Shown one piece after another: positions 1-64,000 of a stretch of DNA of 64,000 nucleotides. Both the position numbers and the translations under genes were made by a program. Source of the stretch: a virus. The stretch spans positions 284,223 to 348,222 of the IMG/VR virus record IMGVR_UViG_3300023257_000007. One strand, 5' to 3'. The notes beneath the pieces were generated by a model, which was not told where the DNA came from, searched no databases, and saw only the letters and a list, made by a program, of their open reading frames with translations. Every line of letters starts with the position of its first letter. Position 1 is the first letter of the stretch.

Positions 1-255
1 TAACAATAATTCGTCTCTTTTATAATCATATTCAGTTTGATATAATTCAACATAAATCTCTCTAATTGCTTCTTTTTTAAAATCAAATTCAACTAATGAA
101 AATTTTTCATAACTCGATCCAGATTCCCATTTTTTGCGTAAAGACTTATAGTTTTTATCTAAAAAACCATCTTTAATTAAGTTTTTAATTAAAATATCAT
201 ACTCTTCTAAAGATGCACAATCAATTCCAATATTTTTCAATTTTGCATAATTCAT
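1..255 (-). CDS. Hypothetical protein, 3' end cut by window edge
   Basis: The frame is open from an ATG at 255 to the window edge, giving 85 residues with no stop. It starts MNYAKLKNIGIDCASLEEYD and is rich in Lys, Glu and Tyr like its neighbours. It is divergent from the gene at 336. No family is recognised. Confidence 0.6.
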   Translation of the reverse strand, partial: MNYAKLKNIGIDCASLEEYDILIKNLIKDGFLDKNYKSLRKKWESGSSYEKFSLVEFDFKKEAIREIYVELYQTEYDYKRDELLL

Positions 256-317
256 ACTTTAATATACAAATTATATTCTGAAAATAAAAAATCGTTTAAA
301 TTTTTGAAAAATTATCA

Positions 318-327
318 TTAATATATA
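318..327 (+). promoter_or_regulatory. Phage promoter motif TTAATATATA
   Basis: This is an exact copy of the motif that precedes the first gene of many runs here. It ends 8 bp before the ATG at 336, so a transcript starting just downstream would have almost no leader. Confidence 0.5.
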
Positions 328-335
328 TTTATTAG

Positions 336-716
336 ATGAAATTTTTAAAAACATATGAAACATATAAAGAACCAATTTGGATGCAAGAAATTTATAAATT
401 GCAAAAGAAATGTGATGATTATTATCATTCAAATTCAAAAGAAATAGATTTAGATCCATTTGCAACAATACCTATTAACATAGAACATAAAGGAATTAAG
501 TATAATTATTTAACAATAACAGAATTTGGTTATTATTTAACAGATGACGATAAATTTTTATCTCTTGATAATGCTAATTCTAATTGGTCAGATTTTTCTT
601 TTAAAGAACATTATGTTAGAGAAAATCCAATATTAATACAAAAATTATTTGATTTAATGAATATTGATTATAATATTATCATAGATATTGAATCTGAAAA
701 ATTAGGTGTTTTGTAA
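336..716 (+). CDS. Small double-tagged phage protein
   Basis: This 126-residue protein begins MKFLKTYETYKEP and ends SEKLGVL, so it carries both the N-terminal leader and the C-terminal tag shared by many proteins in this window. The body is acidic and aromatic and matches no family I know. It stands alone between two promoter motifs. The function is unknown; packaging in the virion is inferred from the leader only. Confidence 0.75.
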   Translation: MKFLKTYETYKEPIWMQEIYKLQKKCDDYYHSNSKEIDLDPFATIPINIEHKGIKYNYLTITEFGYYLTDDDKFLSLDNANSNWSDFSFKEHYVRENPILIQKLFDLMNIDYNIIIDIESEKLGVL

Positions 717-731
717 AATGGAGAATTATTA

Positions 732-741
732 TTAATATATA
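732..741 (+). promoter_or_regulatory. Phage promoter motif TTAATATATA
   Basis: An exact motif copy lies 25 bp before the ATG at 767, just downstream of the stop of the previous gene, so the gene at 767 has its own promoter. Confidence 0.5.
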
Positions 742-766
742 TCTGTAAGAAAAATAATATCTTTTA

Positions 767-2152
767 ATGATCAAGAAATACAATGATTTTATTCAACCTA
801 TAAATGAATCAAGAGTTAAAACTTTTGGTTTTCCAAATGAAGTTAATAATGAATTAAGTAAGAATGATATTAAATCTTTGAAAGAAGTAAAATATGGTGG
901 TAAAGGTAAAAAATTATTATCTCAGAAAATTATTAATATTGTTAATAATAAAGAATCTATTGTAATTGAAAATAAAAAGAATAATGAATATCTAATTCTT
1001 ATACCTAAAAGTCAAGGGTTTACAATTTATTATTATAATGGTATTAGAATTCTACCACCACAAACATTAAAAACAAGTCCAGTAAATCAAGATATAACAT
1101 TATTATTTAGTAGAATGTATGAAAAAGAAATCGTACAAATTCCTACACATACAAGCTTTATTAATCAATTCAATCCTAAATATGATCAGTTAAATGTTTA
1201 TGCTACAAAGGATGTAAAGAACATTGAAACATTTGATTATGTTCAAGTAAAGATAGATAAAAATGTTGCAGACAAAGTTAATAGATTGACCAAGGGTATG
1301 GGTTTTGATATAAGAAGCAATCTAAGAGCAAAAATTTCATTCTTAGCTGATCCATTAAAATGGAAAAATAATCCATTAGATCCAAATACATTACTAACGG
1401 TTCAGAATAAAGTTTCATCTATAATATTATTAGATTATTTAGCTGAAATAAAAGATAATTTTGTTCCATCATCAAGTGGATTTTTATTCGAATCATTCAT
1501 AGCAGGCCTTATTGGAGGACACGTAGTTGAAGACAATACCCAAGTTGATATTTACCTACCAGGTAAAGGACCTTATAAATCTAAAAATTATCAATTAAAA
1601 TTATATGATAGGGGTTCAATGTCTAATCTCAATGTTATAAAGAATAACACTACAAGTTTACAAAAAGTAATTAATGGTATGCCTATAAGCCAACAAAATT
1701 TCATATTGATAGGGTTAAAAATAGATGAAAATATAGAAATGTATTTAGTACCTTTTAATGAAGAATTTGAACAATTAATGGAAGATGAAGGATTTTTACC
1801 AAACCAACCTAAATTAACACCTACATTTTTAAGATCATTTAAAACAAAAAAAGCTTTTTCATCAAATATAACTGACAATTTTCAAGAAAGGGGTATTGAA
1901 TATCTTGGTACTTTAAGATTTGGTAATTTTACCAATAAAATAAATAGTGTTAAAAAAGATCTTGGGGATTCTCTTAAAGATGTCTGGGAATCAGTAAAGG
2001 CACTACATGATGAAATTGACACTTTAGTAACTGGTATAAGTGCTAAGAAAAGAAAAATATCAGATAAAACAAGGGTGTTAAAACAATCAAAAAAAGTTGA
2101 TTCTAAAGTTAAAAAATTGTATAAAACAATTATTACAACAGAAGAAGAATAG
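767..2152 (+). CDS. Predicted PD-(D/E)xK nuclease-like protein with capsid-targeting-like leader
   Basis: The protein has 461 residues. The N-terminus, MIKKYNDFIQPINE, resembles the T4 internal-protein leader with a possible prohead-protease site after INE. The middle holds a pattern fitting a PD-(D/E)xK core: E242 in a helix, D261 in VDIYLPG, and Q276-L-K278 in a following strand. The C-terminal 70 residues are Lys-rich and likely coiled (KKRKISDK, KQSKKVDSK). It has its own promoter and is convergent with the minus-strand run at 2161. The nuclease call rests on motif spacing only. A virion-internal nuclease is plausible; a structural protein is the alternative. Confidence 0.45.
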   Translation: MIKKYNDFIQPINESRVKTFGFPNEVNNELSKNDIKSLKEVKYGGKGKKLLSQKIINIVNNKESIVIENKKNNEYLILIPKSQGFTIYYYNGIRILPPQTLKTSPVNQDITLLFSRMYEKEIVQIPTHTSFINQFNPKYDQLNVYATKDVKNIETFDYVQVKIDKNVADKVNRLTKGMGFDIRSNLRAKISFLADPLKWKNNPLDPNTLLTVQNKVSSIILLDYLAEIKDNFVPSSSGFLFESFIAGLIGGHVVEDNTQVDIYLPGKGPYKSKNYQLKLYDRGSMSNLNVIKNNTTSLQKVINGMPISQQNFILIGLKIDENIEMYLVPFNEEFEQLMEDEGFLPNQPKLTPTFLRSFKTKKAFSSNITDNFQERGIEYLGTLRFGNFTNKINSVKKDLGDSLKDVWESVKALHDEIDTLVTGISAKKRKISDKTRVLKQSKKVDSKVKKLYKTIITTEEE

Positions 2153-2160
2153 GTTCAATT

Positions 2161-2478
2161 TTATATAAACAACCCATAAACTTCTTCATAACATATAACA
2201 TCATACTCTTTTATATATTGTCTAGTCTTTGCAACTAAACCAATACTCTTAATTATAAAAGTGTGCACATAATAATCTAAATTATCAATCTCCTCTTTTT
2301 TAGGATCACCGCCATTATAACCAACCGCATGTTTTACTAAATCAACTAATTCCTCTTCCCACTCTTCCCATGTCAGATCATCTTCTTCATCTTTATCTAT
2401 TCCAAAATACTCAAATACATTATCAGGTACTTCATCAAGATTATTTATTCTTTTTAACTTCTTTTTAAATATATTCAT
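2161..2478 (-). CDS. Hypothetical acidic protein
   Basis: This 105-residue protein has a basic N-terminus (MNIFKKKLKRI) followed by a strongly acidic Trp-rich stretch (EDDLTWEEWEEEL). It ends YEEVYGLFI, only a weak match to the C-terminal tag. It is the last gene of the minus run that begins near 6586. No family recognised. Confidence 0.6.
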   Translation of the reverse strand: MNIFKKKLKRINNLDEVPDNVFEYFGIDKDEEDDLTWEEWEEELVDLVKHAVGYNGGDPKKEEIDNLDYYVHTFIIKSIGLVAKTRQYIKEYDVICYEEVYGLFI

Positions 2479-2490
2479 AATTTTCTTTAT

Positions 2491-2850
2491 TTACAACCAA
2501 AAGTCATCTAATTCTTCTTTTTCTACAATATATTCTTCTGGAACTTTTGTTATTACTTCTATATTTTTAATATCTACTTGAAGGTTTTCTGAATCTTTTA
2601 ATTTCATGAACTCAGTTAGAAACTCATCTATTGTCAAGGTGGTAAAATCAAAATCAGAATTATGGGGTATGACAACAAACTCAAATATATCACATCTTTC
2701 ATCTGAATGATCTTGATTCCATTCCCAAAGTAAATAATTGAGGGATTCGACGTGTATATTGATAGATTCTTGGGGTTTAGAATTTATTTCAAGTATTCTA
2801 AACTCTTTATTCTTTATCTTTTTATATATTTGATTGAAATAGTTTTTCAT
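2491..2850 (-). CDS. Hypothetical protein
   Basis: This 119-residue protein starts MKNYFNQIYKKIKNKEFRIL. Its start overlaps the stop of the upstream gene by 4 bp, suggesting translational coupling. It is mixed alpha/beta in appearance with no recognisable motif. Confidence 0.6.
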   Translation of the reverse strand: MKNYFNQIYKKIKNKEFRILEINSKPQESINIHVESLNYLLWEWNQDHSDERCDIFEFVVIPHNSDFDFTTLTIDEFLTEFMKLKDSENLQVDIKNIEVITKVPEEYIVEKEELDDFWL

Positions 2851-3179
2851 TGTTTTATTCTATCTAATTTTAATTTTCTTTGTTTTCTAATATATTCTTT
2901 ATTAAAACCTTCTTTTGAAATACAATTATATACCCACTCATCCAACTTCTCAATAACATTTTCATCAACATCTTGTCCCTGTACATCTAAATCTGTTAAT
3001 TCAATAATACTATCACCAATATTTTTTATTAATTGTGAATAGTTATAATGGAAATGAAATGTTATTCCTTTTTTCATAAACCACAAATGAACATAATTCG
3101 TAACTTCTGGATGATCATTTAATTCAACTTTTATACAATATTCTTCTGAATATTTTTTACTTAATTCATTTACATTCAT
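2847..3179 (-). CDS. Hypothetical protein with basic RKQRKLKL tail
   Basis: This 110-residue protein has an ordinary body and ends YIRKQRKLKLDRIKQ. Nearly the same basic tail occurs on otherwise unrelated proteins at 15352 and 50166, with looser versions elsewhere. The tail may bind nucleic acid or serve as a sorting signal (inference). Its start abuts the upstream stop at 3179. Confidence 0.65.
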   Translation of the reverse strand: MNVNELSKKYSEEYCIKVELNDHPEVTNYVHLWFMKKGITFHFHYNYSQLIKNIGDSIIELTDLDVQGQDVDENVIEKLDEWVYNCISKEGFNKEYIRKQRKLKLDRIKQ

Positions 3180-3994
3180 TATTCAAATCTTCTTTCTTTT
3201 TCCATTCTCCTTAAACATTCTAATGGGGTTTCATTATTTTTAATATTATAACCACATCCTAAAGTACCACCTTTCCATGAGCCTGTTCTTTCTCCTACTT
3301 CACTACTAAATTCTATACTTATATCCTTACTAACCTTAGCAAATAACTTAGTCCATTTAAACCATCTTGGTCTCCATTCTCTTTCTTCAACTGTAATTGT
3401 AGCATTAACTTTTTGCACTGTTGTATTACTTTTAATTATAATAGAATCACCTATTTTTTGTTCTGATTTTCTTTTCATAACATATTCATATGGATATGTT
3501 TCTATAAACACTAATTTAGGATCTTTCCATTTATTATCATAAAAAGATTTTCTATCTTTTTTTGTTTCGTGTTCCCATGTGTCATCTCTTAATAATAAAG
3601 ATGTTCTAATCCAATCATATTGCCAAGGCATATCAATTGTTTTCCATTTAGTACCCCCTTCAAAATTCCCTGCACCTCCAATATAAAACCATAAAGTATT
3701 ACCATGATAGTTTATTCCCCATGAGGCACTATCACAATCTTGTATTCCTGTCTTAATAGGTAAATTGATATACATTTTACCATAACCATAAAAAATTAAA
3801 GGCAATAAAAATAATGCATTTAATGTGAATATCAATAATATAGGTATTAACAACATAAAAAATAATTGTGTTGCACTAATTATAATATTAGGTCTTTCAT
3901 CAAAATAACCTGCCTTGTCTAACTGAAAACCAAAATTGAATAACTTGTATATTCTTACCCAGCCTTTATTTTCTGTTAAGTATTTTCTTTTCAT
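3179..3994 (-). CDS. Conserved phage-type membrane protein of unknown function
   Basis: The protein has 271 residues. Two hydrophobic segments lie at about residues 38-75 (LFFMLLIPILLIF and LFLLPLIFYGYG). They are followed by a Trp-rich soluble domain with PWQYDWIRTS, ETYPYEYV, EREWRPRWFKW and a Gly/Cys-rich segment EVGERTGSWKGGTLGCGY. The pattern looks like an uncharacterised family I have seen in large tailed phages, but this is recall, not a search. An inner-membrane or virion-associated role is possible. Confidence 0.6.
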   Translation of the reverse strand: MKRKYLTENKGWVRIYKLFNFGFQLDKAGYFDERPNIIISATQLFFMLLIPILLIFTLNALFLLPLIFYGYGKMYINLPIKTGIQDCDSASWGINYHGNTLWFYIGGAGNFEGGTKWKTIDMPWQYDWIRTSLLLRDDTWEHETKKDRKSFYDNKWKDPKLVFIETYPYEYVMKRKSEQKIGDSIIIKSNTTVQKVNATITVEEREWRPRWFKWTKLFAKVSKDISIEFSSEVGERTGSWKGGTLGCGYNIKNNETPLECLRRMEKERRFE

Positions 3995-4020
3995 ATATTT
4001 TCTTTTAATATTTTTATCAT

Positions 4021-4710
4021 TTAATATTTCATTTCTTCTATTGCATATGATGGTATAAAATCATATGTGTAAAATGCATCAACACCTGGATATTTTGGAT
4101 CAGTATATAATCTGAGTTGGTTTAATTTTTTCACATTTATTTTCAATATTAACGGTTTAAACGTATAATCTAAATCAATTTTTTCTTCAATGAAATTATC
4201 AATATATTCTAAAGTATCAAAAAAATAAATCCTTTCTGGTTGATTTTCTAATGTATTTTTAGATTTTATAGTTAATCCACTTTTCAATATTTTGTCTTTA
4301 TGTTTTTGATCTGAAACATGATATAATACGGTTTTTATCCCTTTATCTTCAAAATCAAAATTCTTATTGATAATAATAGAAAGTTTATTATTATTAAAAT
4401 AATCTTTTATAGTTAGATTTCCTTTAATGAATTTGTTATCATCTCCTTTATATTTTGATATATAATAACCAGATATATTTAATAATGAATGTAAATCATC
4501 AAAAAATTCTTTTGTTTTAATATTTGTAAAATTTACAATAACACCATTATTGATTGATATATCATATAATATATGATATTTTTTAAACAAATTTTCAATT
4601 TTCTGTTTTAATTTATCATAAGTAAAAGAATATATTAAACCCTCTACTATTAAAGTGTTTGGTATACCTTTTATATGATCATAATTACGATACTCATTAT
4701 AAGTTTTCAT
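4021..4710 (-). CDS. Predicted ART-like fold protein with leader
   Basis: This 229-residue protein begins MKTYNEYRNYDHI, a leader-like start. The C-terminal half has the pattern LYHVSDQKHKDKILKSGL followed by PERIYFFDTLEY and LYTDPKYPG. The YHxS...ILxxGL and RIYFF elements resemble the first two motifs of ADP-ribosyltransferase-like folds (DarT, Tpt1/KptA and relatives). It has paralogs at 4774 and 31125. T4 packages an ART (Alt) in its head, which makes a leader-bearing ART attractive, but catalysis is unproven and the third motif is not clear. Confidence 0.5.
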   Translation of the reverse strand: MKTYNEYRNYDHIKGIPNTLIVEGLIYSFTYDKLKQKIENLFKKYHILYDISINNGVIVNFTNIKTKEFFDDLHSLLNISGYYISKYKGDDNKFIKGNLTIKDYFNNNKLSIIINKNFDFEDKGIKTVLYHVSDQKHKDKILKSGLTIKSKNTLENQPERIYFFDTLEYIDNFIEEKIDLDYTFKPLILKINVKKLNQLRLYTDPKYPGVDAFYTYDFIPSYAIEEMKY

Positions 4711-4718
4711 TTTTTAAT

Positions 4719-4787
4719 CTATTTTTTTATTTTTCTATTCTCAATTTCAGTGATAGTCCACTTTTTGGGCAATTTAATATAATTCAT
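4719..4787 (-). CDS. Possible 22-residue protein
   Basis: An ATG at 4787 opens a short frame, MNYIKLPKKWTITEIENRKI plus KK. It overlaps the end of the gene at 4774 and fills the gap before the gene at 4021. The coding status is uncertain. Confidence 0.3.
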   Translation of the reverse strand: MNYIKLPKKWTITEIENRKIKK

Positions 4788-5508
4788 AATTTCCATTTTC
4801 TTCATCAATTATTGTTATTAAATTTTTAGGTATATTATCAACACAGTAAAATCCTTTATCTTCATAATTTGGATCTTCGAAAATATCAATGTTACTATTA
4901 GTTAAATCAATTTCGTAAATAATCCATTTATCATTAATTTTGGATTTTGATCTTTTTTTATAATTATATTCTAATTTCATTCTTGGTATTAATGAATAAC
5001 AATCATTTACATCTTTACATATATAAATTCTATCTAAATGTTTAGATAATTTTGATTTTGATTTTGGTATAAGTCCTTTATTTATTATCTTTTCTTTATA
5101 TTCTTGAATAGATATGTGATAATATATGTCATTTGCAACTTTTTTATCATATTTAGCTTCATAAGTTATAGAAACTTGTTCTAAATATTCAGCATTTTCA
5201 ATTAAATAATCTTCATTATATGACAATTCATTTTCATTTTCTGATAAATTGACTAAATACATTTTAGATGGGAACCATCCATGTCTATCTATCATCAGAG
5301 AATCTAAATATTCTAAGGTAATTGGTATATTTTTAATAAATCTAAAACCATGTAAGTTAATAGTAATTGTATTATTCTGAGATTGTATTGAAAAATCATA
5401 ATTTAATAAATTAAGTTCACTTTTAACATTTTTAATGGTTGAATTTAATTCATGTGTTTTAAGTGTTTCATTTAAAATATATTCTGAATATGTGTTAATC
5501 TTTTTCAT
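4774..5508 (-). CDS. Predicted ART-like fold protein with leader
   Basis: This 244-residue protein starts MKKINTYSEYILNE, with a possible cleavage site after LNE. Its second half contains IYYHISIQEYKEKIINKGLI, then LDRIYICKD and FEDPNYEDKGFYCVDNIP, aligning by eye with the proteins at 4021 and 31125. The order YHxS, GL-P-KSK, RIY, DPNY is conserved among the three, which diverge strongly elsewhere. An ADP-ribosyltransferase-like effector is an inference. Confidence 0.5.
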   Translation of the reverse strand: MKKINTYSEYILNETLKTHELNSTIKNVKSELNLLNYDFSIQSQNNTITINLHGFRFIKNIPITLEYLDSLMIDRHGWFPSKMYLVNLSENENELSYNEDYLIENAEYLEQVSITYEAKYDKKVANDIYYHISIQEYKEKIINKGLIPKSKSKLSKHLDRIYICKDVNDCYSLIPRMKLEYNYKKRSKSKINDKWIIYEIDLTNSNIDIFEDPNYEDKGFYCVDNIPKNLITIIDEENGNYELY

Positions 5509-5511
5509 GTT

Positions 5512-5778
5512 TTATAATAATCCTAATTTTATTGAAGATATTTTTGAATCTAAATCTTTATCTAAAAAATAATTGAATTTTTCACTGTTATTTATACTAT
5601 CATAAACACATATCCATGCTTGTTCTTCACTTAGTCCAAACGGGACAGCAATTTCATGAAAACCTACGGTAAAAGATGACCAATCTTCATATATTGGATT
5701 AAATTCAAACCTACTTTTATTAGTATTTTTAATACAATCATACATTTGTTTTAATCTATTATAATTATTCATATTCAT
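5512..5778 (-). CDS. Small C-tagged protein
   Basis: This 88-residue protein starts MNMNNYNRLKQMYDC and ends SSIKLGLL, the C-terminal tag. It lies 3 bp before the stop-start boundary of its neighbours in a tight minus-strand run. Function unknown. Confidence 0.65.
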   Translation of the reverse strand: MNMNNYNRLKQMYDCIKNTNKSRFEFNPIYEDWSSFTVGFHEIAVPFGLSEEQAWICVYDSINNSEKFNYFLDKDLDSKISSIKLGLL

Positions 5779-5781
5779 ATC

Positions 5782-6375
5782 TTACCAAATGTATAATCCT
5801 TTATCGTTAATAAAACCATCGCAATAAAGCATTTCTATATTATAATCAGGAAAAACTAATAATAAAAAGTTTTTATATAATTTAATTTTAGATTTTAAAG
5901 TTGTATCACCAATAATATAGTATTTTGGAATATCTATTCTGTTTAAAATGTCACCAATTCTTAATAAAACTTCTCTTGTTTCATCTAATTTGGTTAATTC
6001 CTCATAAGATTCATCATATATAGAATTATCTTTTAACGTAAATGAAATACTCCAAATAAATTCAGAATCTATTTTCATATTATAATTAATCATTGGTATC
6101 AAATCAACCCTATATTCAGTATCAGAATCAGTTTTAAAAAATATTTGATAACCGTGGCCATTATTATAATTTGAGAATTTATCTCCGAAAACATATTTAC
6201 TTATACTAAATTTAGTGTTTGGATACAATTTGTCAAAAGATTCAAAAACTGATTCTCTAAATTTTTTGTAAGTGTAAATTTTCAAAAATTTGTCTAATCT
6301 CTCACTATTATTCTCTTTAATGTAATTATTATAAGTAATATGTGAAACCATTATATTATCAACTTTAATTCCCAT
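5782..6375 (-). CDS. Phage paralog family with YxIFFxTDSxTEYR motif
   Basis: This 197-residue protein contains YQIFFKTDSDTEYRVDL followed by WSISFTLKDN and a YEELTKLDE helix. The same elements in the same order occur in the protein at 31817 and more weakly at 9212, so these are diverged paralogs. Each sits next to or near an ART-like or leader-bearing gene. The family is not recognised. Confidence 0.6.
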   Translation of the reverse strand: MGIKVDNIMVSHITYNNYIKENNSERLDKFLKIYTYKKFRESVFESFDKLYPNTKFSISKYVFGDKFSNYNNGHGYQIFFKTDSDTEYRVDLIPMINYNMKIDSEFIWSISFTLKDNSIYDESYEELTKLDETREVLLRIGDILNRIDIPKYYIIGDTTLKSKIKLYKNFLLLVFPDYNIEMLYCDGFINDKGLYIW

Positions 6376-6379
6376 AATT

Positions 6380-6586
6380 CTAAAATTTTAAATCCAATAT
6401 CCATGATGAATCATCTTTTAAGACTTCTAATGAAATTTCAATATATAACTCATTATCATTCATTTGGATTTCGTTTAAATAGTAATCTACATATAAATCA
6501 TCAAGTATTATATATTCTTTATTATTTAAACTACTAAACTCTTCAAATGGATCTAATGGTTCATAAAAAGAATTATAGGTTAACAT
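6380..6586 (-). CDS. Small acidic protein
   Basis: This 68-residue protein starts MLTYNSFYEPLDPFEEF, a loose leader-like start. It lies 4 bp upstream of the gene at 5782. No family recognised. Confidence 0.5.
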   Translation of the reverse strand: MLTYNSFYEPLDPFEEFSSLNNKEYIILDDLYVDYYLNEIQMNDNELYIEISLEVLKDDSSWILDLKF

Positions 6587-6593
6587 TGTTTTT

Positions 6594-6647
6594 TCACCTG
6601 ATGTTAAATTCTATTATAACTTTCTTTATTTCATTATACTTTTTCAT
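6594..6647 (-). CDS. Possible 17-residue leader-like mini-ORF
   Basis: An ATG at 6647 opens MKKYNEIKKVIIEFNIR and stops 8 bp before the gene at 6380. It looks like a detached leader, similar to the mini-ORF at 27417, but may be chance. Confidence 0.2.
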   Translation of the reverse strand: MKKYNEIKKVIIEFNIR

Positions 6648-6675
6648 TTTGTTATTTGTTTTTTAATTGTTTATA

Positions 6676-6870
6676 TTAGTAAAGTCCCATTTTATTTGCA
6701 TTATAAAGGTCTGGATTTTCTTTTTTCCACCATTCCCAATAACCATCTAAATTATTATAAGGTAATTGGTTTGTATCACAATATAATGCTTTTAATCCTT
6801 TAGGCAATTCTGGCAACACATTAAATTTATTGTTAATACAATTTAAATCTCGTAAATATTCTAATATCTT
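6676..6870 (-). pseudogene. 5'-truncated leucine-rich repeat protein fragment
   Basis: An open frame of 64 codons without an ATG encodes an LRR unit (LPELPKGLKALYC) and a C-terminal block. The block has GYWEWWKKENPDLY and ends NANKMGLY, nearly the same as the C-terminus of the intact LRR protein at 47218. Three consecutive stop codons lie just upstream. This is a remnant of a second copy, which shows that LRR/tag genes duplicate and decay here. Confidence 0.7.
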
Positions 6871-6919
6871 TTACTATTAATTTTTAATTTTATGTTTTTG
6901 AATAATTTACGTATACACA

Positions 6920-8884
6920 TTATATCTCTTTTATTGTTGAAGGTGTTACATCTACGATATTACCAAATTTATCTTTAATGCGAACCTTAGTTTTAAGTTG
7001 TTTAATAATTTTAACTTCCTTAGTAGTTATCTTCTTACTACGACCAGTATATTCATATACCTCACCAATTTTGAAAAGTTTACTATTTGTGTTGATATTT
7101 GCACCTATAGATTTTTCAATTTTAACAGGTTTTTTATTATAATATTCAGGTATAGATTCGTCTATAAACTTCCATTCTTCGTCTGTTATCTTAAAATGTT
7201 TTATTAGTTTTTCATCAGTCCACTCTTTTGTAAAATCTAACCAAGGAACAGATTCTAATTCTCCACCATGTAAAGTTTGACTAGTTTTAAATAAACTCAA
7301 TGAAAATCTTGCAATTTTAGTCATTAAATAATTTCTGAAATTTTCACTCTCGATTTGAGTATCAAAACCATATTTTAATTTGTATTTTGTGGTTTTCCCT
7401 ATATGTTCAAAAGGTTTTCTAATTTGTAAAAATGTATAATAATCATCCTTGAGAAGTTTTTGATTATCTTTTTCAAAAACGTGACCTCGAATTGGACTAA
7501 AACCAACTTCATATTTTTTATTATTTGTCGTTTTTGTCCCGTTATATATTCTTTTACATCTATCTCCCCAAAGATGACCTTTTTTACAATGTTTTAAAAT
7601 CTTCAACTTAATATTATTAAATATTTCCCCGTTACCATGCATATTTATTTTTCCAATTGAATCTACAAAATATTCTTCATTTTTCATTTTATTTAATACT
7701 TTGATATTTGAAACTTTATCAGCTAAATAAGTTATTGAACATGGATAAAATAGACCAATATTAAAAATAGGATTACCATTAAACAACGTTACTTTATTTA
7801 ATCTCTCATAAACATGATCTCTAGTTTCTTTAAAAATTTTATTTTTACCTTTTTTATCAATTATCCAAATTGAAGGATGAATATATAAAATTTTATCAGA
7901 AATATCATAACTTTTTGTTAAAAATTTTAAATCTATATTTTGTGTATATGGGGGATTACCCACAACAATATCAAATTTCTCAATTCCCCATTCTTTCATT
8001 TTATCATCAAATCCTTTTTCAAGAAAAGATCCGAAATGGTAATTCATGTTATATTTGTGTTCTCTATCAAATAAATTTAAATAAATAAACATATTCTTTG
8101 TACTAATATCACAAACATAAATCATATTCTCCATTATATGTTTATATCTTTTTTCAGCATTACTTTCCCAATCTTTTAAACCTTCCATAAGCCTTTGTAC
8201 TATTACAACCGGGAAATTACCAATTCCATTGCAATTGTCAAGTATCTTAAAATCAGGGTTAGACCATGTTTCCTGTGGAAGTACGTCTAAGACCTCTGAT
8301 ACCAACGATCCGGGCGTAAAAACTTCACCAAATTCTTTCTTCTCAGCCACCGAAATACCAATATAACTATCAATTCTTTCAATTATTTTATTTAGCTCCG
8401 CCACTCTTTTTTCTAAGTCATTTTTGTCAGAATCTAATATCTTATTTAGTTCTGAATCATCCAATAAATTCTTATTTAGGAAATCATTCTTAACACAATG
8501 AATAAAAAAGTCCTCTATTGCTTTAAACTTCTCATTTATATATTGAATTTTAGAATTAGTTTTAAAAATTAAAAAACTATTTACGAAAAGCTCTTTATCC
8601 TCTACGTTATCGAAAATATCCTCAATTCCACCTTTCATATCAATACCTAACAACGAAGAACACATAGATTTTCTCCAAGGTTTATTTTGAATAAAATCTT
8701 CCCAATTCTCTAATAAAAATACAATAGACTCCTTATATTCATCATTGTTTCTCAATGATAAAGAATCGTTAAATTTCTCAATAAGTTTAGGGTATATTTT
8801 ATCATGTGATAACTTTACCTCATATTCATCACAAACATCAAATATATTCTGTATTTTGTTTTCTATTATGTCTTTTCTAATCAT
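6920..8884 (-). CDS. N6-adenine DNA methyltransferase (type IIG/ISP-like)
   Basis: The protein has 654 residues. A helical N-terminal region leads to EFGEVFTP (184-191) typical of Eco57I/HsdM-like methylases. The S-adenosylmethionine loop ILDNCNGIGNFP lies at about 214-225 and the catalytic VGNPPY at 308-313. The C-terminal 300 residues would hold the target-recognition part. It should transfer a methyl group from SAM to adenine in a specific DNA site. It lies in the same minus-strand block as a Mrr-like nuclease (11154) and a DEAH helicase (12092), so it may be the modification part of a split restriction system; protecting phage DNA from host enzymes is the alternative. Confidence 0.85.
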   Translation of the reverse strand: MIRKDIIENKIQNIFDVCDEYEVKLSHDKIYPKLIEKFNDSLSLRNNDEYKESIVFLLENWEDFIQNKPWRKSMCSSLLGIDMKGGIEDIFDNVEDKELFVNSFLIFKTNSKIQYINEKFKAIEDFFIHCVKNDFLNKNLLDDSELNKILDSDKNDLEKRVAELNKIIERIDSYIGISVAEKKEFGEVFTPGSLVSEVLDVLPQETWSNPDFKILDNCNGIGNFPVVIVQRLMEGLKDWESNAEKRYKHIMENMIYVCDISTKNMFIYLNLFDREHKYNMNYHFGSFLEKGFDDKMKEWGIEKFDIVVGNPPYTQNIDLKFLTKSYDISDKILYIHPSIWIIDKKGKNKIFKETRDHVYERLNKVTLFNGNPIFNIGLFYPCSITYLADKVSNIKVLNKMKNEEYFVDSIGKINMHGNGEIFNNIKLKILKHCKKGHLWGDRCKRIYNGTKTTNNKKYEVGFSPIRGHVFEKDNQKLLKDDYYTFLQIRKPFEHIGKTTKYKLKYGFDTQIESENFRNYLMTKIARFSLSLFKTSQTLHGGELESVPWLDFTKEWTDEKLIKHFKITDEEWKFIDESIPEYYNKKPVKIEKSIGANINTNSKLFKIGEVYEYTGRSKKITTKEVKIIKQLKTKVRIKDKFGNIVDVTPSTIKEI

Positions 8885-8915
8885 TTAATATGATTTTAAG
8901 GGGGGTGAGTAATTA

Positions 8916-9071
8916 TTATTTATCTGTTAGAATTGGTGTTTTCTTTTTATTTTTTTGCCTTTTAACGAATTCTTCATGTTTTTTGTCAAAAATATAACCA
9001 TTTTTTTCGATCTTTTTAATGATATGTTTTTCTGCATCATCTAACATCTTTTGTTTTCTTTCTTCTATCAT
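8916..9071 (-). CDS. Small charged protein, paralog of 10040-10168
   Basis: This 51-residue protein starts MIEERKQKMLDDAEKHI and contains NGYIFDKKHEEFVKRQKN. The protein at 10040 has the same elements, so they are paralogs. The start lies inside a 74-bp tandem duplication, so a second truncated start copy sits upstream. Likely helical; function unknown. Confidence 0.6.
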   Translation of the reverse strand: MIEERKQKMLDDAEKHIIKKIEKNGYIFDKKHEEFVKRQKNKKKTPILTDK

Positions 9072-9197
9072 AGTTTTTATTTTCTTTTTATTATGATTTC
9101 ATCATAAATTTATCCAACAATCTTTTGTTTTCTTTCTTCTATCATAGTTTTTATTTTCTTTTTATTATGATTTCATCATAAATTTATCCAACAATCT
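9046..9197 (+). repeat. 74-bp tandem duplication, two copies
   Basis: The sequence starting at 9047 recurs from 9121 with no difference I can see for about 76 bases. It includes the first codons of the gene at 8916 and its upstream region. The upstream copy gives only MIEERKQKIVG before a stop. Confidence 0.85.
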
Positions 9198-9211
9198 CGA
9201 TCAACTCATTA

Positions 9212-9802
9212 TTATTTCATATTTTTAAGATGTAAAAAGCAGTTCTCATCTAACTTTATTTTTTTTATATTTTCATTTTGAATTTTTTCTTTTACTAAAA
9301 AATATGCTGTGCCTTTTTCATCATTTGAATCAGTATAAAAAGAAGAAGGTCCAGTAAGGACGGTAAATTCTTTAAAATGTTTTCTATAATTGTTATAAAA
9401 ATTAATTTTCTTATCACCTAACTCACCTACAGAATAAGTTGTATAATTATGTTTATTTATATAATTAAAAATTATATATACAACTTTACCCATAACTTCT
9501 AAGTATTCTTTTTTGTTAGTTAATTTGTCAAAGTTTTCACCAAAACCTCTCTCACTAATAGAAAAGAATATTGTTGGTATTTTATCTAATTCTGTATATT
9601 CAGATAAATATTTACCATTAGATAATTTCTCATCATCTTCTTCAGTTATCATAAAATAAACACTATATAAATTATTGTTTTTAGAAGTAAATTGTTTTTC
9701 TTCTACTTCTATATCTCGCAATTCCTTATAATTTGTAATATATTCTGTTTCTATTAAATTAAATTCAATTTCTTTTATAAATTCATCATATTTAGTTTTC
9801 AT
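9212..9802 (-). CDS. Leader-bearing hypothetical protein
   Basis: This 196-residue protein starts MKTKYDEFIKEIEFNLIE, close to the T4-type leader MKTYQEFIAE. The central part (IPTIFFSISERGF, then YLEVMGKVVYIIFNYI) resembles weakly the proteins at 5782 and 31817. It lies in the block that holds the methyltransferase and zinc peptidase. Function unknown. Confidence 0.65.
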   Translation of the reverse strand: MKTKYDEFIKEIEFNLIETEYITNYKELRDIEVEEKQFTSKNNNLYSVYFMITEEDDEKLSNGKYLSEYTELDKIPTIFFSISERGFGENFDKLTNKKEYLEVMGKVVYIIFNYINKHNYTTYSVGELGDKKINFYNNYRKHFKEFTVLTGPSSFYTDSNDEKGTAYFLVKEKIQNENIKKIKLDENCFLHLKNMK

Positions 9803-9805
9803 CTA

Positions 9806-9940
9806 TTATTTATTTTTAAATTCCAATTCTTTTCCTTTTAATTCTTGGCTTCGTTTTTTCAAATTTTTCAGAAAACGATTAACACGGGGCAAGGAAAATG
9901 TTTCTCCAATAGATTCTTTACGTTTTGGTATAGTTTTCAT
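9806..9940 (-). CDS. Small basic protein
   Basis: A frame of 44 codons starts MKTIPKRKESIGETFSLPRV and is rich in Lys and Arg. It lies 22 bp downstream of a promoter motif at 9962-9971 and 4 bp upstream of the ATG side of the next gene. Its size, promoter and spacing support coding. Confidence 0.55.
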   Translation of the reverse strand: MKTIPKRKESIGETFSLPRVNRFLKNLKKRSQELKGKELEFKNK

Positions 9941-9961
9941 AATATTTTATTTCCTTTTCTT

Positions 9962-9971
9962 TATATATTAA
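9962..9971 (-). promoter_or_regulatory. Phage promoter motif (minus strand)
   Basis: TATATATTAA on the plus strand is the reverse complement of the promoter motif. It lies 21 bp before the ATG at 9940. Confidence 0.45.
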
Positions 9972-10039
9972 TTGATTCTTTAGGTATGTTTTTCATTTTC
10001 ATTTATCTTCTTTTTCTTCTGTAGAATTGTTGTTTGTTT

Positions 10040-10168
10040 TTAATTTTTCTGCCTTTTAACAAATTCTTCATGCTTTTCATCAAAAATATAACCATCTTTT
10101 TTAATCTTTTCAAGAATATGTTCTTCAACATTATCTAACATTTTTTGTTTTCTTTCTTCTCTTGTCAT
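10040..10168 (-). CDS. Small charged protein, paralog of 8916-9071
   Basis: This 42-residue protein starts MTREERKQKMLDNVEEHI and ends HEEFVKRQKN. It matches the protein at 8916 along its length, so the two arose by duplication. Function unknown. Confidence 0.6.
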   Translation of the reverse strand: MTREERKQKMLDNVEEHILEKIKKDGYIFDEKHEEFVKRQKN

Positions 10169-10202
10169 AATTATGATTTTCTTTTTATTATTATATTTTT
10201 CT

Positions 10203-11111
10203 TTAATCTTTTATTTTATTTCTATAATCTTCATTAAAAGGTCTGTTACCATTCAAATCTTCGATAACTTCTTTAACAATAAATCTAAATTTCTTTATGT
10301 GTTTTTCTGATTTTTTATTAAAATAAGATGCAAAATCATCATATAATGATTTAACATCATCTAGGTTACTAACATCTTTTATAAAAGATAATAACTTAGA
10401 ATGTTTATTTAAATTAAACTGTTTAAACTTTTTAACTAAATCATTTGTAATCTTGATTAATCCTTCTAAATTAATTTCACTTATATTATCTTCTATGAAA
10501 TTATCAACATTAAAGTTATTTAACATTTCCATATATTTCCAATTTTGATGTTCTTTAAGTTTTTCAAATAAATCATCTTCATCATTAATATTTAATTCAT
10601 ATAAATAGTGATACACTTGAGATATTCTCGCATTCATTTCGGTATCTAGTGATAAATATAACAAATATATAAATTTATAATAACTTTTATCCTTATCTAT
10701 TTTTAGGTTAGAATAAATATTCCTAATTTTAATATAATGTGGTTTAATATCAACTCCTGTTTTCTCAATATTTTTTTGGATTTCGAAAAACTCTTTTATG
10801 TGTGTTAATTCATGTGATAAAATACCTTTGATTTTTATTAGATCGACATTATTTTTATCAATTTCAATTGTTATTAATATATCATGTAATTTATTTTTCT
10901 TAATAGATGAAAAACTTGGATCACACACTGAATGGTATCTATCTGTTAAAATATATTCTATTCGTAAGTCTATTAATGGAAAATTACCATAATCTAAATC
11001 TAATTGAAATTTATCATTTTTATTTTCAAACAATGATGTAATAAAGTCTGAATATTCCTTTATTTCATCGGAAATTCCTCTACCCTCAAGAAATGATTTA
11101 AAAGTTTTCAA
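10203..11111 (-). CDS. Predicted zinc metallopeptidase with capsid-targeting-like leader
   Basis: The protein has 302 residues from a TTG start. It opens MKTFKSFLEGRG, where FLE fits a prohead-protease cleavage site. HELTH at 100-104 is a gluzincin-type HExxH motif, and E158 in LDTEMNARI is a candidate third zinc ligand. The C-terminal half is helical and Lys-rich. A promoter motif lies 18 bp upstream. A protease packaged in the virion and acting early in the host, or during entry, is an inference; the substrate is unknown. Confidence 0.6.
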   Translation of the reverse strand: MKTFKSFLEGRGISDEIKEYSDFITSLFENKNDKFQLDLDYGNFPLIDLRIEYILTDRYHSVCDPSFSSIKKNKLHDILITIEIDKNNVDLIKIKGILSHELTHIKEFFEIQKNIEKTGVDIKPHYIKIRNIYSNLKIDKDKSYYKFIYLLYLSLDTEMNARISQVYHYLYELNINDEDDLFEKLKEHQNWKYMEMLNNFNVDNFIEDNISEINLEGLIKITNDLVKKFKQFNLNKHSKLLSFIKDVSNLDDVKSLYDDFASYFNKKSEKHIKKFRFIVKEVIEDLNGNRPFNEDYRNKIKD

Positions 11112-11129
11112 AAATAATTCTTTTTCTTT

Positions 11130-11139
11130 TATATATTAA
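11130..11139 (-). promoter_or_regulatory. Phage promoter motif (minus strand)
   Basis: The exact reverse complement of the motif lies 18 bp before the TTG start at 11111, so the peptidase gene is probably transcribed apart from the nuclease-helicase genes upstream. Confidence 0.5.
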
Positions 11140-11153
11140 AATTCTTAATTGGT

Positions 11154-11765
11154 TTAATAATATTCCTCCACACTACTATCAACATAATCTCTAACAACAT
11201 TCCAAAATGGAATATTACTATCCAATAATGTTCTCATCATTTCTTTATCAATAATTCTTGATTTACCTGATAAAACCCTTTCACCAGTAATCCAATGTAA
11301 ACCAGTAGTACTGAAAATAATCAAATTTCCACTATCATTAACGTCTACACCATATTTAGCATAAGATATTCCTTGAAAATTATGTAAATCTTTGATGGTT
11401 AATTCTTTTTCTTCATCAGTTCTAAATTTAGCTTGAATAGTACAAGGTTTATCATCTATACCTTTACCAAATCCATCTACACCATAATCATCAAAATTCT
11501 CAACTTCATAGCCATAAACACCTACCCTATTATCAGATCCAAGTATCTTGAAAAACAATTCAGCAAAGATTTCAAATAGATCACCTATCATCTTATCCCT
11601 ACCTTGTTCTTCATTATATCCAAATTTCTTCCAATTTTTAGATTCTTTTTGAATTTTATTGATAAAAGTGTTCACCAATTTACATTTTCCAAATATTCTT
11701 TCAAATATTTCTTCATCTTTGTTATATAGTTCTATAAAACTATCATGTGTTATATAATTTTTCAT
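11154..11765 (-). CDS. Mrr-like PD-(D/E)xK endonuclease
   Basis: This 203-residue protein has a helix with E65/E69, then DDYGVDGFG with D97, then TIQAKF with Q111-A-K113: the E...D...QxK arrangement of Mrr/type ISP nuclease domains. The start MKNYITHDSFIE is leader-like. It follows the helicase gene after one small gene and would cut DNA. The domain is normally fused to the helicase in type ISP enzymes; here it stands alone. Confidence 0.6.
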   Translation of the reverse strand: MKNYITHDSFIELYNKDEEIFERIFGKCKLVNTFINKIQKESKNWKKFGYNEEQGRDKMIGDLFEIFAELFFKILGSDNRVGVYGYEVENFDDYGVDGFGKGIDDKPCTIQAKFRTDEEKELTIKDLHNFQGISYAKYGVDVNDSGNLIIFSTTGLHWITGERVLSGKSRIIDKEMMRTLLDSNIPFWNVVRDYVDSSVEEYY

Positions 11766-11768
11766 AAT

Positions 11769-12092
11769 TTATAGTATATTCATTTTTAAGCTTTCTAATT
11801 TATATTCTAATTCTTTTTCTTTCAACCAATTCTTAAAATCTATACTTTTAGCCGTCATAATATTTAATCTCGTATATAACCAAAGTGCGGGACCACCATA
11901 AATAAAAATTATGGAAAGAGTAAAAGATTCAGTTTTTTTTGTTGACGATAAAAGATTCACCATATCGATATCATAACCCACCCCATAATATTCACTCAAT
12001 ATATCAAGAGCAAATATACATTCATTTGGTTTCACATTACAAAAATTCTCATATTCAAAATCTCTCATTATAGTATGTTCAAAATCTCTCAT
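11769..12092 (-). CDS. Hypothetical protein between helicase and nuclease genes
   Basis: This 107-residue protein is coupled to the helicase by a TAATG overlap at 12092. The first eight codons are an in-frame 24-bp duplication (MRDFEHTI then MRDFEYEN), so either Met could be the start. Its position suggests a role with the nuclease and helicase. No family recognised. Confidence 0.6.
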   Translation of the reverse strand: MRDFEHTIMRDFEYENFCNVKPNECIFALDILSEYYGVGYDIDMVNLLSSTKKTESFTLSIIFIYGGPALWLYTRLNIMTAKSIDFKNWLKEKELEYKLESLKMNIL

Positions 12093-12099
12093 TATAGTA
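12056..12099 (+). repeat. 24-bp tandem repeat at a gene start
   Basis: About 20 bases beginning AAAATCTCTCATTATAGTA occur twice with a period of 24 bp. The repeat duplicates the start codon of the gene at 11769 and covers the helicase stop codon. Confidence 0.7.
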
Positions 12100-13732
12100 A
12101 GTTTATTGCATCATCAAGTGATTGACAATCATCTAATTTTTCTCTAAATTCCATCCTTTCAGATGATTCTTGTTCTAATTTATCTAATTTCTCAATTTCA
12201 TTCAATATATCTTCTATATATTCTGACTTTGGTTTACGGTTCTTTTTGTTTAATCCTGGTAAACCCTCATCTTCTTTAGATTTTGATATATCTTTACCCT
12301 CTGAAACATAAAAAGCAGGATCATAACCATAATCATCCCTCATGTCTTTAATTGTCTTACTAATAACATTCTTAGTTTGAATGCTTTGTATGTCCATAAC
12401 TGGAACTATAACAGCACAATATGGTTTAATCCACAAACTATAATCATCAGTATCAATTTCACCACTTCTTAATCTTAAAGAATCTAAATCATGCTTACGT
12501 GTTGACCTGCCTGTGTTTTGAACAATCTTAGATTTTGTTGGTAAAATATCATTAAGAAATAAAACTCCTGTAATGCCTGGTACGTTAATACCTTCCGATA
12601 GAATATCATAATGTAGTATAATTGCACCTTCATCAGATTCCATATCCTTCATTTTTCCTAAAAATTCACCTCTATCTTTAATACCTTCATCATTAAAATA
12701 ATGTAGTTCACCTCTATCATGTCTAGAAGCACCAGCTAAAACATTAACATCTAATAATTCAAAATAATCTAAGGCTCTCTCATGTAAATCCCATATATGA
12801 TCAACAGAGGCACATTTAATTAATAATTTAGGTTCTATATTATCTGGTTCAGCTGAATTTTCTTTTAACCATGTCTTATGTGCATCGTAAACTTCTGTAA
12901 CGAATTTTAACAGGTTTTCACCTGATTTACCAAAATCTTTCCCATCTTCATAATTTGATGGAGTTGCAATATGCATGATAGGTTTTATTATATAACCTCT
13001 TTCTACACTATCTTTAAAAGTAAGTCCGTGTCTTTCTCCGAAAATATTTTCATTATTCATTAAAAATGAATCTGTTTCTTCACTGATAGCATCTCTAGGC
13101 GTTGCTGTAAAGAAATAAGATTTTTCAAAATCTAAACATTCAAAATTCCTTCTAAACTCTGAACTATTCATTTCAGATGCTAATAAATGGGCTTCATCGC
13201 AGTATATTGTATTTAGGTGTATATTCTTCATTTTAAATAAAGAGTGATATGTACTTATAATAACAACATCTCTATTTTCTTTTATATGTTTATCAACAAT
13301 AGAATTTACTTCTTTTTCTGAAATAGTAAAATTAATAATGTCTCCATAATTTAATCCAAGTTCTTTTAATTTTTTATTATTTTGCTTAGTTCTAAATTTA
13401 TCTAAACAAATCCTAGAACTACCAACAAAAACAAATCCTATATGTCCTATAATTGTTTCATATTGTTTAAATAAATCAATCGTATGTTGTTCATTTAACA
13501 TCAATCTATGAGATGCAATTGCACATATATCAATAGATGGTTCTTTAAATGTTCTAATTAAATCTGAATATATAATTAATGATTTACCTGTGCCTGTTGG
13601 TTGGAATATTGTGGCTTTATCATTTTTGGATAGAAATTCTAATGCTTCTTTTTGGTCAGGGTATAACTTATTTTGCAATCTTTTATAATAAGACTTAAAA
13701 GTCTTTGATTCAAATATTTCTTGTTTTTTCAT
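12092..13732 (-). CDS. SF2 DEAH-box helicase, restriction-enzyme type
   Basis: This 546-residue protein has Walker A PTGTGKS (45-51), motif Ia ASHRLML, DEAH at 179-182 and motif III TAT (209-211). The second RecA domain has ILSEGINVPGITGVLF and QNTGRSTRKHD. It is an ATP-dependent DNA translocase or helicase of the type found in type I, III and ISP restriction enzymes. It is followed by a small gene and then a Mrr-like nuclease. A stand-alone recombination helicase like T4 UvsW is the alternative. Confidence 0.85.
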   Translation of the reverse strand: MKKQEIFESKTFKSYYKRLQNKLYPDQKEALEFLSKNDKATIFQPTGTGKSLIIYSDLIRTFKEPSIDICAIASHRLMLNEQHTIDLFKQYETIIGHIGFVFVGSSRICLDKFRTKQNNKKLKELGLNYGDIINFTISEKEVNSIVDKHIKENRDVVIISTYHSLFKMKNIHLNTIYCDEAHLLASEMNSSEFRRNFECLDFEKSYFFTATPRDAISEETDSFLMNNENIFGERHGLTFKDSVERGYIIKPIMHIATPSNYEDGKDFGKSGENLLKFVTEVYDAHKTWLKENSAEPDNIEPKLLIKCASVDHIWDLHERALDYFELLDVNVLAGASRHDRGELHYFNDEGIKDRGEFLGKMKDMESDEGAIILHYDILSEGINVPGITGVLFLNDILPTKSKIVQNTGRSTRKHDLDSLRLRSGEIDTDDYSLWIKPYCAVIVPVMDIQSIQTKNVISKTIKDMRDDYGYDPAFYVSEGKDISKSKEDEGLPGLNKKNRKPKSEYIEDILNEIEKLDKLEQESSERMEFREKLDDCQSLDDAINLL

Positions 13733-13734
13733 CT

Positions 13735-14142
13735 TTAAATGTAATAAATTTGTTCTAAACTAAAAAATTCACCTTTTGGAGCTATAATAGGTGGTGGTTT
13801 ACTCCCTTTAGGTAATTCAGGCAATTCAGTTAATTTGTTATTACCACAATATAATATTTTTAACCCTTTAGGTAATTCAGGTAATTCAGTTAATTGGTTA
13901 TAATCACAATCTAATATTAATAATCCTTTTGGTAATTCAGGTAATTGTGTTAATTGGTTATTAGAACAATATAATGTTTCTAATCCTTTAGGTAATTCAG
14001 GTAATTCAGGTAATTCAGTTAATTTGTTATTACCACAATACAAATATTTTAATCCTTCAGGTAATTCAGGTAATTCAGTTAATTTGAAATTACCTAAATC
14101 CAATGTTTTACCATCATTACTTAAATGGTTTTTTATATTCAT
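13735..14142 (-). CDS. Leucine-rich repeat protein
   Basis: This 135-residue protein starts MNIKNHLSNDGKTLDLGNFK and carries about five LRR units of the form LPELPKGLKxLYCxNNxLTE. The LPxLP signature is that of the YopM/IpaH-type LRR subfamily. It has no leader or C-terminal tag and ends after a Pro-rich stretch (KPPPIIAP), so it may be truncated. LRRs bind proteins; the target is unknown. Relatives lie at 47218 and 18004. Confidence 0.8.
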   Translation of the reverse strand: MNIKNHLSNDGKTLDLGNFKLTELPELPEGLKYLYCGNNKLTELPELPELPKGLETLYCSNNQLTQLPELPKGLLILDCDYNQLTELPELPKGLKILYCGNNKLTELPELPKGSKPPPIIAPKGEFFSLEQIYYI

Positions 14143-14223
14143 TGTTTAACCCTTTCCAATTTTCTTTTTCTTTGCAATCTTTTATAAATCTTTCTAACTC
14201 ATTTATTGAATCGCATCAATCAT

Positions 14224-14529
14224 TTAACACATATTTTCATTCTCATCATGAAACATAAATATTTGTTCTTGGTACCACATAACATCATCATAATGATGTC
14301 TTTCATTTTTAGTAAAATCTTCAACTAAACTATCAATTCTACTTCTCTGACCACCATCTTTATCACCAAATATGTCTTTATGCCAAAAATTCATATAACA
14401 ATAAGTATATCCAATTTCACTTAACATTAATTGTCTTAATTCTTTAATATTATCTGGTAATTGTTTGTATGTTTTAGGATCATCTAAATCCACTTCATTT
14501 CCATGAAAACTACAAGTAAATTTTCTCAT
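14224..14529 (-). CDS. Hypothetical protein
   Basis: This 101-residue protein starts MRKFTCSFHGNEVDLDDP and contains His and Cys residues throughout (RHHYDDVMWY, ENMC at the end). Unrecognised; it is in a minus-strand run with 12-bp spacing to the gene upstream. Confidence 0.6.
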   Translation of the reverse strand: MRKFTCSFHGNEVDLDDPKTYKQLPDNIKELRQLMLSEIGYTYCYMNFWHKDIFGDKDGGQRSRIDSLVEDFTKNERHHYDDVMWYQEQIFMFHDENENMC

Positions 14530-14540
14530 ACTTCTTTTTT

Positions 14541-14978
14541 TTATTTATCAATTTTACCAATAACAGAACTCTCAATATCCTGTATAACATTACTAGGAGA
14601 ACAACAACAAACACTATTATCAACTGACTGATCAACAAATAAGTTATCATGGGTAGAATATTGTAAATCCCTTGGAGTGTATGGGACAGATACGAAATTA
14701 AAATTACCATTAGCAACTTTAAAACCTATAAAAGCCTCATCACCTTTAATATGAAACACTTCTAAATCTGTAGCATCAGCTGGTATTGTTGTTTGACTTT
14801 TACTTAATCTTCTAATTACACCATTTTTAGCCTCATACCATATATCATTATATTGAAATTCAAAACCTGTATCTCTCATACAAATTCCAAACTCTTCTTT
14901 ATCTTTTGTTACTAATAGTATACCAGAATATATTTCTTCTAATATATGTTCGTATTTTTCACTAATGCTTATTTTCAT
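14541..14978 (-). CDS. Hypothetical protein
   Basis: This 145-residue protein is beta-rich in appearance and has a VCCCSPS cluster near the C-terminus. It lies 4 bp from the upstream gene. No family recognised. Confidence 0.6.
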   Translation of the reverse strand: MKISISEKYEHILEEIYSGILLVTKDKEEFGICMRDTGFEFQYNDIWYEAKNGVIRRLSKSQTTIPADATDLEVFHIKGDEAFIGFKVANGNFNFVSVPYTPRDLQYSTHDNLFVDQSVDNSVCCCSPSNVIQDIESSVIGKIDK

Positions 14979-14982
14979 CTTT

Positions 14983-15345
14983 TTAATTTATTTTTTGTAA
15001 TGGTACGTCATCAGTTGACATAGGTCCTAATTCACCGTTATGTTTGTCATCATAACCTGTTTCTAATAAATGATGCCCTGTATATACATTTTGTATTGTA
15101 CCGAAAAATCCTTTGTGATCAAAATGAATTCTATGTGTTACCTTTATTATTTGATCTCTATTAAATTTTACAGTTTCTTGTAATGATATAGACCATACCA
15201 ATGTGCCTGCTGGTACTACTCTTAATTCACCAATTTTAGCAATTGGATCTTTCATATCGGGTACATATGTCTGACATATTGGTAATATTGGTAATGGTTT
15301 TTTATGTTGTAAATTCATTTCTTTATTTTTTATGTTCAATAACAA
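14983..15345 (-). CDS. Hypothetical protein
   Basis: This 120-residue protein contains several His residues (HRIHFDHKG, TGHHLLETGY). The Met at residue 10 (MNLQHKKPLPILP) is a reasonable alternative start. Function unknown. Confidence 0.55.
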   Translation of the reverse strand: MLLNIKNKEMNLQHKKPLPILPICQTYVPDMKDPIAKIGELRVVPAGTLVWSISLQETVKFNRDQIIKVTHRIHFDHKGFFGTIQNVYTGHHLLETGYDDKHNGELGPMSTDDVPLQKIN

Positions 15346-15351
15346 TTTATT

Positions 15352-15723
15352 TTATTCATCCTTAACCCTTTCCAATTTTAATTTTCTCTGTTTTCTTAAT
15401 AAAGCCTTTTTATATTTTTCATAATCATTTCTATTAACAGTTTGATTATAAAAATTACCATATTCTTCACTTATTAAGTCTTCTTTAAAAATAACATACA
15501 AAAGCATTACATAATTATCTTCAAGTATACCAATTACTTCACCCTTTTTTGAAAGTTTATCTACATATTTTTCAAATAATTCTACATCTATATCAATCAA
15601 AACATTGCGAATATTTTCTAAATCATCTATTAAAGGTTGATTCCAATTATCCAAAGTCATTTTGTTTTTTGAATGATTAATGAACTTATCTAAAATTTCT
15701 TTACTGTTTACCATTTTTAACAT
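15352..15723 (-). CDS. Hypothetical protein with basic RKQRKLKL tail
   Basis: This 123-residue protein is helical and ends LLRKQRKLKLERVKDE, the basic tail also seen at 2847 and 50166. The Met at residue 4 (MVNSKEILDK) is the more likely start. Confidence 0.6.
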   Translation of the reverse strand: MLKMVNSKEILDKFINHSKNKMTLDNWNQPLIDDLENIRNVLIDIDVELFEKYVDKLSKKGEVIGILEDNYVMLLYVIFKEDLISEEYGNFYNQTVNRNDYEKYKKALLRKQRKLKLERVKDE

Positions 15724-15729
15724 TTACGT

Positions 15730-15846
15730 TTATTCATCAAATACACCTAATCTTTTAAGTATTTTAAATTCTATTTCATGTAAATTAAAAAGATCTATTA
15801 GATTTTCAATCTTTTTCTTCGCATTATTTAATTTACATCCAACCAT
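15730..15846 (-). CDS. Small hypothetical protein
   Basis: A frame of 38 codons, MVGCKLNNAKKKIENLIDLF onward, fills the gap between the genes at 15352 and 15848 and has the same base use as its neighbours. It is predicted helical. Confidence 0.5.
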   Translation of the reverse strand: MVGCKLNNAKKKIENLIDLFNLHEIEFKILKRLGVFDE

Positions 15847-15847
15847 C

Positions 15848-16177
15848 TTATTCTAAAATTGTATCAACTTCTTCAATACGCCAATCTTCAAAACGACCAA
15901 ATTTAAAAGGTATGTCTTCATTTTCATATATTTTATCCCATTCGGCTTTTTCTTTATCTTTATGTTCTTTCATTGCTTTTTCGGCACCTTCTTTAGTCTT
16001 ATGAATACTCATAGTTACATAACCACTTTCTTCTGTCATTGGATTATAAAGAAATTCATATAATTTAATATTATCTTTCATCCAATTAGCACCATCAATA
16101 ACAAGTTGTTTAAGTTCATTAATATCTATGTCATAGACATCATTTGCTCTTTTTTCTGCGTATTCTTCTAATTTCAT
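15848..16177 (-). CDS. Hypothetical protein
   Basis: This 109-residue charged protein starts MKLEEYAEKRANDVYDID and contains a Lys/Glu-rich helix (EGAEKAMKEHKDKEKAEW). Its ATG overlaps the stop of the gene at 16174. Confidence 0.6.
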   Translation of the reverse strand: MKLEEYAEKRANDVYDIDINELKQLVIDGANWMKDNIKLYEFLYNPMTEESGYVTMSIHKTKEGAEKAMKEHKDKEKAEWDKIYENEDIPFKFGRFEDWRIEEVDTILE

Positions 16178-16386
16178 ATTTTTTCTAATTTTTTCATTGG
16201 ATAAGATACATCAAAGTAAAATTTACCACAATCAACATCACCAAGATCTATTAAAGGTGAATAATTATCACATTTTTGATCTCTGAAATCTTGATCTAAT
16301 ACTTCTTTAGACCAAAAAATTCCTAATTGATAGCAAATATATTTACCATTTTCATTTCCACCATGTTCGCAATTAATACATTTCAT
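16174..16386 (-). CDS. Small Cys-rich, probably zinc-binding protein
   Basis: This 70-residue protein has C3, C6, C18 and C39 in MKCINCEHGG...YICYQLG...QKCDNYSP, a pattern suitable for one zinc site. It overlaps both neighbours by 1-4 bp, indicating one operon. Confidence 0.6.
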   Translation of the reverse strand: MKCINCEHGGNENGKYICYQLGIFWSKEVLDQDFRDQKCDNYSPLIDLGDVDCGKFYFDVSYPMKKLEKI

Positions 16387-16838
16387 TATAATTCAGTTTG
16401 ATTTTTCTTTAAATTTTTATTTTCTTCTTTCAATTTCTTATTTTCTTTTACAAGATTTTCTTGTTTTTGTTTTTCTTCTTTTTCTTTTTCTTTCTTACTC
16501 TCCAAAAAATTTTGAACACCTTTTGTATTTTGCATTTCAAATACTTTATCCAAACAATCTTCAGTATTCTCTGAAGCTTCAGAACCATCTTTAACATCAT
16601 AATAATCAAATTTATTATATGTATACCATTGATCACCATCAATACCTAAAACCCAAAAACCTTTCCCTTTTTCTGGTTTTTCCCATCTAATAGTAGATTC
16701 TTGAATCTCACTCCTATAATATGTTGGTATTAAATACATATATACTGGTATTAATGCAGCTAAAGCTATACTAGTCAAAAATGTTGTTATTCCTCCATTC
16801 CAATACCACCATTTTCCAAATTTCGTTTTTTTACTCAT
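16386..16838 (-). CDS. Single-pass membrane protein with C-terminal coiled coil
   Basis: This 150-residue protein has one hydrophobic segment at about residues 17-36 (TTFLTSIALAALIPVYMYLI). A Tyr/Trp-rich domain follows, then a long Lys/Glu/Asn coiled coil (about 110-148). It probably anchors in the host membrane. Unrecognised. Confidence 0.65.
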   Translation of the reverse strand: MSKKTKFGKWWYWNGGITTFLTSIALAALIPVYMYLIPTYYRSEIQESTIRWEKPEKGKGFWVLGIDGDQWYTYNKFDYYDVKDGSEASENTEDCLDKVFEMQNTKGVQNFLESKKEKEKEEKQKQENLVKENKKLKEENKNLKKNQTEL

Positions 16839-16857
16839 TTTTTTTATTTATTTTAAT

Positions 16858-17190
16858 TTATATTAATCCTAATTTATAACCATCAAAGAAATATTGTAAA
16901 TCATGTTCTTCAATAAATTCATCAAACCACCTCAATATATGTCCTGGATGATTAATCCGAGTTAAATCTATAGCATTTGTTCTACCAGAAGATTCAAAAC
17001 AAGAAACTGTATGTTTTTCATCAACGAACAAAACAAGTGGAAAGTACTTTCTACTTAACAATGGTTTAACAAATAATGATCGCCACAAATGTGTATGTTC
17101 ATATTTCATATGATCAAACCATTTAAGAATATTTAAAAGTTCTTCATTATTTTCAATGACTACATTTAATATATGTCTTGATTCTTTCAT
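16858..17190 (-). CDS. C-tagged hypothetical protein
   Basis: This 110-residue protein ends YFFDGYKLGLI, matching the C-terminal tag consensus. Its start MKESRHILNV lacks the leader. It is coupled to the Pth2 gene by a TAATG overlap at 17190. Confidence 0.65.
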   Translation of the reverse strand: MKESRHILNVVIENNEELLNILKWFDHMKYEHTHLWRSLFVKPLLSRKYFPLVLFVDEKHTVSCFESSGRTNAIDLTRINHPGHILRWFDEFIEEHDLQYFFDGYKLGLI

Positions 17191-17585
17191 TATAATAATT
17201 TTAAATGACCTGTTATTTTATCAATCTTATCTGCTCTATAAGGACCAATTGCAATACAAGTTTTAGTAGCAACACCATCAAATTCAGTTAAACCTGCATC
17301 AGTTATCAATACACAAGGCATATTATTTACTTCTGCAAGTCTATATAGTTCTAAGAGTTCTTCTTCACTATCACAAGACACACATATCTTAGTAAAATTA
17401 CCATTTAACCATTTATCCCAATATGAACCTGATTCAAACTTAAAATTATATTCATTTTCAGATTTTTGCATAGCGTTCAAAATTACAGCCAGTGAGGCGT
17501 GACTACCTTGGGCTATTTCCTTACCCCGCCTCATTTTCAAGTCTTTGCGCATTACTATTACTTGTTTTACTTTATAATCACTCAT
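17190..17585 (-). CDS. pth2: Peptidyl-tRNA hydrolase, Pth2 type
   Basis: The 131 residues match the Pth2 fold end to end. KQVIVMRKDLKMRRGKEIAQ and GSHAS form the N-terminal catalytic part. DAGLTEFDGVATKTCIAIGP and DKITGHLKLL form the C-terminal signature. The enzyme releases peptide from peptidyl-tRNA. Pth2 is the archaeal/eukaryal enzyme; most bacteria use the unrelated Pth1. The phage may use it to rescue stalled translation during infection. Confidence 0.93.
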   Translation of the reverse strand: MSDYKVKQVIVMRKDLKMRRGKEIAQGSHASLAVILNAMQKSENEYNFKFESGSYWDKWLNGNFTKICVSCDSEEELLELYRLAEVNNMPCVLITDAGLTEFDGVATKTCIAIGPYRADKIDKITGHLKLL

Positions 17586-17599
17586 CTTCTTCTAATTCT

Positions 17600-17952
17600 T
17601 TATAATACTCCTAATTTAATCGAATCAATTATTTCTCTTATTAATTTACATGCTTCAATAAGACCTGCCTCTAGTGCTTCTTCGTAGGTTTTATATTCAC
17701 CTACTACATCTGTTGGATAACTAGAACCATTATCACTTTGTTCACCTATTTTATAACCATATTTAGTACAATTAAATTGAGCATTAACATCTAATTTGTA
17801 TTTTTTTCTTTAAATATATGATATTTTTCCATGATTCTTTCAACAATTAATTCTCTTAACTCATAATAACTAATTTGTAATTTTTTGTCTTCAATTGTGA
17901 GTAAATCTTCCCATGTTGTTGCTTCTCTTAAGGCTTTTTTCATATTTTCCAT
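17600..17952 (-). pseudogene. Frameshifted C-tagged protein
   Basis: One frame starts at an ATG at 17952 (MENMKKALREATTWEDLLTI) and stops at 17791. A second frame continues through YKTYEEALEAGLIEACKLI and ends IKLGVL at 17600. The switch lies in a run of seven A residues; one more A would give a single 117-residue protein. The end matches the C-terminal tag. It is either an assembly error, decay or slippage. Confidence 0.7.
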
Positions 17953-18003
17953 TTTTTCATTTGTTTTTATTCTTATTTAGAATCATTCCAAATAAGATCA
18001 TTT

Positions 18004-18660
18004 TTATTTTCTAATTCTTTCTATTTTATATTTTCTAAGTTTTCTTACAGTTTTCTTATTATGGGTTTCAATTTGTTCTGGAGTAAAACCAATCCATAAA
18101 TCAACATCTACAGGAATTAAAATACCTTCTAATTGAGACCAATTATCACATGATAAATATTTTAAACTTTTAGGTAATTTTGGTAACCTTTTAATTGGAT
18201 TATCATAACATTGTAAATCTTCTAAATCTTCTGGTAATACTGGTAATTCTTTCAATAAATTTGTATCACAATATAAATATTTAAGTGTTTTTGGTAAATC
18301 AGGTAATTCAGTTAATTCATTTTCATAACAATATAAATGTGCTAAATCTTCTTTTAATTCAGGTAACTTTTTTAAATCTTTTCTCTCAAACACATCTTTA
18401 GCTAATGAACCATATTTTTCAATCAATTCAACAGCTCCTTCAAGTTCTTTTATCAATACATTAAATTGTGTTTCATTCCTAATACTTTTATATTTATTGT
18501 AATATACTTTAAACATATCATCATATTCTTTAAATTTAACATACAATATAAAATAATAATATACATTGATGTGTATTTTTTCAATATATTCAATATATTC
18601 AAAAAGTTTATTAAAATTATCTGTATTATATTTATGTCTCACCCTTTCCAATTTACTCAT
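18004..18660 (-). CDS. Leucine-rich repeat protein with basic tail
   Basis: The 218 residues comprise an N-terminal helical region (1-105), four LRR units (LPxLPKxLKYLYCD), and a C-terminal block. The block ends TVRKLRKYKIERIRK, a loose version of the basic tail. The N-terminus MSKLERVRHKYN echoes the KLERV part of that tail. It probably binds a host protein; no enzymatic domain is seen. Confidence 0.75.
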   Translation of the reverse strand: MSKLERVRHKYNTDNFNKLFEYIEYIEKIHINVYYYFILYVKFKEYDDMFKVYYNKYKSIRNETQFNVLIKELEGAVELIEKYGSLAKDVFERKDLKKLPELKEDLAHLYCYENELTELPDLPKTLKYLYCDTNLLKELPVLPEDLEDLQCYDNPIKRLPKLPKSLKYLSCDNWSQLEGILIPVDVDLWIGFTPEQIETHNKKTVRKLRKYKIERIRK

Positions 18661-18665
18661 AAGGT

Positions 18666-19004
18666 TTAATCACTCATCTTCAGGTTTTTCTTCACTAAGA
18701 AATTTATTGCTAAATTTATTAATTTAGAATTATAATTTTTAAATTGTTCTAATACTAACTTATTTATTTCTTCAGTTTGATGTTTATCTATAACATTAAT
18801 TTCAATCATTCCATATTCAAAATTATATCTAATGTAGTAATTAACAAAATAATTAATTATTACATTACCTAATTCTAAATTATAAAGATTAGCATTAGTT
18901 TCTTTAGTTACTTTATAACTTTCTTTATTAAGAGATTTTATAATCTCCTTTAATAAATCTTTTTCTAAATTTTTCATTTCCGTTTGTTTATTCATTTTAT
19001 TCAT
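18666..19004 (-). CDS. Hypothetical protein
   Basis: This 112-residue helical protein starts MNKMNKQTEMKNLEKDL; Met1, Met4 or Met10 could be the start. It overlaps the small gene at 18997. No family recognised. Confidence 0.55.
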   Translation of the reverse strand: MNKMNKQTEMKNLEKDLLKEIIKSLNKESYKVTKETNANLYNLELGNVIINYFVNYYIRYNFEYGMIEINVIDKHQTEEINKLVLEQFKNYNSKLINLAINFLVKKNLKMSD

Positions 19005-19158
19005 TATTTTTTAAATACTCATTTACACATTCTGATAAAGACTCAGATTCAAATTTAACAACAAATTCACCTAATTCTCTTGAATAATGTATTTGGTTAT
19101 TAATGGTTAAAGATTGATATAACACCAATATTTGACCTTCGTTTTCATTAGTACACAT
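18997..19158 (-). CDS. Small hypothetical protein
   Basis: The frame has 53 codons: MCTNENEGQILVLYQSLTIN onward, ending ECVNEYLKNNE. It overlaps both neighbours by a few bases, the arrangement seen throughout this operon. Confidence 0.5.
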   Translation of the reverse strand: MCTNENEGQILVLYQSLTINNQIHYSRELGEFVVKFESESLSECVNEYLKNNE

Positions 19159-19438
19159 ATTTTATATCTATTGGTTCAAAGACACTAAATTGCCAACAAT
19201 ATTGACCTTCTGGTGGATTAAAACCATAATTATCATGAGGTTTTCCTCTTGGTTCGTATTCTACTTCTAATAATACATTACCATAACTATCTCCAAAATC
19301 ATCTGGTGATAAATAAGTGTGTCTATAGTTAAAAGTTACTCCCCATAATACTCCTTCTTGTTGTATTTTATCCCAATTTTCTTGTGTTGTTCTGTGATAA
19401 AATTTATAACTCATTATAATATAACTTTTAAAGTTCAA
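19148..19438 (-). CDS. Small ART-like/RNA 2'-phosphotransferase-like fold protein
   Basis: The better start is the ATG at 19414 (MSYKFYHRTTQENWDK). YHRTTxxNWDKIxxEGVLWG, then RHTYLSP, then NVLLEVEY resembles the opening motifs of Tpt1/DarT-type ART folds. At about 88 residues it would be a minimal version. It is not closely related to the three larger ART-like proteins here. Enzymatic activity is unproven. Confidence 0.45.
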   Translation of the reverse strand: MNFKSYIIMSYKFYHRTTQENWDKIQQEGVLWGVTFNYRHTYLSPDDFGDSYGNVLLEVEYEPRGKPHDNYGFNPPEGQYCWQFSVFEPIDIKYVY

Positions 19439-19444
19439 AATTAT

Positions 19445-19669
19445 TTAAACTTCTTCTTCATTTGCTTCTCGAAAATTATTTGTATGATACATACCAATAA
19501 TTTTACCGGTTTTTAAATCTCCTAATATACAATGACCTGGCGCTTGTGGAACTTCTCCAAAAAATATAAATAATTTCTCACCAAATAAATCTTTGTAATA
19601 TTTTTCGTATGTTTCATCTGTGCAAGTAGTTCTATCAAAAACTACAAACGCGTTTTGTCTAATCTTCAT
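19445..19669 (-). CDS. Hypothetical protein
   Basis: This 74-residue protein starts MKIRQNAFVVFDRTTCTDET and ends NNFREANEEEV. It overlaps the gene at 19659. Unrecognised. Confidence 0.55.
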   Translation of the reverse strand: MKIRQNAFVVFDRTTCTDETYEKYYKDLFGEKLFIFFGEVPQAPGHCILGDLKTGKIIGMYHTNNFREANEEEV

Positions 19670-19994
19670 TTTCTTCTTCTCTTTTTATTAATGTATAACC
19701 TACCGTATATCCTTTATGATATACGTTTCTTTCTCTTTCATTTGAAACAATTACAAAAGCATTTGAATCCATATCTGGTTCAAATTCTTGGTTGAAACCA
19801 GTCTTCAAAAAAGTATCATCTCGATCTATTAAATTTATATTGATAATATCTGTTCTTCTTTTAGGATATATAGGCACATTAAATTCATATTCTGAATTAC
19901 CTTTATATATGATCAATGTATCTTGGTCTTTAAATTTACTAATTATAGAATCTCTACATTTCTCAATATATTCTCCATATGCGTCACGTCCCAA
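19659..19994 (-). CDS. Hypothetical protein
   Basis: This 111-residue protein starts at TTG 19994 (MGRDAYGEYIEKC); that start overlaps the end of the small gene at 19984. It ends with an acidic tail (REEENED). Function unknown. Confidence 0.55.
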   Translation of the reverse strand: MGRDAYGEYIEKCRDSIISKFKDQDTLIIYKGNSEYEFNVPIYPKRRTDIININLIDRDDTFLKTGFNQEFEPDMDSNAFVIVSNERERNVYHKGYTVGYTLIKREEENED

Positions 19995-20073
19995 ACATGC
20001 ACAATTTACTAATTATTTTAAGATCATTATATATTTCATTTGCAATTTTCTCTCTTAATTCTTTTTCATCCAT
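19984..20073 (-). CDS. Small hypothetical protein
   Basis: A frame of 29 codons, MDEKELREKIANEIYNDLKI onward, overlaps the next gene by 11 bp. It resembles the N-terminal helix of other short phage proteins; coding is likely but unproven. Confidence 0.4.
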   Translation of the reverse strand: MDEKELREKIANEIYNDLKIISKLCMFGT

Positions 20074-20089
20074 ATTATTCTTAGTTTTA

Positions 20090-20209
20090 TTATTTATACC
20101 AAAAAGCTGTTACATCCTGATAACTTGTAATGATAAAATCATCCTCAGGATTTTCAATCATTCCTTTTATTTTTGATTCAGTTATACAAAAAGTAAATTT
20201 CATATTCAT
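20090..20209 (-). CDS. Small hypothetical protein
   Basis: The 39-codon frame is MNMKFTFCITESKIKGMIEN onward, ending VTAFWYK; the second ATG at 20203 is an alternative start. It fills a gap in the minus-strand run. Confidence 0.45.
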   Translation of the reverse strand: MNMKFTFCITESKIKGMIENPEDDFIITSYQDVTAFWYK

Positions 20210-20236
20210 CGTGGCAATATTTTCTCATATTTTGGT

Positions 20237-20380
20237 TCATAATACTATCCAACTTAATAGTAAATAAATAATTGCTGATGCACCAAACGAAAAGAATGTT
20301 AAAAATATAAATATAAATCTATATATCCAAGCATCTACATTTGTCTCACTTCCTAAGTGTTCACATAATCCTGTAATCAT
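20237..20380 (-). CDS. Small PspC-like membrane protein
   Basis: The 47-residue sequence MITGLCEHLGSETNVDAWIY leads into a hydrophobic segment FIFIFLTFFSFGASAIIYLL. This resembles the PspC domain (G-x-C-x-x-L then a membrane segment), which in bacteria is linked to phage-shock and envelope-stress responses. The role in the phage is unknown. Confidence 0.55.
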   Translation of the reverse strand: MITGLCEHLGSETNVDAWIYRFIFIFLTFFSFGASAIIYLLLSWIVL

Positions 20381-20382
20381 AA

Positions 20383-20913
20383 TTAATCTCCTTTTTTAAA
20401 ATGTTTTTTTATTTTATTAATTGTATATTCAGACAAAATCCATGGAAATGTATATCCACTTTCTTTTTCTAATTTATCTGATTTTTCGTTTAAAAATCTT
20501 TCATTGCCTGGTATTTCTACAAAATATTTAATATCTTCATAATTAAAGTTTGAAACTACACCTGAACAAACATCCCATTTTGAATATTGTGTCCTGAGTT
20601 TTATTTCTCCAAGAACGGGATTCAACTCAACCAATTTTTCATAATGAAAATCAGCAACTCTAACATCATTTAAATGATATGGTGATATATTAAATAATTC
20701 TGGAAAAGTTTTCCAATCTCCGCATATGTTTATATCTAAATATTCTGAATAGTCTTGAGCGGGTTTTTGCTCTATATTCTCAATTCCAAAACAAACCCAC
20801 ACATCACCATTATGGTATTCAGTTATTTTTTCTAATATTGATGTACCAATTTCTATTCTATCTTCTACTGATTTTGTATAACCAAAATCACAGGCACCTG
20901 ATTTTTTATTCAA
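20383..20913 (-). CDS. Hypothetical protein
   Basis: This 176-residue protein starts MNKKSGACDFGYTKSVEDRI and carries many aromatic residues. It ends three bases upstream of the PspC-like gene start. No family recognised. Confidence 0.6.
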   Translation of the reverse strand: MNKKSGACDFGYTKSVEDRIEIGTSILEKITEYHNGDVWVCFGIENIEQKPAQDYSEYLDINICGDWKTFPELFNISPYHLNDVRVADFHYEKLVELNPVLGEIKLRTQYSKWDVCSGVVSNFNYEDIKYFVEIPGNERFLNEKSDKLEKESGYTFPWILSEYTINKIKKHFKKGD

Positions 20914-20989
20914 TTTTTATAATATTCTTTTTTGTGGTTATGTCTTTTTCAACTATAAACAGTAAACTGTTTTAAAAAATATACATTTT
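20914..20989 (-). ncRNA. Possible TnpB right end / omega-RNA region
   Basis: The 76 bp after the tnpB stop contain a hairpin AAACAG-TAAA-CTGTTT at 20957-20972. TnpB guide RNAs normally come from the 3' end of the gene and this flank. The guide boundary cannot be fixed by eye. Confidence 0.3.
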
Positions 20990-22186
20990 TTAATTTGAAC
21001 CAATAGTTATTAATTCTGGATGAACAGCACACCCTCTATCCCATTTAAATTCTGGGACTACTTTTTTTAATATATTATATGATGCGTTTAAATCAGCATT
21101 TATTAATATGTTTTCTTTACTTTTAAACATACCCCTTGAAACCCTTTTACCACAATATTCTTTATGTTTTTTTAATTCTTCACCATCAATAAAAGAACAT
21201 TTACTTGTGAAACTTTCTTCATTTAATTTAACATTCAAACCTTCTTTTAATGCTTTATATTCAATCATTTGAATTAATTTATAAAAAGGTATTTGAACAA
21301 AATTTTGATTATTCTTCTTACCCATATTTACATTTTGTTTCCAACTTTTATTATAACCAATAATTATTGTATTTAAATCATTTTTTAAACAAAAATCAAC
21401 CAAATATTTAGATGCATTATGTAAGTAATTATTTATTTTATTATTTCTTTTTTCAGTTAATAAATATAACCTTTTACTTATAAAAGTTTTCTTTGGTAAT
21501 TTTGATTGTAATTTAGACAACTTTTTATTATAATATTGATTAATTGATTTTAATGGTCTACCGTTAATGATTATAGGTTTTACAACCTTTTCATTTGAAG
21601 TTATAGCCATTAAATTATTTACACCTAAATCAACACTACAATATTTACTATTGTCTAACTTTAAAGGTTTTTCATCATATTTATATACTATATTTATTTT
21701 ATATTTTTTTGTTTTAAGTGGTTTTACCTGAACCTCAATTATTTTTTTACTTTTATTTTGAAATGGTAATTTAATACCTGTTTTATATAATTCTATATAA
21801 CCTTCCTTTTCAAGATTTTTAGTTTTTACAGCATTATCCACCAAAATGGCTGTAAATTTACTATTTTTAGGTAAATATTTAGGTAAATTTGGTTTACCAG
21901 TAAATCTATTTGGATTCTTTTTCCATTCTTTCATAGCGTTAAAAAAACTTTTCCAATTTGCATTAAGTATTCTTAGTGTTGGTCTAGCAATTCTAGATAA
22001 TAAATCTTTATATTCTACGTGATCTTTCATAATGGTATACATATCATATACTGTAATATAATTACCATGATTAATAAATTCCTGTCTGATAATGTAGTTA
22101 GCTTTATTGTAAAGATTTTTGGTTTTAACACAAATATCGTTTAAATTATTGTTATTTTTAATTATATGTGATTCAATTAAATACAA
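20990..22186 (-). CDS. tnpB: TnpB-family RNA-guided nuclease, rearranged RuvC site
   Basis: The protein has 398 residues from a TTG start. RuvC-I is SVDLGVNNLMAI with D186 and RuvC-III is NADLNASYN with D365. At RuvC-II the usual glutamate position is G277 (IIIGYNKSWKQN); a glutamate in NEESFTSK (E323/E324) probably replaces it, as in a known TnpB subgroup. The normal CxxC zinc pairs are absent. No tnpA is nearby. A phage promoter motif lies 30 bp upstream, so the gene is expressed with phage genes. It would cut DNA guided by an RNA from its own 3' end. Confidence 0.85.
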   Translation of the reverse strand: MYLIESHIIKNNNNLNDICVKTKNLYNKANYIIRQEFINHGNYITVYDMYTIMKDHVEYKDLLSRIARPTLRILNANWKSFFNAMKEWKKNPNRFTGKPNLPKYLPKNSKFTAILVDNAVKTKNLEKEGYIELYKTGIKLPFQNKSKKIIEVQVKPLKTKKYKINIVYKYDEKPLKLDNSKYCSVDLGVNNLMAITSNEKVVKPIIINGRPLKSINQYYNKKLSKLQSKLPKKTFISKRLYLLTEKRNNKINNYLHNASKYLVDFCLKNDLNTIIIGYNKSWKQNVNMGKKNNQNFVQIPFYKLIQMIEYKALKEGLNVKLNEESFTSKCSFIDGEELKKHKEYCGKRVSRGMFKSKENILINADLNASYNILKKVVPEFKWDRGCAVHPELITIGSN

Positions 22187-22215
22187 TTTGTGTAGAAATA
22201 ATTTTTCTTTACACC

Positions 22216-22225
22216 TATATATTAA
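22216..22225 (-). promoter_or_regulatory. Phage promoter motif before tnpB
   Basis: TATATATTAA, the exact reverse complement of the motif, lies 30 bp before the TTG start of the TnpB gene. Confidence 0.45.
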
Positions 22226-22264
22226 AAATAAAAAGTCAAGATAATATTTTTTATGGTTTTAATA

Positions 22265-22549
22265 TCATTTATTACATAAATGTACCAAACGTACTATGGT
22301 TTTAATATCATTTTTATTAAATCCGTTAATTTTAATTCTACCTCCTGTTGTTTTAAATAATAATCCGTCTCCAAATAAACCACCTTCAACTGTTATTTCA
22401 ACAATATTTTTTATTAGAATAACTGTTTCGTTTATTGATATTAAATTACCATCTCTTTTTTTATAAATCACTTCTGAATCAGTGATAGTTATGTGGTCAG
22501 GTCTTAATAAATTGCCTCCGCACCAAAATTGTGATTTGAATTTTTTCAT
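22265..22549 (-). CDS. Small PH-like domain protein
   Basis: This 94-residue protein alternates short strands (DHITITDSEVIYKKRDG, then VEITVEGGLFGDGLLFKT) and ends in a helix. This is typical of small bacterial PH-like proteins, some of them membrane associated. It precedes tandem membrane paralogs. Confidence 0.45.
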   Translation of the reverse strand: MKKFKSQFWCGGNLLRPDHITITDSEVIYKKRDGNLISINETVILIKNIVEITVEGGLFGDGLLFKTTGGRIKINGFNKNDIKTIVRLVHLCNK

Positions 22550-22557
22550 ACTTAATT

Positions 22558-23142
22558 TTAATTTAATTTTATTATATTATTTTTATTTTTCTTTTTTTCT
22601 TTTCCAATATAAATTGTGGTATCTTCACCCGCAATTTCATTAATAACTTTTGTTTCTGAAATTATTAATTTAACACCATCTGACTTTTCTGGATTCTTAT
22701 ATTCTTTTGTAATTATTTCATCAGGTTTTGTCTCAACTTCAGGATTAGTATAACTTATACCACCATTGTCTCCAATTCCAAAATGGTCAAAAGTTTCATA
22801 ATGATTCCATGTTGTATTTTTAGTAAATATACTATCAAACTCATGTATATTTACTTCAGTATATTCTTGTATGTGATTTTCACCATCATACTTATAATTT
22901 ACAATAACAATCTCTTTTGTCTTATTATATTCAATTACTGGATATATTTGAGATGTTTCTGTTTTCCAATCAATCAAAAGACCTACAACTGATGAAGCAA
23001 AAATAACACAAAGAAAAGCAAACATAAATCCAGCTCCAACCGAAAAATCATTGTAATAATTTTTCTTCTTCCACGTTGTAAAAATTGAACATATTAATAA
23101 TATAAAGGCAATACTACTTGCAACAATCAACAGTGTACTCAT
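22558..23142 (-). CDS. Two-TM membrane protein, tandem paralog 1
   Basis: This 194-residue protein has two hydrophobic segments (about 4-22 and 36-56), then an extracytoplasmic beta domain starting IYPVIEYNKTKEIVIVNYKY. A charged tail ends NIIKLN. Three further genes at 23145, 23679 and 24181 share this order and the YPxIxYN motif. The layout resembles DUF3592-type proteins. Confidence 0.65.
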   Translation of the reverse strand: MSTLLIVASSIAFILLICSIFTTWKKKNYYNDFSVGAGFMFAFLCVIFASSVVGLLIDWKTETSQIYPVIEYNKTKEIVIVNYKYDGENHIQEYTEVNIHEFDSIFTKNTTWNHYETFDHFGIGDNGGISYTNPEVETKPDEIITKEYKNPEKSDGVKLIISETKVINEIAGEDTTIYIGKEKKKNKNNIIKLN

Positions 23143-23144
23143 AA

Positions 23145-23676
23145 TTAATTTAATTTTATAATGTTAAACTTCTTTTTCTCTTTTTTTGTTTCTTCCTTCT
23201 TTTTCTCTTTAGGTTTTTCCTTAGGTTCTTCTTTTTTATATGATATCTCTCTGATTTTTGTTGAATCAACTATTTCAGGTGTCTCAAATTTTAAATTATG
23301 TTCTATAATTTTACCAAAATGATTTATTTCTTCTTTCACATAAAATACAGTATTCTCATTAAAATTAGTTTCAAACTCTTTATTTGTATATTTCTTTGCA
23401 AATGTTGTTGTCCAATTACTTAATTTATAATCATAAGTTGCTTTAACAACAAGAGTTTCTTCATTGTAAATAATATCAGGATAAGCATCAATATCATTTC
23501 TTTTCCATCCAGTAAAATAACCAATTAAAAATGTTGCAATAATAACAACTATAAACCACACACAAACAAGTACCAGTACTCCACTCATGATAACCACCAT
23601 CATCCCATGGTGTAAAAATCATAAATATTAAAAGTATTAAGGCTATACTTCCACCAATCCATATTAATAAACTCAT
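23145..23676 (-). pseudogene. Two-TM membrane protein, tandem paralog 2, frameshifted
   Basis: The first membrane segment (MSLLIWIGGSIALILLIFMI, from 23676) and the rest (VLVLVCVWFIVVIIATFLIG, then YPDIIYN, ending NIIKLN at 23145) are in different frames. The switch falls around 23580-23603. The joined product matches its three neighbours. The downstream frame alone has its own ATG at 23603 and could give a 152-residue one-TM protein. Confidence 0.65.
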
Positions 23677-23678
23677 AT

Positions 23679-24179
23679 CTAATTTATTTTTATAATATTT
23701 TTTTTATCTGTAATTTTTACAGTATCTTTCTCTTCTTTTATATTGTTAATTGAACGCAATAAATCTTTTTCTTCTTTTATATTTGAATAATTTTTATATT
23801 CGTAATCACTTTTCTGTTGAAATGTAACTTTTATATCCTTTTTATGTCCAAATAAATTTTTATCAAAAACAATATACCATTGTATATCATTTGTTAATTT
23901 ATCATATTTAATATTAACACCATCTTCATAATCTTTACCATCATATTGATAAATGGCAGTTACTTGATAATTCGTTTTATTGTGTCTTATTTTAGGATAT
24001 ATCTGGTGTGTTTCATTGCTATAACTTATAGAAGCGTAAAACCAAAATATAATTGAACAAATTAAAGTACAAATCAATGCACCATACCAATGTTCAGTTG
24101 CTTTACCAATCCATCCAAATATTAAACCTAATATACAAGCCGAACATATACATATCATAACTATTACACTTACACTCAT
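23679..24179 (-). CDS. Two-TM membrane protein, tandem paralog 3
   Basis: This 166-residue protein has membrane segments at about 5-24 and 33-52. They are followed by IYPKIRHNKTNYQVTAIYQY and a charged tail ending NIIKIN. It is separated from its paralogs by 1-2 bp. Confidence 0.65.
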   Translation of the reverse strand: MSVSVIVMICICSACILGLIFGWIGKATEHWYGALICTLICSIIFWFYASISYSNETHQIYPKIRHNKTNYQVTAIYQYDGKDYEDGVNIKYDKLTNDIQWYIVFDKNLFGHKKDIKVTFQQKSDYEYKNYSNIKEEKDLLRSINNIKEEKDTVKITDKKNIIKIN

Positions 24180-24180
24180 A

Positions 24181-24666
24181 TTACAATTCTATTAAATTAC
24201 TTTTTATTTTTTCTTTTATTTCAGGGTCTTTTTTCTTTTCTTCTGTTTTTTCTTCTGTTTTCTTAGAATAATCAACGCTTTTAACTATATTTTTAGGTTT
24301 TTTAAATACTATTGTAGATTTATTAAGTTTATAACCATAAAAATTCATATTATATTCAACATACCACTCTAAACCAGGTTTAAGATCATTGAAATTAACA
24401 TTAATCTTTTCTGTTTTTTCTTCACCTTTATATTCATAAATAGCATAAACAATTTGATTATTTTCATCATAATCTATTCTAGGATAGATTCTTTCAGATA
24501 CTTTATCAAACACATTACCCATAAATATAAATATGATAACAAATGAAATAACACCAATAATAAGACTCGGTACTCCAAGACCGACCAAATCTTTTTTTAT
24601 CGAATAAATAAATCCCAATAAACATAATGGGAATATAAATAAATTTATTAAAGCAATTATACTCAT
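24181..24666 (-). CDS. Two-TM membrane protein, tandem paralog 4
   Basis: This 161-residue protein has membrane segments at about 5-22 and 30-50, the motif IYPRIDYDENNQIVYAIYEY, and a Lys/Glu tail ending NLIEL. It follows the CoaB-like gene by 1 bp. Confidence 0.65.
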   Translation of the reverse strand: MSIIALINLFIFPLCLLGFIYSIKKDLVGLGVPSLIIGVISFVIIFIFMGNVFDKVSERIYPRIDYDENNQIVYAIYEYKGEEKTEKINVNFNDLKPGLEWYVEYNMNFYGYKLNKSTIVFKKPKNIVKSVDYSKKTEEKTEEKKKDPEIKEKIKSNLIEL

Positions 24667-24667
24667 T

Positions 24668-25318
24668 TTAGTTAAATATTTTATTAATTAATTTTTTGGC
24701 AATATCATCTTTGCCATTACATTTCACATAATTTTTCTCTGTATCAATAATATAAGCAATATGTTCTTTTGCTATTTGCATTTCTAATTTATCATTAGCA
24801 ATAACAAAATCACTATTGTTTCTAGTCATTGATTCATAAGCAATGTCAATCAAATTATTCAAAGATTGACCAACTTCAAACTTAAAACTAACAAGTTTAA
24901 TTTCTGGATTCCACTTCTTAATATAAGAAATAACTTTGGGATTCTTTTTAATTCTTGATCTTAAAGAATCAATAAAGGCTTGTGGACTATCGCTTTTTAA
25001 TTTTTCATTTAAAGATTCAAAACCAAAATCACTAATAGCCATTGAATGAATCACCACATCCATTTTTGGTATTAATTTTTCCATTTCTTCCATAACTTCT
25101 TCAACAGAGTCAGCATATATTATATTGCCTTTGTAGAATATTTCAGGAATTACTGAATATTTAGAGCATAAATAATAACAATCTTGAATTTTGACTGATT
25201 TACTCATGAGCAAATTGTCAGCAATCTTTGCTCCTAATTTACCTGTACTAATATTAGTTAATACTCTTACATCATCTAAATATTCTCTAGTTCCACCCGC
25301 TGTAATTAAAATCTTCAT
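24668..25318 (-). CDS. coaB: CoaB-like phosphopantothenate-cysteine ligase
   Basis: This 216-residue protein starts MKILITAGGTREYLDDVRVL and has NISTGKLGAKIADNL. It also has VIHSMAISDF with the conserved alkyl-binding loop, an SFKFEVG element, and an NDSDFVIAND-like element (NNSDFVIAND). These are the CoaB hallmarks. The reaction joins cysteine to phosphopantothenate using a nucleotide triphosphate. In most bacteria CoaB is fused to CoaC; here they are separate genes 0.7 kb apart. Confidence 0.85.
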   Translation of the reverse strand: MKILITAGGTREYLDDVRVLTNISTGKLGAKIADNLLMSKSVKIQDCYYLCSKYSVIPEIFYKGNIIYADSVEEVMEEMEKLIPKMDVVIHSMAISDFGFESLNEKLKSDSPQAFIDSLRSRIKKNPKVISYIKKWNPEIKLVSFKFEVGQSLNNLIDIAYESMTRNNSDFVIANDKLEMQIAKEHIAYIIDTEKNYVKCNGKDDIAKKLINKIFN

Positions 25319-25329
25319 ATTTTTATATT

Positions 25330-25530
25330 TTATATTTTGTCATAAATTATTATATCTACACTATTAACATAACTACTTTCTTTCTTTGAAGCAAACACTT
25401 TAATGTCTATCAATCTTCTTTCTTTACACCATATATCTAACCATTCATTGACTTGATTTTTTATATCCCATCTTCCAATAGATAGTAAAGTGTCTATTCT
25501 TTTAGTTTCTTCTATACTATTTAAACTCAT
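25330..25530 (-). CDS. Small tandem paralog 1
   Basis: This 66-residue protein, MSLNSIEETKRIDTLLSIGR onward, ends VDIIIYDKI. It shares MxLNxxEET...W...IDIK and an IIYD end with the two genes upstream. It overlaps the next copy by 4 bp. Function unknown. Confidence 0.65.
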   Translation of the reverse strand: MSLNSIEETKRIDTLLSIGRWDIKNQVNEWLDIWCKERRLIDIKVFASKKESSYVNSVDIIIYDKI

Positions 25531-25721
25531 ATTATATCATATATTATTAGTATATCTTTATCCCATTCACTACCTTTAGATAATGTAATTTTTATATCAA
25601 TAATTTTATATTTTTCTTTATTCTCATTGATCCACTCATTAATTCTTGTTTGAACTTGAGTTTGTCTAATATCATATAAAAACTTAACCTGTAATGTTTC
25701 TTCTGTTTTATTTAAACTCAT
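25527..25721 (-). CDS. Small tandem paralog 2
   Basis: This 64-residue protein, MSLNKTEETLQVKFLYDIRQ onward, ends DILIIYDII. The ATGA overlaps on both sides show an operon of duplicated genes. Confidence 0.65.
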   Translation of the reverse strand: MSLNKTEETLQVKFLYDIRQTQVQTRINEWINENKEKYKIIDIKITLSKGSEWDKDILIIYDII

Positions 25722-25921
25722 ATTATATCATATATTATTAGTATATCTTTTCTAAACTCATATTCTTCATCAGAAGACGATGCAATTATATTTATATCTA
25801 TAATTTTATAATTAGATTTATTTTTCTCAATCCAATTGTTTATTTTCTTTGATACCTTTTTTTGTTTAATATCATATAAATAATGGACTCTCTTTGTTTC
25901 GTCTATTTTATTTAGGTTCAT
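25718..25921 (-). CDS. Small tandem paralog 3
   Basis: This 67-residue protein, MNLNKIDETKRVHYLYDIKQ onward, ends KDILIIYDII. It is the closest in sequence to copy 2. Confidence 0.65.
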   Translation of the reverse strand: MNLNKIDETKRVHYLYDIKQKKVSKKINNWIEKNKSNYKIIDINIIASSSDEEYEFRKDILIIYDII

Positions 25922-26024
25922 AAATTATCAGTATTGATTTGTAAGAACTAGAATAACTACCACCAGTAGAATTTGATATTATTTTAATATTTATTAATTC
26001 AATATCCTCATTTTCCTTTAACCA
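25908..26024 (-). pseudogene. 3' fragment of a fourth tandem paralog
   Basis: A 38-codon frame without a start reads WLKENEDIELINIKIIS and ends SILIIYEPK, matching the second half of the small paralogs. It begins inside the end of the CoaC-like gene in another frame. This suggests a deletion joined the two genes. Confidence 0.6.
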
Positions 26025-26478
26025 TTAAACCTTTAACAGGTGATATAATATGTGTATTATCCATAGATGCGACCAATCCTTCATTGAATTGATATTGAAC
26101 ACTTTCATACATTTTAGTATTCATTGCAGGACATATAATTCTAGGAGTTTCTTTTGGAAGAGCGATAAATGTACTAGTCACGAAATCATCAGCGATTCCA
26201 TGTGCAAATTTAGCCATAATATTAGCAGTTGCTGGTACACAGATAAAAGCATCACAATTTTGTGCTTCCACAATATGTGATACTATATTTGGATCATCAT
26301 TCGTAATATAATTACCTGATATAGTTCCTATAACTGTGGGAGTTATAAAATTTAGAGCATTTTTAGTTGTCATAACTCTAACAATATAACCAGAGGCTTT
26401 TAAACCTGAAATAACATCAGCAACTTTATAGGCTGATATACCACCACTAATGGCTATTAATATTGTTTTTGTGTTCAT
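26008..26478 (-). CDS. coaC: CoaC-like phosphopantothenoylcysteine decarboxylase, truncated
   Basis: This 156-residue flavoprotein has ISGGISAYKVADVIS for FMN binding and VSHIVEAQ with the catalytic-type His. PATANIMAKFAHGIADD and PAMNTKMYES with the key Asn motif follow. It ends SPVKGLMVKGK, where family members have a Cys-containing CGDxGxG loop; the Cys is missing. The frame runs into a remnant of another gene, so the end is probably lost. Full decarboxylation is doubtful. Confidence 0.8.
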   Translation of the reverse strand: MNTKTILIAISGGISAYKVADVISGLKASGYIVRVMTTKNALNFITPTVIGTISGNYITNDDPNIVSHIVEAQNCDAFICVPATANIMAKFAHGIADDFVTSTFIALPKETPRIICPAMNTKMYESVQYQFNEGLVASMDNTHIISPVKGLMVKGK

Positions 26479-26649
26479 TTATAAGTTCTTTATGCGATTT
26501 AATTTCAAAATAATCATCGAGAAATTTAATCAATTCTTTATATTATATTTTTCATCACCACTACTACTATATACTGTGAAAGATTTAACCGTAGATAAAT
26601 TAAGTCTTTTGTTCTTTACTTTTATCCAAAGATCTTGTTTATTATTCAT
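26447..26649 (-). pseudogene. Frameshifted paralog of 26642-26896
   Basis: An ATG at 26649 opens MNNKQDLWIKVKNKRLNLST and stops at 26530. The adjacent frame continues LIKFLDDYFEIKSHKELINE. Joined, it matches the order of the neighbour at 26642 (WIKL...FVDFLNKYFDVR). Confidence 0.6.
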
Positions 26650-26896
26650 ATTCTTCTATTGCCTCCTCAACTGTTCTTACATCAAAATATTTATTTAGGA
26701 AATCAACGAATTTCTTTCTATCATCTTCATTTCCAAACCAACAATCATGACATTCTTTTTCATAATCATAGAGTTCAATACAAAATGGCCCACTACCATA
26801 TTTTTTAAAGTATCTAATATTCTTTAAATTTATAGTATGCCCATTTTCCCCCTTCTCATTTAATTTAATCCAATAATCTTGTTCATTTAACGACAT
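26642..26896 (-). CDS. Small hypothetical protein
   Basis: This 84-residue protein starts MSLNEQDYWIKLNEKGENGH and has a CHDCWFG pair of Cys residues. A C-terminal helix ends VRTVEEAIEEYE. It could be a PH-like fold. A decayed paralog lies downstream. Confidence 0.6.
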   Translation of the reverse strand: MSLNEQDYWIKLNEKGENGHTINLKNIRYFKKYGSGPFCIELYDYEKECHDCWFGNEDDRKKFVDFLNKYFDVRTVEEAIEEYE

Positions 26897-26899
26897 ATC

Positions 26900-27145
26900 T
26901 TACATTTTAGGGTAAATAAATTCTTTTCTAACTTTAGTCTCTATAGTTACATAATTATCAGACAATTCAACAATTCTACCATCCATTCCATCTGAAAGTT
27001 GATTAAATTTAACATCATCACCTTTTCTCATACATTTTCTATATTTTCGAGCAATTCTCTCTTTTTTAACTGATTTTATAATTCTATAAAATATATAACC
27101 TATAATACAAATTATACCTATTGCAAATAATATTTTTATTGTCAT
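26900..27145 (-). CDS. Small single-pass membrane protein
   Basis: This 81-residue protein has an N-terminal hydrophobic segment (ILFAIGIICIIGYIFYRII). It is followed by basic residues and a small beta domain with DGMDGRIVELSDNYVTIET, reminiscent of YajC-like proteins. It overlaps the upstream gene by 4 bp. Confidence 0.6.
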   Translation of the reverse strand: MTIKILFAIGIICIIGYIFYRIIKSVKKERIARKYRKCMRKGDDVKFNQLSDGMDGRIVELSDNYVTIETKVRKEFIYPKM

Positions 27146-27300
27146 AATAATCCTAAATCTTTTCCATTAAGATAATCAGCTAATCTTTCTTTTAATATAT
27201 CGGCCAATTCATCTTCTGTTAATATTTCTCTTAATTTACTCATGATAATATCGTAATTTAATGGTTCATCAATACTACAAAAATCTTCATCATTACTCAT
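27142..27300 (-). CDS. Small C-tagged protein
   Basis: The frame has 52 codons: MSNDEDFCSIDEPLNYDIIM onward, ending NGKDLGLL, the C-terminal tag. Its TGA stop overlaps the ATG of the next gene. It is the first gene of the minus-strand run. Confidence 0.65.
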   Translation of the reverse strand: MSNDEDFCSIDEPLNYDIIMSKLREILTEDELADILKERLADYLNGKDLGLL

Positions 27301-27383
27301 TTATTCATTTATTTTTTAATCAACTGTAATATACAAAAAAATTTTAAATAAAAAAACGTGTTATAAAAATTAAGAAGTTTATT

Positions 27384-27393
27384 TTAATATATA
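27384..27393 (+). promoter_or_regulatory. Phage promoter motif TTAATATATA
   Basis: An exact copy lies 23 bp before the mini-ORF at 27417 and 63 bp before the gene at 27457. Confidence 0.5.
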
Positions 27394-27416
27394 TTTCAAA
27401 AGATCTTAATAGTTTA

Positions 27417-27452
27417 ATGAAAAATTACGAACAATTTATTAAAGAAATATAA
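27417..27452 (+). CDS. Orphan 11-residue leader mini-ORF
   Basis: ATG to TAA encodes MKNYEQFIKEI, almost a copy of the T4 capsid-targeting peptide MKTYQEFIAE. No protein body follows. The next gene begins 4 bp later with its own leader. It is either a remnant of a lost cassette or a functional short peptide. Confidence 0.5.
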   Translation: MKNYEQFIKEI

Positions 27453-27456
27453 AATA

Positions 27457-27858
27457 ATGAAACATTTAAAAACATATGAAAATATAAAAGATTTTGACAA
27501 AAATAAAGAAGATCTAATAAAAATGACAGTTAAATATCGAAATGAAATTGCTGATAAAATTTATAGTCTTGAAAAATATACCAAATCTAGAATAATAGAA
27601 ATACCATTTAATTCTCATCCTAAATATGATTTAATAAGAATTGAATGGTGTGATGTTGAAAAGATGACAAGTTTTGATATTGATATTGATATTTGTGCTG
27701 TTGGTGAAGGTTTAAACCACCTTGTTTTTTGGTTAAACCAAGGAAAAATTACTAAATCTCGTAATTTTAATAAGAAAGTTTACGATGAAATTATAAAAAC
27801 TATAATGGACGATAATTTAGAACAATATTTAATATCAAATAGAATGGGATTATTATGA
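27457..27858 (+). CDS. Double-tagged phage protein
   Basis: This 133-residue protein begins MKHLKTYENIKDFDK and ends ISNRMGLL, carrying both tags. The body has a beta-rich part (IDIDICAVGEGLNHLVFWL). It is convergent with the gene at 27860 and 1 bp apart. Function unknown. Confidence 0.75.
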   Translation: MKHLKTYENIKDFDKNKEDLIKMTVKYRNEIADKIYSLEKYTKSRIIEIPFNSHPKYDLIRIEWCDVEKMTSFDIDIDICAVGEGLNHLVFWLNQGKITKSRNFNKKVYDEIIKTIMDDNLEQYLISNRMGLL

Positions 27859-27859
27859 T

Positions 27860-28342
27860 TTATAATAAACCCATTTTTCTAGCTTCAAGTTTTTCTTCAA
27901 TATCAAAATCAGGATCGAATAAAATATCATATATTTTCAATATTAGATACTTCTGAATTTTATGTCCAAAATCATCTATATTATACTCATCATCACCTAT
28001 TTCATTCACAATTGATATGTGCCATAATTCTTTGATTTCAAAATCATCTTGTTTTTGTCCCATATAATGTTCATTTTTCCAAAATAAAATATATTTTATA
28101 TCCTTATTAAATCCTTCTTCTTCTAATTTAAATGGTTTTATTGGAATAAATACTTCGTAATCATTACCTTTTTTAATATGATATTTTGTGAATATTTTAG
28201 TAGCTTTATTGTAAAGTTTTTCTAATCAATCTTCAACAAGATCAATCATCTCTTTTTCACTTTTTTTCAATTTCTCCTTAGCATCTGCAACAATACTAAT
28301 ATATTCATCATATTTCTTTAATTTATTTCTTAATTCACTCAT
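27860..28342 (-). pseudogene. C-tagged protein interrupted by in-frame TGA
   Basis: A single frame runs from ATG 28342 (MSELRNKLKKYDEYISIVAD) to the tag EARKMGLL at 27860, broken only by TGA at 28226-28228 (codon 39). Both sides have the base use and style of coding sequence. TGA is a normal stop elsewhere in the window, so this is a nonsense mutation or readthrough. Translation could restart at the ATG at 28063 to give 67 residues. Confidence 0.65.
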
Positions 28343-28358
28343 ATTATTATTTATTAAA

Positions 28359-28384
28359 AAAGGTTACTATTAATAGTAACCTTT
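28359..28384 (-). terminator. Intrinsic terminator
   Basis: A perfect 12-bp stem, AAAGGTTACTAT with its complement around TA, is followed on the minus strand by a T run. It lies 39 bp beyond the stop of the gene at 28423. Confidence 0.8.
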
Positions 28385-28422
28385 GAAGTAAAGTCTTTAT
28401 GACTTGGCTTTAATCACCACGA

Positions 28423-28812
28423 TTAAAGGGTGTCTTTTTCCCAAGGAAGAACAGGATCTACCTTAATTGAATCTGGGATAATATCAAATGCTTTTACTAT
28501 ATTTTTCATAACTGAAGTAGATTCTTTATCATCATATGCTCTAAAATTAAAAGCATAAAATGTAGCTTGTCCTTCTTTTACTGTATCATTTACTTCACTA
28601 AGGTCTTGCCAATCAAAATTATCATTTTTAATATCATAATAATTTAATAATTTTTTAAGATTCTTAGTATTTTCCTCTTGTGAAGTAGTAATATTATTCA
28701 CCACAAAATTTACTTTATATAAATCACCACCGTCACCATCATTTTGACGAAATCCTATTTTACTACCGGGACCTTTATATTCATTTATAAAATCATTAAA
28801 TGTTGTTTTCAT
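28423..28812 (-). CDS. Leader-bearing protein (MKTTFNDFINE), unit 1
   Basis: The 129 residues are MKTTFNDFINE, then YKGPGSKIGFR and an unrelated alpha/beta body. The first 11 residues are identical to those of the next gene at 28830, while the rest differs. INE fits a prohead-protease cleavage site. It is probably a virion internal protein (inference). Confidence 0.7.
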   Translation of the reverse strand: MKTTFNDFINEYKGPGSKIGFRQNDGDGGDLYKVNFVVNNITTSQEENTKNLKKLLNYYDIKNDNFDWQDLSEVNDTVKEGQATFYAFNFRAYDDKESTSVMKNIVKAFDIIPDSIKVDPVLPWEKDTL

Positions 28813-29059
28813 TTTAATTGTTTAATTTTTTATGATTCAAATTTACATTTTACACCAAAAGGTTTAGCAATTTTTTTATATTTGTTTATTGTTTCTTCAT
28901 CACCAGAAATCATAAATATAACTTTTGAACTATCATCTTTTTCTAGGTTTTTATTATTATATTTTTTTTGTATTTCTTTTTTAAATCCAGATAAATCACC
29001 ATCTGTACAAACAAGGAAATCTTCATTTATAAAATCATTAAATGTTGTTTTCATTTTAA
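28781..29059 (+). repeat. 37-bp direct repeat covering two gene starts
   Basis: Bases 28781-28817 recur at 29023-29059 without a visible difference. The repeat covers the leader codons and a few bases upstream of the genes at 28423 and 28830. The identity stops where the proteins diverge. Confidence 0.85.
28830..29054 (-). CDS. Leader-bearing protein (MKTTFNDFINE), unit 2
   Basis: The 74 residues are MKTTFNDFINE, then DFLVCTDGDLSGFKKEIQKK and a small alpha/beta body ending CKFES. It resembles a short ferredoxin-like fold. A near-match promoter lies at 29075. Confidence 0.7.
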   Translation of the reverse strand: MKTTFNDFINEDFLVCTDGDLSGFKKEIQKKYNNKNLEKDDSSKVIFMISGDEETINKYKKIAKPFGVKCKFES

Positions 29060-29074
29060 ATTGTATATTTTATC

Positions 29075-29084
29075 TATATATTGA
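29075..29084 (-). promoter_or_regulatory. Near-match phage promoter motif
   Basis: TATATATTGA on the plus strand is one base off the motif complement and lies 20 bp before the ATG at 29054. It falls next to the end of the gene at 29089. Confidence 0.35.
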
Positions 29085-29088
29085 ATTT

Positions 29089-29862
29089 TTAAATTAGAAA
29101 TTCTTTATAAGATTTTATTTCATGAGTTGGAATAGTTGGACTTAATGTAGGTCTCTTTCTCTCTTTATTTTCTTTAGGTTCAACAGAATTATAAAAAAAT
29201 ACACTTAATCTATGTCTAATAAAATCTTTAGCATTTGATAATTTATCTGTTTCTCTATAATCACTAAAATCATCTTCAAGAGAATCAACATCAGATTTTT
29301 TCTTATATGTCATATCTGAATAATCATATAAATAATCATATTCAGGTAAAAATTTTATTTCAATATCTTTAGTAAATTCACCATTAATTTTGAAAACATT
29401 CATTTTATCATTCAAATCCATCAACTTTTCATAATCTTCCTTCTTTTTATTCCTATTAGTATAATATAAAACTAATGTACCATCAGTCATTGTAGATTTT
29501 TTACTATCATATTGCAATTTAATACCTTTATCTTTTAACCAAGCTTCTATAACTTCTGTTTCTAAAGGTTCAATAGCAACATCATAAAACAAATCATCAA
29601 TATTTTTTGATGTAACTTCACTATATGTCATTAATATTTCATCCTTTAAATCATTAATGAAATTCTTATATTTATCTTTTTGTTCTTTACTCCAATTTAT
29701 TAAAGGTTTTTCTTTCATAGGGTTAAATTTTTTATGTAATTTATACATTAAATTATTCCATTTACCATAAAGATTCTTAGAACCTAAAACTCTTAGGTCA
29801 CCATTCTTATAAAATTTTCTAAAATCTGTTTTCTCTGAATAATTTTCAAATCTGTAAATCAT
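29089..29862 (-). CDS. Hypothetical protein with leader-like C-terminus
   Basis: This 257-residue charged protein starts MIYRFENYSEKTDFRKF and ends THEIKSYKEFLI. The last nine residues look like a leader placed at the wrong end. A promoter motif lies 5 bp upstream of the ATG. Unrecognised. Confidence 0.65.
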   Translation of the reverse strand: MIYRFENYSEKTDFRKFYKNGDLRVLGSKNLYGKWNNLMYKLHKKFNPMKEKPLINWSKEQKDKYKNFINDLKDEILMTYSEVTSKNIDDLFYDVAIEPLETEVIEAWLKDKGIKLQYDSKKSTMTDGTLVLYYTNRNKKKEDYEKLMDLNDKMNVFKINGEFTKDIEIKFLPEYDYLYDYSDMTYKKKSDVDSLEDDFSDYRETDKLSNAKDFIRHRLSVFFYNSVEPKENKERKRPTLSPTIPTHEIKSYKEFLI

Positions 29863-29867
29863 GAAGC

Positions 29868-29877
29868 TATATATTAA
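29868..29877 (-). promoter_or_regulatory. Phage promoter motif, 5 bp from start codon
   Basis: TATATATTAA is followed on the minus strand by GCTTC and the ATG at 29862. The spacing allows essentially no untranslated leader. Confidence 0.5.
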
Positions 29878-29911
29878 ATTTTTAAAGCAAATTCATTTAA
29901 TATATTAAAAT

Positions 29912-29921
29912 TTAATATATA
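29912..29921 (+). promoter_or_regulatory. Phage promoter motif for HNH gene
   Basis: TTAATATATA lies 44 bp before the ATG at 29966, divergent from the motif at 29868. Confidence 0.45.
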
Positions 29922-29965
29922 AAATAATCTAAACCTTTTTCTTAATTAAAATTAGTAAGTAAATA

Positions 29966-30676
29966 ATGAAAATTTGTAGTAAATGTAAAGAAGAGAAACC
30001 AAAAGAAAATTTCTATAAATGTCTGAGTTCAAAAGATGGATATACATATAACTGCAAAGATTGCAAAAGATTGTTAGGTATCGAATATAGGGAGAAGAAT
30101 AAGGAAAAATTGAAAGAGTATAAGAAAGAGTATAATAAAAAAGCTAGAAAAAATTACCCAGAAAAGCACCAAGAATGGTTAAGAAATTATAGAAAGAATA
30201 ACAAAGAAAAAGTCAATTTAAATCAAAGAGAATATAGAAAGGATAATTCAGAATTGAAGGAGAAAAGAAATATCTATATGAAAGAAAAGAAAAAGAATGA
30301 TCCTGTTTTTAAATTAAAACACAGAATTAGGATAAATATTGTAACATCAATTAAAAATGGTGGTTATGTGAAGAAAAATAAAACAGAAGAAATACTAGGA
30401 TGTTCTTTTGAAGAATTTAAAAATCATATAGAATCACAATTCAAAGAATGGATGACTTTTGAAAATCATGGTAAATATAACGGTGAATTTGAAAATGGCT
30501 GGGATTTAGATCATATAATACCACTATGTATAGCTAAAACTGAAGAAGAAACCATAAAATTAAATCATTTTACAAATTTTCAACCATTGTGTAGTAAAAT
30601 CAACAGAGATGTTAAAAAAGGTAAAATTTTAAATCTCCCTACTCATCTCATCACACTCACAAAATTTTACCAATAA
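29966..30676 (+). CDS. HNH endonuclease, probably mobile
   Basis: This 236-residue protein has an N-terminal zinc ribbon CSKCKEEKPKENFY...YNCKDCKR (residues 3-35) and a long basic helical linker. The C-terminal HNH motif is GWDLDHIIPLCIAKTEEE, followed by NFQPLCSKINRDVKKG. It should cut double-stranded DNA. It sits opposite to its neighbours with its own promoter, and its last 48 bp overlap the HD gene, as expected of a free-standing homing endonuclease insertion. Confidence 0.85.
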   Translation: MKICSKCKEEKPKENFYKCLSSKDGYTYNCKDCKRLLGIEYREKNKEKLKEYKKEYNKKARKNYPEKHQEWLRNYRKNNKEKVNLNQREYRKDNSELKEKRNIYMKEKKKNDPVFKLKHRIRINIVTSIKNGGYVKKNKTEEILGCSFEEFKNHIESQFKEWMTFENHGKYNGEFENGWDLDHIIPLCIAKTEEETIKLNHFTNFQPLCSKINRDVKKGKILNLPTHLITLTKFYQ

Positions 30677-31120
30677 ATCAAAATATGGTTTATCTTCTAA
30701 AGCTTTTCTTTTAAATGGTCTTGACATCTTCTTAGAGTTATATAAGTGAATTCTCATGTGATCTTGGCAAACACCATAAACTGTTTCTTTATCAGTAGTT
30801 ATATCAGAAAACAAATCAAAATATTTATCAATATACTTTAATCCTGCTCTTTCATGCCCATAATTAGTTATCTTTCTCTTACCATTATCTAATTCAGTTA
30901 TTCTTTGAGTCTCTGGTTTACCTAAATCATGTAATATCGCACATACTAATAACTCAGGATGTTCAGGAAAATATTTTTTAGCGTGTTCAAACACTAACCT
31001 GTTATGTATATCAACCGGTCCTTCGGGGTGCCATTTTGGGTCTTGCTCACAATTAGCACACGCATCCCTTAATAATTTTGGGATTCTTTCCCATAATTCT
31101 TCAAACGTATAGTTTTTCAT
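30629..31120 (-). CDS. HD-domain phosphohydrolase
   Basis: This 163-residue protein has HNRLVFEH (H39), AILHDLGKPE with HD at 64-65, and YGHERAG, the metal-binding residues of the HD family. The start MKNYTFEELWERI is leader-like. Likely a nucleotidase or nucleotide second-messenger hydrolase. Its C-terminus overlaps the HNH gene end. Confidence 0.8.
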   Translation of the reverse strand: MKNYTFEELWERIPKLLRDACANCEQDPKWHPEGPVDIHNRLVFEHAKKYFPEHPELLVCAILHDLGKPETQRITELDNGKRKITNYGHERAGLKYIDKYFDLFSDITTDKETVYGVCQDHMRIHLYNSKKMSRPFKRKALEDKPYFDLLVKFCECDEMSREI

Positions 31121-31124
31121 AGTT

Positions 31125-31805
31125 TTATAAGTTTTCTTTTAAAATTTCAATTTTATCTGGGCTTATATTATCATAAGTAAAATAACCTAATCTATAATTT
31201 GGATCAGTATGTAATATTAACCTATCTTTATTGCAATCAATTTTTAATAAAAGGTAATTTTTATCATTTAAATCAGTATTTTTAAGTTTTTTCAAAAGAT
31301 TTTGATATTCATCAACTTCATCAAATAAATATAATCTTTCTGGATGTGCGGATAATCTCTTTTTAGATTTTGGATACAAACCTTTAGATAAAATACTCTT
31401 TTTATTTTTTTGTGGTGACAAGTGATATAATATATCTGGACAAATTATTGTATTTTTATATAACCCATCATCATATTTAGATTCATATTTAATTATAACC
31501 TCTTTAGTATTTGATGGTAATTTATCAATTTCCTTAAAACTATTCTTTTTATTATCTTTAAGTATAACCCAATAATATGAAGGAAAATATCCAAGAACAT
31601 AACATTGATGATTTGCTAATTCAACAATCTCAAAATCGTTAATATGTAAAGTTAAATTAAAATCTAATTTATCTATTATTTCTAATTCATATTTAACACC
31701 TATTTGATCTAAATAAGTAGTTAAAGTTGACTTATATATGTTTATATTATGAGTTGTTATTAACCCTTCTTTTATTTTTTCTATAAAATTCTCATACGTT
31801 TTCAT
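31125..31805 (-). CDS. Predicted ART-like fold protein with leader
   Basis: The 226 residues begin MKTYENFIEKIKEGL. The C-terminal half has ILYHLSPQKNKKSILSKGLY, then PKSKKRLSAHPERLYLFDEV and LHTDPNYRLGYFTYDNI, matching 4021 and 4774 motif by motif. This is the clearest of the three paralogs. A virion-packaged ADP-ribosyltransferase-like effector is inferred from leader plus fold pattern. Confidence 0.5.
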   Translation of the reverse strand: MKTYENFIEKIKEGLITTHNINIYKSTLTTYLDQIGVKYELEIIDKLDFNLTLHINDFEIVELANHQCYVLGYFPSYYWVILKDNKKNSFKEIDKLPSNTKEVIIKYESKYDDGLYKNTIICPDILYHLSPQKNKKSILSKGLYPKSKKRLSAHPERLYLFDEVDEYQNLLKKLKNTDLNDKNYLLLKIDCNKDRLILHTDPNYRLGYFTYDNISPDKIEILKENL

Positions 31806-31816
31806 AATATTAATTT

Positions 31817-32353
31817 TTAAATTTTAAAATATAACGCCCAACCTAATTCATAAATATCTGTGTCTCTTTTATCCCAACTATCAACATATTTCATCATATA
31901 TTGATATATCTTATCTTTTTTCTCAATTCCAGTAGCACCTATACAATATTCATCAACATCTAATATTGTATCTAGGTCTTGTAATATATATGACAACTTA
32001 CCAAAAACTTCCAAAGATTCATTAAGATGTGTTAGATATTCATAATTATCTTTATTAGAATCTTTTAAAGAAAATGATAGATGATATATTTTAGTATTTA
32101 GTTCTTTAAATAAATCAAACCTGTATTCTGTATTAGAATCCGTTATAAAGAAAATTTCATATTTATTATCTTTATTTTCTAATGTATATTTTGTTTTAAT
32201 ACCATCAAACATTTCATTAACTTTAACAAAATTGTTTAACAGTGTAGATTTACTATTAGAATGTATTGAATATTTATTTTTCTTATCAAGATAATAAGTA
32301 TCATATTTTTCTTGATAAGACATAAAATGTTCAAATTTAACTAATATATTCAT
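31817..32353 (-). CDS. Phage paralog family with YxIFFxTDSxTEYR motif
   Basis: This 178-residue protein has YEIFFITDSNTEYRFDL, then YHLSFSLKDSN and YEYLTHLNESLEV, as in the protein at 5782. In both places the gene is close to an ART-like gene, which suggests they travelled together. Confidence 0.6.
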   Translation of the reverse strand: MNILVKFEHFMSYQEKYDTYYLDKKNKYSIHSNSKSTLLNNFVKVNEMFDGIKTKYTLENKDNKYEIFFITDSNTEYRFDLFKELNTKIYHLSFSLKDSNKDNYEYLTHLNESLEVFGKLSYILQDLDTILDVDEYCIGATGIEKKDKIYQYMMKYVDSWDKRDTDIYELGWALYFKI

Positions 32354-32356
32354 ATT

Positions 32357-32836
32357 CTATTTAATCTGTTTTTCTTCTTTTGGGTCATCTTCAATCCTAA
32401 TTGGTACAAACAAATCATAACCATTATCATCTTCAAAATGGTTAATTTTGTCTTGTCTCCAACCAAATTTATATCTCATATATTGAAATTCTTGACCATC
32501 CCACATAGCAACATCACTGTTTCTACATTTACCATAATAATAAACACCAATCTGTAATTCATCTTTTGGTATTGATCCACATTCAATTAATTTATCAACT
32601 TGATATTGTTCAATAGGATTAGGAAGATTTGGTATATCTTCTTCAACTTTAAAAGGTTTAAGATTATCCCAATATTCTTTTAATATTCTTTTATTTTCTA
32701 TTTTTTGCCCTTCTTTAGTTTTTTGTAATACAATTGCTCTTATTTCAGGTTCAGCATCTTTTAATGATGTCATTCGATCTCCATATGACATATTCATATA
32801 TTTATCAACTTGTTCCATAGTTTTAATTTTATTCAT
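32357..32836 (-). CDS. Hypothetical protein
   Basis: This 159-residue protein has a helical first half (MNKIKTMEQVDKYMNMSYGD) and a second half with Tyr, Trp and Gly (GVYYYGKCRNSDVAMWDG). A promoter motif lies 20 bp upstream. No family recognised. Confidence 0.65.
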   Translation of the reverse strand: MNKIKTMEQVDKYMNMSYGDRMTSLKDAEPEIRAIVLQKTKEGQKIENKRILKEYWDNLKPFKVEEDIPNLPNPIEQYQVDKLIECGSIPKDELQIGVYYYGKCRNSDVAMWDGQEFQYMRYKFGWRQDKINHFEDDNGYDLFVPIRIEDDPKEEKQIK

Positions 32837-32855
32837 TTTCGGTCATTTTTATTTT

Positions 32856-32865
32856 TATATATTAA
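32856..32865 (-). promoter_or_regulatory. Phage promoter motif (minus strand)
   Basis: The exact motif complement lies 19 bp before the ATG at 32836 and directly after the terminator at 32872. Confidence 0.5.
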
Positions 32866-32871
32866 AAATTT

Positions 32872-32898
32872 AAAATGGTGTAAAAATTACACCATTTT
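32872..32898 (-). terminator. Intrinsic terminator
   Basis: The stem AAAATGGTGTAA with its exact complement around a 3-base loop ends the gene at 32902. The next transcription unit starts at once. Confidence 0.75.
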
Positions 32899-32901
32899 AT
32901 A

Positions 32902-33240
32902 TTATTCCGTTACTTCATCATATATATCTTCCACGTATTCTTTAGTTGGTTTAATTACATTTTCTTTCGTGTAATCTACACCTTTCCTAATTTTACTTCC
33001 AACTGTATCAGCGTTTAACGTGTTTCCCACATCTTCTTTAATTTTATTAATGTTTGAATCATTATCCCATGCATCTTTAAAAGCAGGAACAACTTCAGTT
33101 TTAAACTTGTTAACAGCTTCATTTAATTCTCTTTTCGTTTCTTTTGACATTATTTTCTTTTCTTCAGGATTTCCCAAATCAACGTACCAAAAAAGTAATA
33201 CAACAAGTATAAGTCCAGCGATTCCTAATATTTTTTTCAT
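32902..33240 (-). CDS. YtxH-like single-pass membrane protein
   Basis: The 112 residues comprise an N-terminal hydrophobic segment (LGIAGLILVVLLFWYV) and a long amphipathic charged helix ending EDIYDEVTE. The segment could be an uncleaved anchor. It resembles YtxH-type stress proteins only in layout. Confidence 0.55.
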   Translation of the reverse strand: MKKILGIAGLILVVLLFWYVDLGNPEEKKIMSKETKRELNEAVNKFKTEVVPAFKDAWDNDSNINKIKEDVGNTLNADTVGSKIRKGVDYTKENVIKPTKEYVEDIYDEVTE

Positions 33241-33302
33241 AGTTTTTAGTTTTTGTAGTTTATATTATCATAATATAAGAAATTTGTTCTTAAATAAAAA
33301 AT

Positions 33303-33312
33303 TTAATATATA
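33303..33312 (+). promoter_or_regulatory. Phage promoter motif, 5 bp from start codon
   Basis: TTAATATATA is followed by GAACC and the GTG at 33318, giving an ultra-short or leaderless transcript. Confidence 0.5.
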
Positions 33313-33317
33313 GAACC

Positions 33318-33776
33318 GTGAAATATCTAAAAAAATATGAACTACTCTCTAAAGATGAAAAAATCAAAGAGTGGGAAAAAATGCAGAATAATGTAGATTT
33401 AGTAAAAAAATTATTAAATCATGAAAAATTTCATTATCACATAAAAGATTTAATATTAAAAGATTTAAATACACAAATAAAAGACAGATTAGTTATAGTT
33501 GTGGCTGGTATATCACCAGGTATAGATGGTTGTGATATTCAAGTATCATTCCAGACAAATCCTTCAATAGGCGCATTTTATGGTAGACCTATTAACATGA
33601 ATGATGTTAAAAGTATATTAAAAAATATTGATAATGTTTCAGATGATGTGTTTCATTCACAACCATCATTTTTTATGAGTGAAGAAGATCTTATTTTTGT
33701 ATATAAATTTAGATTTGATGAATTTATTAAAAATAATAAGTGGATAACAGAAGGAGAGAATCTAGGATTAATGTAA
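33318..33776 (+). CDS. Double-tagged phage protein
   Basis: This 152-residue protein has a GTG start, N-terminus MKYLKKYELLSKDE and C-terminus EGENLGLM. It contains LVIVVAGISPGIDGCDIQVS, a beta-rich core. Its stop overlaps the next ATG (TAATG). Confidence 0.75.
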   Translation: MKYLKKYELLSKDEKIKEWEKMQNNVDLVKKLLNHEKFHYHIKDLILKDLNTQIKDRLVIVVAGISPGIDGCDIQVSFQTNPSIGAFYGRPINMNDVKSILKNIDNVSDDVFHSQPSFFMSEEDLIFVYKFRFDEFIKNNKWITEGENLGLM

Positions 33777-34180
33777 TGAAATATCTAAAGAAATATGAAT
33801 CATGGTATGATGAAAAACCTATACCAGAAATATACGACAAATGTATGTTACTTAAAAAATATGCAAAAGTTGACCACGAAGGTTTACATATTATAAAAAT
33901 ACCAATACCTATTCATATAGAAGATCAATCTTTTAATAATGTTTATTTAATTTATGATAATAGAAAAATTCATATATTTGCATCAGATGATTGGTGGAGA
34001 GATAAAGATAGTAAAGAATTAATCTGCTTAGGTTTAACTGTTGATGATAAATATCAAAAACCAAGAATACACCATTGGTCAACAATAGATTTGAAAAAAG
34101 TATTACCAGCCTTAGAAGAATATATGAAAAATAATGATATAATAAAATATGCAGAAGCAAACAATTTAGGACTATTATGA
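33776..34180 (+). CDS. Double-tagged phage protein
   Basis: The start at 33776 (MKYLKKYESWYDEKP) is chosen because it gives the leader and the TAATG coupling; a longer frame opens at 33740. This 134-residue protein ends EANNLGLL. Its TGA overlaps the next ATG. Confidence 0.75.
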   Translation: MKYLKKYESWYDEKPIPEIYDKCMLLKKYAKVDHEGLHIIKIPIPIHIEDQSFNNVYLIYDNRKIHIFASDDWWRDKDSKELICLGLTVDDKYQKPRIHHWSTIDLKKVLPALEEYMKNNDIIKYAEANNLGLL

Positions 34181-34587
34181 AAAATTACATAACATTTTTA
34201 AATGAGGGTTATTCTAATATTGAACAGAAAGTTTTAAATATATTGCAAAAATTAGAAAAGTATGCAATAGTTTTAAGCGAAGAAAAATATGAATTATCAG
34301 AAATATTAATAAAAAAACCATATACAGTAGATAATAGTAAACAACATGAATTTAAATATTTATCAATACAATATAAATACAATAAATTTAATGGTACAAA
34401 TTATATAATTGTATATGGTATACAAAAATGTGATGTTAATGATATAATATTAGCATTTAAATTGGGTACTCATGATATTAGAACAGAAGTTTTAGAACAA
34501 GAAAAAGAATTATACCCTTTATACGATTACCTTTCATCAGACGATATTGTTCCACTAATACAATCAAGTAGACTTGGATTAATGTAA
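34177..34587 (+). CDS. Double-tagged phage protein
   Basis: This 136-residue protein begins MKNYITFLNEGYSNIEQ (LNE is a candidate cleavage site) and ends QSSRLGLM. It is the last gene of a three-gene run closed by the terminator at 34588. Confidence 0.75.
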   Translation: MKNYITFLNEGYSNIEQKVLNILQKLEKYAIVLSEEKYELSEILIKKPYTVDNSKQHEFKYLSIQYKYNKFNGTNYIIVYGIQKCDVNDIILAFKLGTHDIRTEVLEQEKELYPLYDYLSSDDIVPLIQSSRLGLM

Positions 34588-34611
34588 AAATCCCAATTAA
34601 AATTGGGATTT
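34588..34611 (+). terminator. Intrinsic terminator
   Basis: An 11-bp stem, AAATCCCAATT with its complement and a two-base loop, lies immediately after the stop of the gene at 34177. Confidence 0.8.
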
Positions 34612-34627
34612 AATTATAGAAAATATT

Positions 34628-34732
34628 TTATTTTCCTTTGTTTGTTTTTTTAGGTGTTTTACAACCACCACGTCCTGCATTTTGACCAGTTCCTTTACCT
34701 GAACCATCTTGTTTTGGTACTCCTTTTGCCAT
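34628..34732 (-). CDS. Small Gly-rich basic protein
   Basis: The frame has 34 codons: MAKGVPKQDGSGKGTGQNAG, then RGGCKTPKK. It recalls tiny Gly/Arg-rich proteins with a GRGxC motif in other genomes. It lies between two terminators. Function unknown. Confidence 0.55.
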   Translation of the reverse strand: MAKGVPKQDGSGKGTGQNAGRGGCKTPKKTNKGK

Positions 34733-34764
34733 AATTTTTGTTTTTTATTTATAACTATATATAA

Positions 34765-34784
34765 AAAAATCCCATGGGATTTTT
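34765..34784 (-). terminator. Palindromic terminator
   Basis: A perfect 20-bp palindrome, AAAAATCCCATGGGATTTTT, lies 14 bp beyond the stop of the gene at 34798. Confidence 0.75.
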
Positions 34785-34797
34785 ATAATTTTTGTTT

Positions 34798-35187
34798 TTA
34801 TTTTTTCTTTTTTCGACTATCATACTTAAATTCATCACCACCTGGTTGAACTTGTTCAATACCGAATTCTTTTAATTTTTTATATGCGTCTATTATAGCA
34901 TCAGGATCATCAGACATTTGATCTGCAATCTTTTGTAAAACGTCAGGATCTATCTCATTAACAATTTCAACAGATTTTAACAAGGCTTGAACACCATCAT
35001 AATCTTCTTCTGTTAATACAACTTCACCGCATTTAGGACATTTTTTATTTACCCATTGTTCATAATCTTCCACAGGAATAGTCATATCTTCCCAATCACA
35101 ATCTGGATTATCACACATTAAACCACCACTGCTTGATATTTGAACATTTTCTTCATTCAATTCATTAAACTTTTTAATTCTTTTCAT
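34798..35187 (-). CDS. Leader-bearing zinc-ribbon protein
   Basis: This 129-residue protein starts MKRIKKFNELNEENVQ with a possible cleavage site after LNE. It has a zinc ribbon with CDNPDC (about 25-30) and CPKCGE (about 50-55). The C-terminal part is helical and ends in Lys residues. Possibly DNA- or RNA-binding. Confidence 0.7.
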   Translation of the reverse strand: MKRIKKFNELNEENVQISSSGGLMCDNPDCDWEDMTIPVEDYEQWVNKKCPKCGEVVLTEEDYDGVQALLKSVEIVNEIDPDVLQKIADQMSDDPDAIIDAYKKLKEFGIEQVQPGGDEFKYDSRKKKK

Positions 35188-35194
35188 ATCTTTA

Positions 35195-35947
35195 TCATAT
35201 TTTAAAAGATTTAAAATCCAGTATTCTAGATTCTGTTCTCATTAAAAGATCAATATGTTCTTTGTCTTTTATATCTTGTTTTGATTGTTTTTGTTTCCTA
35301 ACACGATCACGATTACCAACCATTTTTATTTTTTCTAATTGATCTTCTGTAATGTAAAAATTATGACCATGTATTTGTAATAAAGTTTTATCTTCTTCTA
35401 AACTAATATCAATAAGTAAATACATCTTGAATATTGAATCAATAAAAGCTATAGAATAAAAATATATATATTTGAAAGAAGCATACGAGGTATCATGTTT
35501 CCCTTTACAATACTCTACAGCAAAATCGAATGTTCCATCTCTTTTCCAGTAAGTTAATATTCCATTCAAAGTGTCATTTATATATGTTTCTTTTAAAAAA
35601 ATATTTCCATTTTTTCGAAAACTCATAAATGAACCATTTGCCATATTATTTATATAATGCCCAACTGATAAAACTTTTCCATTTTTTTTATACCAAGTAA
35701 ATTCTCCATCTTTTATTTCTGGGTTAATAGAAATATACGAACCAACCATTTGTAATTGTTCATTAATATAATAATCTCTAACTATAAAATGTGTGTTAAG
35801 TTTTTCAATAATCCTGTAATATTTCGCATTATTATGACAAACTTTATCCCAATCTTTATTAAAATATATAGTATCCTGACTTACTTGTCCTTTAGAATGC
35901 TTGTTAATAAAAATAAAACTCAATATGATTAATATGTATATCTTCAT
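35195..35947 (-). CDS. Secreted MORN-like (YwqK-type) repeat protein
   Basis: The 250 residues comprise an N-terminal signal peptide (IYILIILSFIFINKHSKG, then QVSQD) and repeats of the form GxxxxYxxNGxxxxxGxYxNxxxxG at about residues 75-150. Such YwqK-like proteins are common on Bacteroidota chromosomes. It lies next to the T9SS gene and may be part of the same cargo, although its base composition is like that of the phage. Confidence 0.65.
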   Translation of the reverse strand: MKIYILIILSFIFINKHSKGQVSQDTIYFNKDWDKVCHNNAKYYRIIEKLNTHFIVRDYYINEQLQMVGSYISINPEIKDGEFTWYKKNGKVLSVGHYINNMANGSFMSFRKNGNIFLKETYINDTLNGILTYWKRDGTFDFAVEYCKGKHDTSYASFKYIYFYSIAFIDSIFKMYLLIDISLEEDKTLLQIHGHNFYITEDQLEKIKMVGNRDRVRKQKQSKQDIKDKEHIDLLMRTESRILDFKSFKI

Positions 35948-36009
35948 TTAATAATAACTAATATCAGTTTCTATTATTTTCTTAACTTTTACTTATTTTT
36001 CACCACTGC

Positions 36010-36132
36010 CGAATCCTTTCGTGTGGTATATTTAATATCTTTTTGTTTTTATTTTTATTTCTTTTTTCATTCAATATTTATTTTTAAAACATAAATCATT
36101 CCTCCTCTTTCCTCACCACACGAAAGGATTCG
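36010..36132 (+). repeat. 18-bp inverted repeat pair
   Basis: CGAATCCTTTCGTGTGGT at 36010-36027 is the exact inverse of 36115-36132, separated by 87 AT-rich bases. It lies in the 240-bp gap downstream of the T9SS gene and marks one edge of the GC-rich island. No gene is seen in the gap. Confidence 0.8.
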
Positions 36133-36187
36133 TGCGGTAGCGGGGTCAACTCCAAAACATTTAGTAATTGTATCAGTTTAAATGCCT

Positions 36188-39100
36188 CTAATTTTTAATT
36201 ATTTTTTTTGTAAATATGTTATCTCCTGAAGTTAATACAATCATATACATTGCAGGAGGCAATTTTGATAAATCTATTGATGATATTTCTGCATTTTGAT
36301 ACTCATATTCCATTATTATTTGTCCATAATGATTGAATAGTTCTACATTTATTTTGTCTGTTTTATCAAAGTTTTCAAGATATATATAAATAATATCTCT
36401 AAATGGGTTAGGATAAATCACAACAGATTGATTTGCCGTTGTTTGATTACAAGAAGCCTGAATAAAATTGTAAGTTTTCGAAGTTCCGTCATAATCAACT
36501 TGAGTGAGTCTGTAATAGTTAATCCCGTCTGAGAAATTTGGATCTTTGAAGATGTAGTTTAATAAATTATTAGAATTTCCATTACCATCAATTTTTCCAA
36601 TCTGATCAAAATCCTTTGCGTTTGACGATCTTTCGATAGTGAAATAATCGTTATTTATTTCGCTAGCAGTTGTCCACTGAATATCTATGTTTCCATTATT
36701 GCAATCGGCTTCAAATTTCACAAGATTAACAGGCAAAGGATTTTCGTTACTCTTTGATCCGAAAGTAATTATTTTATTTGACTTTGCTCCAAAAGTAACA
36801 GGAAAACGAGATCTTATAAAGCCTGCATCGTGTGTAAAGCTTGTCAATAGAGGATCACTGTTGAAATCAATATTTGCCCACATAGAACCATTCCAATAGG
36901 CTACAAGTAAATCACTGGCAACAAAATCACCTGAAATCCCATCGTCAAAACCATGAACACAGATGGCGTCGTCAACATGAGTATTGTCGAACCAATATAG
37001 AGTTACAGGCATATCTTGGTCAGAATTAACTACCCAATTTTCTCTATTGCTGACATGATGCAAATTAAGGTCCATATTTCCGCCATGTTCCCACCAATCT
37101 GGCATGTAGGTATTTGAGAAATTATACTGAGCAGTAACAGTAACAGTTGATGCTCCTGTTGGATGTATTCCTAATGCTCCTGCAATGGCATATTCTACAG
37201 ATCCGTTGCCATCAAAATCTTGGATGCTAACATCACCTGTTGGGAAAATAAATTCATTTATCCCAGTTTTAGTAATCATTCCATCAACAAAACTATTGTT
37301 TGAAGAAACATTTGCTGTTGCTGAATTTATAAATGTAAGTGAACCTCCACCAGAATAATAAACAATACCATGGGTAAATGTTGCAGTTCCTTCTATTGTC
37401 ATAGGTGAAGTTATTTCAATATCAGCATGATTACCAAACGAGTTATCAAATAATATATTATTAAAATTACCTACACCTGCATTAATAGTCTGTAATCCAC
37501 TACCGTTAAATGCAACTGTTCCATTTCCGGCATTAAATGTTCCAGAGTTATTCCAATCACCTGTTACTTCTAATGATGACAATCCGCCCAAAGTCAATCC
37601 TGTGCCGATATTCATATCTTCGCAATAAACTGTGGAACTTGCTGTAGTTACAGCATTTGTAGTTGCACAAGTTCCAGCGTCGTAAGATTGAATAAATACA
37701 TTGCTGGTTGCAGAAGGTAATAGAGTTGCAACAGAGTATAGTGTGCCGTTATAATATAACCAGTTTGTAACATCGTCCCAACTATTACCGTTTGCTCCAG
37801 TCCAAAAGTAGTCGCCAGTGCCAATACCACCAGGTGTAGGTGCTGTTGTAACTGTTACTACCCAGCTTCCACCTGCCACTTCGAAACCTGTGTTACAAGT
37901 TCCATCATGTGCCCAACGTCTATAAGTTGTAGTTACTGTTAATCCTCCAGGAGGGTTGTAACTTGCAGAAGTCGCACCAGAAATATCTACTCCGTTAGCT
38001 TGCCATTTATATGTGATAGTATTATCACCACCGCTTGCTACAGCAGTAGAGCTAATATTTGCAGGATCTGTTCCCTGACAGATTGTTTCGCCTGTAGATA
38101 GAATTGTTCCAGCTGTGAAATCTGGTCGAACTGTAACAGTCCATGTTCCTGTTGCAGTTTCACCAGAACAGTTGTTGTTACTGTTAACCGTCATGGTGAG
38201 GGTAACTGTGTTTCCGGCATCACCTGCTGCTGGAGTGTAAGTTGGTGTTAATGTTGTTGCTCCGGATGTGATTGAACCTGCACCGTCTTCTGTCCAAGCA
38301 ATCGTACCGTTAGAAGCACTTGCTCCACTGACTGTCGCAGTTTCATTAACACAAATGTCCTGCGATCCGCCAGCCGAAGCTGTTGGTAATGGATCAACAT
38401 TCACGGTGTATGTTGCTGTTGCTATTTGAGGTGTACAAGCATTATCACTTGTTACAGTCATTGTAAGAGTAATTGTTCCACTGGCATCACCAGCAGCTGG
38501 AGTGTAAGTTGGTGTTAATGTTGTTGCTCCCGATGTGATAGAACCTGCACCGTTTTCTGTCCAAGCAATCGTACCGTTAGAAGCACTTGCTCCACTGACT
38601 GTCGCAGTTTCATTAACACAAATGTCCTGCGATCCGCCAGCCGAAGCTGTTGGTAATGGATCGACATTCACGGCTACATTATCACTTACTCCGCAACCAC
38701 TGGCTGTGGCTGTCATGGTGTAAGTTGTTGTTGATGATGGAGTTGCTACTGGATTTAAAATATTTGGATTACTTAAACCAGTAGTAGGAGACCAAGAGCA
38801 GGTTGGTTGTGCTTGTACGTTATAATGAACGATTCCATTAAACGCTCTAGGTGAACATACACTTGAAAATTGACCACATAATCCAATACCAGCTGTTAAT
38901 GTTAAATAAGAATCTGAATATGTTGTGTTTGCTGTAAGGGTAGTATATTTAGCATTGAAGTTAACATATATACCATAAGTCTGATTTGCCGGTATTATAA
39001 GATTGGCAATATCAAGATAATATTGAGTGCTTGTAACACCATTAATAGAATATGTCCCTAAAAGAATCCAAGAACCACTTGTTGTTTCACTACCTACATA

Positions 39101-41023
39101 GCTTCCCGATTTATAATATACATTAACGGTTTGGGTAGCAGTACTACCAGGTAAAATTGTAAATGCATCAATTTCAATAGGATTTGCACCAGTTGTTAAA
39201 TCAAACATATTTCCTCCACCACATCCATTACCTGCTGCAAAAGTAGTTGTTAAACTACAACTAACAGTACTAAGATTAGCACTTCCACTCAATTGCGAAC
39301 TCGACCCATTACAAATTGTCACATCACTTCCGGCCGAAACTCCTGTTGGTAAAGGATTTACTGTAACTGCCACACTTGCAGCAGCACTCCATGCTCCATC
39401 GCCGGTTCGGTACGATCTAATGTAATACGTTCCTGATGTTGTTACATTATATGTTGAGCCACTGCTTGTCGTAGATGTTCCACTGGCAGAGGTTTGCCAA
39501 TACCATGTTTCTCCAGAAGGAGGTGTGCCGTTTGCGGTGATTGTTACACTGCCGCAACCTGGAGAGTTTGAAGTTGGTGTGTTTGGGGTAATAGGTAGAA
39601 TAACGGCAACGGCAACAATACAAGTATAATCTTCCGTTTCACCATAAGTAAGTGCAGCACATGGATCGGTAGGCGTAGTAGTTCCATAATAATCTGAACG
39701 TATACGCATTTTGTGTGAACCCAGTGTAGCACCAACCGGAATTGTAAAACTTGTGTTTACGGCCGTAGTATTAGAAGGATTAACATAAGTAAGAACCTTC
39801 TCACCTGCGGAAAATGTCAGATCATCATTAAAATCAATCCACACAACATGATCCATACCATAACTCTGAGTGGTGAGACTCAAATTAACAACACCTCCTT
39901 GTACCTGCGATACAGAATAGGTGCCACTATAATCGGTATAAGAGGTTGATGAACAACCTGAGGTACTATTAAAGTTGGTCAGCCCACCTGATGTGGTAAC
40001 ATTTGTTATCCACATATAATTGCAAGGATAAGAAGAAACAATCGGGCTGCAGGGTGGAGCTACAGCTTCTATAATCTCTATATCATCAATAGACATATCG
40101 CTTGTGTATGATGTAGATGTAAGCCCTCTAAAACGCAATTGAACACTACTGTTACCAGCATATGTGCTAAGATCTACATTCGCAGTATGCCATGAGTTAC
40201 CTTGGTCGCCACTTAGGCTCCATACGGTATTCCATGTACCACAATTGTCACCGGATGCTTCAAGATACAATGTTCCCATAACTGCACCGTACATATGGTA
40301 TTGAAAGCTCATATCTATTCCCCCCATAGACGAGAAATCGAGACATGGTCCATACATTGTTGCTGTTTTATTGGAATAATTTGGTGTAGATGATTCCGTG
40401 TACATGTAGTAGCTACCTTCTGCTGCTGCGCTTGGTCCGGTACCGCCTGAGCTAGTGCCTCCGGTTTGTCTTGTCCAATCGAAATCATCCCCGGGTCTAT
40501 TCTCCCAATATCCCATTCCTGTTTCAAATCCTTCTGAGTAAGGAAATGTGCTTACTATTGCAGGGCATGAGCAGGGTGGTGCTCCACCACTAGAAACAAA
40601 TGTAATCGTAGTGGTAACGCAACCAGTATTCGTTCCACAAGATGAATTTGTATTCCAATGTGCATAATATGTTCCTGAACTTGTCGCAGTCCATTGTAAA
40701 GGACTGGTTCCGTGAGCAACCACAGCTCCATTATATGAGCCAGATCTGATTGTAACATATCCTCCCGTACTAATTGCACAACTGTATGTAGTTCCTGAAA
40801 CTACACTATTTATTGTACTATACTCTGTTTGAAAACTACATGTGCTAAAAGTTTCACTTCCAGATGTAGGTGCAGTTGCACTTCCATAAGAAGAAGAATT
40901 TGTACATTGAGCTTGCACCTTGTTAATTGTAAATAACATGCTTATTGCCAATAAAAGCACATAAATCCCTTTGATATTCGATAACTTATTCAGCAATACT
41001 GAAAATGTATAATTTTCTTTCAT
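36188..41023 (-). CDS. Giant T9SS-secreted multidomain surface protein
   Basis: The protein has 1,611 residues. It has a signal peptide ending in KVQAQ (about 1-38), a MAM-like domain (about 160-320), and a GEVED domain (about 330-470: WIDFNDDLTFSAGEK, GETEDYTC). Ig/PKD-like regions with two near-identical 89-residue repeats follow (about 790-970), then a beta-rich region. A type A T9SS sorting domain (about 1535-1611: VVIYPNPF, PAMYMIVL, KKIIKN) ends it. It should be exported by the host type IX system and anchored at the surface. GC is clearly higher than in all neighbours, so it was acquired recently or marks an assembly join. Confidence 0.9.
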   Translation of the reverse strand: MKENYTFSVLLNKLSNIKGIYVLLLAISMLFTINKVQAQCTNSSSYGSATAPTSGSETFSTCSFQTEYSTINSVVSGTTYSCAISTGGYVTIRSGSYNGAVVAHGTSPLQWTATSSGTYYAHWNTNSSCGTNTGCVTTTITFVSSGGAPPCSCPAIVSTFPYSEGFETGMGYWENRPGDDFDWTRQTGGTSSGGTGPSAAAEGSYYMYTESSTPNYSNKTATMYGPCLDFSSMGGIDMSFQYHMYGAVMGTLYLEASGDNCGTWNTVWSLSGDQGNSWHTANVDLSTYAGNSSVQLRFRGLTSTSYTSDMSIDDIEIIEAVAPPCSPIVSSYPCNYMWITNVTTSGGLTNFNSTSGCSSTSYTDYSGTYSVSQVQGGVVNLSLTTQSYGMDHVVWIDFNDDLTFSAGEKVLTYVNPSNTTAVNTSFTIPVGATLGSHKMRIRSDYYGTTTPTDPCAALTYGETEDYTCIVAVAVILPITPNTPTSNSPGCGSVTITANGTPPSGETWYWQTSASGTSTTSSGSTYNVTTSGTYYIRSYRTGDGAWSAAASVAVTVNPLPTGVSAGSDVTICNGSSSQLSGSANLSTVSCSLTTTFAAGNGCGGGNMFDLTTGANPIEIDAFTILPGSTATQTVNVYYKSGSYVGSETTSGSWILLGTYSINGVTSTQYYLDIANLIIPANQTYGIYVNFNAKYTTLTANTTYSDSYLTLTAGIGLCGQFSSVCSPRAFNGIVHYNVQAQPTCSWSPTTGLSNPNILNPVATPSSTTTYTMTATASGCGVSDNVAVNVDPLPTASAGGSQDICVNETATVSGASASNGTIAWTENGAGSITSGATTLTPTYTPAAGDASGTITLTMTVTSDNACTPQIATATYTVNVDPLPTASAGGSQDICVNETATVSGASASNGTIAWTEDGAGSITSGATTLTPTYTPAAGDAGNTVTLTMTVNSNNNCSGETATGTWTVTVRPDFTAGTILSTGETICQGTDPANISSTAVASGGDNTITYKWQANGVDISGATSASYNPPGGLTVTTTYRRWAHDGTCNTGFEVAGGSWVVTVTTAPTPGGIGTGDYFWTGANGNSWDDVTNWLYYNGTLYSVATLLPSATSNVFIQSYDAGTCATTNAVTTASSTVYCEDMNIGTGLTLGGLSSLEVTGDWNNSGTFNAGNGTVAFNGSGLQTINAGVGNFNNILFDNSFGNHADIEITSPMTIEGTATFTHGIVYYSGGGSLTFINSATANVSSNNSFVDGMITKTGINEFIFPTGDVSIQDFDGNGSVEYAIAGALGIHPTGASTVTVTAQYNFSNTYMPDWWEHGGNMDLNLHHVSNRENWVVNSDQDMPVTLYWFDNTHVDDAICVHGFDDGISGDFVASDLLVAYWNGSMWANIDFNSDPLLTSFTHDAGFIRSRFPVTFGAKSNKIITFGSKSNENPLPVNLVKFEADCNNGNIDIQWTTASEINNDYFTIERSSNAKDFDQIGKIDGNGNSNNLLNYIFKDPNFSDGINYYRLTQVDYDGTSKTYNFIQASCNQTTANQSVVIYPNPFRDIIYIYLENFDKTDKINVELFNHYGQIIMEYEYQNAEISSIDLSKLPPAMYMIVLTSGDNIFTKKIIKN
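38223..38672 (+). repeat. Tandem 267-bp repeat inside the T9SS gene
   Basis: Bases 38223-38405 recur at about 38490-38672 with few differences and a period of 89 codons. They encode the same Ig/PKD-like module (DPLPTASAGGSQDICVNE). The repeat can recombine or collapse in assemblies. Confidence 0.8.
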
Positions 41024-41292
41024 AGACTTAAGATTTTTATTAAGGTGGGTTCTAAAAATTCATTTTTTCAAGATAAATCGTAGAACCCATTAACGATTAT
41101 CTTAAATCAATTCAAAATTAATACTTTTTTTCTAAATAATCATAATTCATTATCATTAAAAGCATTTACAGGATTAATCCTGTCGAATTCTGGTATTTTA
41201 TATTTTAAATCAGTATCTCCATATATGTATATTTGATGTACAAAATTGCCTGATTAGAATTTTCTTGATATGTCCTTAAATATTTCACAATT
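41024..41292. other. Non-coding gap upstream of the T9SS gene
   Basis: No gene is seen in 269 bp. It holds a 9-bp inverted repeat (TGGGTTCTA 41046-41054 with 41081-41089) and a perfect 16-bp palindrome ACAGGATTAATCCTGT at 41168-41183 that could be an operator. It presumably carries the T9SS gene promoter. Confidence 0.5.
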
Positions 41293-42369
41293 TTATATAT
41301 TAAACTCCAAATCCAATTTTTCTAAAATATTTTCATCGTATCTAATTCTTAATAAATCAATACCATTATCATTACAATATTTGGTTTTTATTAAATCATT
41401 CTCTTGCCTATATTTGAGTCCTTCATCGCCATTCCAATATTCAACAGACTTAAAATGTTGAGCACCATCATATTCAACACACATATTTAATAAAGGTAAA
41501 TAAAAATCAAATGGTAAAGGTTTTATATTCCTACAATCATCAAACCTTTTTTGAGATTCATATTCAATATTATTATCTTTTAAATATTTTTCAATCAATA
41601 ACTCCTTCTTACTTAACCTACATTTTGGACAACCATTACCTGTTAAATGTTCATAAGGAACTTGTTCAAAAATACCATGAGTAGAACATGTTATTTTAAC
41701 TTTTGTATTAGCATTTTTATAATCAACTAAAGAATAATTATACCTTAAATCATGTTTTTTATTAGCCTTTTCTATAAACTCTTCAGTCGTAAATCGTACA
41801 TTATTAGCACATTTAGGACAACCAGTTTTTTTATTAATATGGTTATCAGGTGTTTGTTCAAAAACTCCATGTTCTTCACAAATAATTTTAATCTTTGTTG
41901 TAGTATTCTTATATTCAACTAAAGAATAATCATATTTATCTCCATGTATATCAATGGCTTTTTCTATAAATTCTTCTGTCGTTAATTTTTTATTACCAGA
42001 ACAACTAGGACAACCTCTTCCAAATAAATGTGATTTTGGAATTTGTTCAAAAACACCATGTTCTTTACAAATAATTTTAACTTTTGTAATATTATTTTTA
42101 TAATCAACTAAAGAATAATCATATCTATTGCCATGTGTTTTAATAGATTTTTCTATGAAATCTGTAGACCTTTTAGAATCTATACCACATTTAATACAAT
42201 TTTTACCACTTAAATGACTACTTGGTTTTTGTTCAAAAACACCATGAACTTTACAAATAATTTTAATTTTTTTATTCGCACCAATATAATTAACTAAAGA
42301 ATAATCGTACCTATCTCCGTACAATTTCTTGGCTTTTTCTATAAATTTTTCTGTCGTTAATTTTCTCAT
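41293..42369 (-). CDS. DUF723-repeat mobile endonuclease with Vsr-like domain
   Basis: This 358-residue protein has four copies of a 55-residue module. The module reads TTEEFIEKA...YDYSLVxYKN, then KIICxxHGVFEQxPxxHL, then GCPKC, typical of DUF723-type DNA-binding repeats in homing endonucleases. The C-terminal nuclease has LPFDFYLPLLNMCVEYDGAQ and HF, then a helix and LLRIRYDE. It is probably a free-standing homing endonuclease that inserted beside the cargo island. Confidence 0.85.
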   Translation of the reverse strand: MRKLTTEKFIEKAKKLYGDRYDYSLVNYIGANKKIKIICKVHGVFEQKPSSHLSGKNCIKCGIDSKRSTDFIEKSIKTHGNRYDYSLVDYKNNITKVKIICKEHGVFEQIPKSHLFGRGCPSCSGNKKLTTEEFIEKAIDIHGDKYDYSLVEYKNTTTKIKIICEEHGVFEQTPDNHINKKTGCPKCANNVRFTTEEFIEKANKKHDLRYNYSLVDYKNANTKVKITCSTHGIFEQVPYEHLTGNGCPKCRLSKKELLIEKYLKDNNIEYESQKRFDDCRNIKPLPFDFYLPLLNMCVEYDGAQHFKSVEYWNGDEGLKYRQENDLIKTKYCNDNGIDLLRIRYDENILEKLDLEFNI

Positions 42370-42381
42370 ATATCTTATATA

Positions 42382-42410
42382 AAAAATCCCACCTAAAAGA
42401 TGGGATTTTT
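42382..42410 (-). terminator. Intrinsic terminator
   Basis: A 10-bp stem, AAAAATCCCA with its complement around a 9-base loop, lies 19 bp beyond the stop of the VWA-protein gene at 42429. Confidence 0.8.
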
Positions 42411-42428
42411 ATTAATTTTATTCTAAGA

Positions 42429-43865
42429 TTACATCTTATCAATCAATATACGCTTTCCAAATGTTAAATTACTAGGATCATCATTATGGGAAACAATCCA
42501 AATTACTCTATTGCTGAAAGTACTGTAGCGTCTTCTGTCAGGACAATCCCCAAGAGCATCTGTAAAATATATCATAAATGCTGGTTGCAGTCCCTTCTTT
42601 ACCAAGTTATCCTGAATCCAGTCAAACGGGGGAGTAAATCTTGTTCCACCGAAACCTTGAGGTCTTAATTTATCAATTTTAAATTTATTTCTTGTACTAA
42701 ATTCTTGTACACCACAAATATCATAATCACACCATATAACATGACATTTTTTAATACCTCTATTCTTAAAAATAGCATGTATTTCAGATGCAAACTTATC
42801 TAAATCATCTTCACTAATAGATCCAGATGTATCAATAGCAATAACAACGTTATTGTAATCTGATTTTTTCTTATTTAATCCCCATAAATAATCACCTCTA
42901 CTAATAGCACGTCTCTGTGGTAGTTTATGTTTTAATTTACTATAAATATTAGCAACAAATTTTCTTAATTCTGCTTGCCAATTTACTTTAGGTTTTGAGA
43001 TTTTTCTTAAAAATCTCTGCATATTAGCACTACCGAAACCTTGATTCTTAGATGAAGCATCTCTTACGATTTCACCCCATACTTGTTTCATTTTTTCATC
43101 ATTTCCTTTAGCGCCTTGTAATTCTTTGTTTCCTGATTGTCCAGCAGTTCCACCACCTTGTCCAGGTTTTCCTTTTCCTTTTCCTTTTCCTTGTCCGTTT
43201 CCTTCGCCTTCGCCTTCTCCTTCACATTCTCCTTCACATTCTCCATCATCATAAATATCAATACCACCACTTAATGAACCAGGGGCTTGAATATCAGAAC
43301 CAAGACCATCCATAAGTTGTTTAATAAGTTCTTTCTTTTTTTGTTTGTTTTTTTCCCATTCTGGTTCTAATTCAGCATAAATTTGTTCAGTACTCCAATC
43401 TTTATATTTTTCTTCATAAAGAACTTTCTCTGGCATTTTACCAATACCTTCTAATAATAGGTTAATAGCATAATCACCTGAAATATTCCATAATTCAGGA
43501 TCTCTGCCTAAACCTCTATCAAAATGGAATAATGCATTATGCATAATTTCATGACATAGAACAAATACACATTCTTCTTCACTTAATTCATTAGCAAAGT
43601 CACTATTATACATGATTGATAAACCATCAGTTGCCATAGTTGTAATTCTAGGGTCTGTGGCTTGTTTAATTTTAAGATTAAATAATAAATCAGCAAAGAA
43701 ACCGTAGTTTGCTACGATAACCATAATACATTTTCTTATCTTTTTCCAAGCTCTATCATCTAATTTTTTCTTCTTATCATCTGATTTTTTTTGCTTATCT
43801 TCTTCTTTATCTTCTTTTCCTTCAACAATAGAAGCAAATTTGCAATATCGTTCTAATTTTCCCAT
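42429..43865 (-). CDS. VWA-like protein with metallopeptidase-type N-domain
   Basis: This 478-residue protein has an N-terminal domain with HEIMH at 105-109 (DUF2201-type putative metallopeptidase). A Gly/Glu/Lys low-complexity linker follows (about 208-240), then a VWA-like domain with DTSGS at 345-349. This architecture normally works with a MoxR-family AAA+ ATPase, and one is present at 44292. The pair would remodel or insert a metal in a target protein. The target is unknown. Confidence 0.85.
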   Translation of the reverse strand: MGKLERYCKFASIVEGKEDKEEDKQKKSDDKKKKLDDRAWKKIRKCIMVIVANYGFFADLLFNLKIKQATDPRITTMATDGLSIMYNSDFANELSEEECVFVLCHEIMHNALFHFDRGLGRDPELWNISGDYAINLLLEGIGKMPEKVLYEEKYKDWSTEQIYAELEPEWEKNKQKKKELIKQLMDGLGSDIQAPGSLSGGIDIYDDGECEGECEGEGEGEGNGQGKGKGKGKPGQGGGTAGQSGNKELQGAKGNDEKMKQVWGEIVRDASSKNQGFGSANMQRFLRKISKPKVNWQAELRKFVANIYSKLKHKLPQRRAISRGDYLWGLNKKKSDYNNVVIAIDTSGSISEDDLDKFASEIHAIFKNRGIKKCHVIWCDYDICGVQEFSTRNKFKIDKLRPQGFGGTRFTPPFDWIQDNLVKKGLQPAFMIYFTDALGDCPDRRRYSTFSNRVIWIVSHNDDPSNLTFGKRILIDKM

Positions 43866-43890
43866 ATTTTTAGTTTTATTTTCTTAAAGA

Positions 43891-43900
43891 TATATATTAT
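43891..43900 (-). promoter_or_regulatory. Near-match phage promoter motif
   Basis: TATATATTAT is one base off the motif complement and lies 25 bp before the ATG at 43865. Confidence 0.35.
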
Positions 43901-43930
43901 TTTTTAAAATTAAAAATGTTCAAAATAATA

Positions 43931-44230
43931 TTATTTAGTTACTTTATCTACTAATTTATTTTTTTCTTCTTGATTTAAGTTAGCAAGAATTTCATCATAT
44001 TCATCACTCCACATCTTAATAATTTTCATCATCAATTCATTACCATCTTTTTCAAATGAATTTAAAGATTTTAATATTTTTTTAATTTCTTTAGTTGAAC
44101 CAACAAAATCATTATTTTGAAATATATCAATAACTTTATCTTTTATAATTTCTTCTTTTGAATAAAGACCCATATCAGAAAATGTTTTTTCCTGTTGTGT
44201 GAATTCTTCAAATAATTTTACTTTTTTCAT
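43931..44230 (-). CDS. Leader-bearing hypothetical protein
   Basis: This 99-residue helical protein starts MKKVKLFEEFTQQEKTFSDM, a leader-like start. It lies between the MoxR and VWA genes and could be an accessory factor of that pair. Confidence 0.65.
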   Translation of the reverse strand: MKKVKLFEEFTQQEKTFSDMGLYSKEEIIKDKVIDIFQNNDFVGSTKEIKKILKSLNSFEKDGNELMMKIIKMWSDEYDEILANLNQEEKNKLVDKVTK

Positions 44231-44240
44231 AATTTATATA

Positions 44241-44267
44241 AAAAAAGCCTGTTTAACAGGCTTTTTT
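44241..44267 (-). terminator. Intrinsic terminator
   Basis: The stem AAAAAAGCCTGTT with its complement and a T run lies 25 bp beyond the stop of the MoxR gene. Confidence 0.85.
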
Positions 44268-44291
44268 TTAAATATCTAATTTTTACTTCTA

Positions 44292-45806
44292 TTATGGATT
44301 TAAAATGTCAGCAAATTTGTTATACCATTTCTTAATTGAAGGTACCCAAATTTTCTTCCAAGGATCATCAGTTGTTACATAAGCATGTGTCTTTTTAACA
44401 TATTGTAGTAACGATGTTGCAACTTCCATATTCTCAATTCTTCTTGCATATGTAATTAAATTTTCAAGTTCCTTTGCAGTTAATTTCTCACCTTTTTTAG
44501 CCATACCAATAGCAGCAGTTACCGCTCTAGATCTATCGATTCTTTTTGGTGGCATAGGAGCTTCTTCTGGTTTCTTGTATACAAGAGCAATATCTTTTGG
44601 TGGAAATACTGCCAATAAATCAAGATATTCTGCAAACTGAACAGCTGCAGTATTACCAACATGAGAATTAAATAACTTTTTAATTGCTTCTTTAGATAAC
44701 TGATTTCCTGATGCTTCTTTAGCTTCTGTATATTCTAATGATGCACTTGCCCAAGAACGTGGAGATGGCCAGTTAGGAGTTTCTTTATCAGGATCTAAAT
44801 GATGAAGTATGTCTTTATTGAAATCAATATAACCAATTACGTCAGGATCCATATAATCTTGTTTAATAGCCCATGTCACCCATTCATCTTTTGTTGTAAT
44901 AAGATTATAGTGAGTAAAACGGTTAGCTAGAGCAGTACCTAAATCAGTTACTGTTGGTTCTTCTTCACGTCTATTACCAGCAGCAATAATTAACCATTTA
45001 TCAGGTAATTTATATTCACCAACTTGACCATCAAGACATAGTTGAAGTGAAGCTGATAATACATGCTCATTAGCACGGTTCAATTCATCAAAAAACATAA
45101 TACCACCTTTTCCATTTTCACCATTATCACTAGGGAAAATCTTAGGTAATCTAAATGTCGTTCTTCTTGAAGTGTCTCCTTCAACTTTTACACCAGCAGC
45201 ATCTTTAGTATCTCTACCTTTAACAACTTCAATTTCTGGAAGGCCAATAAAATCAGTAGGCTCAATTGTTGCTAAATGCCATACTAAACAATCAACTTGA
45301 AGTTCTTTGGCTGTTGCATTAATAACATCTGTTTTACCAATACCTGGAGCACCCCAAATAAATGTAGAAAACATTTTATTTGGATATTTTGTCTTCATTT
45401 TAAACTTACGAACAAGAATATTACTCATTTCTGAAGGAACATAATTACCTACTTCTGGATTAGGATGCTCTAAAGGCACCTTATCCTCGTTCATAGCTAA
45501 TTTTGCATCTTCAATTGATAATTCTTCTGTTTCTTCTTCTTCAGAAAGATTATCAATTTCTTTTTCTATTCCTGATATTTTACTTTCATCTGGTTTACTA
45601 CCATATGGAAAAATATCTACTTTACCTTCTAATGCGCCTTTCTTCTTCAAGAAGAGAGCATAATATAACCAAGCAGCTTTTTTAAATTTCTTTTCAAAGA
45701 AATCCCATACTTTGTCGACCATACCACTTATCCAATTTTCGTTAAGTTCGCTATCGTACATGTGCTTTTCGTTTAAAAAGTTCTTGTAATTTACTAATTT
45801 TTTCAT
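44292..45806 (-). CDS. MoxR-family AAA+ ATPase with leader
   Basis: This 504-residue protein starts MKKLVNYKNFLNEKH, with LNE as a possible cleavage site. An extension of about 140 residues precedes the AAA+ core. Walker A GAPGIGKT lies at 152-159 and Walker B GIMFFDELNRA has D240 and E241. Sensor-like AAGNRREEEP and a C-terminal lid follow. MoxR proteins act as chaperones with VWA partners; the gene at 42429 is the likely partner. The leader suggests that the ATPase is packaged (inference). Confidence 0.88.
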   Translation of the reverse strand: MKKLVNYKNFLNEKHMYDSELNENWISGMVDKVWDFFEKKFKKAAWLYYALFLKKKGALEGKVDIFPYGSKPDESKISGIEKEIDNLSEEEETEELSIEDAKLAMNEDKVPLEHPNPEVGNYVPSEMSNILVRKFKMKTKYPNKMFSTFIWGAPGIGKTDVINATAKELQVDCLVWHLATIEPTDFIGLPEIEVVKGRDTKDAAGVKVEGDTSRRTTFRLPKIFPSDNGENGKGGIMFFDELNRANEHVLSASLQLCLDGQVGEYKLPDKWLIIAAGNRREEEPTVTDLGTALANRFTHYNLITTKDEWVTWAIKQDYMDPDVIGYIDFNKDILHHLDPDKETPNWPSPRSWASASLEYTEAKEASGNQLSKEAIKKLFNSHVGNTAAVQFAEYLDLLAVFPPKDIALVYKKPEEAPMPPKRIDRSRAVTAAIGMAKKGEKLTAKELENLITYARRIENMEVATSLLQYVKKTHAYVTTDDPWKKIWVPSIKKWYNKFADILNP

Positions 45807-45843
45807 AATTATGATTGATTGCTTTTTTATTTTAATATAAATC

Positions 45844-45853
45844 TATATATTAA
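45844..45853 (-). promoter_or_regulatory. Phage promoter motif before MoxR gene
   Basis: The exact motif complement lies 37 bp before the ATG at 45806. Confidence 0.5.
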
Positions 45854-45989
45854 AAAATAAATCCTTTTTTCTATGTTTTAAAAATTTTATTAAAATTTAC
45901 ATTTTAATTGGTAAAAACAGTTACCCTAGATTTAAAACTTAAACTATATTTTTTATTAAAATAAAAAGAAAAATAAATTTTAATTAAAA

Positions 45990-46790
45990 ATGAATAATAC
46001 ACCGGAATACTTCGGCATAAAAGATTACAAAACTAACAGTGATGGAAGTATAAATGTTTACCAAAATGTTGATATGTCATGTATGGATTTAGTAGAAATT
46101 CCTATTAAATTCAACATAGTAGAAGGCTCATTTAATATCAGACAAAATCACTTAAATTCTCTTAAAAACTCACCAAAAGAAGTATTTGGGGATTTTGATT
46201 GCTCTCATAATATAATAAAATCTTTAAAGGATGGTCCAATTTATGTATTAGACTCATATCGAGCACATAATAATTCATTAACTGAAATAAACAGCAAATT
46301 TGAATGTGGATTTAATTTAATGTTAGATTTTAATAGATTAGAAAAATTAGATTCAATACAAGAATATATTGAGGGTAGTTTAAGTTTATCACACAATAAA
46401 TTAAAAACATTAAAAGGAAGTCCAAAAGAAATTGAAACAAGTTTTTATGTAAGTAAAAACAACTTATATAGTTTACAAGGTTGTCCACAAACAATAGGTT
46501 GTAATTTTGAATTTTCACATAATAAAGTAATAGACCTATATCATTTTCCAGAAAAAATTGGTGGTTCAATTAATATGGATTATAACGATTTATATGAATT
46601 ACCATCAGGCTATTCAATCTTAAATATGAGTTGGAAATATAATAATATAACAGAAGAAATATTAGATCCATTATATGAAATAGAATTAAAAAAAGACCCT
46701 TATTTATTAAAATCAATAAAAGATAAAGTTTCTGAAAAACTTGTTGAAAAATATAAATGGGTTATTGATGCAAATAAACTTGGTTTATAA
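45990..46790 (+). CDS. LRR-like repeat protein, C-tagged
   Basis: This 266-residue protein has about nine 22-residue repeats of the form GSFNIRQNHLNSLKNSPKEV. They belong to a divergent LRR type common in phages. It ends WVIDANKLGL, the C-terminal tag lacking the final residue. There is no leader. Probably a protein-binding scaffold. Confidence 0.7.
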   Translation: MNNTPEYFGIKDYKTNSDGSINVYQNVDMSCMDLVEIPIKFNIVEGSFNIRQNHLNSLKNSPKEVFGDFDCSHNIIKSLKDGPIYVLDSYRAHNNSLTEINSKFECGFNLMLDFNRLEKLDSIQEYIEGSLSLSHNKLKTLKGSPKEIETSFYVSKNNLYSLQGCPQTIGCNFEFSHNKVIDLYHFPEKIGGSINMDYNDLYELPSGYSILNMSWKYNNITEEILDPLYEIELKKDPYLLKSIKDKVSEKLVEKYKWVIDANKLGL

Positions 46791-46810
46791 TTACTTACAA
46801 GAGTCCCATT

Positions 46811-47218
46811 TTATCGCCTTATGTGTCTATATTCTTTTAAGATATCTTCATTAATAAAATCAATATTTTTTTTATATATATTTATTAAATCTTTTATATA
46901 TCCTCGTTCTACATAATTTTTTTGAAATTTATAAGATTTTAAACTATTTACAATATTATTATAAACTTCGTCACTTATTTTCATATAATTTTCATAATCA
47001 GTTTCAAAATTGGTTACTCTAATTGTATTTGAAGCGATTATTATAGAATTATCGTCATTTTTTAATGTTATTAAACGGTCAATATTTAAGTGGTTTATAT
47101 TAACATCTAATTCTGAAATTTTGATATAATTATTAAGTATATCATTGATTTGTTGTTTAATTTTCTTTTTAAAAAAATTATCAATAATCAAATTTTCATA
47201 TGTTTTTAAATACTTCAT
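46811..47218 (-). CDS. Leader-bearing hypothetical protein
   Basis: This 135-residue protein starts MKYLKTYENLIIDNFF and ends EYRHIRR, so it has the leader but not the C-terminal tag. Its ATG overlaps the LRR stop at 47218 (TAATG). Confidence 0.7.
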   Translation of the reverse strand: MKYLKTYENLIIDNFFKKKIKQQINDILNNYIKISELDVNINHLNIDRLITLKNDDNSIIIASNTIRVTNFETDYENYMKISDEVYNNIVNSLKSYKFQKNYVERGYIKDLINIYKKNIDFINEDILKEYRHIRR

Positions 47219-47877
47219 TACATCAATCCCATTTTATTTGCATTATAAAGGTCAGGATTTTCTTTCCAAAACCATTCCCAATAACCATCTAAATTATAAT
47301 AAGGTAATTGGTTATCATGACAATATAATTCTCTTAATCCTTTAGGTATTTCAGGTAATTTAGTTAATTGGTTATTATCACAATATAATTCTTTTAATTC
47401 TTCAGGCAATTCAGGTAATTCAGTTAATTGGTTATCACCGCAATATAATTGTATTAATTCTTTAGGTAATTCAGGTAATTCAGTTAGTTGGTTATTAGAA
47501 CAATATAATGTTTTTAATTCTTTAGATAATTCAGGTAATTCAGTTAATTGGTTATTAGCACAATATAGTCCTTTTAATCCTTTAGGTAATTCAGGTAATT
47601 CTGTTAATTTGTTATTAGCACAATCAAATTCTTCTAATTCTTTAGGTAATTCGGTTAATTCAGTTAGTTGGTTATAATGACAATATAATATTTTTAATCC
47701 TTTAGGTAATTCAGGTAATTTAGTTAATTTGTTATCATCACAATATAAATAAATTAACCCTTTTGGCAATTCAGGTAATTTAGTTAAACCTAAACCATTT
47801 AAATTTAATGTTTTACCATCAACACTTAAATGGTCTTTAATTAATTTATTTTCTGAATATGTTTTCAAATACTTCAT
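47218..47877 (-). CDS. Double-tagged leucine-rich repeat protein
   Basis: This 219-residue protein starts MKYLKTYSENKLIKDHL. About eight LRR units follow (LPELPKELKxLYCxNNQLTE). A C-terminal block with GYWEWFWKENPDLY ends NANKMGLM. It combines leader, LRR and C-tag, which makes it a strong candidate for an injected host-protein binder. The remnant at 6676 has the same C-terminus. Confidence 0.85.
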   Translation of the reverse strand: MKYLKTYSENKLIKDHLSVDGKTLNLNGLGLTKLPELPKGLIYLYCDDNKLTKLPELPKGLKILYCHYNQLTELTELPKELEEFDCANNKLTELPELPKGLKGLYCANNQLTELPELSKELKTLYCSNNQLTELPELPKELIQLYCGDNQLTELPELPEELKELYCDNNQLTKLPEIPKGLRELYCHDNQLPYYNLDGYWEWFWKENPDLYNANKMGLM

Positions 47878-48359
47878 TATAACAATTCTTTTAAGATACT
47901 AAATTGACCATCTTCGATTAATTTCTCAGCATTTTTCTTCTTAAAGAACTTCACATCATAAATCTCTTTAGATCTATAATAATTTTTCTTTATTTGATTC
48001 TTATTCTTTCTTAAATAAGGTATTAATTCTTCCTTGCTCATTATAATTACAAAATATTTGAGTTTCTTAATAGTACCAGATTTTCTATAATAAATTATAG
48101 ATTTATTTTTCATTCTAGATTGAGCAAAATCTTTACTTAATTTAATACCTGTTTCTTCTTCCAATTCTTTGAGAGCAGTATCAAAATTTTTTTGTTTTTT
48201 CTCAACGTGTCCTTTAGGTATAGACCATTTATCATCATATTTCTTAAATTTCCTAGGTTGTACTAATAATATTTTATTATTGACAATTATTACAATTCCG
48301 GCTAAATCATCAACTTTAGATTCTAATAGAAAGTCTTCGTAAGATATTATATTGTTCAT
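47877..48359 (-). CDS. NUDIX hydrolase with leader
   Basis: The 160 residues start MNNIISYEDFLLESKVDDL, then a NUDIX fold. The box GHVEKKQKNFDTALKELEEE is followed by TGI, keeping the metal-binding glutamates, with Gln and Lys at two less critical positions. It would hydrolyse nucleoside-diphosphate-linked compounds. LLE in the start fits a cleavage site. Confidence 0.85.
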   Translation of the reverse strand: MNNIISYEDFLLESKVDDLAGIVIIVNNKILLVQPRKFKKYDDKWSIPKGHVEKKQKNFDTALKELEEETGIKLSKDFAQSRMKNKSIIYYRKSGTIKKLKYFVIIMSKEELIPYLRKNKNQIKKNYYRSKEIYDVKFFKKKNAEKLIEDGQFSILKELL

Positions 48360-48376
48360 GAATTTATATATTTATT

Positions 48377-48386
48377 TTAATATATA
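48377..48386 (+). promoter_or_regulatory. Phage promoter motif, 5 bp from start codon
   Basis: TTAATATATA is followed by CATTT and the GTG at 48392; the divergent NUDIX gene starts 18 bp away on the other side. Confidence 0.5.
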
Positions 48387-48391
48387 CATTT

Positions 48392-49111
48392 GTGGAAAGG
48401 TTAAAATCATATAAATTATTTACTGAATCAACAACTGTAATTGGAAATTATATAAGACCAGATAAATTATCAGAAGAAGGTGAAAAATTAAATCACTATT
48501 TGCAAAATAAAGTTAAAGAAATTAAGGGCATATATCCTATTAAAAACTTTAGAGAAACTTGGTCAAATGGAGTTATAGACAAGTATATTTTCACAATACA
48601 TACATTTGACAAATTTAAAATCAAAGATATTACTGATAAATTCAAATATCTTAATATTGAACCAGAAATAGACCAAAATACTTATGATAAGTATGTAACA
48701 TACACTTTTAATAAAGGTGAATTGGATTGGATTTTTGATGCTAATAAAATGGGATTACTTGAAAATAATAGTGAAAATAATAGTGAAAATATTGAAGATA
48801 TATTAGAAAATTGGTTATTAAGTATGTTTCCATTTATGGATGAACGTGATGTTTACATAAATGAATTATATTATGGTGGATATTCAGTAGAAATATGGAT
48901 GGCAGGTTTTGATCCTGATGAAGATATCAAATTGTTAGAAGATTGGTTTGAAGAAACATTAGACGAATTAGAAAAATTAAAAATTGGTGATAGTTTGCGA
49001 TCTGTTATTGATATTGAAGATGGTCAATTTACAATCAATTTTGAATTTGATGAAGATAACAAAGATATATGGAATTGGGCCGTTGAAGGCGATAAAATGA
49101 ATTTATTTTAA
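48392..49111 (+). CDS. Fused double-module protein with internal C-tag
   Basis: The protein has 239 residues from a GTG start. It begins MERLKSYKLFTESTTVIGNY, and WIFDANKMGLL occurs at about residues 114-124, an internal copy of the C-terminal tag. A short NNSEN repeat and a second acidic module ending EGDKMNLF follow. It looks like two tagged genes joined by loss of the first stop codon. Confidence 0.7.
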   Translation: MERLKSYKLFTESTTVIGNYIRPDKLSEEGEKLNHYLQNKVKEIKGIYPIKNFRETWSNGVIDKYIFTIHTFDKFKIKDITDKFKYLNIEPEIDQNTYDKYVTYTFNKGELDWIFDANKMGLLENNSENNSENIEDILENWLLSMFPFMDERDVYINELYYGGYSVEIWMAGFDPDEDIKLLEDWFEETLDELEKLKIGDSLRSVIDIEDGQFTINFEFDEDNKDIWNWAVEGDKMNLF

Positions 49112-49903
49112 ATGAAACATTTAAGAAGAATAAACGAAAGTAAATATAGTATAACAAATAAAGGTGTGACTGAAATACTTAATAGAGCATCTTATGAATT
49201 TGGTAAAAACGAATTTGATGAAGAATATTATACATCATTATTAAAATCAATCATCAACAATGCAGACCAATCTCAATTAGATTTTATAATAGAAGAAATT
49301 TTAAAAAATGAAGATTTAGTTATTGCATATATTTACAATCTAATTGATATATTTATTAAAGATAAATCAGAAAAATCATTTAAAAAATTAACAGAGACAT
49401 TAAAATCTACACCTAAAAAAGAATGGCAACATATTGTTGATTATCTTATTAATATTGATTTTAATAACGAAGTTAAAAAAATATGTGAATTTTTATTTAA
49501 CAATGGTTTTGATATTAATACCCCTTATATGACAAATGGTCAAAACCTTATATTTTGTGCTTTTTACATGCCAAAAGAAACATTAGAATATTTAATTAGT
49601 AAAGGTTTAAACATTCACCATACTGATAATAAAGGTGATAATGTTTTATGTTATCAAGAATTAGATCACCACACATTAGATTTATTAATTAACAATGGAA
49701 TTAAAATACCAGACAAATTTTTAGATAATAGTTTTTATGTAGTTGCTGATGATAAAGGAACTAAATTATGGGCTAGTACTATATTATTAATGTTGAAAAA
49801 AAATCCAGAAATCTATATTAAGATTAAAGACAAATTAAAAGATTCAATACTTAAAAAAATACCTAACTATATTAAAAATGCATCAAATTTAGGAATTTTA
49901 TAA
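49112..49903 (+). CDS. Ankyrin-like protein, C-tagged
   Basis: This 263-residue protein begins MKHLRRINESKYSITNK. Ankyrin-like units occur in the middle (ICEFLFNNGFDINTPYMTNG, TLEYLISKGLNIHHTDNKGD, LDLLINNGIKIP). It ends NASNLGIL. It begins directly after the previous stop. Ankyrins mediate protein binding. Confidence 0.7.
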   Translation: MKHLRRINESKYSITNKGVTEILNRASYEFGKNEFDEEYYTSLLKSIINNADQSQLDFIIEEILKNEDLVIAYIYNLIDIFIKDKSEKSFKKLTETLKSTPKKEWQHIVDYLINIDFNNEVKKICEFLFNNGFDINTPYMTNGQNLIFCAFYMPKETLEYLISKGLNIHHTDNKGDNVLCYQELDHHTLDLLINNGIKIPDKFLDNSFYVVADDKGTKLWASTILLMLKKNPEIYIKIKDKLKDSILKKIPNYIKNASNLGIL

Positions 49904-49933
49904 TCCTTATTTTTTATTTTTCATATAATCTTT

Positions 49934-50185
49934 ATGAAAATATTACAACGTAAATTTGTAACGAGATTAATAGGAGTTCCTAATTGGAAATATTATGGTT
50001 ATGAATATTGGGATGTTGTTCCTGATATTCATAAACAAACTTTAGAAATTGAACATAATACAAGAAGTGGTAAATTCAGAATTTATATTGACAGAGATGA
50101 AATTGAAGTAATAAAATACGAAGAAGAATTAGAAGCTATCATAAAAGCTTATAGAAAATATTTAAATGATGATAAAATTAGATAA
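49934..50185 (+). CDS. Hypothetical protein
   Basis: This 83-residue protein, MKILQRKFVTRLIGVPNWKY onward, has a beta-rich middle and a helical end. It overlaps the next gene by 20 bp. Confidence 0.6.
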   Translation: MKILQRKFVTRLIGVPNWKYYGYEYWDVVPDIHKQTLEIEHNTRSGKFRIYIDRDEIEVIKYEEELEAIIKAYRKYLNDDKIR

Positions 50186-50597
50186 AGATTATGTGATAAT
50201 TTGGGGTGCAAGAACTCATAATGGTTATGTGTATCGTAAAGAAGAATTTCCAGTTGATATTGAGAAAGAATTTTATGTCATGTCTGAATATTCTAATGAT
50301 TTTAAATTAAAAAATATATGTGCAATGACAAATGTATGTATTGATAATATTGGTTTTTATGTAGAAAATTTCAGATTTATAGATACACAAATAGGCAAAA
50401 TATGTAAAAAACTTGGTGGTTTAGGTATAAAACAATATATTCATACACAATCTATGGGTTCACATTATAGTGATACAACAACGGTTCACAAATTAATTGG
50501 TTTTTATATATCACCGGTTTCAATGTATGATAATTTACCAGCTAAAATAATAAAGAAACAAAGAAAATTAAAATTAAATAGAATTAAAAATGCATAA
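50166..50597 (+). CDS. Hypothetical protein with basic RKLKL tail
   Basis: This 143-residue protein ends IIKKQRKLKLNRIKNA, the basic tail also found at 2847 and 15352. ATG 50169 is an alternative start. It overlaps the next gene by 8 bp. Confidence 0.65.
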   Translation: MMIKLDKDYVIIWGARTHNGYVYRKEEFPVDIEKEFYVMSEYSNDFKLKNICAMTNVCIDNIGFYVENFRFIDTQIGKICKKLGGLGIKQYIHTQSMGSHYSDTTTVHKLIGFYISPVSMYDNLPAKIIKKQRKLKLNRIKNA

Positions 50598-50832
50598 AAT
50601 TGGAAATTTTTTTAGAATTATATTAAATATTAAAGTAGAATATCACTTTGAGTTTTTTATTTATTTAGATGAACAAACAGGAGAAATCGTAGAAGATGAA
50701 ATAACTGGACATATTAAATGGATGGATAAATTCTCAATAAGATCAACTACTAGAAACAAAGCTCAAAAATTAGCTTGGTGTAAAGTAAATGCAAAGTTTC
50801 CTGATTTAGTAAATAAATTGTGGATGTTTTAA
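50590..50832 (+). CDS. Hypothetical protein
   Basis: The 80-residue protein begins MHKIGNFFRIILNIKVEYHF and ends VNKLWMF. It is convergent with the gene at 50829 and overlaps it by 4 bp. Confidence 0.55.
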   Translation: MHKIGNFFRIILNIKVEYHFEFFIYLDEQTGEIVEDEITGHIKWMDKFSIRSTTRNKAQKLAWCKVNAKFPDLVNKLWMF

Positions 50833-51194
50833 ATCAATCCCATGTTACTTCCTTGAAAAAACCAATGTGGATCTGACATTATTTTATCTAAATCTAATTG
50901 TATCATATAATGATGCAAATCTTCTTCTTCATATAATTTAATACAAGTAAATTCATCAAGAATTTCTAATAGTTTATTAAGATCAACATCACAATCTACA
51001 CGTACTATACCACTTACAGTAGAATATATATTGGGTATTTCATCTTTATCATATATTTCAACACCAATTTTTGTAAATTCTTGTCTTAGATATAAGACAA
51101 ATTGAGATATTCTTTCAACATATTCTTCGTTTCCTGTATCATTTGCTACAGCAGTCCATTTTTGTAGATTTTCATATATTTTCAAATATTTCAT
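50829..51194 (-). CDS. Double-tagged phage protein
   Basis: This 121-residue protein begins MKYLKIYENLQKWT and ends WFFQGSNMGLI. The body has paired beta-strands typical of small regulatory folds. Its ATG overlaps the upstream stop. Confidence 0.75.
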   Translation of the reverse strand: MKYLKIYENLQKWTAVANDTGNEEYVERISQFVLYLRQEFTKIGVEIYDKDEIPNIYSTVSGIVRVDCDVDLNKLLEILDEFTCIKLYEEEDLHHYMIQLDLDKIMSDPHWFFQGSNMGLI

Positions 51195-51388
51195 TTTGAA
51201 CCTTCTAATTCTTTAAGACTTATTAAAAAAATATCATCTTTTAATAAATAATCAATATCTTCTACACTATAATATTCATCTTCAATATAAATAGTCATCC
51301 CCTGAGCAGGTACAAAATTTAAACTTACAGATATATCATTTATATCATCATCTATATAAGTTTTTAAATCAAAAATAATTGCAAACAT
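51191..51388 (-). CDS. Small hypothetical protein
   Basis: The 65-residue acidic protein begins MFAIIFDLKTYIDDDINDIS and ends ISLKELEGSK. It is coupled to the next gene by an ATGA overlap and divergent from the gene at 51445. Confidence 0.55.
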   Translation of the reverse strand: MFAIIFDLKTYIDDDINDISVSLNFVPAQGMTIYIEDEYYSVEDIDYLLKDDIFLISLKELEGSK

Positions 51389-51420
51389 AATTTTAAGTTT
51401 ATTTATATTATATATTTATT

Positions 51421-51430
51421 TTAATATATA
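51421..51430 (+). promoter_or_regulatory. Phage promoter motif
   Basis: An exact motif copy lies 14 bp before the TTG at 51445 and leads the five-gene tagged array to 53317. Confidence 0.5.
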
Positions 51431-51444
51431 GCTTTATAATATAT

Positions 51445-51807
51445 TTGAAATCATATAAAACCTTTGAATGGAGAGAATCTGAAGTGGTTTGTTTACCAAT
51501 TGAAGTATTTAGTGAATATTCAAATTCTATGGGCCAATCACAAAAAATAAATATTGATGTTCAAGAATATTTAAAATCAAAAGGATTAAAAACACTTTCA
51601 GGTAATGACATGGTAGTCAGTTCTTTTACAAATTTTATTGTTATTATATTTGAATCTAAAAGAACATATTATACTTTTTATGATACTATTGAAGGTATTA
51701 AAGGAGTTTACAACAATCCAGAAATATTAGATACAGTAACATCTAATGAATTATTAAATGGCGATTTAGATTATATGTTTGATGCAAATAAATTAGGATT
51801 ATTATGA
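51445..51807 (+). CDS. Double-tagged phage protein
   Basis: This 120-residue protein has a TTG start, MKSYKTFEWRESE at the N-terminus and YMFDANKLGLL at the end. It overlaps the next gene by ATGA. First gene of the array. Confidence 0.75.
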   Translation: MKSYKTFEWRESEVVCLPIEVFSEYSNSMGQSQKINIDVQEYLKSKGLKTLSGNDMVVSSFTNFIVIIFESKRTYYTFYDTIEGIKGVYNNPEILDTVTSNELLNGDLDYMFDANKLGLL

Positions 51808-52109
51808 AATATTTAAAAACATATGAAAATCTTATAGAACCAGATTATGATAATATTGATTTTATAAAAGTAATGGACCAAAATAATAATCAAATTAATG
51901 GTTTAACATATAAATTTAAAGCTACACGTTCACGTTTAAAAAAAATATCCAGCTTTTACGACCATGATGAATCACTAAAATTAAAAATATTACTAAAAGA
52001 AATGAAAATGAAAATACATAAATTATTTTTAACTAACATAAAACTAAAAGAAGAATATTATAAAAGAAACCCAGATATTAAAGCTGGTGAAGATTTAGGA
52101 TTATTATGA
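51804..52109 (+). CDS. Double-tagged phage protein
   Basis: This 101-residue protein has N-terminus MKYLKTYENLIEPDYDN and C-terminus AGEDLGLL. LIE is a candidate cleavage site. The body is a basic helical region. The junctions on both sides are the conserved GGATTATTATGAAA type. Confidence 0.75.
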   Translation: MKYLKTYENLIEPDYDNIDFIKVMDQNNNQINGLTYKFKATRSRLKKISSFYDHDESLKLKILLKEMKMKIHKLFLTNIKLKEEYYKRNPDIKAGEDLGLL

Positions 52110-52516
52110 AACATTTAAAAACATATGAAGGGTTTAGTAAACCTAAAATGGTAGAAAAACCAGAACAAATTTATTTCACAAACATCAAAGCCAATGATAT
52201 TTTTGAAGCATGGAAAATTCTTGAAAAACATTTCAATATACCAAAAGTTGATAGTTCTCTTAATATTGATTCAAATCTTTTTCTAAAATCAATTAAAAAT
52301 AAACAATATAAAGAAATGTATATTCGACACATGGAAGAACATGGTAAACATTTTACAACTAAAGCTATTGTATATGATAAACATAACAATACACCCTTTA
52401 CAGTTGTTAATATAAATGACGTTAATTTTGGATATGAAAATTTTAATTTTTATGATTGGGCTGAAGAGAACGGTTATAGTTATATTCTTCAAGGAAATGA
52501 TCTAGGATTATTATGA
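52106..52516 (+). CDS. Double-tagged phage protein
   Basis: This 136-residue protein begins MKHLKTYEGFSKPKMVE and ends YILQGNDLGLL. The body is unrelated to the other tagged proteins. Confidence 0.75.
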   Translation: MKHLKTYEGFSKPKMVEKPEQIYFTNIKANDIFEAWKILEKHFNIPKVDSSLNIDSNLFLKSIKNKQYKEMYIRHMEEHGKHFTTKAIVYDKHNNTPFTVVNINDVNFGYENFNFYDWAEENGYSYILQGNDLGLL

Positions 52517-52529
52517 AAAACAATTCAAT

Positions 52530-52919
52530 ATGAAATACTTAAAAACAAAAAAAATATTCGAAAACCAATCCAAAGAAATATCTGCACTTTTAAATGATAT
52601 CAATGTTAATAATATTAAAGGTATTCAAGAATATATTGATAAAGGTTATGATTTAGATTATAAAGATGAAGATGGTGATTTTGCTTTAATATATGCTACT
52701 TTAAATTATATAATAAATATTAGTGATGGTCCAAATAATTCTAAAGGTGAATTTTCAACAATAGAATTTTTAATTGACGCTGGTGCTAATTGGAATATTA
52801 AAGATAACGATAATAAAACATTTTGTGATTATTTAGAAGATAAAGATAAAGAAAAACTAAAAGATAAATATCCTGATAAATATGGACAATATATATCAAG
52901 TAAATTAGGACTATTATAA
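52530..52919 (+). CDS. Double-tagged ankyrin-like protein
   Basis: This 129-residue protein begins MKYLKTKKIFENQSK and has ankyrin-like units (IQEYIDKGYDLDYKDEDGD, IEFLIDAGANWNIKDND). It ends ISSKLGLL. A 13-bp spacer precedes it, unlike the overlapping starts of its neighbours. Confidence 0.75.
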   Translation: MKYLKTKKIFENQSKEISALLNDINVNNIKGIQEYIDKGYDLDYKDEDGDFALIYATLNYIINISDGPNNSKGEFSTIEFLIDAGANWNIKDNDNKTFCDYLEDKDKEKLKDKYPDKYGQYISSKLGLL

Positions 52920-53317
52920 TGATATATTTAAAAACATATAAAGAATCCAAAGAGGATTTTGATACTTTTAAACGAATTGAAGTTTGGAGTAAACTTAGAC
53001 CTTATTACAATAAATATGGTTCATTTGAATTAAATGTTAATATTACATTTAAGTTTGGTTTTGAAGAAGATGAAGTAAAAGATTACATATTTACTAGAAA
53101 CATAAAGAAAATAAAATATACATCACTAGATTATATTGAATTACATTCAACATTGACAGTTATAGATAAAGATGGTGGTACAAGAAGTGAAGAACAAGTA
53201 AGAAATTTTAGAAGTTGTGATAATAAATCTTTAAACGAAGTATTTAAATATATTAAAAATATATCAAATGAAGACATCATTTCATATATAGAATCAAATA
53301 GAATGGGCTTATTATAA
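52919..53317 (+). CDS. Double-tagged phage protein
   Basis: This 132-residue protein begins MIYLKTYKESKEDFDTF and ends IESNRMGLL, the same tag residues as the gene at 27457. It is the last gene of the array. Confidence 0.75.
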   Translation: MIYLKTYKESKEDFDTFKRIEVWSKLRPYYNKYGSFELNVNITFKFGFEEDEVKDYIFTRNIKKIKYTSLDYIELHSTLTVIDKDGGTRSEEQVRNFRSCDNKSLNEVFKYIKNISNEDIISYIESNRMGLL

Positions 53318-53319
53318 AT

Positions 53320-53348
53320 AAAAAAGCCACTTTTTGAGTGGCTTTTTT
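53320..53348. terminator. Bidirectional terminator
   Basis: The stem AAAAAAGCCAC with its complement around a 7-base loop lies between the convergent genes ending at 53317 and 53369, with T runs on both strands. Confidence 0.85.
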
Positions 53349-53368
53349 AATATCTTTACAGTTAAAGA

Positions 53369-53647
53369 TTACACATTAACTGCTTCAGCTAGCCCTTTAC
53401 CAGCTTTAAATCTAACGACATTCTTTGCAGGAATATCAATTGATTCGCCAGTTCTCGGGTTTCTACCTTTACGTGCTTTTCGAGCAACTACTTTAAAGGA
53501 ACCAAAGTTCACAAGTTTCACATCTTCGCCTTTTGCAAGGGATTCTTTAATCACTTCCATGATTACGTTAATTACTTCTTTGCTAGCTTTTTTTGTATTG
53601 CCTGTAGCTTCGGCAACTGCATTTGTTAGGTCTTTTTTATTCGCCAT
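53369..53647 (-). CDS. hup: HU-family DNA-binding protein
   Basis: This 92-residue protein has the HU signature VNFGSFKVVARKARKGRNPR, then TGE, and the dimerisation helix region NAVAEATGNTKKASKEVINV. It bends and coats DNA. It is a full-length single-domain HU. Its GC and codon use are closer to a bacterial chromosome than those of its neighbours, so it is probably of host origin. Confidence 0.95.
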   Translation of the reverse strand: MANKKDLTNAVAEATGNTKKASKEVINVIMEVIKESLAKGEDVKLVNFGSFKVVARKARKGRNPRTGESIDIPAKNVVRFKAGKGLAEAVNV

Positions 53648-53861
53648 AATTCAAATTTTAAGGGTTAAACATTAATTTATAATTTCTTACTTCAAAGATA
53701 AGGAACTTTCTACCTGAAAAAAAATATTTCGTAAATTATTTTCACATTTTATTTTCACATTCATCTCGTAAGTATAAAAATAATATCAAGAAAATCCGAA
53801 TTTGTTTAATAAAAATTCAATAAAAATCAAAGAAATTTTAAATTGTTTATTGGAGATACTT

Positions 53862-54765
53862 TTATATGAGACCTAGTTTGTTTCCTTCTAAATAATATTT
53901 TATTTCTTCAACATTATCAAATTCCATACAATTTCTTTGACTACCATCTTCATTTTTTTTATTAACGCGAAAAAAAAATACTTTTTCTCATTGTTTCAAA
54001 ATATAATACAGCATATAAAGTTGAATGTATATTATAACCTTCATAAGAAGGTATATTATGAACCCAATTAAATCCTAATTTATTAAGTTTCTTATATAAA
54101 TCAATACCTTCATCAACAGTATCATAATTAAACTTAAAAGCAATGGAATTAGAAATATTAGATTCATTTAAAACTGGTTCTATTTCTTCTATTATATCTT
54201 GTATAAAATGTTGAGCTTCAAATACAGTTAAATCACCCATATCATTGCCTTTAGGAACGGTAAAAGCATAATCACCATATTTAATAAGCTTTTTTCCACC
54301 TGGATCATTATCTAACTTATCATTATCATATATAACCACCTTAATCTGTGGCAAAATATCAAACCATTGTTTTAAGTTTGAAGGATCATTACAAAAAACA
54401 GCAATAGCAGGATAACCAGATTGATGTATTCTAGCAGCATCAAAAATACCTTCAACTATAAACAAATATTTATCACCAGGTTTTATTGATTCTATACCCC
54501 ACGCACCAATTTTCTTACCTTTATATTCTTCACCAAAGTAAGTATAATACTTAGTATCAGGTTTATTCATTCCTTGTGATATATTCTTAGGGAAATTTGG
54601 ATTGTATTTTTGATAACCAACCATTTGACCAGACATATTATAAATATTAAAATATACATCACCTTTATCATTAATGAAAACATCATTGTGTTCAGGATCT
54701 ATACCTCTTTCTCTTAAATGAGATTTAGTATCAACTAATTCATTATATGTCTTTAAATATTTCAT
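53862..54765 (-). pseudogene. Leader-bearing TOPRIM primase-like protein, frameshifted
   Basis: The protein starts MKYLKTYNELVDTKSHL and has a small N-terminal domain. A TOPRIM domain follows with FIVEGIFDAARI (E105, D109) and VVIYDNDKLDND (147 onward), as in phage primases and Twinkle-type proteins. The first frame ends FFSR at 53962. The next frame continues through NVEEIKYYLEGNKLGLI to 53862, which supplies the C-terminal tag. The switch is at a run of nine T (minus strand). TOPRIM residues are intact in the first frame. Confidence 0.75.
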
Positions 54766-55160
54766 TATAATAAATCCATCTTTTTACTTTCAATCCATTG
54801 TTTCATTTCTTTACTGAAAAAATATTTATATAAAGGAATCAATTGTTTCGTTCTTTTTAATTTATCTAAATTTTCTTTTTTTAAAATATTATCTCTTTCA
54901 AATATACCAGACTTTCTTACAGTAAAAATATTGTCATTATTATTATACATTGATACCTCACAAATATGTATCCAAGGCCAATTATTTACAATCTGAACTT
55001 GACGAATACCATCACCCCAATCTACATATTGATCAAATATAATATTACTACCAATATATTTTCTCATAGAAATAATTAATTCAGACATTTCATCAAACAT
55101 CTTTTGTTCAATATCATCTAATTTCTCTTTTTGTTTAATATAATCTTCGTAAGTTTTCAT
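54765..55160 (-). CDS. Double-tagged phage protein
   Basis: This 131-residue protein begins MKTYEDYIKQKEKLDD and ends IESKKMDLL, a variant of the tag with Asp for Gly. It is coupled to both neighbours by TAATG overlaps. Confidence 0.7.
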   Translation of the reverse strand: MKTYEDYIKQKEKLDDIEQKMFDEMSELIISMRKYIGSNIIFDQYVDWGDGIRQVQIVNNWPWIHICEVSMYNNNDNIFTVRKSGIFERDNILKKENLDKLKRTKQLIPLYKYFFSKEMKQWIESKKMDLL

Positions 55161-55762
55161 TAAATCAATCCCATTTTATTACCATCAAATATATAAGAAT
55201 ATTTCTTTTTTATATCAGATCGAACTTTCAATTCTCTAAATCTTTCAGGATTTTTTATAAGAAATTCATCTTGAAATAAATAAGTGTTAATGATGTGTCT
55301 ATATATATTATCATTTGAAAAATCTATATCATCAATATTTTTATTAAAATATAAAAACAATTTAATATAAAGATTAGCATATACTCTAGACGTATAAGCA
55401 ATAGATAATATTTCTTGTAAAATATTAGTTTTGCTAAAATCAAAACCTAATTCAATTAAATATTCAAACATATCAATAAAACCTTTTTGATCTTTTATGA
55501 TGTCATCATTTGTTCTGTATATTGTATGTTTTATTATTGGTAATTTGTCAATTTGTGCATCTTTTCCAAACTCATCATATATTCTCTTAGCTAATTTTTT
55601 AGATTCTTCCCAGTTTTCATTTTTATATTCACCTTTATTAGTATAATTATAATATCTAGGATTTAATAAACTTGAGAATTTTCCTTTCAAAAATTGAGGA
55701 TGGTCTTCATATTCTGAAAGTTTAGTAAATTCTAATTCTTCATATGTTTTTAGGTATTTCAT
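55160..55762 (-). CDS. Double-tagged phage protein
   Basis: This 200-residue protein begins MKYLKTYEELEFTKLSE and ends YIFDGNKMGLI. The middle (FIDMFEYLIELGFDFSKTNI) looks like one ankyrin-type unit. Confidence 0.75.
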   Translation of the reverse strand: MKYLKTYEELEFTKLSEYEDHPQFLKGKFSSLLNPRYYNYTNKGEYKNENWEESKKLAKRIYDEFGKDAQIDKLPIIKHTIYRTNDDIIKDQKGFIDMFEYLIELGFDFSKTNILQEILSIAYTSRVYANLYIKLFLYFNKNIDDIDFSNDNIYRHIINTYLFQDEFLIKNPERFRELKVRSDIKKKYSYIFDGNKMGLI

Positions 55763-55819
55763 ATTATTCCATATATATAAAAAATCTAAACTAATTTGAA
55801 AAAATCAAATAAAAATACT

Positions 55820-56422
55820 ATGAAATTATATAAACCAAAAGAAGGTGAAACAGTTTATTACAATGATAGAAAGGCTATCTGTTGTTATGTATATGATGGT
55901 GATTATATTAGAATTCAATATGATAATTCTTTAGATGATGAAAAAGATACTGATTATGTACTTTTCTGGTTATTAGAAACCATGAAACAAAACAGAAAAA
56001 AGAAACTAGACAGAGTTAAAATGAAAAATGATAATATTGGTGAAATCAACTTTTTTAAACATTATGATTTAATAAGAGATAATAAAACGGTGAACAACAC
56101 TTTAAATAAACATGTATCTGAAGCTTCAGATCAATTTAATGAAGAATTTAAAGATCTTAGTTCACAATTAAAATATAATCTTGTTGGTGAAGAATTAGAA
56201 ATAAGATTTGTAATAGGAAAGTCAATTGAACATTATAATGATTTTACATATGAATTATTTTCATGTTTACAACACATAGAAGGTGGAGAATCAGCAACAT
56301 TCAAAATTAAAGATGAAATATTTAAAACTGATGATATTGAACAATACTTAATAGATATGTTTGGTAGCGATAAATTTAGTACAATTGTTCATCATTTACA
56401 ATTAATAAATACAATAAAATAA
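55820..56422 (+). CDS. Hypothetical two-part protein
   Basis: The ATG at 55820 (MKLYKPKEGETVYYNDRKAI) is preferred to an in-frame TTG at 55796. This 200-residue protein has a short beta domain up to about residue 55. The basic stretch MKQNRKKKLDRVKMK follows, resembling the tail on other proteins, then an acidic second module. It may be a fusion across a lost stop. Function unknown. Confidence 0.6.
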   Translation: MKLYKPKEGETVYYNDRKAICCYVYDGDYIRIQYDNSLDDEKDTDYVLFWLLETMKQNRKKKLDRVKMKNDNIGEINFFKHYDLIRDNKTVNNTLNKHVSEASDQFNEEFKDLSSQLKYNLVGEELEIRFVIGKSIEHYNDFTYELFSCLQHIEGGESATFKIKDEIFKTDDIEQYLIDMFGSDKFSTIVHHLQLINTIK

Positions 56423-56425
56423 AAT

Positions 56426-56785
56426 ATGAAAATTAGAAACGGATTTGTAAGTAACAGTTCTTCTAGTAGTTTTATTATACATGGTGTAAAAATTACAAAC
56501 AAAGAAGACATTGAAAAATTAACTAAATTATCTTGGCCTGAACAAAGTGAACTTGGTCTTGAATTAGAAGAAGATAGATATTTCTTTGGTGGTAATGATA
56601 AAGATAACGATTATATAGTTGGTTTAAATGGTGGTAATCTTGAAGATGGTGTCATCGCTGAAATTAAACCATTAACTGAATCAAATAAAGAAAAATTGGT
56701 TAAAATATTAAAAACATTAGATATTAAGATAAATATTGATAATATTAAAACATATGCTCAATATATAAGCAATGATAATTATTAA
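56426..56785 (+). CDS. SNSSSSSF-type protein 1
   Basis: This 119-residue protein starts MKIRNGFVSNSSSSSFIIHG. This Ser-rich start is known from many phage and bacterial proteins with otherwise unrelated bodies; its role is unknown to me. It is followed by a second gene with the same start. Confidence 0.75.
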   Translation: MKIRNGFVSNSSSSSFIIHGVKITNKEDIEKLTKLSWPEQSELGLELEEDRYFFGGNDKDNDYIVGLNGGNLEDGVIAEIKPLTESNKEKLVKILKTLDIKINIDNIKTYAQYISNDNY

Positions 56786-56803
56786 ACAATAAATTATAAA
56801 AAT

Positions 56804-57145
56804 ATGAAAATAAGAAACGGATTTGTAAGCAACTCAAGTAGCAGTAGCTTCATGATTGAAAATAAAACAGATAAAGATTTAACATTAGTGGATTTTATAA
56901 CTGAACAACCTAATTTAATACAAGAATATGTAGATGAATATGATAGAGATGATCCTGAATACACTCAAGAAAATCTTTTAATCTCAGCAAAATTAAATAA
57001 TGTTACATTTAAAGCAAAGACAGAAGAAGCTTATACTTTTGGTGATGATGATGGAACATTAATTGGTAAGATACTTGATTATATGTTAAGAGATAATTGG
57101 GAAACAGAAAGTTTCAAGTGGAAATTTCATAGTTCAAATAGATAA
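56804..57145 (+). CDS. SNSSSSSF-type protein 2
   Basis: This 113-residue protein starts MKIRNGFVSNSSSSSFMIEN, 16 residues identical to the gene before it although the codons differ (agttcttctagtagt versus tcaagtagcagtagc). The body is acidic and different. Confidence 0.75.
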   Translation: MKIRNGFVSNSSSSSFMIENKTDKDLTLVDFITEQPNLIQEYVDEYDRDDPEYTQENLLISAKLNNVTFKAKTEEAYTFGDDDGTLIGKILDYMLRDNWETESFKWKFHSSNR

Positions 57146-57147
57146 AT

Positions 57148-57462
57148 ATGTTAATATTTGATGATTATAATGATTTTGTCAAAGGAGTTAAAAAACATTT
57201 TCCTAATGCAAAAGATTATCCAAACGCAAAAGATATTTGTAAATATAGTTACATAATCTTACATCTAAATACAGATGAAAAAATGATGAAAATTGTTGAA
57301 AAACATGCCAAAAATAAAGAAATTAATGAATATTTACCAGTGTATTGTTTATATAATGAAACTAAAAAATGTGAAGAATATTGTTGGTTAAACAATAAAT
57401 GTAAAAAATCTATAAATAGATTCGAAAGAAAAAGAAAAATAAAAAGAATAAAATATGAATAA
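57148..57462 (+). CDS. Cys-containing protein with basic tail
   Basis: The 104 residues have four Cys near the end (CLYNETKKCEEYCWLNNKC). The protein finishes FERKRKIKRIKYE, a loose form of the basic tail. It overlaps the next gene by 8 bp. Confidence 0.6.
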   Translation: MLIFDDYNDFVKGVKKHFPNAKDYPNAKDICKYSYIILHLNTDEKMMKIVEKHAKNKEINEYLPVYCLYNETKKCEEYCWLNNKCKKSINRFERKRKIKRIKYE

Positions 57463-57817
57463 AAAAGTATATATTGCATCACCATACACAAAAGGTAATC
57501 AACTAGAAAATGTAAATGTTCAAATGGATATGTATTATGAATTAGTACAATTAGGATTTCTACCATTTACACCATTATACTCACACTACGTACATGAAAG
57601 AAATCCAATATCTTATGATAAATGGATGGAAATTGATTATAAATGGATTGACGTATGTGATTATATTTTAAGATTGCCTGGTGAAAGTAAAGGTGCAGAT
57701 TTAGAAATTGAATATGCTAAGAACCAAAACAAAATAGTATTTTATAGCGTTGAAGAATTAACAAATTATATTGAACCTAAACATTTAGATGAAGGTGACA
57801 TACATATAAGTTGTTAA
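57455..57817 (+). CDS. DUF4406/nucleoside deoxyribosyltransferase-like protein
   Basis: This 120-residue protein has VYIASPYTKGN, then LGFLPFTPLYSHYVH, YDKWMEIDYKWIDVCDYILR and SKGADLEIEYAKNQNK, the usual order of this Rossmann-like family. The catalytic-type Glu is in DLEIEYA. Likely acts on nucleosides or nucleotides. It lies just before the dUTPase gene, which fits a nucleotide-metabolism cluster. Confidence 0.75.
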   Translation: MNKKVYIASPYTKGNQLENVNVQMDMYYELVQLGFLPFTPLYSHYVHERNPISYDKWMEIDYKWIDVCDYILRLPGESKGADLEIEYAKNQNKIVFYSVEELTNYIEPKHLDEGDIHISC

Positions 57818-57833
57818 AAAATAAAAAAAGATA

Positions 57834-58376
57834 ATGATTAGAGGATTTGAAATTGTTTCTGATGAACACAGAAAACATGAAAATGTACAACTACCATTAA
57901 GGGGTAGTGAAGATTCAGCTGGATATGATTTTTATTCAAATGAAACACATATAATAGAACCAGGTGATCAAAAAGTTTTTTGGACTGATATCAAAGCTTA
58001 CATGCAAAAAGGTGAAGTTCTTAAAATATATGTTAGAAGTTCGATTGGTATTAAAAAAGGACTTAGATTAGCAAATCAAACTGGGGTAATTGATTGTGTT
58101 CCAAAAGGAACTAAAATTAAAATTAAAGATGGTGAAATAAATGTTGAAGATTTATTGGACAAAAAAAAAATTATTATATCTTATAATGAAGAAGAAGATG
58201 AAATAGAAGAAGATGAATTAAAAGAAATATGGATCGTAGATGATCTGGAATTATTAGAAATTGAGACAGAAGAAGGTGACTCAATTAAAATACCCTTTGA
58301 AAAAGAGGTATATACTGAAAGAGGATGGATTAAAGCAAAAAATCTAACTCTTGATGATAAAATATTAACATATTAA
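57834..58376 (+). CDS. dut: dUTPase N-terminal part fused to N-half of a split intein
   Basis: The protein has 180 residues. Residues 1-87 are dUTPase: motif I EDSAGYDFYS, motif II VRSSIGIKKG and the start of motif III TGVID. At Cys88 an intein N-half begins (CVPKGTKIKIKDGEINVEDL) and runs to residue 180, ending TLDDKILTY. The C-terminal part is encoded at 59729-60028. Joining 1-87 to residues 38-99 of that product gives a 149-residue trimeric-type dUTPase, normal length. It hydrolyses dUTP to dUMP and keeps uracil out of DNA. Confidence 0.92.
   Translation: MIRGFEIVSDEHRKHENVQLPLRGSEDSAGYDFYSNETHIIEPGDQKVFWTDIKAYMQKGEVLKIYVRSSIGIKKGLRLANQTGVIDCVPKGTKIKIKDGEINVEDLLDKKKIIISYNEEEDEIEEDELKEIWIVDDLELLEIETEEGDSIKIPFEKEVYTERGWIKAKNLTLDDKILTY
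58095..58373 (+). other. Split intein N-half (IntN), 93 residues
   Basis: It starts at Cys88 and ends at the stop codon. Block A is CVPKGTKI. The block B region is IKIPFEKEVYTERGW; the usual TxxH has become PxxK, so the block-B Thr and His are both replaced. The insertion point is the active-site motif III of dUTPase, typical of inteins. Confidence 0.88.
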
Positions 58377-58640
58377 ATGGAAAACAAAAAATTAAATAAT
58401 CTAACAAATGCAGCTAATGATTATAATAAAGGTTTAAACGATTGTGCAATAGTCGATATTAATTCAAATTTAGATTTAATTGAAAAAATTGAATTAGATA
58501 AAAGTATTAAAGAATCTTTAATACATGCACACAAAAGATTAATAGACATTTTAAATGGTGAAATAGACTTGAATGAAGAAGATTATTTGATCTATATTTC
58601 ATATATACAAGAAATAATTGCAGATTATAGATTAAATTAA
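58377..58640 (+). CDS. Small protein between the dUTPase halves
   Basis: This 87-residue protein starts MENKKLNNLTNAANDYNKGL at the base after the dUTPase N-part stop. It is helical and acidic, with no endonuclease motif. It may be a passenger or an accessory factor of the insertion. Confidence 0.65.
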   Translation: MENKKLNNLTNAANDYNKGLNDCAIVDINSNLDLIEKIELDKSIKESLIHAHKRLIDILNGEIDLNEEDYLIYISYIQEIIADYRLN

Positions 58641-58668
58641 AAAATTAACATAATTCCAGTATTAATGT

Positions 58669-58678
58669 TTAATATATA
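58669..58678 (+). promoter_or_regulatory. Phage promoter motif for the homing endonuclease
   Basis: TTAATATATA lies 23 bp before the ATG at 58702, so the endonuclease and the dUTPase C-part can be transcribed apart from the N-part. Confidence 0.5.
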
Positions 58679-58701
58679 TTATTAAATAAATAATTTTAAC
58701 G

Positions 58702-59748
58702 ATGGAAATATTATGTAAAAATTGTGGTAAATCTTTTAAAGTTGCCAACTGGCAAATTAAAAAAGGAACAAAATATTGTTCTCATGAGTGTTATTGGGAA
58801 GATAAAAGAGGCGGTAAGAAAAAAGAAGAAAAGGTATGTATAGAATGTGGTGAGAAATTCTTACAAGAAACTTGGGAAAGTAAAAGAAAATTTTGTTCTC
58901 ATGAATGTTACTGGAAAAATAAAAAAAAACTAAAAGATATTGATTGTTTGAATTGTGGTAAAACATTTGAGCCATATAATTTAAAAACAAAATTTTGTTC
59001 TAAAAAATGTTCAGGTGAATATATAAGAAAACAAAACAATAAAATCTGTATTCAATGTGGAAAAGAATATCATCCATTAATTAAAACTTCTCAATATTGT
59101 AGTAGAGAATGTTATTGGAATTATAGAAGAGAAAACAAAGGTGTAATAATACAAACGAATCAAGGTGATTTTAGAACAAAATTAATATGTAATAATTGTG
59201 GAAAAGAATATTTAGAACATAAATATAGATTAAAAGTTTCTAAGTTTTGCTCAATGAAATGTCATTTTGAATCTAAGAGATTAAAGAAAAAATGTCCAAC
59301 ATGTGAAAAATATTTTGAAGTTCCAAATCACTTAGCACATCGAATTTTTTGTAGTAAAGATTGTGTAGATTTTACAAATAAATCTAAAAAAGAAAATGAC
59401 TTTTATAAATTTGTTAACAACATAATAAATGTAGAACAAAATAAAAAGGTTATATATGACAAAGTTTATTTTCCAGATTTAATGAATGAAGAAAACAAAA
59501 TAATAATTGAATTTTTTGGCGATTATTGGCATTGCAATCCTAATTTCTATGAAGATGAATATTATAATTCAAAAACAAGAAAACATGCACACGAAATGTG
59601 GAGCGATGATCAATTAAGATTAGAAAAATTAGAAGGATTAGGATATGATGTTAATATTATTTGGGAAAATGAATGGGAAACTGATTTAGAATTAGTTAAA
59701 ACAAAAATATTAAAAATAAAAGATAAATATGAAATACGTAAAAATTAA
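58702..59748 (+). CDS. Free-standing Vsr-like (EDxHD) homing endonuclease
   Basis: This 348-residue protein has six or so C4 zinc modules (CKNCGKSFKVANW...YCSHECYW and variants) in residues 1-225. The C-terminal nuclease has YFPDLMNEENKIIIEFFGDY, then WHCNPNF, then WSDDQLRLEKLEGLGYDVN and IIWENEW, the Vsr-like EDxHD core. This endonuclease type is linked to split inteins in fractured phage genes. It lies between the two dUTPase halves, and its last 20 bp overlap the C-part start. Confidence 0.9.
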   Translation: MEILCKNCGKSFKVANWQIKKGTKYCSHECYWEDKRGGKKKEEKVCIECGEKFLQETWESKRKFCSHECYWKNKKKLKDIDCLNCGKTFEPYNLKTKFCSKKCSGEYIRKQNNKICIQCGKEYHPLIKTSQYCSRECYWNYRRENKGVIIQTNQGDFRTKLICNNCGKEYLEHKYRLKVSKFCSMKCHFESKRLKKKCPTCEKYFEVPNHLAHRIFCSKDCVDFTNKSKKENDFYKFVNNIINVEQNKKVIYDKVYFPDLMNEENKIIIEFFGDYWHCNPNFYEDEYYNSKTRKHAHEMWSDDQLRLEKLEGLGYDVNIIWENEWETDLELVKTKILKIKDKYEIRKN

Positions 59749-60028
59749 AAGAATAGAAAAATGTGAATCAGAACCGATTTATCATTTAACAATTAAAAAT
59801 AATCACAATTTTTTTGGTAATAATTTATTGTTACACAACTGCGATTATTTTGGAAATTCCAAAAATGACGGAAATATTGGTGCTTGTTTATGGAACCCAA
59901 CAAACGAACCAATTACTATTAAAAAAGGTGAAAGAATAGTTCAAGGTATATTTGAATTGTTCTTAGAATCTGATAACTGTAACACCAAAAAAGAAAGAGA
60001 CGGTGGAATCGGTTCAACAAATAAATAA
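59729..60028 (+). CDS. dut: C-half of split intein fused to dUTPase C-terminal part
   Basis: The protein has 99 residues. Residues 1-37 are the intein C-half (VKIKRIEKCESEPIYHLTIK, then NNHNFFGN and NLLLHN with the penultimate His and final Asn). Cys38 is the +1 residue. Residues 38-99 supply the rest of dUTPase: CDYFGNSKNDGNIG completes motif III, GERIVQGIF is motif IV, and RDGGIGSTNK is motif V with the Phe of GFGS replaced by Ile. Confidence 0.92.
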   Translation: MKYVKIKRIEKCESEPIYHLTIKNNHNFFGNNLLLHNCDYFGNSKNDGNIGACLWNPTNEPITIKKGERIVQGIFELFLESDNCNTKKERDGGIGSTNK

Positions 60029-60034
60029 CAAAAT

Positions 60035-60241
60035 ATGAAAAACGGAAGTATTTTAGGAAAACTCTTTCCTACACAAAATGATTTAATGAATCATCTATCT
60101 GAATATGGAATGTTAACAGATAAACAAATAATTGAGCGATCATCCCAAGGTGGTGGATTAAATACAGAAGAAGCGTTAATGCTTACTTTGGAAAGAGATT
60201 TCTGCAAAGATGTTATTGATAATATAATCAATAAAAAATAA
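60035..60241 (+). CDS. Small hypothetical protein
   Basis: The 68-residue protein begins MKNGSILGKLFPTQNDLMNH and has a Gly patch SSQGGGLNTEEA. It lies 6 bp downstream of the dUTPase C-part. Unrecognised. Confidence 0.6.
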   Translation: MKNGSILGKLFPTQNDLMNHLSEYGMLTDKQIIERSSQGGGLNTEEALMLTLERDFCKDVIDNIINKK

Positions 60242-60251
60242 ATAACAAAAT

Positions 60252-60470
60252 ATGAAAACAGAACAAATAATTACAGAATTGAGTAAAGCATCAGAAAATG
60301 AAGACTACAAACGAGGCTGGATTGCGAATATAGCAATGTCTCAATTAGATAATGAACGTTGGTATAGAGAAAAACATAATAAAGTTGGTAAATATTTAAA
60401 TAGTAAAGACAAACATGCTATTGCAAACTTAGGTGCAGAATATTTTATTGAATTACTTACAAAAAAATAA
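60252..60470 (+). CDS. Small hypothetical protein
   Basis: The 72-residue protein, MKTEQIITELSKASENEDYK onward, is helical. It lies 10 bp after the previous gene, in the same run. Confidence 0.6.
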   Translation: MKTEQIITELSKASENEDYKRGWIANIAMSQLDNERWYREKHNKVGKYLNSKDKHAIANLGAEYFIELLTKK

Positions 60471-60475
60471 TAATT

Positions 60476-60733
60476 ATGAAACTAAAAAAATTTATTGAAA
60501 AGTTTGTTGAACCTAATACATTAATTAGGTTACAATACAAAATAAAAGGTGGACACGAAGAAGTAGGTAATCTAGGAATGGAATGGGAGTTAAAGGATGG
60601 ACTGTTTGCTAACCATAGAGTTGTAGGTATAACAGACATACTTGTACGTGGTAATTACACAGAAGCAGTTAATTTGGTTATTAAAAGAAAAAACAAAATA
60701 AATAATTATGTATATATTTTCATACGGGAGTAA
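60476..60733 (+). CDS. Hypothetical protein
   Basis: The 85-residue protein begins MKLKKFIEKFVEPNTLIRLQ and has a Gly-rich turn region. It overlaps the GGCT-like gene by 26 bp. Confidence 0.55.
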   Translation: MKLKKFIEKFVEPNTLIRLQYKIKGGHEEVGNLGMEWELKDGLFANHRVVGITDILVRGNYTEAVNLVIKRKNKINNYVYIFIRE

Positions 60734-61127
60734 CATGAATGTTAATAGAATGAACGAAAGAGGAGTTAAATTCTCTAAAATAATTCCAGTAGTTTTAGAT
60801 GATTTTATTCTGAAATTCAATAAAGTCTCTAAAAAACAAGGAGCAGTTGCAAATATACAATTTTATAAAGGTGGTATTGTTGAAGGTATCTTATATGAAG
60901 TTGAATCTTTAGAACAGATGGATCGATACGAGGGCTTTCCTAATCACTATAATAGAGTTAAAATGGATATCGAAGGTTATGATGCATGGGTTTATATCGC
61001 ACAACCTCAATATATTCAAGAAGGTCTAAAACCTAAACAAGAATATTTGAATCACTTATTAGAAGGTAAACAATTTCTAAGTGATGAATATTATGAAAAA
61101 TTAATGATGATAAATGAGTCTTTGTAA
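60708..61127 (+). CDS. Gamma-glutamylcyclotransferase-like (AIG2) protein
   Basis: This 139-residue protein starts MYIFSYGSNMNVNRM with the YGSN substrate loop. It has a GxxYEV strand and the MDRYEGFPNHYNR segment with the catalytic-type Glu. The family cleaves gamma-glutamyl amides to 5-oxoproline. The substrate in phages is unknown; glutathione or a peptide amine are possibilities. Confidence 0.85.
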   Translation: MYIFSYGSNMNVNRMNERGVKFSKIIPVVLDDFILKFNKVSKKQGAVANIQFYKGGIVEGILYEVESLEQMDRYEGFPNHYNRVKMDIEGYDAWVYIAQPQYIQEGLKPKQEYLNHLLEGKQFLSDEYYEKLMMINESL

Positions 61128-61275
61128 ATTATTTGGTCATAAATGGGATAAATCAGATTTATATACACAACCATGTAAAAGACTAGGTTGTAAAATCACT
61201 AGAGTTTTATTATTAACCAATCACAAATCAAATGGTTATATAGAACATGTTTATATAAAGAAAAAGAAAAAGTGA
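61114..61275 (+). CDS. Small zinc-ribbon-like protein
   Basis: A frame of 53 codons, MSLCKLFGHKWDKSDLYTQP, then CKRLGC, overlaps the end of the GGCT-like gene. CxxxGHKW followed by CxxxxC is typical of tiny phage zinc proteins. A basic end KKKKK precedes the terminator. Confidence 0.65.
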   Translation: MSLCKLFGHKWDKSDLYTQPCKRLGCKITRVLLLTNHKSNGYIEHVYIKKKKK

Positions 61276-61287
61276 TATATAAGATTA

Positions 61288-61335
61288 AAATGAAACCAGA
61301 AATTCACATAATTTGAATTTCTGGTTTCATTTTTT
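61288..61335 (+). terminator. Strong intrinsic terminator
   Basis: A 17-bp perfect stem (ATGAAACCAGAAATTCA with its complement) and a run of T close the plus-strand run that started near 55820. Confidence 0.9.
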
Positions 61336-61363
61336 AAGTATATAGAGAAAACAAATTTATATT

Positions 61364-61759
61364 ATGAAAAAACAAGAAATTCCACTTCAGTTGAAGATAC
61401 AAGTACCAAAACCTGAAGGTTTAAACAAAAAACAATTAAAAAAACAATTACAAGAACTACAATTTGAATATGATTCTCTTTTTGATAAATTTTACACTAA
61501 AATAGAGATTATATTCACATATTCAAAAGATAATTATTGCCATTTTGAAAAATTAGAGATTGATGAAAATATATTTGCATTTTTAATAAATGTTAAAGAT
61601 ATAACTAGACAACAAGCAGAACAACGATGTTGGGAAGTAATGAAGAATTATGAAAAATATGATGATTGTTTAATAATTTGGTTGCCATCTGTTATAGAAG
61701 AAGACAAAATTGTAAAACTTACAAACACCACAAAAAATATAGAACTATGTCATGATTAA
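61364..61759 (+). CDS. Hypothetical protein
   Basis: The 131-residue protein begins MKKQEIPLQLKIQVPKPEGL. A Lys/Gln helix and a region RQQAEQRCWEVMKNY follow. It overlaps the terminase-like gene by 8 bp, which suggests that they act together. Unrecognised. Confidence 0.6.
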   Translation: MKKQEIPLQLKIQVPKPEGLNKKQLKKQLQELQFEYDSLFDKFYTKIEIIFTYSKDNYCHFEKLEIDENIFAFLINVKDITRQQAEQRCWEVMKNYEKYDDCLIIWLPSVIEEDKIVKLTNTTKNIELCHD

Positions 61760-62651
61760 GAAAATAAAAGCAGTGACTAAAGATTATGTAAAAGAACATA
61801 AAGATCTTTATGATAAAGGTTTACCTAATAAATATATGGAATTATTCCATCAAAAAATTGAAGGTGTTAGAAAGGCAAAAATTGTGTATGGTTTTAGTCA
61901 AGCTGAAATGATTGAATATAGTAAATGTCAAAATGATATAATATATTTTATTGAAAAATATTGTTCAATATTAACACCTGATGGTATTGTTAAACCTAGA
62001 TTATATGATTATCAAAAAACAATGTTAGAAAATTATACAAATAACAGATTTAGCTTAAATATGATAAGTAGACAGATGGGTATTTCAAATATCATTGCAT
62101 GGTTTACTTTACATATGTTAACTTTCAATGAAAGCAAAAATGCAATATTCATGGATATAAAATCAGGGTACTGTAAAAGTTTATTAGAAAAAGTTAAAAC
62201 ATCATATAAAATGTTACCTTTCTTTCTTCAAAAAGGTGTCATAACATGGAACCAAAGATCTATAGTTTTAGAAGATTATAGTCGTATTACTACACAATCC
62301 TATTCTAAAGAACCGGTGATTAGCTCTGATATTCACTTATTATATATGGATAATTACTCTAGAACTACAACATCAGAAACATCATACAAATATTTATTAC
62401 CAACAATCACATCTACAAATGATTCTAGAATAATAATATCAGGTAAACCTAAAGGTTTTAACCACTTTATTAAACTACTTCATAATAGTGAATTACCTTC
62501 AAACCATCCAGACAAAAATATATTTGAATCTTTAAGAGTATATTGGTGGCAACATCCAAATAAAAATGAAGAATGGAAGAAACAGGAAATAGAAAATATT
62601 GGTCAACAAATGTTTGATCAAGAGTATGATTTAAAATTTACAAATAAATAG
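61752..62651 (+). CDS. Terminase large-subunit-like ATPase domain, catalytically dead
   Basis: The 299 residues align with the ATPase half of T4 gp17: NDIIYFIEKYCSILTPDG, LYDYQKTML, MISRQMGISN (104-113), ITWNQRSIVLEDYSR and LLYMDNYSR (186-194). The Walker A lysine is I111 and the Walker B glutamate is N191. The nuclease half is absent; the protein ends at EYDLKF, where gp17 leaves its linker. It cannot be a normal packaging motor. It may be a regulatory paralog or a decaying copy. Confidence 0.8.
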   Translation: MIKKIKAVTKDYVKEHKDLYDKGLPNKYMELFHQKIEGVRKAKIVYGFSQAEMIEYSKCQNDIIYFIEKYCSILTPDGIVKPRLYDYQKTMLENYTNNRFSLNMISRQMGISNIIAWFTLHMLTFNESKNAIFMDIKSGYCKSLLEKVKTSYKMLPFFLQKGVITWNQRSIVLEDYSRITTQSYSKEPVISSDIHLLYMDNYSRTTTSETSYKYLLPTITSTNDSRIIISGKPKGFNHFIKLLHNSELPSNHPDKNIFESLRVYWWQHPNKNEEWKKQEIENIGQQMFDQEYDLKFTNK

Positions 62652-62685
62652 TAAAATAATAAATCAATATATAGTTAAATGAACT

Positions 62686-62710
62686 ACACATTAGCTAAAG
62701 ACTAATGTGT
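62686..62710 (-). repeat. TnpB right-end hairpin
   Basis: ACACATTAG and its complement around a 7-base loop overlap the stop codon of the tnpB remnant. This is the position of the right-end hairpin in IS200/IS605-type elements. Confidence 0.6.
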
Positions 62711-62986
62711 TTCAGGTTTCATAGACTCATCTAATGACAACGCCTCCACCTGTTTTTGTTTAATGTCCGACTCAATCCCTGAACCAGACAATATTTTTAA
62801 TCCTTGTTTTAATATGTTTTTAGCTGCATTAAAATCTCTATCATGATTGGTTTCACATGATGGACAAGTCCATTCTCTATCTTTTAATGTTAAATTTTGG
62901 TTTATCCAACCACAATTAGAACACATTTTACTTGATGGAAAAAATCTATCAATTTTTACATATTGACTCGTATCCTCGTATTTTTC
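62702..62986 (-). pseudogene. tnpB: 5'-truncated TnpB (IS200/IS605 type)
   Basis: An open frame reads [20 protein letters not shown], then the zinc finger CSNCGW...WTCPSC, and Ruv[16 protein letters not shown]. The tail ends [13 protein letters not shown]. Everything before it, including RuvC-I and II, is missing. It has the normal zinc finger, unlike the TnpB at 20990, so the two are different lineages. The DNA beyond 62986 changes composition. Confidence 0.85.
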
Positions 62987-63051
62987 TTAACGTGAAGCGA
63001 GGTTGCTCATTGCATCCGAACGCTCGGTGACACTGCGGTTCAAAATAAAAA

Positions 63052-63189
63052 TTATTCGTCTTTATCTTCTTTAGTAATATATTCTGAAACTTCATTCAGC
63101 CATTTGGCAAAATTCTTTTGTCTAATAAACATTATTACTAAAAGTATTGTCATTACGACATCTACATAAGATACTGAATTTTCAAACAT
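63052..63189 (-). CDS. Small single-pass membrane protein
   Basis: The 45-codon frame is MFENSVSYVDVVMTILLVIM onward, ending KEDKDE. A hydrophobic segment spans about 8-22. It lies in the GC-shifted end region. Confidence 0.5.
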   Translation of the reverse strand: MFENSVSYVDVVMTILLVIMFIRQKNFAKWLNEVSEYITKEDKDE

Positions 63190-63262
63190 GGTTTAAATTT
63201 TTATTTATTGATTAATACTACTAAATTACATTTTTGTCTACTCGATACGAAAAAGCATCGAA

Positions 63263-63504
63263 CAGTGTGTATAACAAATGAACCTTGTGATGACAGATTC
63301 AACTCTCAGTCTTTAATTTTTAATTCTTTTCTTCTTTTTACTTCTTCATCCTTTTTGTGCCAAACTAAAAAATCTGTAAATTTATCCATTTGTTCTTTGT
63401 CTAATAAACATTCAAACGTTACTTGTAATTTCTTCCTCTCTTTCATGATTCCTATATATTTAAGCTAAAATTAAATTCTTTCGTTTCACTTGTCATACAC
63501 ACCG
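63263..63504 (+). repeat. 15-bp imperfect inverted repeat pair
   Basis: CAGTGTGTATAACAA at 63263-63277 pairs in inverse orientation with 63490-63504 at 13 of 15 positions. It encloses the small gene at 63306. AACGCTCGGTG near 63019 and its inverse at 63500 give a second pair. Confidence 0.55.
63306..63446 (-). CDS. Small charged protein
   Basis: A frame of 46 codons, MKERKKLQVTFECLLDKEQM onward, ends ELKIKD. It is enclosed by inverted repeats. Looks like a small helical nucleic-acid-binding or regulatory protein; unrecognised. Confidence 0.5.
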   Translation of the reverse strand: MKERKKLQVTFECLLDKEQMDKFTDFLVWHKKDEEVKRRKELKIKD

Positions 63505-63508
63505 AGCG

Positions 63509-63814
63509 TTATGCAACATTTACTGCATCATAACTCTTGTTTGCTTCTCTTTTACGTTCCTTACTTAGTGTCCATCCATTTTCTGTCATAAACTCAATAT
63601 CGCCATTATAAAGCTGTTCTTCTGTGCATTCAATAAGCATCCATCTGTATCTATCATTTGTTCGTTTCTGGAAGCTGTGCACTCCTTTGTAATGGCTAAA
63701 CCATTTATATCCATTAAATACCATTCCTATATATTTTTCTGTATCAAAACGTTGCATAACAACACCTATATTTAATGCCTCGTTTTGTGGTAATTTATCA
63801 GTTTCTTTTTTCAT
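63509..63814 (-). CDS. Hypothetical protein, chromosomal style
   Basis: This 101-residue protein starts MKKETDKLPQNEALNIGVVM and ends DAVNVA. Its codon use is richer in GC than that of the phage genes. The stop codon lies in GCATAACGCTCGG, resembling the core site at the end of an integron cassette. No family recognised. Confidence 0.6.
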   Translation of the reverse strand: MKKETDKLPQNEALNIGVVMQRFDTEKYIGMVFNGYKWFSHYKGVHSFQKRTNDRYRWMLIECTEEQLYNGDIEFMTENGWTLSKERKREANKSYDAVNVA

Positions 63815-64000
63815 TTCTAAAGTATTTAAGTTTATAAAATTTCGTGTATTTGTTCGGCACTAAACATAGCCCAACGTTACCTGCAATGCCTCTCCACACT
63901 TGCGATAGTGTCGTGAATAGCCCCGCCATGTGAGAATAGTGCAATTCGCTCAACTGCAAAGCCTCTATTTTTACCCATCGTGTTGCTATGGTAGCCGAAT
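63815..64000. other. GC-shifted non-coding end of window
   Basis: No gene is seen. The sequence from about 63850 is much richer in GC than the phage part and includes GCCCAACGTTACC, again like a recombination core site. It looks chromosomal. Confidence 0.4.

What the first reader, a model, noticed from the sequence alone, without database searches (positions are those of the whole stretch)
57834..60028. dUTPase split inside its active site by a natural split intein with a homing endonuclease between the halves
The N-part stops after IntN; the C-part starts with IntC ending in His-Asn followed by Cys+1. Splicing would give TGVID-CDYFGN, a normal motif III, and a 149-residue enzyme. A Vsr-like EDxHD endonuclease and one small gene lie between. 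Fractured genes with split inteins and this endonuclease type are known from phage metagenomes for helicase, ribonucleotide reductase and IMPDH genes; I do not recall a dUTPase host.
Basis: partly seen in the sequence, partly recalled or inferred. Interest (0 to 1): 0.95.

Follow-up and report, generated by a model that had tools for sequence, protein, structure and literature searches.

The report
Mobile split intein in phage dUTPase
A large phage carries its dUTPase gene as two halves that each end in half of a self-splicing protein element (a split intein), with a DNA-cutting homing enzyme between them; thirty versions found in uncultured viruses show that this element has spread between phages, and all lack an amino acid that splicing elements nearly always need.

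Summary
The window is the end of a 348-kb virus record whose only detected dUTPase is encoded in two halves. The N-half (87 aa) ends at the motif III aspartate and runs into a 93-aa IntN. The C-half begins with a 37-aa IntC ending in His-Asn, followed by Cys+1. An EDxHD/Vsr-like endonuclease gene and a small orphan ORF lie between. Joined, they give a 149-aa dUTPase with the expected motifs.

I found 30 distinct split-dUTPase alleles in IMG/VR, at the same codon or one codon later, scattered among uninterrupted genes. In one pair of viruses the cassette is nearly identical (dS 0-0.02) while the dUTPase halves differ (dS 0.6-0.7), with identity changing at the splice junctions: strong evidence for homing. 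Cassettes are under purifying selection.

All 30 alleles lack the block B histidine: 10 with EDxHD nucleases have P..K there, 20 with PD-(D/E)xK-like nucleases or none have T..S/T. And two apparently unrelated nuclease families serve one intein family.

The kind (fractured gene with split intein) is known. The dUTPase host and family-wide histidine loss appear new. Splicing itself is inferred, not shown.

The parts
57834..58094 (+). dUTPase N-extein, 87 aa, motifs I-III up to the motif III aspartate (TGVID)
   Evidence: PF00692, phrog_135, NF010561; PDB 3h6x alignment ends at residue 86
58095..58376 (+). IntN, 93 aa, starts with Cys1 (CVPKGTKI), plus stop codon
   Evidence: TIGR01445 E 6.8e-4; profile A4 matches solved inteins Spl DnaX, Ssp DnaB, NrdJ-1; fold search hits inteins
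58293..58304 (+). block B position: PFEK where TxxH is expected (His replaced by Lys157 of the N-half)
   Evidence: profile alignment to Spl DnaX TGNH and Ssp DnaB TANH; P..K in all 10 alleles with an EDxHD nuclease
58377..58640 (+). small ORF, 87 aa, function unknown; found only in this virus
   Evidence: no significant Pfam, PHROG or NCBIfam match; IMG/VR scan returned only the identical contig
58702..59748 (+). homing endonuclease, 348 aa: N-terminal Cys-rich zinc-finger-like repeats (6 CxxC, 25 Cys) and C-terminal EDxHD/Vsr-like catalytic domain
   Evidence: fold search: I-Bth0305I 3r3p first, prob 0.97, TM 0.69 by target length, then Vsr 1vsr/1cw0; phrog_1271/2308; composition
59509..59610 (+). 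conserved nuclease core E270..D274..H277..W300xxD303 (EFFGDYWHCNP...WSDD)
   Evidence: invariant columns of a 9-sequence alignment
59729..59839 (+). IntC, 37 aa, ending LLLHN; overlaps the endonuclease gene by 20 bp
   Evidence: PF14890 E 3.2e-6, TIGR01443 E 0.0085; alignment A3 with 13 other split-dUTPase IntC
59840..60028 (+). dUTPase C-extein, 62 aa, from Cys+1 (CDYFGN) with motifs IV and V (GERIVQ, GGIGST)
   Evidence: PF00692 E 6.2e-6, PDB 3h6x, motif positions in the spliced product

Best explanation
This is a fractured gene. A mobile cassette (IntN - homing endonuclease - IntC) sits in the dUTPase gene directly after the catalytic aspartate of motif III. The two halves are translated separately. 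IntN and IntC bind each other, fold into one Hint domain, excise themselves and join VID to CDYFGN, giving a 149-aa trimeric-type dUTPase of 16.8 kDa. The EDxHD nuclease between the halves most likely cuts uninterrupted dUTPase genes of co-infecting phages at this conserved site, so that repair copies the whole cassette across (homing). Shown by sequence: the anatomy, the family, the lateral transfer with boundaries at the splice junctions, and purifying selection. Inferred: trans-splicing, cleavage of the empty site, and dUTPase activity. The N-S acyl shift must proceed without the usual block B histidine, probably helped by Lys in this lineage and by Ser/Thr or strain in the other.
For: Intein, dUTPase and nuclease identities. 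30 distinct split-dUTPase alleles, 27 with a nuclease gene, at the same codon or one codon later. Uninterrupted alleles at the same site in close relatives. Lateral transfer: L113 and L116 have exteins at dS 0.71 and 0.60 but IntN, HEN and IntC at dS 0.018, 0.014 and 0, with identity stepping at the two splice junctions; L042/L045 show the same step. The dUTPase tree needs at least 8 split/empty changes forced by well-supported branches. The window's intein groups with L113/L116 (100/100) although their dUTPases lie far apart. In the eight less diverged PD-lineage pairs dN/dS is 0.09-0.21 for IntN, 0.10-0.22 for the nuclease and 0-0.36 for IntC. Cys (28 of 30) or Ser (2 of 30) at +1 in occupied alleles, against Cys in 5 of about 55 uninterrupted genes. 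No intact dUTPase in the record. No RNA intron detected.
Against: Splicing, nuclease cleavage and enzyme activity were not observed. The block B histidine, the most conserved intein residue (PMC6333167), is missing in the window and in every relative. PF14890 and TIGR01445 scores are below the curated cut-offs. The record is not a closed genome, so a second dUTPase outside it cannot be ruled out. For the window versus L113, dN/dS is high (0.43 for IntN, 0.58 for HEN) at high divergence, so selection on the window's own allele is inferred mainly from relatives.
Confidence: 0.88

Rival explanations
1. [quoted passage not shown]
For: No block B His in any of the 30 alleles; splicing was not tested.
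Against: Purifying selection on IntN, IntC and both dUTPase halves in relatives; Cys1, terminal Asn and Cys/Ser+1 kept in all 30 alleles, and penultimate His in 29 of 30; recent transfers of the intact cassette. A small set of His-less inteins is known (PMC6333167).
Confidence: 0.07
2. An RNA-level element (group I or II intron) rather than an intein interrupts the gene, and the nuclease belongs to it.
For: EDxHD nucleases also occur in group I introns (I-Bth0305I, PMC3943268).
Against: No Rfam match in 57400-60500; both halves have translated intein halves with conserved splice residues across 30 alleles; junctions fall exactly at Cys1 and after Asn in frame.
Confidence: 0.02
3. The split serves the phage as a post-translational switch, delaying dUTPase activity until both halves accumulate, rather than being a tolerated parasite.
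For: The insertion point separates the catalytic Asp from the rest of motif III, so activity should depend on splicing. Three alleles keep the split without any nuclease (L165, L170, L172).
Against: Patchy presence among close relatives and evidence of homing are what a selfish element predicts; no expression data.
Confidence: 0.05

Closest known systems
[quoted passage not shown] 2009, Nucleic Acids Res 37:2560; full text not held, cited from title and memory)
   Same: Host gene cut in two at a split intein, with a nuclease ORF between the halves; EDxHD/Vsr-like nuclease in the window's lineage; viral metagenome setting
   Different: Host gene is dUTPase; block B His absent in the whole family; most dUTPase alleles carry a PD-(D/E)xK-like nuclease instead
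PolB split intein with HNH endonuclease in jumbo phage MIJ3 (PMC6892783)
   Same: Jumbo phage, fractured gene, nuclease ORF between halves
   Different: Different host gene, Ser at position 1, and an HNH nuclease; its block B (VTEDHS) keeps the His
AceL NrdHF split class 3 intein with GIY-YIG endonuclease (PMC7891396)
   Same: Phage-like metagenomic fractured gene with atypical intein catalytic residues
   Different: Class 3 (branching internal Cys); the dUTPase inteins have Cys1 and no Cys at the F-block position (YDIT/YHLT)
Inteins naturally lacking block B His, e.g. Tko CDC21-1 (discussed in PMC6333167)
   Same: No block B histidine, so another residue or strain must assist the N-S acyl shift
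   Different: Archaeal, bulky Leu at -1; here -1 is Asp (Asn in two alleles) and a whole mobile split family is affected
I-Bth0305I (PDB 3r3p) and Vsr
   Same: Predicted fold of the catalytic domain and E-D-x-H-D type conserved residues
   Different: Fused to a long N-terminal array of zinc-finger-like repeats; located in a split-intein gene, not in a group I intron

Membership tests
Fractured gene with split intein | Host gene in two ORFs, the first ending in IntN and the second starting with IntC | tested here: met
Fractured gene with split intein | Free nuclease ORF between the halves | tested here: met
   58702-59748; fold search
Fractured gene with split intein | Intein-less alleles of the same gene exist, and the element is mobile | tested here: met
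Fractured gene with split intein | Protein trans-splicing of the two products | not testable with these tools
   needs expression and mass spectrometry
Class 1 intein | Cys/Ser at position 1, C-terminal His-Asn, Cys/Ser/Thr at +1 | tested here: met
   Cys1 in 30 of 30 alleles, HN in 29 of 30 (GN in L075), Cys or Ser at +1 in 30 of 30
Class 1 intein | Block B TxxH histidine | tested here: not met
   P..K in 10 alleles, T..S/T in 20; a small His-less subset is known (PMC6333167)
Class 3 intein | No nucleophile at position 1; WCT triplet with branching Cys | tested here: not met
   Cys1 present in all alleles; F-block position has Asp or His, not Cys, in alignment A3
EDxHD (Vsr-like) homing endonuclease | Vsr-like catalytic fold with conserved E, D, H, D | tested here: met
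   Foldseek I-Bth0305I first, E 0.11, prob 0.97; invariant E270, D274, H277, D303. Model pLDDT about 65-86 in most of this domain
EDxHD (Vsr-like) homing endonuclease | Cleaves intein-less dUTPase genes at the insertion site | not testable with these tools
   needs purified enzyme
Trimeric dUTPase | Five conserved motifs in the joined protein | tested here: met
   AGYDF, RSS, NQTGVID, GERIVQ, GGIGST in order in the spliced product; PF00692 over the cut-off on both halves
Trimeric dUTPase | dUTP hydrolysis | not testable with these tools
   needs assay

The most novel reading that the evidence does not exclude
The dUTPase split inteins are a mobile family that trans-splices without the otherwise near-universal block B histidine. 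One lineage uses a lysine in its place and the other a serine or threonine, possibly assisted by the host enzyme's own catalytic aspartate at -1. The same intein family has been carried by two unrelated kinds of homing nuclease.
Probability: 0.6. Interest if true: 0.75.

Novelty: new variant of a known kind. Interest (0 to 1): 0.68.

Why it matters
It adds dUTPase to the host genes of fractured split inteins and documents the mobility of such an element at sequence level, with boundaries at the splice junctions. The family-wide absence of block B His across 30 alleles offers natural material to ask how inteins activate the N-terminal junction without it, a question so far studied on a very small set of inteins. 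His-less but actively mobile split inteins may also be useful, orthogonal ligation tools.

Tried and rejected
RNA intron: no Rfam match. A second dUTPase in the record: none by PF00692 or PF08761. Misassembly: a second IMG/VR contig is identical over 10.5 kb and 29 other alleles share the split layout. Class 3 intein: rejected, Cys1 present. Isolated phages: no match in 50,697 INPHARED records covers 80% of any query, i.e. none spans the dUTPase-IntN or IntC-dUTPase junction over its length. Prokaryote genomes: one degenerate-pattern scan gave only a weak archaeal hit outside the junction, a limited search. Sequence search of the nuclease against PDB found only weak zinc-finger-type matches, so a fold search was needed. 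The structure model of the N-half was poor in the dUTPase part and was used only for IntN.

Full report
Check of the observation. The window is bases 284,223-348,222 of a 348,222-bp virus record. At 57834-58376 an ORF encodes dUTPase residues 1-87 and then 93 residues that match the intein N-terminal region. At 59729-60028 an ORF encodes 37 residues that match the end of the intein splicing domain and then the rest of dUTPase. The closest solved dUTPase, PDB 3h6x, is matched by the N-half up to its residue 86 and by the C-half directly after it. Between the halves lie an 87-aa ORF with no detectable relatives and a 348-aa nuclease gene, which overlaps the start of the C-half by 20 bp. Joining at D|C gives a 149-aa protein with all five dUTPase motifs in order. 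No other dUTPase of the trimeric or the PF08761 type was found in the record. The arrangement is identical in a second IMG/VR contig, over 10,540 bp without a mismatch, probably the same virus in another sample.

The nuclease. Its N-terminal two thirds hold six CxxC motifs, and the protein has 25 cysteines, like treble-clef or zinc-ribbon repeats; that part matches phage 'HNH endonuclease' families. The C-terminal domain was modelled with moderate confidence (pLDDT about 65-86 over most of it). Its best structural match is the catalytic domain of the homing endonuclease I-Bth0305I (probability 0.97, TM-score 0.69 by target length, E 0.11), followed by Vsr. E270, D274, H277 and D303 are invariant among nine relatives.

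A family, not a single case. IMG/VR scans with the halves brought in many more examples. After removal of duplicates there are 30 distinct alleles in which a dUTPase N-part runs into IntN and an IntC runs into a dUTPase C-part. All are cut after the motif III aspartate (G-x-V/I-D|C), except L143 and L173, which are cut one codon later (V/I-D-N|C). Ten alleles, including the window's, have an EDxHD nuclease. Seventeen have a different nuclease with weak, sub-threshold matches to families that I know as PD-(D/E)xK-clan members (DUF1064, Phage_endo_I, TnsA N-terminal domain) and a VPDF...IIEMKG pattern, so I call it PD-(D/E)xK-like with caution. Three alleles (L165, L170, L172) have no nuclease, only about 65 bp between the halves, and remain split. 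On a tree with nine inteins of other genes, the 30 fall on one side of a branch (support 91/85), as two clades that match the two nuclease types (100/96 and 95/99).

Mobility. L113 and L116 have dUTPase exteins at dS 0.71 and 0.60 (75% and 73% amino-acid identity), but their IntN, nuclease and IntC are identical or 99% identical (dS 0.018, 0.014, 0). DNA identity rises and falls at the splice junctions. L042/L045 show the same step at lower identity, and L034/L041 and L018/L020 have lower synonymous divergence in most of the cassette than in the N-extein. On the dUTPase tree, split and uninterrupted genes are intermixed; supported branches force at least eight changes. The window's dUTPase sits with uninterrupted L004/L005, while its intein sits with L113/L116 (100/100), whose dUTPases are far away. 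These are the expected marks of homing. In the eight less diverged PD-lineage pairs dN/dS is 0.09-0.21 for IntN, 0.10-0.22 for the nuclease and 0-0.36 for IntC, so the splicing parts are being kept.

The missing histidine. Alignment of the family profile with solved inteins places block B clearly: TGNH in Spl DnaX and TANH in Ssp DnaB stand opposite T-x-N-T in the family profile. The window has PFEK. In the census all ten EDxHD alleles read P..K and all twenty others T..S or T..T; none has His. Split inteins of other genes found in the same scans keep it, for example TPDH in ribonucleotide reductase and TGNH in DNA ligase. This is most simply one or two ancestral losses, not 30 independent ones. 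Block B His is described as the single most highly conserved intein residue, with a very small subset that lacks it (PMC6333167). That paper also shows that a bulky -1 residue can compensate. Here -1 is Asp, the dUTPase catalytic aspartate (equivalent to E. coli Asp90, from memory), or Asn in L143/L173. Whether Lys, Ser/Thr, the -1 residue or strain takes over is untested.

How it most likely works. The two precursors are made from neighbouring genes, IntN and IntC associate, and splicing restores motif III. The enzyme should not be active before that, since the cut separates the catalytic Asp from the following Tyr of motif III (inference from the dUTPase family). The nuclease most likely cuts the uninterrupted site and the cassette is copied in by repair. 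Cys at +1 is found in 28 of 30 occupied alleles (Ser in the other two) but in only five of about 55 uninterrupted genes, some of them near-identical, so the +1 codon is either co-converted or selected.

What is known. Fractured genes with split inteins are a known kind (Dassa 2009, not held; MIJ3 PolB, PMC6892783; AceL NrdHF with a GIY-YIG nuclease, PMC7891396). No paper in the library holds both 'split intein' and 'dUTPase'. Eighteen hold 'intein' and 'dUTPase'; the passages I read in four of them, and in one paper from a related search, do not describe an intein in dUTPase. Tblastn against 50,697 phage records with three N-parts and one C-part found no split dUTPase. I therefore call it a new variant of a known kind: new host gene, family-wide His loss, two nuclease types on one intein family. 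Limits: one library of papers, IMG/VR scans capped at 80 loci per call, a single restricted scan of cellular genomes, and no experiment.

Noticed in passing
L135:1107-4306 (-), record G000:C1:42106-45305: The same virus carries a second fractured gene: DNA polymerase B cut at YGDTD|S, with IntN, an EDxHD-like nuclease and IntC; a further EDxHD-like ORF lies just upstream.
   Followed up: partly
L134:1-3101 (+), record G000:C1:1-3101: At the start of the record lies the C-half of a fractured SbcC/Rad50-like gene (IntC ending HN|SSLRQ) preceded by an EDxHD-like nuclease; its N-half was not located.
   Followed up: partly
L117:3409-5846, also L119, L120, L121: Fractured ATP-dependent DNA ligase: split inside the active-site motif KLDG|CRA, with a nuclease ORF between the halves; its IntN keeps TGNH.
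   Followed up: partly
L165, L170, L172: Split dUTPase inteins without any nuclease; the halves stay separate ORFs about 65 bp apart.
   Followed up: partly
L020:2076-2246: C-half lacks about 44 residues of dUTPase after the junction although IntC is identical to that of L018; a decayed allele or an assembly fault.
   Followed up: no
IntC of the PD-type alleles (L018, L024, L034, L042-L045, L065, L075, L078): A conserved Cys follows NHNFF in nearly all PD-type IntC, where EDxHD-type alleles have Gly or Ala; unexplained.
   Followed up: no
window 36188-41023 (-): Phage-encoded 1611-aa protein with a C-terminal Por_Secre_tail sorting domain (E 4.3e-15), which suggests a Bacteroidota host with type IX secretion.
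   Followed up: partly
window, e.g. 27457, 31125, 46811, 51804, 52106, 54765, 55160: Many unrelated small proteins begin with MKYLKTYE or MKTYExF and often end in N-x-M/L-GLL; this resembles T4 capsid-targeting peptides of internal head proteins (from memory).
   Followed up: partly
window 2847-3179, 15352-15723, 50166-50597: Several unrelated small proteins share a C-terminal RKQRKLKLxRIK-like tail.
   Followed up: no
window 20990-22186 (-): 398-aa protein that looks like a TnpB/OrfB-type transposon nuclease (by eye only).
   Followed up: no
L018:499-1404, L048, L058, L061, L072 about 2 kb upstream of dUTPase: A free-standing EDxHD-like nuclease gene sits upstream of dUTPase in genomes both with and without the dUTPase intein.
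   Followed up: partly
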